IMG/VR virus record: IMGVR_UViG_3300020420_000069 | Span: 1-21,817 of that record | Length of the DNA stretch: 21,817 bases | From: a virus | Strand: one strand, 5' to 3' | In this document: piece by piece, positions 1-21,817 of the stretch | How the letters are laid out: every line of letters starts with the position of its first letter | Position numbering within the stretch: the first letter of the stretch is position 1 | Notes under the pieces: model-generated | What the model saw: the letters and a program-made list of their open reading frames with translations, nothing else | The model's database searches: none | What the model was told of the DNA's origin: nothing | Translations under genes and position numbers: made by a program

Positions 1-2
1 TA

Positions 3-209
3 AGTTGGAACTTTCCAATACTAACTAAAATAAAAAATTATTATAAAAAAAATGGTTTTTTTAAAACTTTAAGTTGGTTGTTATTCATCGTAATAGGCAC
101 AAAAGTTGTTGTAATTAATGGTGCAATAGCTTTTCTAAATTATTTTTTTCAAACAAATATTCCTTATGGTCCTGTTTTATATTATTTATTAGGAGTAGAA
201 ATTAGTTAG
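3..209 (+). CDS. C-terminal part of an unknown membrane protein (5' partial)
   Basis: A frame is open from the left edge of the window to a TAG at 207-209, giving 68 residues with no in-frame ATG, so the start probably lies outside the window. The visible part has a basic stretch (KIKNYYKK), then two hydrophobic segments: roughly residues 24-37 (LSWLLFIVIGTKVV) and a second one with the end NIPYGPVLYYLLGVEIS. This fits the tail of a small integral membrane protein. The DNA is very AT-rich, so an open frame of this size could partly be chance, but the amphipathic pattern and the stop just before the next gene's leader argue for a real gene. I do not recognise the family. Confidence 0.4.
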   Translation, partial: SWNFPILTKIKNYYKKNGFFKTLSWLLFIVIGTKVVVINGAIAFLNYFFQTNIPYGPVLYYLLGVEIS

Positions 210-259
210 TATTTTCGTTAAAGTATGTAATAAATCAATTTGATTAGGAGTATAAGAAA

Positions 260-442
260 ATGACTTGGTGGCAAAAATTTAAGGACTTTTGGATAACTGA
301 TAGCACTAAACCTGCTGAAGAAAATCCAGACGACTACGAAACAGTAAGAACTAGAAACAAAAAAGGCCGATACGTTGCCGACGATCCAGACACGCCAGAA
401 AACGAAGCCTACACGCGTCGCAAAAAAAAGAAAAAGAAATAA
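260..442 (+). CDS. small charged phage protein, 60 aa, unknown function
   Basis: The start is set by an AGGAG at 246-250, nine bases before the ATG. The protein begins with an aromatic stretch (MTWWQKFKDFWITD), continues with an acidic, proline-containing middle (EENPDDYETV, DDPDTPENEA) and ends with an almost pure lysine tail (RRKKKKKK). No membrane segment or catalytic motif is visible. It is the first gene of a run of small proteins ending in the curli-like block, and the next gene starts one base after its stop, so the two are likely co-translated. An amphipathic aromatic N-terminus with a polybasic tail suggests membrane or nucleic-acid association, but that is inference. Confidence 0.65.
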   Translation: MTWWQKFKDFWITDSTKPAEENPDDYETVRTRNKKGRYVADDPDTPENEAYTRRKKKKKK

Positions 443-443
443 C

Positions 444-626
444 ATGGCTACAGCCAAAGACGCGTTGCACAAAATAGAGACGCACGAAAGAGAGTGTGCG
501 TTACGCTATGAGAATATTGAAAAACGCCTAGAAGAAGGCTCAGAAAAATTTGTACGTTTAGAAAATTTATTGTGGGGAGTCTACCCATTTATTGTAGGAG
601 CCATAGTCGTCACAAGATTTTTATGA
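444..626 (+). CDS. XhlA-like small membrane protein (holin-associated candidate), 60 aa
   Basis: The protein has a charged, helical N-terminal two thirds with coiled-coil character (residues about 5-42, including KIETHERECALRYENIEKRL) and one C-terminal membrane helix (LLWGVYPFIVGAIVVTRFL). This is the plan of the XhlA family, small proteins that act with holins in some phages and prophages; the match is by architecture, not by a diagnostic motif. I chose ATG 444 because it sits directly after the upstream stop; an in-frame ATG at 375 would lie deep inside the previous gene. The stop overlaps the next start (ATGA, 623-626), implying translational coupling. Confidence 0.65.
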   Translation: MATAKDALHKIETHERECALRYENIEKRLEEGSEKFVRLENLLWGVYPFIVGAIVVTRFL

Positions 627-958
627 ACGAAGAAACTCCAAAGACAGAGCCAAGCGAAGCACCAATCAAAAGAAAACTAGAGCTCGATATAGATGTAACA
701 CCCAAAAATGATGGCGACAATCCTTTTGCAAAATGGGTGCACCTAGCTAAAACCATAGATGCCTGGCGCATTTTTCCGAGGATCTTCGTTAGCGTTTACA
801 TTGTCTTACTTTACAAAGTTGTCATTTGGTTTATGGCCTTGCCAGAACCTAACCTTGAACAGTCAGCTTTGGTTTCTATAGTGGTGGGTGCGATGGCAGC
901 AGTGTTTGGTATCTACGCTGGCACATCCGGGCAAAGCAAAAAGTTCAAAGGCGAGTAA
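623..958 (+). CDS. two-helix membrane protein, holin candidate, 111 aa
   Basis: A hydrophilic N-terminal arm of about 50 residues, rich in Glu, Lys and Pro, precedes two hydrophobic segments: FPRIFVSVYIVLLYKVVIWF, then ALVSIVVGAMAAVFGIYAG, separated by a short polar turn. The C-terminus is short and basic. Small proteins with two membrane helices next to lysis genes are typical phage holins (class II topology). ATG 623 overlaps the previous stop, and this gene's TAA overlaps the next ATG (958). An in-frame ATG at 572 would overlap the upstream gene by 55 bases and is less likely. Holin function is inference from size, topology and context; a role as a general inner-membrane virion or moron protein is not excluded. 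Confidence 0.65.
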   Translation: MNEETPKTEPSEAPIKRKLELDIDVTPKNDGDNPFAKWVHLAKTIDAWRIFPRIFVSVYIVLLYKVVIWFMALPEPNLEQSALVSIVVGAMAAVFGIYAGTSGQSKKFKGE

Positions 959-1251
959 TGGAAGTCTTCAATCTAATAACAGAGTTAGGTGTACCGATTG
1001 CAGGCGCCTTAATTATGGCTTATTTTATTTTTTTAGTTATGAAACAACTTATGGATGGTTTAGTCAGTGAAATTAAAACAGTACAAGGTATTACGCAGAT
1101 GCTAATTACCAGAGCTTCAATTATGAACAACGACATGATTAGAATTGATACTTTGGTATCAGCTGCCCTTGATTTATCACCTGACTTGGATCGAATAGCT
1201 AGAGCTGAAAACTTTGTCGAAGACGGCAAAATCGACGCTCGTAGAGATTAA
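958..1251 (+). CDS. single-helix membrane protein, BhlA/holin-like, 97 aa
   Basis: The N-terminus carries one strong membrane segment (residues about 8-30, LGVPIAGALIMAYFIFLVMK) followed by a long soluble helical region with regular hydrophobic spacing. This short N-terminal helix plus cytoplasmic coiled coil is the layout of BhlA/UviB-type holin-like proteins. The following gene has the same layout and a similar opening (V-Q-L-V-A-D-F-G-F-P-V here compared with F-N-L-I-T-E-L-G-V-P-I), so the two look like diverged tandem paralogues. The start overlaps the previous stop (TAATG). Function is inferred only from architecture and the nearby lysis genes. Confidence 0.6.
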   Translation: MEVFNLITELGVPIAGALIMAYFIFLVMKQLMDGLVSEIKTVQGITQMLITRASIMNNDMIRIDTLVSAALDLSPDLDRIARAENFVEDGKIDARRD

Positions 1252-1253
1252 AC

Positions 1254-1544
1254 GTGGATGTCGTACAATTAGTCGCGGACTTTGGCTTCCCGGTAGTTAT
1301 GGTCGTTGGTTTAGGCTATTTTGTTTATTATGTTTGGCAGACGATAACCAATACGATAGATCCTGCTGTCCAAGAAATGAAAACTACTATCATAAGACTT
1401 ACCGACCAATTACGACTTTTAGACCAAGATATGATACGCTTGAAAGAGAAGGTAGGGACAGTTATGGAACTCAAAGAGGAAAATAAACTGAAAGATGAGA
1501 AGACAGAAAAGCCAAAAGACACTAGAACAAGAAAGAAAGATTAA
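1254..1544 (+). CDS. single-helix membrane protein, BhlA/holin-like paralogue, 96 aa
   Basis: The only sensible start is GTG 1254, two bases after the upstream stop; no in-frame ATG precedes the membrane segment. Residues about 5-30 form one hydrophobic helix (FGFPVVMVVGLGYFVYYVW), followed by a coiled-coil-like region (EMKTTIIRLTDQLRLLDQDM) and a very charged lysine/glutamate-rich tail. The layout repeats that of the previous gene. The last 50 bases also encode the start of the CsgF-like protein in another frame, which ties the holin-like genes to the curli-like block in one transcription unit. Holin-type function is plausible but unproven. Confidence 0.6.
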   Translation: MDVVQLVADFGFPVVMVVGLGYFVYYVWQTITNTIDPAVQEMKTTIIRLTDQLRLLDQDMIRLKEKVGTVMELKEENKLKDEKTEKPKDTRTRKKD

Positions 1545-2007
1545 AGATTGGTTTGCTTTTATTGGCATAGGTTTCATATTTTTTACTATCTTATTTGGCT
1601 CTATACAAAGTGTTTTTGCTGACCAAATCACGCATAAATTTAAAAGCCCTAGTTTTAACGGTGTTGGTACTTCTAGTCATTATTTGACGATTGAAAACCA
1701 AGAATATAGTCGTAAATTGACCATCAAAGAAGAACTAGAAGCCATACAAGACGAAATAGAGCGAGACAAAGAAAACACGACTTTAGCTCGATTTGTGCGT
1801 AATTTAGAGTCAAGGGTCTATGCGCAACTATCTAGGCAGCTCGTGGAAAACCTATTTGGCGATGTGACAAAAACCTCTGGCACCTTAGAGCTAGAAAACA
1901 ACTTAATCAGTTATACTAGCGATGGCGTGACAATAACATTAACAATTACAGACCCAGATGATAATACGACTGAAATTTCTCTGCCTATTGGCTCTTTTAC
2001 TTTCTAG
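1495..2007 (+). CDS. csgF: CsgF-like curli assembly / secretion-channel accessory protein
   Basis: In curli-producing bacteria CsgF is a small secreted protein whose N-terminus inserts into the CsgG pore and links secretion to fibre nucleation at the cell surface. Here a basic n-region (residues 1-18) and a hydrophobic core (19-42) end in a plausible signal cleavage after VFA (residue 42). The mature protein starts with the CsgF hallmark: HKFKSPSFNG (47-56), comparable to FRNPNFGG of the E. coli protein as I recall it. A charged helical middle (about 75-120) and a beta-rich end (about 130-170, ending PIGSFTF) match the remaining CsgF architecture. The mature part is about 128 residues, close to the usual 119. 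Only ATG 1495 precedes the signal peptide. The gene overlaps its upstream neighbour by 50 bases and csgG by 50 bases. Confidence 0.82.
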   Translation: MRRQKSQKTLEQERKIKDWFAFIGIGFIFFTILFGSIQSVFADQITHKFKSPSFNGVGTSSHYLTIENQEYSRKLTIKEELEAIQDEIERDKENTTLARFVRNLESRVYAQLSRQLVENLFGDVTKTSGTLELENNLISYTSDGVTITLTITDPDDNTTEISLPIGSFTF

Positions 2008-2827
2008 TTGTGCAATTCACGAAGTAATCCAAGACACCGAAAAGCAAAGATACAAAAGCAAAGGTACAACCGAAGCAACTATTTATGACCTGCAATCTAA
2101 AGCTTTGCTTAATGTTTTAGCGCCTAAAACCATGCCTGTGGTAGCAGTCTACGGCAACGCTTTTACCGATCAAACAGGCCAACGAAAAAGCAATAGCGAG
2201 TTTGCTTTATTTTCTACAGCTGTCACTCAAGCTCCAAGCGCTCTTTTAGTAAGAGCCTTGAAACATGCAGCCGATGGTAAATTTTTTCGCGTCGTAGAGC
2301 GTGTTGGTTTAGATAATTTAGTTAAAGAAAGACAATTAATCAGATCTGCTCGAGAACAATTTGCTGAAAAAGAAGAAGATAAAACCATCCAACCACTTTT
2401 ATTTGCTGGTGTCTTGCTTGAAGGTGCTGTCCTAAGTTATGATACTAACTTAACGAGTGGAGGCGCAGGTGCCCGTCTGCTCGGCATTGGTGGTAGTGTT
2501 CAGTACCGAGAGGACACGGTGAGCGTAAGTTTACGGATGGTGTCTGTTGCTACTGGCGAGGTGCTCTTAGAAGTTACCAGTCAAAAAACCATATTTAGCT
2601 ATGGTAAATCCAACGACGTATTTAAGTTTTTTGAAGCTGGTACTGAGTTGATTGAAATAGAAATAGGTTCGGCTCGGAATGAAAGCACGACAATAGCTTT
2701 AATGAAAGCCATTGAAAGTGCTGTTTTAGAACTGATAAATTTAGGTTATGACAGGAGTTTTTGGACACATGAAGTTAAAATTACTAAACCTTGCACTACT
2801 GATGAGTGTGACGATATACGCGGCTGA
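1958..2827 (+). CDS. csgG: CsgG-like outer-membrane curli secretion lipoprotein
   Basis: CsgG forms a nonameric outer-membrane channel for unfolded curli subunits. This 289-residue protein is full length and has a lipoprotein signal with lipobox L15-S-S-C18. Blocks matching the family as I recall it include PVVAVYGNAFTDQTGQ (60-75), STAVTQAPSALLVRAL (86-101), FRVVERVGLDNLVKERQLIR, GGAGARLLGIGGSVQY and TGEVLLEVTSQKTIFSY, ending with the C-terminal helix and DRSFW. The loop that forms the pore constriction in E. coli (Tyr51, Asn55, Phe56) aligns to residues 76-85: Phe85 is kept, the residue before it is Leu, the Tyr is not conserved, and there is a one-residue insertion. The start lies inside csgF in another frame, and its last 59 bases also encode the next signal peptide. 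This is the most secure call of the block. Confidence 0.93.
   Translation: MIIRLKFLCLLALLLSSCAIHEVIQDTEKQRYKSKGTTEATIYDLQSKALLNVLAPKTMPVVAVYGNAFTDQTGQRKSNSEFALFSTAVTQAPSALLVRALKHAADGKFFRVVERVGLDNLVKERQLIRSAREQFAEKEEDKTIQPLLFAGVLLEGAVLSYDTNLTSGGAGARLLGIGGSVQYREDTVSVSLRMVSVATGEVLLEVTSQKTIFSYGKSNDVFKFFEAGTELIEIEIGSARNESTTIALMKAIESAVLELINLGYDRSFWTHEVKITKPCTTDECDDIRG
2753..2757 (+). promoter_or_regulatory. ribosome binding site deciding the start of the curlin-like gene
   Basis: AGGAG lies 11 bases before ATG 2769 and only two bases after the alternative ATG 2748, so it can serve the former but not the latter. Starting at 2769 also gives a clean signal peptide. Confidence 0.6.
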
Positions 2828-3494
2828 TAACGAAATCTATATAGATCAATCTGGTACGCAAGCTAATATAGATTTAGAACAAATTGGTAGTAGCAATATT
2901 ATCGGCGGTTTACAAGCTGTACCGGGAACTATGACTCCGTTGAATCTCAATGGTAATAACATGACTTTGGATATAAACATGATTGGTAATTCCAACAAGT
3001 TTTTGGGAGATATTCTGGCTGATACTTATACAGGGTTCTTTCAACTAGATGGTGATAGTAATATTTTTACTATGCAAACAGATCCTACCAACACTTACGG
3101 AGCTGATAATTCTAATGTAAATGTAAACGTCACAGGTGGCTCAAATTTAATGACCTTAAATCATGCTACCTCAGCTCTAGCTAGTCAGTTAGACTTAGAT
3201 TGGATTATCAACGGTTCTAGTAACCAGATTACATCTAATATTAATTACGATGGCGCAACTAATTATATGGACATAGATGGTGATTCAAACAGCATAAACT
3301 TTACGGGTAGTGGCTATGCTGGTGGGTATTTTTATTGGGATCATACTGGGAACAACACTGCTCTTAACATTCAACAGCTGAGTACCCAAGACAATGATTG
3401 GCTCAAAATTATATCTTCATCAAACAATACTGGTAATACTGCTTCTACTTTGTGCGTCATTCAAAACGACCAAGGCACAAGCACAGGTTGTTGA
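2769..3494 (+). CDS. secreted curlin-like repeat protein (diverged amyloid subunit candidate)
   Basis: A signal peptide (residues 1-18 or 1-19, cleavage after YA or YAA) is followed by about 220 polar residues rich in Asn, Ser, Gly, Asp and Thr with alternating hydrophobic strands. The first repeats fit the curlin pattern Q-x-G-x-x-N: Q27-S-G29 to N33, and Q38-I-G40-S-S-N43 exactly. Further on, x-G-x-x-N turns recur at irregular spacing (IGNSN, DGDSN, GGSN, NGSSN, DGDSN, TGNN), each followed by a short hydrophobic strand, as in a beta-solenoid. The C-terminus holds two cysteines 13 residues apart. It is probably the cargo of the adjacent CsgG/CsgF channel, by position and repeats. It is more degenerate than CsgA or CsgB, so it could also be an adhesin. 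The last 101 bases also encode the FecR signal peptide. Confidence 0.7.
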   Translation: MKLKLLNLALLMSVTIYAADNEIYIDQSGTQANIDLEQIGSSNIIGGLQAVPGTMTPLNLNGNNMTLDINMIGNSNKFLGDILADTYTGFFQLDGDSNIFTMQTDPTNTYGADNSNVNVNVTGGSNLMTLNHATSALASQLDLDWIINGSSNQITSNINYDGATNYMDIDGDSNSINFTGSGYAGGYFYWDHTGNNTALNIQQLSTQDNDWLKIISSSNNTGNTASTLCVIQNDQGTSTGC

Positions 3495-4524
3495 GAGTAT
3501 TGGCGATATATCAGAACTAAATGGTCAAGCACAAATAGTTAGAGATCAGCCTTACGACGCTAAGTTACAGTTCTCAATCCAACAAAACGATGAAGCCATA
3601 ACCAATAATGGTCGTATGGCTATTACTTTTTTAGATGATAGCACTGTGCGTCTGACTGAACATTCACAACTTATTGTGGACGAATATATTTTTGACCCAG
3701 ATCCGTCAAAATCCAAGATGGCTTTGACTTTTGGTTTAGGTACAGCACGATTCATAACAGGTAATTTAAAGAGAATTGATAAACAAAACATCAAACTTAA
3801 AACACCTACGGCAAATATAGCTATTCGTGGTACAGATTTCACTACCACCGTAGACGAATTAGGGCGCAGTCTTATCATTCTACTGCCAGACCCTTTTGGT
3901 TTGTCTAGTGGCGAAATAGAAGTGACTACGGCTACAGGGTCAGTCATACTCAATCAGCCATTTGAAGCCACCACAGTATCAGTCTTTGAGACCAACCCAA
4001 CGCCACCTGTCATTTTAGATTTAAGTTTGAACGCTATTGATAACATGCTGATTGTTAGACCCCCTAAGCGTGAACAAATAGTGCAAACAGAACAAAACCG
4101 CAGCAGAAAGGCAAATTTATTAGATTTTAATGACTTAGATGTAGATTATTTAGATAAAGATTTTTTGCGAAACGACGATTTGGAGTTCACTGAGCTTGAT
4201 ATTAATTATTTGGACGTAAATTTTTTAGAAGATTTATTAGATGTATTAGATGCTCTAGCGATTGGCGAAGAAGAAGACCAGTTGCAACAAGTAACCGGGA
4301 TTAACATATCTGGAACTTTAATTGGTCAAGACCCAGACACGCAAATAACTACTATTGTGACTGGCCAACAAATTAGTTTACGGCGTATGGTTAGCGATTC
4401 CGCTCGAGTAGATGTCAATGGTAACAATGCTTACACCGTCATATTTATACAAGATGGTACGTCTAATGTTGTTAAAATAAATGGTGGTAGTGATTCAACT
4501 ATTACTATCACACAGAGTAATTGA
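3394..4524 (+). CDS. FecR-domain periplasmic/surface protein with curlin-like C-terminus
   Basis: The 376-residue protein starts with a signal peptide (residues 1 to about 30, core TILVILLLLCASF, cleavage near AQA). The FecR domain follows (about 35-170), recognised from the spacing of GRMAITFLDDSTVRL, LGTARFITGNL and KLKTPTANIAIRGTDFTT. Residues 242-288 are a leucine/aspartate repeat (LDVDYLDKDFL, LDINYLDVNFL). The end (340-376) returns to curlin style: Q353-D-G355-T-S-N358 exactly fits Q-x-G-x-x-N, between beta strands VIFI, VVKI and TITI. FecR domains sense or relay envelope signals; here the next gene is a CHASE2 cyclase, a natural partner. The start is deep inside the curlin-like gene, but no other start gives a signal peptide. 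Its TGA overlaps the cyclase ATG. Confidence 0.85.
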   Translation: MIGSKLYLHQTILVILLLLCASFKTTKAQAQVVESIGDISELNGQAQIVRDQPYDAKLQFSIQQNDEAITNNGRMAITFLDDSTVRLTEHSQLIVDEYIFDPDPSKSKMALTFGLGTARFITGNLKRIDKQNIKLKTPTANIAIRGTDFTTTVDELGRSLIILLPDPFGLSSGEIEVTTATGSVILNQPFEATTVSVFETNPTPPVILDLSLNAIDNMLIVRPPKREQIVQTEQNRSRKANLLDFNDLDVDYLDKDFLRNDDLEFTELDINYLDVNFLEDLLDVLDALAIGEEEDQLQQVTGINISGTLIGQDPDTQITTIVTGQQISLRRMVSDSARVDVNGNNAYTVIFIQDGTSNVVKINGGSDSTITITQSN

Positions 4525-6284
4525 TGAAATATTTAATATTACCTTTGCTTATATTACTGACTTTACCTTTGGTTTTTGTCAGTACACCTACTGAAATCCT
4601 CAAACTTAAAACTTTTGATACCTTAGTTAAACCGCAAACAGAAAGCGGTAATTTTGTAATTTTAAATATAACCGAAACAGATTTACAAAAAGAAGGTGGT
4701 TGGCCAATGCCTAGAAGTAGATTGGCAGAACTTAACGAATTGCTATTGGCAAAAGGTGCAACTGGCGTTGGCTGGGTCATAGCCTTTCCTCAACCAGATC
4801 GTTTGAATGGCGACCAAGAGTTTGCTGATTCGTTGCGTTTAGGACCTAGCATCTTAGCTACTTTTGAAAACTCTGCTGGTGTTTTTCCGAAAACTACAGG
4901 CACCATAATCAAAGGTAATTTAGTCGGAGGCTTAGAAACCGTAGGCGTCATAGAAAATACCGAAATTTTAAAAAACGCTACCGCTCAAGGCATTGCGGTT
5001 GCACCAGTTGATGTCGATAATTTAGTAAGGCGTTTGCCTTTGCTTTTACGCACCCCAGATGGTTGGGTTTCAGCTTTTGGCACTGAGGTCTTAAAAGTCC
5101 TAACTGGTACTCGCTCCTACATTATTACCACTAACGAAATAGGTATACAAGAAATAGCGGTACGCGGTCTACCACCAGTTAAAACTGACAAATACGGACG
5201 CAAATGGATTTCTTGGGTGAACACTCCCAAAACAAATTTAGCTGAAATGAATGTGGCTGGACGTTTTGTTTTTGTTGGTATTACAGCGCCCGGTATCATG
5301 CCACAGCTTGCTACACCCATAGGTTTGTTAGAGCCACACAAAATTCAAGCGGCTTTGTCTGAAAGCATTTTGATACAAAACTCACCTATAATCCCAGAAT
5401 ACAGTTTACTTGCAGAGCTCCTAATTTTAACAACCACAGCTTCTTTAGTTTGGTTGTTATTATTTTATTTAGGCATAAGCGCAGGTTTGATTAGTGCTAG
5501 TTTGGTCTTCATAGGCACTACAATCTTAGGCATTTATTTGATTCGTGTAGGCTTGTTAATAGACGTAACCTGGACACTTATCAGTCAAATCTTAGTTGGA
5601 GCTACGGCTTTTTATTTACGCTTTCGTGAACAATACAAGTTGCGTCTGCAAATAAAAAAACAGTTTGAGCATTATTTAGATCCGCGACAGATAAAACGCC
5701 TACAAGACAATCCAGAGCTTTTAAAACTCGGTGGTGAAAAAAAGACGGCAACCTTCCTTTTTACCGATGTCAGAGGTTTTACGGCTATGTCTGAGTCTTT
5801 GCCTCCAGAAAAAGTTACTTACATTATGAACAAAGCTTTGACAGCACAACAAACAGCTGTGCAAAAACACGACGGCATGGTTGATAAATACATAGGTGAT
5901 GCCATGATGGCGATATTTAACGCGCCTTTAGATTTACCAGAGCATCAACACAAAGCCATAGATTGTGCTGTAGACATAGTAAAAAATATGGCAGAACTCA
6001 ACAAAAAATTACAGACAGAAGGCTTGCCAGAAATAGCCATCGGCATAGGCATCAATACAGGCGAAGCTGTTATTGGCAACATGGGTAGTGCAACTCGTTT
6101 TGATTACACGGCAATCGGCGATGCAGTAAATATAGCAGCGAGATTAGAAAGTGCGACAAAAGAGCTAAAAGTGAATATACTAATTGGTAAAGACACTGCA
6201 AATAGTTGTCAATATGATTTAAGATACTTAGATGATATACAAGTAAAAGGAAAAGCATTTCCAATAAAAGTTTATGGGATTTAA
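4524..6284 (+). CDS. CHASE2-domain class III adenylate cyclase
   Basis: This is a membrane-bound sensor that makes cAMP from ATP. An N-terminal membrane anchor (residues 1-20) leads into a periplasmic CHASE2 domain (about 25-285, with GWPMPRSRLAELNELLLAKG). Three membrane helices follow (about 295-365), then a linker ending EHYLDPRQIKRL and the cyclase domain. The metal-binding aspartates are D415 (FTDVRGFT) and D459 (KYIGDAMMAIF). K455 and T529 sit at the base-specifying positions, a Lys/Thr pair that indicates ATP rather than GTP. N536 and R540 (NIAAR) are the transition-state residues. The set is complete, so an active enzyme is expected. ATG 4524 overlaps the FecR stop; the gene overlaps the i-spanin start by 11 bases. 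An enzyme of this kind in the middle of a phage late region is unusual. Confidence 0.93.
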   Translation: MKYLILPLLILLTLPLVFVSTPTEILKLKTFDTLVKPQTESGNFVILNITETDLQKEGGWPMPRSRLAELNELLLAKGATGVGWVIAFPQPDRLNGDQEFADSLRLGPSILATFENSAGVFPKTTGTIIKGNLVGGLETVGVIENTEILKNATAQGIAVAPVDVDNLVRRLPLLLRTPDGWVSAFGTEVLKVLTGTRSYIITTNEIGIQEIAVRGLPPVKTDKYGRKWISWVNTPKTNLAEMNVAGRFVFVGITAPGIMPQLATPIGLLEPHKIQAALSESILIQNSPIIPEYSLLAELLILTTTASLVWLLLFYLGISAGLISASLVFIGTTILGIYLIRVGLLIDVTWTLISQILVGATAFYLRFREQYKLRLQIKKQFEHYLDPRQIKRLQDNPELLKLGGEKKTATFLFTDVRGFTAMSESLPPEKVTYIMNKALTAQQTAVQKHDGMVDKYIGDAMMAIFNAPLDLPEHQHKAIDCAVDIVKNMAELNKKLQTEGLPEIAIGIGINTGEAVIGNMGSATRFDYTAIGDAVNIAARLESATKELKVNILIGKDTANSCQYDLRYLDDIQVKGKAFPIKVYGI

Positions 6285-6681
6285 GTTAAGTATTATTTTA
6301 GGAGTTTTATTAGTGACCACAATATCTGGCTCTGCTTTCTATGTTAAATATCTAAATGGCCAAGTAGCTACCTTAAAAGCTAATCAAATCGTGTTGACGG
6401 ACAAAATAACCGAACAAAATGAATCAATCAAAAATTATCTACAAAAACAAAAAGAAACCATGCAAGAAATGGCAGCCTTAGAGGATGCCAAGCAAGAAGC
6501 CATGCGTGCTGTAACAGAATTAAGAAATAAGTTTGCTCGCCACGATCTCAACAATTTAGCTTTGATGAAGCCTGGCTTAATTGAAAGAAGAGTAAATGCG
6601 GGCTCAAAAAAAGTTTTTGATGAGTTAATGTCAATTACATCCCCCTATGTAAAAGATGAAAATATCTCTCCTAATAATTAG
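6274..6681 (+). CDS. i-spanin-like inner-membrane protein (Rz-type)
   Basis: One N-terminal membrane helix (residues about 4-25, LSIILGVLLVTTISGSAFYV) is followed by a long periplasmic coiled coil (about 28-90, rich in Gln, Lys and Glu) and a short C-terminal part with KFARHDLNNLALMKPGLIERR. This topology, the length of 135 residues and the overlapping downstream lipoprotein gene are the signature of an Rz/Rz1 spanin pair, which bridges inner and outer membranes and fuses them at the end of lysis. No catalytic function is expected. It starts inside the last codons of the cyclase gene, so it is translated from the same message as the curli-like block. The call rests on architecture and context because spanins diverge strongly in sequence. 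Confidence 0.78.
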   Translation: MGFKLSIILGVLLVTTISGSAFYVKYLNGQVATLKANQIVLTDKITEQNESIKNYLQKQKETMQEMAALEDAKQEAMRAVTELRNKFARHDLNNLALMKPGLIERRVNAGSKKVFDELMSITSPYVKDENISPNN

Positions 6682-7027
6682 CTCATTGTTTGTCTTGGGT
6701 AGTTGTTCAATACTGCCCAAGGCACAACCTATAGACGTCAGAACGATAGCTGAAATACCACCTATGTACCACCCGCCTTTACCTATGGAGATACAAGGCG
6801 TGCCAGTGAAATGGAAAGTTCTGACACCAGAAATCATGGAAGAATACCTAGCTTTAGTAAAAGAAGGCAAAGCACCAGCTATGCCTTATTACGCGCTAAC
6901 CACGCAACAATATGAAAATTTGTCAGTCAATATGGCTGAAATTACCAGATACACAAAAAATATTTTATCTATAGTTGAATATTATAGAAATTACGATCAA
7001 CCAAAAAAGGAGAATAGTGATGAGTGA
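6656..7027 (+). CDS. o-spanin-like outer-membrane lipoprotein (Rz1-type)
   Basis: A lipoprotein signal (MKISLLIISSLFVLGSC, lipobox L-G-S-C17) begins 26 bases before the end of the i-spanin gene, in another frame. This is the overlapping arrangement typical of Rz and Rz1. The mature part is about 106 residues with a proline-rich start (IPPMYHPPLPMEIQGVP), as often seen in o-spanins, and a helical C-terminus with a charged tail. The partner is the i-spanin encoded just upstream: together they would span the periplasm and disrupt the outer membrane in lysis. The gene's TGA overlaps the nuclease start. An unrelated lipoprotein remains possible, but the overlap makes the spanin reading strong. Confidence 0.78.
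   Translation: MKISLLIISSLFVLGSCSILPKAQPIDVRTIAEIPPMYHPPLPMEIQGVPVKWKVLTPEIMEEYLALVKEGKAPAMPYYALTTQQYENLSVNMAEITRYTKNILSIVEYYRNYDQPKKENSDE
7008..7012 (+). promoter_or_regulatory. ribosome binding site deciding the nuclease start
   Basis: AGGAG, within AAAAAAGGAG, ends seven bases before ATG 7020. It favours this start over an in-frame ATG at 6975 that would lie well inside the o-spanin gene. Confidence 0.65.
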
Positions 7028-7400
7028 CAATCCAGATGCTTTTGTTTATCAAGCAGAGTTAGATAGGGTGGTAGATGGCGATACCGTAGATGTAATTTTA
7101 GATTTAGGCTTTGATGTCAAGTTACACAAACAAAGAGTACGGTTAGCAGGTATTGACACACCAGAATCAAGAACACGAGATTTAGCTGAAAAAAAATTAG
7201 GTTTGGCTGCCAAAGAAAGACTCAAAGAACTTTGTGTTGGAACTTTCAAGATTAAGTCGCTTGGTAAGGGTAAGTACGGCAGAATTTTAGGCATACCGTA
7301 CACCGAAGATGGACAAGATATATGTCAAATGCTAATCAAAGAAGGACACGCTGTTGTTTACGATGGCGGTAAAAAAAGCAAAGTATGGGGAGATTATTAA
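7020..7400 (+). CDS. staphylococcal nuclease-like (SNase) endonuclease
   Basis: This 126-residue protein belongs to the thermonuclease family, which cleaves DNA or RNA with calcium. The full active site is visible: D21 (VVDGDTV), R41 with D46, T47 and E49 (VRLAGIDTPES), and R88 (GKYGRILG). Counterparts in the Staphylococcus enzyme are D21, R35, D40, T41, E43 and R87. The protein has only the core domain, and I see no signal peptide, so it probably acts in the cytoplasm, for example on host DNA or RNA or at genome processing. It sits between the o-spanin and the lysozyme; its last base is the first base of the lysozyme ATG (TAATG). The role in infection is inferred. Confidence 0.92.
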   Translation: MSDNPDAFVYQAELDRVVDGDTVDVILDLGFDVKLHKQRVRLAGIDTPESRTRDLAEKKLGLAAKERLKELCVGTFKIKSLGKGKYGRILGIPYTEDGQDICQMLIKEGHAVVYDGGKKSKVWGDY

Positions 7401-7843
7401 TGAAAATATCAGAAGAGGGCAAAGCTTTAATAAAAAAGTTTGAAGGTTGTGAATTAGAGGCATATTTATGCCCAGCTGGTTACTGGACGATAGGTTACGG
7501 ACACATCAAAAGCGCAAAAGAAGGCAAAACCATCAGTCAAAATGAAGCAGATGTTTATTTGACAAAAGATTTAGAGGAATTTGAAAGCTATGTAAACAGC
7601 ATGGTTAAAGTACCTTTAGAACAAAATGAGTTTGATGCTCTTGTGTGTTGGACTTTTAACTTAGGTCCAACAAACTTAGGTTCTTCAACTTTGCTCAAAG
7701 TTTTAAATCAAGATAAAAAAAACGAAGTACCAGCACAGTTAAAAAGATGGAACAAAGCTGGTGGCGAAGTTTTAGAAGGTTTGATTAGAAGAAGAGAAGC
7801 GGAAGCGCTTTTATTTCAAGGCAAAGAATGGCACGAAGTATAG
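7400..7843 (+). CDS. phage lysozyme (endolysin, glycoside hydrolase family 24)
   Basis: The enzyme cuts the glycan strands of peptidoglycan at the end of infection. The GH24 signature E-8aa-(D/C)-5aa-T is exact: E15, C24 and T30 (FEGCELEAY then YWTIGYGH). The rest (LTKDLEEFE, FDALVCWTFNLGPTNLGSSTLL, GLIRRREAEALLF) is typical, and 147 residues is a normal size. There is no signal peptide, so it must reach the wall through a holin; the membrane proteins at 444-1544 are the candidates. The second catalytic position is Cys rather than Asp, which is common in phage enzymes. ATG 7400 follows a GGGGAG at 7387-7392; an in-frame ATG at 7385 overlaps the nuclease gene and is disfavoured. Confidence 0.95.
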   Translation: MKISEEGKALIKKFEGCELEAYLCPAGYWTIGYGHIKSAKEGKTISQNEADVYLTKDLEEFESYVNSMVKVPLEQNEFDALVCWTFNLGPTNLGSSTLLKVLNQDKKNEVPAQLKRWNKAGGEVLEGLIRRREAEALLFQGKEWHEV

Positions 7844-7861
7844 CGATATGCGATACTGACT

Positions 7862-7880
7862 CTAGGCATTTTATGCTTAG
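7862..7880 (+). promoter_or_regulatory. short stem-loop after the lysozyme gene
   Basis: CTAGGCAT (7862-7869) pairs with ATGCTTAG (7873-7880) through eight base pairs, one of them G-U, around a TTT loop. No T-run follows, so this is not a standard intrinsic terminator. It abuts the next stem-loop. Confidence 0.4.
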
Positions 7881-7920
7881 GGTTGTGCAATTACTATGTC
7901 ACTACCTAATTGTGCAACCC
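7880..7920 (+). promoter_or_regulatory. long stem-loop between lysozyme and terminase genes
   Basis: GGGTTGTGCAATTA (7880-7893) and TAATTGTGCAACCC (7907-7920) form an uninterrupted 14-pair RNA stem (two pairs are G-U) with a 13-base loop. It lies 10 bases before the terminase ATG. No T-run follows, so it may be an RNA processing site, a block to translation, a weak terminator or a protein-binding site. The core TTGTGCAA also occurs as a direct repeat in both arms. With the preceding hairpin it occupies most of the 87-base gap between the two genes. Confidence 0.5.
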
Positions 7921-7930
7921 GCTTAATTTT

Positions 7931-9415
7931 ATGGATTTAAACAAGCTTAAAGACTTTGATATATTGTCTGAGCAAGACAAACAAGAAGCGCTTGCTTTAC
8001 TCAATCGTTATGAACAAATTGACAAGCAAGATGAGTGTCAGGGTGATTTTATTAGTTTTGTCAAACATCTTTGGCCAGAGTTCATTGAAGGTAGGCACCA
8101 TAAAATTATTGGCGAAAAATTTAATCGCATAGCACAAGGTAAACTAAAAAGACTAATTGTTTGTTTACCGCCTCGACATTCCAAATCAGAATTCGCTTCT
8201 ACTTATTTTCCTGCATGGATGATGGGTAGAAAAGGTGATTTAAAAATAATACAAACCACGCATACCGCTGAATTAGCTGTGCGTTTCGGTAGAAAAGTAA
8301 GAAATATAATTGATAGCCAAGAATATCAGCACATTTTTCCAGAGCTTAAATTACAAGCCGATAATAAATCAGCTGGTCGTTGGACTACCAACCAAGAAGG
8401 TGAAAGTTATTATGCTGGTGTAGGTGGTGCAATAACAGGACGTGGTGCCGATTTACTTATAATTGATGATCCACATTCAGAGCAAGATGCTTTGTCGCCA
8501 AAAGCTATGGAATCTGCTTATGAGTGGTATACCTCTGGACCCAGACAGCGTTTACAACCGGGTGGCACGATTGTGATAGTGATGACACGTTGGAGTACCA
8601 AAGATTTGGTTGGTAAAGTTTTAAAAAAACAAGGTGAAGAAAATGCTGATCAATGGGAGGTGGTTGAGTTTCCTGCCATCATGCCAGATTCAGAAAAACC
8701 TTTGTGGCCAGAATTTTGGAAAAAAGAAGAATTGCTTTCGGTAAAAGCTTCTTTACCTCTGCCTAAATGGAATAGCCAATGGTTACAAAACCCAACTGCT
8801 GAGGAAGGCAGTATTGTCAAACGTGAATGGTGGCGACGCTGGGACGAAGACCATGTTCCAGAATACAATTATGTAATCCAAAGTTATGATACGGCTTTCT
8901 CAAAAAAAGATACCGCAGACTATTCTGCTATAACGACTTGGGCGATTTTTGGCGACAATGAAGAAAATCCAGAAGGTATAATTTTATTAGACGCAAAAAG
9001 AGTTCGAGTAGATTTTCCAGAGCTAAAAAAAATAGCTTTGGAAGAGTATCGTTATTGGGAACCAGATTGTGTTTTAATTGAAGCCAAAGCATCAGGTACC
9101 CCACTGACTCAAGAGTTGCGTAGAATGGGTATACCTGTCACGGCATACTCGCCAAGTCGCGGTCAAGACAAAATAGCAAGAATGAATAGTGTCGCACCAA
9201 TTTTTGAGTCAGGCATGGTTTGGGCTCCAGAACATGAGTTTGCAGATGAAGTTATAGAAGAAATGGCAAGTTTTCCTTATGGCGATCACGATGATTATTG
9301 CGATAGTGCTACAATGGCGTTGATGCGATTCCGACAAGGCGGTTTTTTATCTTTGAAAGAAGATTATCAAGAGGATGCTAAGTTTATGCGTAAAAACAGG
9401 ACGGTTTACTACTGA
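7931..9415 (+). CDS. terL: terminase large subunit (TerL)
   Basis: TerL is the motor and nuclease that packages DNA through the portal. The ATPase half shows a Walker A-type motif LPPRHSKSE (79-87) and Walker B LLIIDDP (175-181), with the segment MTRWSTKDLVGK after it. The nuclease half (RNase H fold) has D320 (SYDTAFSKKDTADYSA), an acidic residue in VLIEAKASGTPL, and the terminal aspartates of HDDYCDSAT (D454, D455, D458). The length of 494 residues is normal. I chose ATG 7931; a TTG at 7910 would place the start inside the stem-loop. No small terminase subunit is recognisable in the window. The portal follows after one tiny gene, the usual order. The call is secure. Confidence 0.95.
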   Translation: MDLNKLKDFDILSEQDKQEALALLNRYEQIDKQDECQGDFISFVKHLWPEFIEGRHHKIIGEKFNRIAQGKLKRLIVCLPPRHSKSEFASTYFPAWMMGRKGDLKIIQTTHTAELAVRFGRKVRNIIDSQEYQHIFPELKLQADNKSAGRWTTNQEGESYYAGVGGAITGRGADLLIIDDPHSEQDALSPKAMESAYEWYTSGPRQRLQPGGTIVIVMTRWSTKDLVGKVLKKQGEENADQWEVVEFPAIMPDSEKPLWPEFWKKEELLSVKASLPLPKWNSQWLQNPTAEEGSIVKREWWRRWDEDHVPEYNYVIQSYDTAFSKKDTADYSAITTWAIFGDNEENPEGIILLDAKRVRVDFPELKKIALEEYRYWEPDCVLIEAKASGTPLTQELRRMGIPVTAYSPSRGQDKIARMNSVAPIFESGMVWAPEHEFADEVIEEMASFPYGDHDDYCDSATMALMRFRQGGFLSLKEDYQEDAKFMRKNRTVYY

Positions 9416-9609
9416 TGCCAGAAAAAGAATTCAAAATTTATATTACAAAATTTATACACGAAGAGTATGAGTATACTGGTCCTGACATACACGCAGAAAA
9501 CTTTGAACAAGCCGAGCTTATTGCAGAAGCACAAGGTTTAATTTTAGAAGGTGAATTGACCGATTTAATCGCGCTTGATGACTTTGCTAGACCGAAAGTG
9601 ATACACTAA
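9415..9609 (+). CDS. small acidic protein, 64 aa, unknown function
   Basis: The gene starts on the last base of the terminase stop (TGATG) and ends six bases before the portal gene, so it is embedded in the packaging operon. The protein is acidic, with a beta-then-helix pattern (EFKIYITKFIHEEYEYTG, then HAENFEQAELIAEAQGLILEGEL). There is no membrane segment and no motif I recognise. The fragment resembles small phage proteins with an 'F-x-A-E' helix that follow TerL in other marine phages, but I cannot name a family. Confidence 0.65.
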   Translation: MPEKEFKIYITKFIHEEYEYTGPDIHAENFEQAELIAEAQGLILEGELTDLIALDDFARPKVIH

Positions 9610-9615
9610 AAAATT

Positions 9616-12102
9616 ATGGCTATTGATAAACCACTAGGAACAGAAACTAACCCTGATATTAGAGAAACTAGCTCGGCAGTTACTGTAATGCCAGAGCAGT
9701 CTCGTAGCGAGCAAATAAAAAATGCAGCTGAGGTTTTAGTAAACGAAGAAGCTGTATTAATAGATCAAGAAATACCCATAGCACCAGATATGCCACAAAT
9801 GGATTTCAATTCTAATTTGGTTGATTTTGTTGATGAATCTATACTGCAAAAATTAGCAGCAGATCTTGTGAGTTCCATAGAAAGTGACAAACAATCCAGA
9901 AGCGAATGGGAAAAAACCTACAAAGATGGCTTGCAATACTTAGGCATGAAGTTTGATGAAAGCCGTTCACAACCATTTGAAGGTAGTTCTGGAGTTATAC
10001 ATCCTATTTTGGCAGAAGCAGTAACACAGTTTCAAGCCCAAGCTTACAAAGAAATGTTGCCAGCCAAAGGTCCAGTGAAAACAGAAATTATCGGTGCTCG
10101 AACAATAGATACCGAAAATCAAGCCGAACGCATCCAAGAGTTTATGAATTATTACATTATGAATGTAATGGAAGACTACGATCCAGAGTTAGATATGTTG
10201 TTGTTTTACTTGCCTTTGGCTGGTTCTGCCTTTAAAAAAGTTTATTTTGATTTTGTAACCAACAAAGCTGTTTCTAAGTTCATCCCACCAGAAGACTTAA
10301 TTGTGCCTTATGAAGCAGCTGATTTATCATCGGCTGAACGAGTTACGCATGCAATCAGCATGTCACTCAATGAAGTAAAAAAACAACAACTTACTGGTTT
10401 TTATGCTGATGTTGATGTACCAGAAGATGCTTATAGTGACGAAGACTCAGAAATAGAAAACGAAATTGACCAAATACAAGGTATAGAAGCTAGTTACAAA
10501 GAGGATAGAAACAGAATTATTTATGAGATTCATACAGTTTTAGACATTGAAGGCTTTGAAGACGTAGACCAAAATGGCAATCCTACAGGCTTAAAACTCC
10601 CTTACATAGTAACGATTGACGAAGGGTCACGCAGAGTCTTAGCTATTAGACGAAATTATTTAGAAGGCGATCCGTTAAAAAACAAACTCAATTATTTTGT
10701 GCAATACAAGTTTTTACCGGGTTTAGGTTTTTATGGCCTTGGGTTGTCTCACATGATTGGTGGTTTATCCAAAGCTTCTACATCAATACTCAGACAGTTA
10801 ATAGACGCAGGTACTTTGGCTAATCTACCAGCTGGTTTTAAAGCTAGAGGCATGCGTATCAGAGATGAAGACGAACCTTTACAACCAGGAGAATTTAGAG
10901 ATATAGATACAACAGGCGGTTCTTTGAGAGAAAACCTTATACCACTGCCCATAAAAGAGCCAAGCAATGTTTTGATGCAATTACTTGGTTTGTTGGTAGA
11001 TTCAGGTAAAAGATTTGCAGCCATAGCTGACATGAACATTGGTGATGGTAATGCCGCAATGCCAGTTGGTACTACGGTAGCTTTACTAGAACGTGGCACA
11101 AAAGTTATGAGTGCTATTCATAAGCGTTTGCACTACGCTCAAAGATTAGAGTTTAAATTATTAGCTAAAGTCTTCGGTGAGTATTTACCACCAGCCTATG
11201 ACTTTCAAATGGGTTCTGGACCAGCTGAAATCAAACAATCGGATTTTGATGGTCGAGTAGATATTATACCTATTTCAGATCCAAACATATTTTCACAAAG
11301 TCAGCGAGTTACTTTAGCTCAAGAATTATTACAGATGGTGCAATCCAATCCTCAAATACATGGACTGAATGGCATGTACGAAGCATATCGTCGTATGTAT
11401 GCAGCTTTAGGTGTTGATAATGTGGAAGCGTTAATACAGCCACCACCTGACATGACGCCAAAACCAATAGATGCAGGCACAGAAAATTCTGGTTTATTGT
11501 TAGGTCAACCAGCTCAAGCTTTTGCAGGTCAAAACCATCAAGCGCATTTAGAAACACATCGAAGTTTATTTTTAACAAAGGTTGTACAAGAAAATCCTCA
11601 AATACAGTCGATGATTATTAGTCATTGCATGCAACATTTACAATTTTTATCTACTGAACTAGCACAAGAAAATATCCCGGAAGAAGTAGCTATTAGAATT
11701 CAAGAAGTCCAAGCTCAAATACAGCAAGTTACACCTCAAGAAGCTCAACAAATTACTACAGAAATACAAATGATAATAGAACAATTCAGTGCGCCAATCT
11801 TAGCTGAGCTGACTGATAACTTTTTACAGTCTATTGGACAAGGAACAGGTGGTGATCCATTAGTAGAGATTAGAAAAGCTGAATTAGACTTGAGAGATAA
11901 AGAAATAGATTTAGAAGCACAGCAATTTAACAGCAAGCAAGAAGCGCGAGCACAAGAAAAACAAGTAGAAGCTGGTTTGCAACAACAACGTATTGATGTA
12001 CAGAAGGATATAGCAGATGATAAGCTACAAATGGCAATGGATAGATTGGCACAAAATGCTAATTTAAAACTATTGGAACTAGAATCAAAAATGAGAGGAT
12101 AA
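9616..12102 (+). CDS. portal protein, large type
   Basis: The portal is the dodecameric ring at one capsid vertex through which DNA passes. At 828 residues this is of the large podovirus type. Residues about 75-165 hold SRSEWEKTYKDGLQYLGM and SGVIHPILAEAVTQFQAQAY, followed by LLFYLPLAGSAFKKVYFD and VPPEDLIVPYEA-like text (IPPEDLIVPYEAADL), patterns I recall from portals of marine podoviruses. The middle has GLGFYGLGLSHMIGGLSKAS. The C-terminal stretch (about 650-828) is rich in Gln and Glu and strongly helical, consistent with the barrel that such portals carry. No Shine-Dalgarno site is obvious before ATG 9616. Position after TerL and before the scaffold supports the call. Confidence 0.85.
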   Translation: MAIDKPLGTETNPDIRETSSAVTVMPEQSRSEQIKNAAEVLVNEEAVLIDQEIPIAPDMPQMDFNSNLVDFVDESILQKLAADLVSSIESDKQSRSEWEKTYKDGLQYLGMKFDESRSQPFEGSSGVIHPILAEAVTQFQAQAYKEMLPAKGPVKTEIIGARTIDTENQAERIQEFMNYYIMNVMEDYDPELDMLLFYLPLAGSAFKKVYFDFVTNKAVSKFIPPEDLIVPYEAADLSSAERVTHAISMSLNEVKKQQLTGFYADVDVPEDAYSDEDSEIENEIDQIQGIEASYKEDRNRIIYEIHTVLDIEGFEDVDQNGNPTGLKLPYIVTIDEGSRRVLAIRRNYLEGDPLKNKLNYFVQYKFLPGLGFYGLGLSHMIGGLSKASTSILRQLIDAGTLANLPAGFKARGMRIRDEDEPLQPGEFRDIDTTGGSLRENLIPLPIKEPSNVLMQLLGLLVDSGKRFAAIADMNIGDGNAAMPVGTTVALLERGTKVMSAIHKRLHYAQRLEFKLLAKVFGEYLPPAYDFQMGSGPAEIKQSDFDGRVDIIPISDPNIFSQSQRVTLAQELLQMVQSNPQIHGLNGMYEAYRRMYAALGVDNVEALIQPPPDMTPKPIDAGTENSGLLLGQPAQAFAGQNHQAHLETHRSLFLTKVVQENPQIQSMIISHCMQHLQFLSTELAQENIPEEVAIRIQEVQAQIQQVTPQEAQQITTEIQMIIEQFSAPILAELTDNFLQSIGQGTGGDPLVEIRKAELDLRDKEIDLEAQQFNSKQEARAQEKQVEAGLQQQRIDVQKDIADDKLQMAMDRLAQNANLKLLELESKMRG

Positions 12103-12103
12103 C

Positions 12104-12346
12104 ATGAACTCAAGAGAAAAATTTTTAGCTCAACTTAAAGAAAAAAAAGACGCTCAAAAAGCAGAAGAAAGTGCAGCTTTAGCTCAAGCTACAGCAGAAA
12201 AAGAAGCAGAAGAAAGAGAAAGTGCAGAGCGTCTAGCATCAAAACTAGCTCTTATTGAAAAATCTAACAAACCAACAAAAGCAAAAGCAAAAAAAACTAA
12301 AGCACAAACTGCTTCCAAAAAAAAAGGCAGGCCTAAGAAAACGTAA
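12104..12346 (+). CDS. small Ala/Lys/Glu-rich coiled-coil protein, 80 aa
   Basis: The start follows the portal stop directly, with GAGAGGA at 12094-12100 as the ribosome site. Residues 5-50 are a continuous charged helix (AQLKEKKDAQKAEESAALAQ and onward), and the C-terminal 30 residues are highly basic (KAKAKKTKAQTASKKKGRPK), a composition like DNA-binding tails. No function is recognisable. It may be a small head-associated or DNA-condensing protein; that is inference from composition and position only. Confidence 0.65.
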   Translation: MNSREKFLAQLKEKKDAQKAEESAALAQATAEKEAEERESAERLASKLALIEKSNKPTKAKAKKTKAQTASKKKGRPKKT

Positions 12347-12528
12347 TGGATGAAATTACTTTGCTTGATTTTGTCAAACGCAAAATTAAAGACCGAGAAA
12401 CACAGATACAAGAAACATTGATGTCTGGAGCTTTGAAAGATATAGAACACTATAAATATTTGCAAGGCGAGCTTTCTGCTTTATACTATATTACCAATGA
12501 ACTTAAAGAAGGATTTAAGGAACAATAA
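12346..12528 (+). CDS. small helical protein, 60 aa, unknown function
   Basis: The ATG shares its first base with the upstream stop (TAATG). The protein is predicted helical with heptad-like spacing (LDFVKRKIKDRETQIQETL, then YKYLQGELSALYYITNEL). Its layout, two helices joined by a GALKDIEHY turn, resembles small phage proteins sometimes found between portal and head genes. No motif allows a name. Confidence 0.6.
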   Translation: MDEITLLDFVKRKIKDRETQIQETLMSGALKDIEHYKYLQGELSALYYITNELKEGFKEQ

Positions 12529-12532
12529 CTAG

Positions 12533-12964
12533 ATGGGACAAATAAAATCAACTAATGAAATAGTAGCCGATGCTTATGTGGAAGAAGAAGCACGAGTGTT
12601 AGATCCTACTCTGTTAGATAAATCTTTGATTGACCGCATGCCTCAGCCAACTGGTTGGCGCATATTGGTCTTGCCTTATGCTGGCAAAGCCAAAACCAAA
12701 GGCGGAATAATTTTAGCCAATGAAACTGTAAATAGAGAAGCTTTGGCAACAGTAGTAGCTTATGTGGTAAAAAAAGGTCCTCAATGCTACAACGATAAAA
12801 AAAGATACGGAGAAACCCCCTGGTGTGAAGAAAAACAATGGGTTTTAATAGGGCGCTATTCTGGCTCTAGGTTTAAATTAGAGGACGGTGCAGAAGTTCG
12901 CATCATCAATGATGATGAAGTGATAGCCACCATTCTTGATCCAGATGACATAGTGAGTTTATGA
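12533..12964 (+). CDS. GroES-like co-chaperonin (Cpn10 family)
   Basis: Phage co-chaperonins cap host GroEL, often to help fold the major capsid protein, as T4 gp31 does. Residues about 36-142 show the Cpn10 pattern: PTGWRILVLPY at the place of the family's RPLHDRVIV-type start, then a mobile loop KAKTKGGIILANET (about 52-65) with the conserved GGI-[IV]-L, and the end GAEVRIINDDEVIATIL, close to the usual YLIMRESDILAVI-type end. The protein has 143 residues rather than about 97, with a 35-residue N-terminal extension and an insertion (QCYNDKKRYGETPWCEEKQW) in the roof-loop region. A weak AAGGA lies 11 bases before ATG 12533. Its place between portal and scaffold fits a head-assembly role. Confidence 0.85.
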   Translation: MGQIKSTNEIVADAYVEEEARVLDPTLLDKSLIDRMPQPTGWRILVLPYAGKAKTKGGIILANETVNREALATVVAYVVKKGPQCYNDKKRYGETPWCEEKQWVLIGRYSGSRFKLEDGAEVRIINDDEVIATILDPDDIVSL

Positions 12965-13908
12965 TGAGTGAACAAGAAAGTAACACAGCTCCCAATACAC
13001 CAGAAGAGGAGTTAGAAATACAGGTAGAAGATCAACCAACTGAGGCAGTTGCAACTGAAACTGCTATAAGTCCAGAAGAGGAGCTTGATAATTATACTAA
13101 GGGTGTCTCAAAAAGAATTAATAAGCTCAATGAAAGACATCGTGCAGCCGAGGAAAGAGCCAATCGTTTAGAACAACTTTTAGCGCAAAGAGAGCAAGAA
13201 AATGCTGCTTATAAGCAACAAAACATACAAACTCAAAGTGCGCTTATTGAAAAAGAAGAAGAGGCTTTGAAAGCTAAAGAAGTACAAGCAGATGAGCTTT
13301 ATAAAAAAGCAGTCGCTTCTGGCGATGCAGAGTTGATGTCAAAAGCAGATACGTTAAAAAGTGATTTATCTATACAAAAAGAAAAAGTAAGAATTGCGAA
13401 ACAACAAAGCGAGCAAACTTTCAACAACCCGGAAGTGGTAACCAATCAAAAAACTACGGTTACACCACAGCCACAACAAGAAATTGTACCAACTGAACAA
13501 GCAAAAGCTTGGCACGCAAAAAATACTTGGTATGGCGATACTGTCAATCAAGGTAATCGCGAGGCCACACAATATGCTTATTTTACGCATTACAACCTTA
13601 TAAATGAAGGTTTTGAAGCAGATTCAGAAGATTACTACAAAGAGTTAGATGCTCGAGTAGGAAAAGTTTATCCAGATTTATCTGGACAAAATGTCGTTCA
13701 ACAAGAGGAAAAACCCGCTGTGCAAAGAGTTGCCTCTACTTCCGTAGGAAGCCGACAAAAAACACAAGGCAAAAAGAACGGAGTGACTTTCTCCAAAGCA
13801 GAAGTCGAACGTCTCAGAGGACTCAAGCCACATAACATGTCGGAAGACGCGTGGTTAAAGTCTGTTGCTAAAGAAAAACAAAAAATTTCCGCAAGGGAGG
13901 CAAAATAA
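12964..13908 (+). CDS. scaffolding protein candidate
   Basis: The 314-residue protein is acidic at the N-terminus (EEELEIQVEDQ), then one long coiled coil (about 45-150, with RINKLNERHRAAEERANRLE), and it ends in a basic region (KKNGVTFSKAEVERLRGLKP, KEKQKISAREAK). This composition, with no globular core in the first half and a basic C-terminus that could bind coat protein, is typical of capsid scaffolds, and it sits upstream of the capsid gene. No protease is visible in the window. The start may be ATG 12961 or 12964; I prefer 12964, which overlaps the previous stop as TGATG. The name rests on composition and position. Confidence 0.75.
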   Translation: MSEQESNTAPNTPEEELEIQVEDQPTEAVATETAISPEEELDNYTKGVSKRINKLNERHRAAEERANRLEQLLAQREQENAAYKQQNIQTQSALIEKEEEALKAKEVQADELYKKAVASGDAELMSKADTLKSDLSIQKEKVRIAKQQSEQTFNNPEVVTNQKTTVTPQPQQEIVPTEQAKAWHAKNTWYGDTVNQGNREATQYAYFTHYNLINEGFEADSEDYYKELDARVGKVYPDLSGQNVVQQEEKPAVQRVASTSVGSRQKTQGKKNGVTFSKAEVERLRGLKPHNMSEDAWLKSVAKEKQKISAREAK

Positions 13909-14384
13909 TGACTGATGAAAATGAGGAAGTAACCACTAGGCAATCTCGTGAATCCGAGCAACACGCTAAAACGACTCGTAGACAACCATGGCGACCAGTA
14001 AGGAAGCTAGAAACCCCACCTCCACCAGAAGGATATGAATATCGTTGGATAAGAGAATCCATGCTGGGACAAGAGGATAGAGGTAACGTAAGTAGAAGAC
14101 TAAGAGAAGGTTATGAACTCGTAAGAGGTACTGATCTTCCCGCTGAATTTGAATTACCTACCATGGATTCTGGCAGACATATTGGTATTGTATATAACGA
14201 AGGTCTACTTTTAGCAAAAATACCTGTCGAGACTAAAAATGAACGTAATGCTTACTATGCTGACAAAAATCGTCAAGCAAAAGAAGCTTTGGACAATAAC
14301 ATGTTCAATGAAGCGAACAAAGAAGGTCGATATGTCAAGTACGATTCTGACCGTAGATCAAATGTTACTTTTGGAAAAAAGTAG
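13908..14384 (+). CDS. hypothetical head-operon protein, 158 aa
   Basis: A strong AAGGGAGG at 13893-13900 precedes an ATG that shares its first base with the scaffold stop. The N-terminus is charged and likely disordered (residues 1-40), followed by PPPPEGYEYRWIRESMLG and RRLREGYELVRGTDLP, a compact domain with aromatic and Arg residues. The C-terminus is helical and basic (ADKNRQAKEALDNNMF). I recall similar proteins beside the capsid genes of other marine phages but no known function. It may be a minor head or scaffold-associated protein. Confidence 0.7.
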   Translation: MTDENEEVTTRQSRESEQHAKTTRRQPWRPVRKLETPPPPEGYEYRWIRESMLGQEDRGNVSRRLREGYELVRGTDLPAEFELPTMDSGRHIGIVYNEGLLLAKIPVETKNERNAYYADKNRQAKEALDNNMFNEANKEGRYVKYDSDRRSNVTFGKK

Positions 14385-14409
14385 CACTCATTAAATAGGA
14401 GTAAATCTT

Positions 14410-14997
14410 ATGGCTAATAATGATAGTCCATTTGGCTTAAAACCTGTTCGTATGATGGGTGGTGCACCTTATTCTGGCGGTCAAAGCCGATACAGAATTG
14501 CAAGTGGAGCGACTACACCTATATTCCAAGGCGACTTAGTTACACAACTAACAGCTGGAGTTTTAGGTAGACACGCCGCAACTGGAACCGTTCCGATTGT
14601 CGGAGTGTTTAACGGAGTTTCTTACACTGACCCAACCACAGGCGAGCAAGTTTTTAAAAACTATTATCCGGGCAGTATTGCTGCTGCGGATATTATTGCA
14701 AGCGTAGTAGATGATCCCAATGTCGTTTTTGAAGTACAAGCAGATGCAGCAATGCCTGTAGCTGACTTATTCGGAAACTTCGACATCGTGGAAAATTCAC
14801 CCGTTGGCGACACTAAGTCTGGAAGATCGAACGCAGAACTAGATGTAGGTACAGGCGCAACAACAGCGACTTTACCTCTAAAAGCTATCGACATCTCTCA
14901 GGATCCCGATAACGATGATGTATCATCATCCAACACCAATGTACTATGTGTGATTCAGAATCACATCATGGGACAAAAAGGTGCTGGTTTAGCATAA
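14410..14997 (+). CDS. probable capsid-associated structural protein (decoration candidate)
   Basis: The gene lies just before the major capsid gene and has AGGAG at 14397-14401, eight bases before ATG 14410. The 195-residue protein starts NNDSPFGLKPVRMMGGAPYS and is rich in Gly, Ala, Thr and Asp with a beta-strand pattern throughout (GDLVTQLTAGVLGR, VPIVGVFNGVSYTD, VVFEVQADAAMPVADLFGNF). This is the composition of head decoration or minor capsid proteins of tailed phages. Similar openings occur in marine phage structural proteins, from memory. The name is based on position and composition, not on a diagnostic motif. Confidence 0.7.
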   Translation: MANNDSPFGLKPVRMMGGAPYSGGQSRYRIASGATTPIFQGDLVTQLTAGVLGRHAATGTVPIVGVFNGVSYTDPTTGEQVFKNYYPGSIAAADIIASVVDDPNVVFEVQADAAMPVADLFGNFDIVENSPVGDTKSGRSNAELDVGTGATTATLPLKAIDISQDPDNDDVSSSNTNVLCVIQNHIMGQKGAGLA

Positions 14998-15011
14998 GGA
15001 GTAAATAAATA

Positions 15012-15929
15012 ATGGCAATTTCAAGAGCACAACTCGCTAAAGAGTTAGAGCCTGGACTAAATTCTTTATTTGGACTTTCTTATGATGAATACGACAGCGA
15101 ATACCAAGAAATCTTCTCTATAGAAGATTCTGGTAGAGCTTTCGAAGAAGAAGTCCTAATTACTGGATTTGGCTCAGCACCAACTAAGTCCGAAGGTCAA
15201 GGAGTTAGCTTTGACAACGCAGCTGAAAGTTACAGCGCTAGATATACCCACGATACCGTGGCTTTAGCGTTTGCACTTACAGAAGAAGCAGTTGAAGATA
15301 ATCTTTATGATTCTTTGGGTAAACGATATGTTAAAGCACTAGCAAAATCTATGGCCAACACCAAAGAAGTTAAAGGTGCCGACGTATTAAATAATGCTTT
15401 TTCATCTAGTTTTCTAGGTGGAGATGGAAAATCTTTGATTGCAACAGATCACCCCTTAGCAGGTGGTGGTTCAGCTGCAAACAGAGCTACTTCAATGGCA
15501 GATTTAAACGAGACATCTTTAGAAGATGCGTTGATTGACATATCAACTTTCACTGATGATAAGGGATTAATTATCTCTGTCCAAGCTGACAAATTAATTG
15601 TACCCCCACAATTAGTTTTTGTTGCTGACAGAATACTTAATTCTCCACAAAGACCTGGCACAGCTGATAATGATATAAACGCAGTTAAGAACACAAATGT
15701 TCTTCCCGGCGGTTATTCAGTAAATCATTATCTTACTGATCCAGATGCTTTCTTCATCCTTACTTCTGTAACAGCGCAAGGAGAAGGTCTTAAAATGTTC
15801 CAAAGAACTGCGATGGAAACATCCATGGAACCAGACTTTGCTACTGGCAACATACGTTACAAAGCAAGAGAAAGATATTCATTTGGTTTCTCTGATTGGA
15901 GAGGAGTCTATGGATCGCAAGGTGCATAA
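15012..15929 (+). CDS. major capsid protein
   Basis: The 305-residue protein has the features of an HK97-fold coat protein of the Mu gpT-like kind: an N-terminal helical arm (RAQLAKELEPGLNSLFGL), a segment FEEEVLITGFGSAP, the helix EEAVEDNLYDSLGKRYVKAL, the loop ATDHPLAGGGS, and the C-terminal DPDAFFILT and FGFSDWRGVYG. Strong AAGGAG (14996-15001) lies ten bases before ATG 15012, in keeping with high expression. It is the last gene before a strong intrinsic terminator. Upstream neighbours are a co-chaperonin, a scaffold and a decoration candidate, a full head-assembly set. No protease is seen, so maturation by cleavage may not occur. Confidence 0.9.
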   Translation: MAISRAQLAKELEPGLNSLFGLSYDEYDSEYQEIFSIEDSGRAFEEEVLITGFGSAPTKSEGQGVSFDNAAESYSARYTHDTVALAFALTEEAVEDNLYDSLGKRYVKALAKSMANTKEVKGADVLNNAFSSSFLGGDGKSLIATDHPLAGGGSAANRATSMADLNETSLEDALIDISTFTDDKGLIISVQADKLIVPPQLVFVADRILNSPQRPGTADNDINAVKNTNVLPGGYSVNHYLTDPDAFFILTSVTAQGEGLKMFQRTAMETSMEPDFATGNIRYKARERYSFGFSDWRGVYGSQGA

Positions 15930-15972
15930 CACGAACTCGTAGTACAGTTTTTAACTCAGTATTACAAAAAGG

Positions 15973-15997
15973 AGGACTCGAAAGAGTCCTTTTTTTT
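15973..15997 (+). terminator. Rho-independent terminator after the major capsid gene
   Basis: AGGACTC (15973-15979) pairs with GAGTCCT (15984-15990) around a GAAA tetraloop, directly followed by a run of T (15990-15997). The geometry is that of a strong intrinsic terminator, 44 bases after the capsid stop codon. It ends the head operon. Confidence 0.92.
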
Positions 15998-15998
15998 A

Positions 15999-16026
15999 TT
16001 TACATAGTTGTATAATAATTTATAAT
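15999..16026 (+). promoter_or_regulatory. candidate sigma70-type promoter downstream of the terminator
   Basis: TTTACA (15999-16004) and TATAAT (16021-16026) are separated by 16 bases and lie 21 bases before the ATG at 16048. The first copy of the local repeat also contains TATAAT (16011-16016). The position just after a terminator supports a real promoter, but AT-rich DNA makes such matches frequent. Confidence 0.45.
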
Positions 16027-16040
16027 AATTTATAAAATAT
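16011..16040 (+). repeat. 10-base AT tandem repeat
   Basis: TATAATAATT is present twice in a row (16011-16030), followed by the degenerate TATAAAATAT. It overlaps the candidate promoter and would be easy to melt. Confidence 0.7.
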
Positions 16041-16047
16041 TGTAAAG

Positions 16048-16290
16048 ATGAAAAATTTATACGACAAATCAGCTGCCCATGAAGCAATCACTGATGTGGG
16101 TGTTGGGTTTTTTATGGCTTTTCCTGTAGCTTTAGCGGTTTTATCTCTATCTACTTGGATGGGCTTGAGTATAACTACTACAGCTGTGTTTCAAACTATA
16201 GTATTTACTTTGGTTTCTTTACTGAGAAAATATTTTGTCAGAGTGCATTTCAAAAAAACCAATGGTGAATATAAAAAAAAACATAGTTAA
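16048..16290 (+). CDS. small two-helix membrane protein, moron-like, 80 aa
   Basis: Two hydrophobic segments (VGVGFFMAFPVALAVLSLST and ITTTAVFQTIVFTLVSLL) are followed by a basic tail (RKYFVRVHFKKTNGEYKKK), so both ends are probably cytoplasmic. The gene is isolated in the head region: a terminator and candidate promoter precede it and the next structural gene has its own leader. That is the setting of a moron, an extra gene with its own signals. The sequence resembles small membrane proteins found in other marine phages, from memory, but the function is unknown. Superinfection control or a host-membrane effect are options I cannot test here. Confidence 0.7.
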   Translation: MKNLYDKSAAHEAITDVGVGFFMAFPVALAVLSLSTWMGLSITTTAVFQTIVFTLVSLLRKYFVRVHFKKTNGEYKKKHS

Positions 16291-16366
16291 CTTCATATAT
16301 CAAATAAAAAAAAACTCATATATAATCTTATTACTAGGATTTTTTTTAACTTGTTCTATCAACTGA
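16262..16366 (+). CDS. possible 34-residue membrane/lipoprotein-like peptide
   Basis: ATG 16262 opens a frame of 34 codons that overlaps the end of the previous gene and closes at TGA 16364-16366. It reads as a basic arm (NIKKNIVNFIYQIKKN) followed by a hydrophobic stretch and Cys near the end (SYIILLLGFFLTCSIN), a plan like small lysis or lipoprotein-signal peptides. The residues before Cys (F-L-T) are not a canonical lipobox. No ribosome site is evident and the DNA is very AT-rich, so chance is a serious alternative. Confidence 0.2.
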   Translation: MVNIKKNIVNFIYQIKKNSYIILLLGFFLTCSIN

Positions 16367-16409
16367 CCTAGCAGACAAGCCAAGATGATAGGGCTTATTC
16401 TCTTGGAGG
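16350..16409 (+). promoter_or_regulatory. structured leader with mutually exclusive helices and ribosome site
   Basis: Three short perfect inverted repeats overlap in use: CTTGT (16350-16354) with ACAAG (16375-16379), CTATCA (16356-16361) with TGATAG (16386-16391), and AAGCC (16377-16381) with GGCTT (16392-16396). The first and third share bases, and the second and third cross each other, so they cannot all form together. A strong GGAGGG (16404-16409) follows, five bases before ATG 16415. This could modulate translation of the next gene. The helices are short and the case is tentative. Confidence 0.3.
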
Positions 16410-16414
16410 GAATT

Positions 16415-16906
16415 ATGGCAAAATCAACCTTTAGTGGACCAATAAGGTCAAAAGCAGGTATTTTTAACGCGGGAAATGATAGTGTTGTTAGCTTAACAGC
16501 AGACACAACTTTAACAGTGGACAATCACGCAGGAAGAATATTAGCTTGTAATGACGCTGACGGTAAATTTACTTTACCAACTATTCTAGCGTCTGCATTA
16601 CGTCTCGAGTTAAACAATTTAGGAGCTACTTACACTTTCTTTATAGAAACAGCAGCAACTGATCTTGACATTAAAACTGATGGTACAGATAAATTTGTTG
16701 GTGGTCTTTATTCTGGTAAAGATGACTCAACTGGTAAAACTTTTATTTCAGGTGCATCCAACGATGTTATTACTTTAAACGGTAGTACCAAAGGTGGATT
16801 AGCGGGAAGTATTATCAGAGTAACAGCTATCGCTGATAATAAATATGCTGTCGAAGGTATAATTTTAGGCTCAGGTACTATAGTTACACCATTTGCTGAC
16901 GCATAA
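16415..16906 (+). CDS. probable virion structural protein, 163 aa
   Basis: GGAGGG at 16404-16409 fixes ATG 16415; an in-frame ATG at 16385 has no ribosome site. The protein starts MAKSTFSGPIRSKAGIFN and is rich in Thr, Ser, Gly, Ala and Asp with many short beta strands (LTADTTLTVDNHAGRIL, TYTFFIETAATDLDIKTDG, AGSIIRVTAIADNKYAVEG). This is the composition of capsid decoration or head-fibre domains. It resembles structural proteins of marine podoviruses from memory. It lacks a recognised motif; the strong ribosome site and position among structural genes support an abundant virion component. Confidence 0.65.
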   Translation: MAKSTFSGPIRSKAGIFNAGNDSVVSLTADTTLTVDNHAGRILACNDADGKFTLPTILASALRLELNNLGATYTFFIETAATDLDIKTDGTDKFVGGLYSGKDDSTGKTFISGASNDVITLNGSTKGGLAGSIIRVTAIADNKYAVEGIILGSGTIVTPFADA

Positions 16907-16918
16907 TAGGAGTTAATT

Positions 16919-17320
16919 ATGGCTGATACAGTAACAAGTCAGACAATACAAGATGGTGAGCGAGTTGCCGTGCTTAAATTTACTAATGAAAGTGATGGCA
17001 CAGGCGAAGCAGCAGTAAAAAAAGTAGATGTTTCGGCCTTGACTACTAATAGTCGAGGCGAAGCATGCACTTCTGTATCTATAGCTAGAATATATTGGGC
17101 ATGTCGAGGCATGGGTGTTGATATTGAATTTGACGCTACCACCAACGTACTAGCAACCACTTTACCAGCTGATAGCACTGGCGATGAATATTATGATTTA
17201 TTTTCTGGTATTCCGAACAATGCTGGCAGTGGGGTAACTGGTGATATAGATTTTACTACCATAGGCCATAGCAATGGCGATGCTTACTCCATCATATTGG
17301 TTTTGAATAAAAACTTTTAA
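16919..17320 (+). CDS. probable virion structural protein, 133 aa
   Basis: AGGAG (16908-16912) lies six bases before ATG 16919, and the gene follows its neighbour by 12 bases. The sequence is beta-rich and polar, with QDGERVAVLKFTNESDGTGE and a hydrophobic end DAYSIILVLNKNF. The pattern of a small jelly-roll-like domain, with a small set of Cys (ACTS, WACRG), suggests a capsid or tail accessory protein. I know no named family for it. Its neighbours are structural, which is the main support. Confidence 0.6.
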   Translation: MADTVTSQTIQDGERVAVLKFTNESDGTGEAAVKKVDVSALTTNSRGEACTSVSIARIYWACRGMGVDIEFDATTNVLATTLPADSTGDEYYDLFSGIPNNAGSGVTGDIDFTTIGHSNGDAYSIILVLNKNF

Positions 17321-17322
17321 GT

Positions 17323-17616
17323 GTGGCTGACACAAGTGATGTAAAAAGACTTCCTAGCGGTAGGCTTTCTTATCGTGGGGAGACTTTTTCTGGTTACAAC
17401 AAGCAGAAAAGAACACCTGGTGGTAACAAAAAATTTGCGGTACTAGCAAAAAAGGGCGACCAGATTAAGATTGTCAGATATGGCGATCCAAACTTGTCGA
17501 TAAAAAAAGATCAACCAAAAAGGCGCAAATCATTTCGAGCTAGACATGGCTGTGATGCTGTGGAAAAAAAGAAAGATGTGTTTGCTGCTTCTTATTGGTC
17601 TTGTAAAAACTGGTAA
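17323..17616 (+). CDS. small basic phage protein with C-terminal Cys/Trp motif, 97 aa
   Basis: The gene begins with GTG 17323, two bases after the previous stop; no in-frame ATG is available. It is strongly basic. The C-terminal half shows KKFAVLAKKGDQIKIVRYGD, then RRKSFRARHGCDAVEKKKDV and YWSCKNW. The combination FRARH-x-C with a final YWSCK-x-W recurs in small proteins of other marine phages, as I recall, and looks like a compact domain that could bind metal or nucleic acid through its two cysteines and histidine. Function unknown. It is the first of four consecutive small basic proteins. Confidence 0.7.
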   Translation: MADTSDVKRLPSGRLSYRGETFSGYNKQKRTPGGNKKFAVLAKKGDQIKIVRYGDPNLSIKKDQPKRRKSFRARHGCDAVEKKKDVFAASYWSCKNW

Positions 17617-17622
17617 ATTATT

Positions 17623-18075
17623 ATGGCAAAACAAAAAATTAAAAAAGTTATCAAAGGTTTAGAAAAAGCTAGTAGAACACATGCTAGTCAAGCTAAAACT
17701 CTGAAATCAATAAAAATGAAAGAAGGCGGAAGTGTGCCATCTAACGTAGCAAACCCAGCTTTGTATAAAAAAGCGAAGGCTAAAGCTAAGGCTAAATTTG
17801 ATGTGTTTCCAAGTGCTTATGCTTCTGGTTACATGGTTCAAGAATACAAACGCATGGGCGGTAAATATAAAGGCACCAAAAAAGCTGAAGGTGGAGAAGT
17901 TAAAAAAGACTTAAAACCTATACCAACTGGCAATAAGGGACTAAAAAAACTGCCTACGCAAGTAAGAAACAAAATGGGTTTTATGAAAAGCGGTGGTGCA
18001 GTCATGGTTCAAGCTCGTGGTTGTGGTGCCATCATGCCCGGTAAACAAAAAATGACTAAAGTGCCAAGAAGCTAA
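17623..18075 (+). CDS. basic Lys/Gly-rich protein with PSAYASGYMVQEYK motif, 150 aa
   Basis: The protein is very basic. A helical, Lys/Ala-rich part (KKAKAKAKAKFD) leads to the motif PSAYASGYMVQEYKRMGGKY (about residues 66-85), which I recall from small proteins of marine phages. Three short K-x-GG-x-hydrophobic units flank it (KEGGSV, AEGGEV, KSGGAV), a motif shared with the next two genes. No ribosome site is visible before ATG 17623. The cluster position between structural genes suggests a virion or DNA-associated role; function is unknown. Confidence 0.65.
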   Translation: MAKQKIKKVIKGLEKASRTHASQAKTLKSIKMKEGGSVPSNVANPALYKKAKAKAKAKFDVFPSAYASGYMVQEYKRMGGKYKGTKKAEGGEVKKDLKPIPTGNKGLKKLPTQVRNKMGFMKSGGAVMVQARGCGAIMPGKQKMTKVPRS

Positions 18076-18383
18076 TGTCTTTAAAAACTTGGTTTGGAAA
18101 AGGCTCAAAAGGCGATTGGGTAGACATAGGTGCGCCCAAAAAAGATGGTAAGTTTCAAGCTTGTGGTCGCTCAAAAGCCAAAGGTAGTGGTAGAAAGTAC
18201 CCTAAATGTGTGCCTAGATCTCAAGCAAAAAACATGACGAAAGGACAAATTACGTCTGCTGTCAAAAGAAAAAGAGCGAAAGCGCAGGGTGTTGGTGGCA
18301 AACCAACTAATGTAAAAACTTTTGTGGCAAAAGGTGGTATTATAAAAAACAAATCCAACATGGGTTTATACGGAAGGAGATAA
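18075..18383 (+). CDS. basic small protein with W-x-x-I-G and Cys motifs, 102 aa
   Basis: The start overlaps the previous stop (TAATG). Sequence runs WFGKGSKGDWVDIGAPKKDG, then CGRSKAKGSGRKYPKCVP, then MTKGQITSAVKRKRAKAQG. Two cysteines sit in the middle of a Lys/Arg-rich stretch. The C-terminal tail FVAKGGIIKNKSNMGLYGRR contains the K-GG-hydrophobic unit and ends in GLYG followed by basic residues, like the end of the next protein. The first part resembles a domain found in other marine phage proteins, as I recall. Function is unknown; nucleic acid or capsid interior binding would fit the charge. Confidence 0.65.
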   Translation: MSLKTWFGKGSKGDWVDIGAPKKDGKFQACGRSKAKGSGRKYPKCVPRSQAKNMTKGQITSAVKRKRAKAQGVGGKPTNVKTFVAKGGIIKNKSNMGLYGRR

Positions 18384-18385
18384 TT

Positions 18386-18529
18386 ATGAAAGGTCGTAAA
18401 TATATGGCAAGAGGTGGCGCTATGAAGGGCACGAAAGGCATGGCCAAAGGCGGTGCTATGAAAGGCACTAAAGGTATGGCTATGGGTGGTGCAATGAAGG
18501 GCACCAAGTACATGGCTATGGGTGGTGCA
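18386..18529 (+). repeat. four in-frame 36-base tandem repeats
   Basis: Units start at 18386, 18422, 18458 and 18494, each beginning ATGAA[AG]GG and encoding M-K-G-[RT]-K-[YG]-M-A-[RKM]-G-G-A. Differences between the units are mostly at third codon positions. Copy number could change by slippage or recombination. Confidence 0.9.
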
Positions 18530-18724
18530 GCTCGTGCTGAAATGCAAGCTAATCCGGGCATAGGCAAAATGCCAAACTCAGTGATGTCAGCTTTGATGGG
18601 CGAAGGCACTAGAGTACAAGGTCAAACACCTATGTTAAAAAAAGCAAAAGGTATGGCTAAAGGCGGTTCTATAAAAGGGACTAAAGGCAAGGCTAAAGGT
18701 GGTCGCGGACTGTACGGTAAATAA
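18386..18724 (+). CDS. Met/Gly/Lys-rich tandem-repeat protein, 112 aa
   Basis: AAGGAGA (18374-18380) precedes ATG 18386. The first 48 residues are four 12-residue repeats of the form M-K-G-x-K-x-M-A-x-G-G-A, followed by a non-repeated segment (AARAEMQANPGIGKMPNSVM) and a final degenerate repeat (KAKGMAKGGSIKGTKGKAKGG), ending GLYGK. The composition is nearly all Met, Lys, Gly, Ala and Thr, with no acidic residues in the repeats. Such a chain is expected to be disordered or to form an amphipathic fibre; it may condense nucleic acid or coat a membrane. The repeat is at the DNA level too. Function is unknown. Confidence 0.65.
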   Translation: MKGRKYMARGGAMKGTKGMAKGGAMKGTKGMAMGGAMKGTKYMAMGGAARAEMQANPGIGKMPNSVMSALMGEGTRVQGQTPMLKKAKGMAKGGSIKGTKGKAKGGRGLYGK

Positions 18725-18742
18725 ATAAACTAATTAAATATT

Positions 18743-19441
18743 GTGGCATATTTAATCTCTAACATACCTCAGTTTAAGTGTTGGGTGCGTAAAGAATTTA
18801 CCGCTAACCATCAAAAATATCATGGCGAGTATCTACACGCCTTAGTTTTTGCAGTAAACACTTTGCCAGACAGATCGCTTTCCTTCCAAGTGGTCTTTAC
18901 TGGTTGCGAAACAGATTTTGAAGATTATCCAGATGAAAACATACACGGTGGCGCTATGTGGGCTAGGATGCCCATACAAGCTCTTATAGCCGATATTCCC
19001 TTAGCAGAGTGGCCAGAACCTATGGAAGACCATTTAGCACAACCATGGGACTGTTTGAGCCATCATCACTCGGTTATAACCATGGATAGGGTTAGTAGCT
19101 CACCTTGGAAATGTAAAATTGGTGGAGAATGGCATATAGGTAAGTATTTATTCACGGTTGATTACACAGAACACTCTATTGCTGACGATCCCGCTCAACA
19201 TAAACAATCACATGTGTTATATTTAACTGACGCTGACGAGTTTACAGGCAACTTTGTCGCTTTACCTAACAACAGAGTTAGAGCAACAAATCCTGCATTG
19301 TGGCGAGTTGGCGAAGGTGCACCAGATTTTATGCCTTCGCAATGGACTCACTCAGCAGAACAACATGAGAGCTATATGGATCCTGAAATAACTTTCAACA
19401 ATCTATACGCTCAAGAGGAACAACAAGATGGCGACGAGTAG
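18743..19441 (+). CDS. conserved phage protein of unknown function, 232 aa
   Basis: The gene starts with GTG 18743; the encoded opening (V)AYLISNIPQFKCWVRKEF looks like a complete N-terminus, and no ATG lies near. The protein is rich in Trp, His, Pro and Asp and looks globular, with a beta-rich part (ALVFAVNTLPDRSLSFQVVF), a His cluster (SHHHSVI) and a conserved-looking C-terminal segment (PNNRVRATNPALWRVGEGAP, DFMPSQWTHSAEQHES). I recall homologues beside tail genes in marine podoviruses but no function. It overlaps the next gene by 14 bases. It may be a tail or neck component or an enzyme; its His and Asp content leaves metal binding possible. Confidence 0.7.
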   Translation: MAYLISNIPQFKCWVRKEFTANHQKYHGEYLHALVFAVNTLPDRSLSFQVVFTGCETDFEDYPDENIHGGAMWARMPIQALIADIPLAEWPEPMEDHLAQPWDCLSHHHSVITMDRVSSSPWKCKIGGEWHIGKYLFTVDYTEHSIADDPAQHKQSHVLYLTDADEFTGNFVALPNNRVRATNPALWRVGEGAPDFMPSQWTHSAEQHESYMDPEITFNNLYAQEEQQDGDE

Positions 19442-20123
19442 TAGTAAAAATTTTGAACCAGATGTAGCAGAATACATAGAGGAGGCTTTTGAGCGTTGTG
19501 GTATTGAATTGCGCACCGGGTATGACTTAAAAAGTGCCACTAGAAGTTTGAATATTATGCTTGCAGAGTGGGCAAACAGAGGTTTGAATCAATGGACTAT
19601 TGCACAAAAATCAGTTGCAATGGTTTCTGGAACTGCTACTTACAATATAGACAGTACCAATGCGACAGCTCCAATAGATGTCTTAGATGTTTTTATTAGA
19701 ACAACTGAAGGTAGTGATACTACCGATATACCTATGACTCGTTTGAGTAGAGCTGAATATGCTCATGTCACTACAAAAACAAGCACAGGTAAACCAAATC
19801 AATTTTTTATCAATAAACAAGTTACACCTACTATAACGGTTTGGCCTACGCCAGACGTATCTAGCACTTATACGGTATTTATGAATGTTTTGACAAGAAT
19901 GGACGATGCCGATGCAGCTACAAATACTTTAGAAATACCTTTTAGATTTTATCCTTGTTTGACAGCAGGTTTAGCTTATTACTTGTCTATGAAGAAAAAC
20001 CCACAACTGACAGCACAATTAAAAGTTATTTATGACGAGGAGTTTGAAAGAGCTCTTTCACAAGATGAGGATAGGTCATCTTTCAGAGTTACACCAGATT
20101 TAAGGAGTTATAACAATATCTAA
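19428..20123 (+). CDS. head-to-tail adaptor-like protein (P22 gp4-type)
   Basis: Adaptor proteins bind below the portal and close the head to the tail. The sequence shows an N-terminal helical bundle with AEYIEEAFERCGIELRTGY and TRSLNIMLAEWANRGLNQW (about 10-55), then a beta-rich middle (YNIDSTNATAPIDVLDVFI and FFINKQVTPTITVWPTPDV) and C-terminal helices (FRFYPCLTAGLAYYLSMKKN). The 'LN-x-ML-x-EW-x-x-x-G' helix followed by a sandwich of strands is characteristic of the gp4-like tail accessory factor group. The length of 231 residues is somewhat above P22 gp4. It begins within the last codons of the upstream gene. The call rests on pattern and place. Confidence 0.75.
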   Translation: MATSSSKNFEPDVAEYIEEAFERCGIELRTGYDLKSATRSLNIMLAEWANRGLNQWTIAQKSVAMVSGTATYNIDSTNATAPIDVLDVFIRTTEGSDTTDIPMTRLSRAEYAHVTTKTSTGKPNQFFINKQVTPTITVWPTPDVSSTYTVFMNVLTRMDDADAATNTLEIPFRFYPCLTAGLAYYLSMKKNPQLTAQLKVIYDEEFERALSQDEDRSSFRVTPDLRSYNNI

Positions 20124-20437
20124 TGGCTTTTGCTTCAAACAAAAACGCTTATGGTATCTGCGACATATCTGGTTTTCGTTATAAGTTAAAAGATATGAAA
20201 AAAACATGGGACGGTTTGTTAGTTGGTCCAGATCAATGGGATGCAAAACATCCACAGCTTATGCCCAAGCCATCACGAGTTGATCCACAAGCTATTAAAG
20301 ATGCAAGAGTAGACGTTAAAGACGACAACACAGCGTTTTTGGTATACAGCAATACTGGTAATGGTAAATTAGGTGCTGTTTTAACAACTTTTAGTGTGAC
20401 AACAAATATTGGCACAGTTACAATAACAACAACATGA
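20123..20437 (+). CDS. small neck or tail protein, 104 aa
   Basis: The start shares a base with the previous stop (TAATG) and its end overlaps the next start (ATGA). The sequence shows AYGICDISGFRYKLKDMKKT and WDGLLVGPDQWDAKHPQLMP, a motif pair I have seen in small proteins of marine phages, then a polar C-terminus with a beta pattern (VLTTFSVTTNIGTVTITTT). The Cys-Asp and GFRY region could be a small fold. Its position between two adaptor-like genes suggests a neck or tail-assembly role; this is inferred. Confidence 0.65.
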   Translation: MAFASNKNAYGICDISGFRYKLKDMKKTWDGLLVGPDQWDAKHPQLMPKPSRVDPQAIKDARVDVKDDNTAFLVYSNTGNGKLGAVLTTFSVTTNIGTVTITTT

Positions 20438-21078
20438 GTTTTACTCTAGCTACATTAAAAACCGCAGTACAAGATTACTTACAAGTAAGTGAGACTACGT
20501 TTACCACTCAATTACCTTTATTTATCAAGGAGTCAGAGGATAGAATCTTTAGCATGGTTCAGTTACCAAATCAAAGAAAAAATGTATCTGGAACTCTAAC
20601 TGCATCAAACAGGTTTCTTGCTACTCCTACAGATTTCTATGCGCCTTTTAGTCTAGCCATAGTCAGCAGCAACACTTATGATTACTTAGATTTCAAACAT
20701 CCATCGTTTATCAAAGAATACTCGCCCGGTACGACTACAGGACAACCAAAGTATTACTCTTTTTTTGACCAAACATCTTTTGAACTATCTCCAATACCAG
20801 ATTCAAACTACGAGGTAGAACTACATTATTTACATAAACCCGCCTCTTTAACGAGTGGTAGTGACAGCGGTACAACATTTTTGTCCACGGATTATCCAGA
20901 CGCTTTGTTGTATGGTACTTTGGTAGAAAGTGCTATTTTTCTCAAAGAACCACCAGATGTCATTGCTCAGTTTGAGGCTAGATTTAAGGAGGCAGTGACT
21001 AGGATGAAAAACTTATCTGAAGGTCGTGGTACACGCGACGAATATAGATACGATCAGGTACGCACTGGCGTATCGTAA
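20434..21078 (+). CDS. second adaptor-like protein (SU10-type phage adaptor)
   Basis: The 214-residue protein begins with TLATLKTAVQDYLQVSETTF and FIKESEDRIFSMVQLPNQRK, a helix pair typical of the SU10-type podovirus adaptor family, followed by beta strands (PTDFYAPFSLAIVSSNTYDYL, written as two segments in the family) and the segment YEVELHYLHKPASLT. The C-terminal helices contain DYPDALLYGTLVESAIFLKE, then FEARFKEAVTRMKNLSEGRG. This order of helix pair, beta core and helical end is the usual one. Together with the gene at 19428 it supports a short-tailed virion. Exact family assignment needs a profile search. Confidence 0.75.
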   Translation: MSFTLATLKTAVQDYLQVSETTFTTQLPLFIKESEDRIFSMVQLPNQRKNVSGTLTASNRFLATPTDFYAPFSLAIVSSNTYDYLDFKHPSFIKEYSPGTTTGQPKYYSFFDQTSFELSPIPDSNYEVELHYLHKPASLTSGSDSGTTFLSTDYPDALLYGTLVESAIFLKEPPDVIAQFEARFKEAVTRMKNLSEGRGTRDEYRYDQVRTGVS

Positions 21079-21797
21079 TGAAACCCATAAAAAAATTAGA
21101 GGGCAAGCGAGTTGCCATAATAGGTTTGGGAATTTCACAAGTAGATTATGCTATAGGCAGTCAAAACGGTAGAGAATGGGACGAAGTTTGGTGTATCAAT
21201 TCTGCATCTGGCACTTATCATTGTAATCGTCTGTTTATGATGGATCCACCTAGTAGATTTTTAGATACCGAAGATGCAGGCAGACAGACCAATGCTATGA
21301 AAAATATTTTGGAAAATGCAACCTATCCTATTTACACATGTGAATTAGATCCGCGCGTTTCTAAAGCGGTTTTGTTTCCTTTGGAGGAAGTCTGTAACGC
21401 TTGTAAATGTGCGTACATGAACAATACTGTAGCTTATGCTTTAGCTTTTGCTATGTACAACAAAGTAGCCGCAGTTGATTTGTATGGCATAGACTTTTCT
21501 TACAAAGAGAATATGCACTTTGCTGAGGCTGGTAGAGCTTGTGTGGAGTTTTGGATTGCAAAACTGATGGAAAATAACATAACAGTAGGCATAAGTAATC
21601 GTTCTACTATTTTAGATTGTAATGTTCCTGCGCCAGAAAGACTTTATGGCTATCATCGTTTGGCAAAACCCTTGGTAGCCATACCACACGAAGGCAAGTT
21701 TATAATAGGTAATTACGAAGAAATAAATCAAAAACTAGAAAAGATTGGTTTGAAGATTAACGAGGATGTAGCTCCACCTGAGCCGTACAAAGGATGA
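21078..21797 (+). CDS. Rossmann-like protein, DUF115/MAF-type candidate
   Basis: The N-terminus reads KRVAIIGLGISQVDYAIG, a beta strand plus glycine-rich turn as in nucleotide-binding Rossmann folds. Later segments (EVWCINSAS, LFMMDPPSRFLD, YPIYTCELDP) alternate strand and loop, and VAAVDLYGIDFSY followed by MHFAEAGRACVEFWIAKLME resembles the conserved region of DUF115-type proteins, which include motility-associated glycosylation factors. A Cys cluster (CNACKC) in the middle is unusual. The gene overlaps the next start (ATGA). In phages such a protein might modify virion or host glycans; that is an inference. The call is tentative at family level. Confidence 0.6.
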   Translation: MKPIKKLEGKRVAIIGLGISQVDYAIGSQNGREWDEVWCINSASGTYHCNRLFMMDPPSRFLDTEDAGRQTNAMKNILENATYPIYTCELDPRVSKAVLFPLEEVCNACKCAYMNNTVAYALAFAMYNKVAAVDLYGIDFSYKENMHFAEAGRACVEFWIAKLMENNITVGISNRSTILDCNVPAPERLYGYHRLAKPLVAIPHEGKFIIGNYEEINQKLEKIGLKINEDVAPPEPYKG

Positions 21798-21817
21798 GTG
21801 ATAGTTTTATTAAATTA
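21794..21817 (+). CDS. start of a further gene (3' partial)
   Basis: ATG 21794 overlaps the previous TGA (ATGA), the coupling used at several gene junctions here, and opens a frame (MSDSFIKL) that runs off the window. It is preceded by AAAGG at 21789-21793. The product cannot be identified. Confidence 0.5.

Follow-up and report, generated by a model that had tools for sequence, protein, structure and literature searches.

A secreted FecR protein with a curlin-like tail adjoins a CHASE2 adenylate cyclase in the curli cassette of an HTVC023P-like phage and may couple curli export to host cAMP

The marine phage sequence analysed here (the window, 21,817 bases, a single IMG/VR virus record) encodes a secreted FecR-domain protein and a CHASE2 adenylate cyclase directly downstream of csgF, csgG, and a curlin-like gene. 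This set of genes is a member of the published pelagiphage T8SS-FecR-AC cluster, and its FecR and cyclase genes form a pair that is widespread in bacteria. As far as the available part of the published account goes, the unreported part of the cluster is its putative FecR adaptor, whose tail resembles curlin. Our preferred reading, which we hold with somewhat less than even confidence, is that FecR acts as a link between curli export and CHASE2 and in this way gates host cAMP in the late phase of infection.

The window phage is HTVC023P-like by its terminase and capsid (57-64% to HTVC023P, HTVC027P, 023Pt_psg01, and DSL-LC04). Its GC content of about 38% is close to the 35-37% of HTVC023P, HTVC027P, and 023Pt_psg01, and far below the 55% of the gammaproteobacterial phage DSL-LC04; therefore, a SAR11-like host is likely. 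No DNA-level similarity was found between the window and known phages.

All features given here with coordinates lie on the plus strand. The gene order, 5' to 3', starts with a holin-like protein (617..958; two hydrophobic segments by hydropathy, upstream position conserved) and two small single-TM proteins assigned to phrog_18771 by PHROG match and hydropathy (958..1251, and 1254..1544 with a weak holin match as well). These are followed by csgF (1495..2007; PF10614 E=2.8e-14), csgG with the lipobox LLSSC (1958..2827; PF03783 E=5e-47), the curlin-like gene (2748..3494), fecR (3394..4524), and the cyclase gene (4524..6284). Downstream of the cyclase are an Rz-like spanin (6274..6681; phrog_739 E=1e-13), an Rz1-like outer spanin lipoprotein (6656..7027; phrog_812 E=1e-15), a nuclease, a phage lysozyme (endolysin, 7385..7843; PF00959 E=5e-48), and a terminase large subunit of the HTVC023P type (7910..9415; PF17289, 63% to 023Pt_psg01). 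The curlin-like ORF and fecR share 101 nt, the fecR stop and the cyclase start share a single nucleotide (TGATG at 4522-4526), and the cyclase and Rz spanin ORFs share 11 nt. The preliminary description of this DNA had reported a FecR protein with a signal peptide, followed without a gap by a CHASE2 cyclase, after a curlin-like gene in an overlapping array. The gene order, the overlaps, and the Pfam matches (PF04773, PF05226, PF00211) confirm this observation.

The CsgG pore and CsgF of type VIII secretion are both present in the window (PF03783, PF10614). The gene between csgG and fecR was recognised as curlin-like by its conserved position and its homologues. Its repeats are degenerate, with one QxGxxN and no PF07012 match; PF07012 does match the curlins of the Methylophilales phage Melnitz and the Pelagibacter phage HTVC008M, which both carry the T8SS-FecR-AC cluster.

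The order csgF-csgG-curlin-fecR-cyclase on one strand is nearly fixed across about 160 marine viral loci. These loci were sampled as the best matches to the window, and the linkage figures therefore describe close relatives. Among 125 loci, fecR lies immediately 5' of the cyclase in 111, and a second curlin is found in between in 12. In csgG-anchored phage loci with enough room, fecR follows in 60/60 and the cyclase in 45/45, so the previously proposed linkage to the curli genes is upheld in relatives and no unlinked occurrence was seen there. Both genes are under purifying selection among viral relatives, with dN/dS of 0.06-0.07 for FecR and 0.07-0.21 for the cyclase. Since the pair and its order recur in about 160 loci and dN/dS is low, the pairing is not due to chance. 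A natural FecR-CHASE2 fusion was not seen in the bacterial or viral sets examined. A few phage-type cassette contigs were also found inside bacterial MAGs (L163-L170); they are probably misbinned viruses.

According to the available part of Wittmers 2022 (PMC9599517), the cluster CsgF-CsgG-CsgA/B-FecR-(CsgA/B)-AC is present in HTVC023P-type podoviruses and pelagimyophages, a second CsgA/B often lies between FecR and the adenylate cyclase, and metatranscriptomes give evidence for expression of the cluster. The gene set itself, presented earlier as an unusual system, is thus not new.

The fecR gene encodes a protein of 376 aa (PF04773 E=1.9e-9; phrog_37870 E=3e-68). Its hydrophobic N-terminus, ending in AQA, is by sequence and hydropathy a putative Sec signal peptide of about residues 1-30 (3394..3483), without a lipobox. 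The FecR domain comes directly after it (residues 36-210, 3499..4023). Pfam and the AlphaFold2 model of this domain (pLDDT ~90) agree on the periplasmic signalling fold, and the model resembles PupR (6ovk_R Z=15.4, 4m0n Z=14.4). Searching solved structures by sequence with FecR as query gave no useful match. Behind the domain lies an acidic linker of low model confidence (about residues 220-300, 4051..4293; pLDDT mostly <50). FecR possesses neither an N-terminal cytoplasmic anti-sigma domain nor a TM anchor, and the Pfam scan of ten neighbouring proteins in the window found no ECF sigma gene and no TonB-dependent transducer. Because a signal peptide is present and the anti-sigma domain is missing, the phage FecR is not a sigma regulator of the FecR/PupR type, and an anti-sigma role was ruled out by the domain layout.

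This layout bears on a suggestion made for the pelagiphage T8SS in the available part of Wittmers 2022 (PMC9599517), according to which FecR and the cyclase would be an iron or envelope sensor that uses cAMP to regulate curli gene transcription. The name FecR and the co-occurrence with a cyclase are in agreement with it, as is the induction of CsgD transcription by cAMP in Gammaproteobacteria described in the same part of that paper. Nevertheless, we regard this explanation as improbable, given a FecR with no anti-sigma domain or membrane anchor, the lack of a sigma gene among the scanned neighbours, and the near absence of cNMP receptors in sampled Pelagibacteraceae and their absence from the phage records searched. 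In addition, when the window was scanned for promoter-like and terminator sequences, the numbers found were much the same as in shuffled sequence, with no excess of promoter-like sites.

The C-terminal beta-domain of FecR (residues 298-376, 4285..4521) reached pLDDT 91.8 and pTM 0.81 when folded alone. Its curlin-like terminal repeat (4429..4521), delimited by motif and profile comparisons, ends in YTVIFIQDGTSNVVKINGGSDSTITITQSN followed by the stop codon. QxGxxN occurs in 68/94 distinct phage FecR tails compared to 6/1978 other ORFs. A hydrophobic-x-hydrophobic-x-Q end is present in 149 of 150 phage FecRs and in 22/1349 others, and also in six out of 31 bacterial CHASE2-linked FecRs. Profile comparison of the FecR tail with phage curlin tails gave E=4e-6 and a probability of 87%, whereas the CsgG control reached 0.1%. 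These comparisons support a resemblance of the tail to a curlin repeat, which falls short of proven homology since the Pfam curlin model gives just E=0.11 on the window FecR tail, not significant alone. In the sampled bacterial-genome loci, strong matches to the C-terminal domain were restricted to phage-type FecRs, and outside phage-type loci a single marginal match to an unrelated ORF was detected. Foldseek and VIA-align found no clear match to the fold of the domain (best Z 3.6). An identity as CsgH was rejected, with a weak Pfam match in just 3/43 tails.

The tail raises the main rival explanation, namely that FecR is a structural curli component, a CsgB-like nucleator or surface anchor that is exported by way of CsgG, with the cyclase as an independent neighbour. 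The curlin-like C-terminus has a CsgB-like pattern (8/1000 shuffles score as well for likeness to CsgB), second curlins of phage loci carry the terminal motif of the FecR tail too, and the tail covaries with CsgG. However, the FecR domain has a signalling fold and tracks CHASE2, bacterial FecR pairs with CHASE2 while bacterial curli loci are devoid of both, and one FecR could serve structural and signalling jobs. On balance, a purely structural FecR seems rather unlikely to us.

The covariation referred to here was computed from pairwise distances over 84 loci. FecR-domain distances correlate with those of CHASE2 (r=0.74, partial 0.39) and less with those of the cyclase domain encoded together with CHASE2 (r=0.36, partial 0.11), and FecR-tail distances correlate with CsgG (partial r=0.74). 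Covariation with FecR drops near cyclase residues 360-400, pointing to possible recombination where CHASE2 meets the cyclase domain. Covariation also weakens as genes lie farther apart in the cassette, and the FecR-CHASE2 correlation is therefore due in part to linkage. As metagenome chimeras could contribute as well, covariation lends weak support to a functional pairing.

The CHASE2 class III adenylate cyclase has 586 aa when counted from the ATG at 4524, while the ORF listing starts at TTG 4521. It matches phrog_35576 (E=1e-117) and combines in a single protein a CHASE2 domain (4563..5444; PF05226 E=9.5e-29), membrane-spanning segments after CHASE2 (5403..5567, residues 294-348 by hydropathy) flanking the domains, and a class III catalytic domain (5742..6257; Guanylate_cyc PF00211 E=9.4e-23, delimited also by conservation over 214 sequences). 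All six catalytic sites are present in the window cyclase: the two metal Asp (D415, D459), the adenine Lys (K455), the Thr/Ser/Asp position (T529), and the transition-state Asn and Arg (N536, R540), numbered from ATG 4524. Numbered from 4521, D416, K456, and D460 are kept in 214/214 cyclases, and the Thr/Ser/Asp, Asn, and Arg sites in 212, 211, and 212, respectively. A complete and almost invariably conserved catalytic set is consistent with the signalling enzyme described earlier, and the cyclase is predicted from these residues to be active and to make cAMP. The cyclase domain also matches PycC models. A Pycsar function finds little support, since this match is generic and a search of the window record for one type of effector, cNMP-binding proteins (PF00027), found none.

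Like the window, Melnitz, HTVC008M, and another 14 viral records, which include several fragments, contained no PF00027 protein, and a phage-encoded cAMP receptor was rejected as far as these 17 records go. Fifty-eight out of 60 sampled Pelagibacteraceae genomes also lack a cNMP receptor, cNMP-binding domains being found in two. Class III cyclases occur in just two of the 60 genomes: in the first, the match lies on the phage-type contig L163, and in the second, it is a CHASE2 cyclase of 596 aa whose scores are phage-like. No paper on cAMP and CRP in SAR11 turned up in the literature searched. The cAMP output is thus left with no known target, receptors being nearly absent in the sampled Pelagibacteraceae and absent from the phage records.

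Orphan cAMP in the sampled Pelagibacteraceae would fit an explanation in which the cyclase perturbs the host late, through ATP use, through cAMP acting on a host or neighbour target, or through lysis timing, and in which the curli linkage reflects a co-transferred late cargo block. Many loci sit between holin-like and spanin/endolysin genes, and Buchholz 2022 (PMC9004378) put forward a possible role of phage CsgGF in regulating lysis. Nonetheless, no annotated lysis genes flank the modules of HTVC008M and Melnitz, and the FecR tail and the tight linkage favour functional coupling, so that we judge this explanation unlikely.

In bacteria, we sampled 60 CHASE2 genes from Pseudomonadota genomes and 40 control regions from the same genomes. 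A FecR gene was located within 6 kb of 31/60 CHASE2 genes and of 0/40 controls (Fisher p=1.8e-9), and Pfam confirmed FecR in 31/31 of the linked cases. The outputs of these FecR-linked CHASE2 proteins were a cyclase in 19, a histidine-kinase ATPase in eight, and GGDEF in three. The SAR11 CHASE2 proteins that were scanned possess a SpoIIE output and have adjoining FecR genes. FecR-CHASE2 is therefore a widespread bacterial pair with interchangeable outputs, and the window has its layout of adjacent genes for an extracytoplasmic FecR and a CHASE2 protein. The synteny with curli genes, which the preliminary description suggested checking in phages and bacteria, holds in phages and was not seen in bacteria: FecR or CHASE2 was found within 8 kb of csgF in 0/37 bacterial loci, so the joining of curli and FecR-CHASE2 was seen only in phage-type loci.

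In Sinorhizobium meliloti, the FecR protein SMc02177 adjoins the CHASE2 cyclase CyaD1 and is dispensable for plant-signal perception, and CyaD1 without CHASE2 makes cAMP constitutively (PMC5498481), which indicates that CHASE2 can be inhibitory. By analogy, the SMc02177 data caution against FecR as an obligatory co-receptor. Single cases of the pairing were noted earlier in Campylobacterota CHASE2 cyclase clusters, with a FecR gene alongside (PMC9239204), and in Burkholderia BiofilmReg, with FecR/LysM and a CHASE2 kinase (PMC5192318).

Under the preferred reading, phages would have attached a bacterial-type FecR-CHASE2 envelope receptor to a curli export cassette. FecR would reach the periplasm by export. 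There, its FecR domain would pair with the CHASE2 domain of the cyclase, and the C-terminal domain with the curlin-like repeat would tie FecR to CsgG, CsgF, and curlin. Toward the curli system, FecR may be a bound cargo, a nucleator, or an export sensor. When curlin or CsgG occupies FecR, the inhibition by CHASE2 would be either released or imposed, and host cAMP production would change as a result. The cassette is probably expressed late, together with lysis, because its genes sit gapless between holin-like and spanin/endolysin genes. It is more doubtful, in our view, that the curlin-tailed FecR reads CsgG/curlin status and controls the CHASE2 cyclase as a transenvelope sensor of a kind not known in bacteria, with cAMP as a signal foreign to SAR11.

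Curli clusters occur widely in phages that infect SAR11, a group counted among the ocean's most abundant bacteria. If FecR links curli export to cAMP, cAMP would be a measurable readout of the action and timing of the cassette. CHASE2, a domain without known ligands, would gain a partner, and the phage would import a second-messenger enzyme into hosts seemingly without such a circuit.

Compared to known systems, the phage FecR has the periplasmic FecR fold in common with the FecR/PupR anti-sigma regulators (6ovk Z=15.4), but these possess a cytoplasmic anti-sigma domain and a TM anchor where the phage protein has a signal peptide only. The pelagiphage T8SS cluster (PMC9599517) has the same genes in the same order as the window, although the second curlin often found there is absent here; the available part of that paper contains no mention of the CHASE2 domain and does not discuss the FecR tail domain or the FecR-CHASE2 pairing. 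As in the phage, an extracytoplasmic FecR lies beside a CHASE2 membrane signalling protein in S. meliloti (SMc02177-CyaD1), and FecR lies beside a CHASE2 protein in the Campylobacterota cyclase clusters and in Burkholderia BiofilmReg, the output of the latter being a kinase. In contrast to the phage, bacterial FecR and CHASE2 operons vary in output domain, the sampled FecRs have no phage-type tail domain, and the 37 bacterial csgF loci stand apart from the pair. Relative to the E. coli curli system, the window possesses CsgG and CsgF homologues and a CsgB-like FecR tail, while no CsgD or CsgE was found among the neighbours scanned with Pfam. FecR and the cyclase were absent from the bacterial curli loci sampled (0/37).

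Across the viral loci, the correlation of cyclase distances with those of FecR and CsgG falls sharply at cyclase residues ~360-400, as if cyclase domains had been swapped behind a conserved CHASE2. At the adenine site of the cyclase, T and S alleles are about equal in frequency among these loci. Locus L165 carries a C-5 cytosine methylase between fecR and the cyclase (1694-2800). First curlins share a conserved C-terminal two-cysteine ending, CVIQNDQGTSTSC (3357-3491 in the window, and homologues). The lysis region of the window includes a staphylococcal-nuclease-like gene (6975-7400), whose position shifts among relatives.

Phage-type csg-FecR-cyclase contigs were also found inside bacterial MAGs (L163-L170, L207), labelled as Pelagibacter, Maricaulis, Neomarinimicrobiota, Sphingobacteriales, and Flavobacteriaceae. 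These contigs are probably viruses misbinned into the MAGs, and could lead curli surveys astray. In a sample of 60 Pelagibacteraceae genomes, class III cyclases and cNMP-binding domains were near-absent (two genomes each); therefore, the phage cAMP would have no evident receptor.

SAR11 chromosomes possess a locus encoding FecR and a CHASE2 protein with a SpoIIE phosphatase output (L191, 3856-11633; also L175, L182, L184-L186, and L193), which is adjoined by TPR and outer-membrane-barrel genes. Upstream of csgF, the window encodes two paralogous single-TM proteins of 96-97 aa (958-1251 and 1254-1544), both assigned to phrog_18771, with a weak holin match. No kinase domain was found in this pair. 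The proteins that Wittmers 2022 (PMC9599517) termed histidine kinases may correspond to this phrog_18771 pair.
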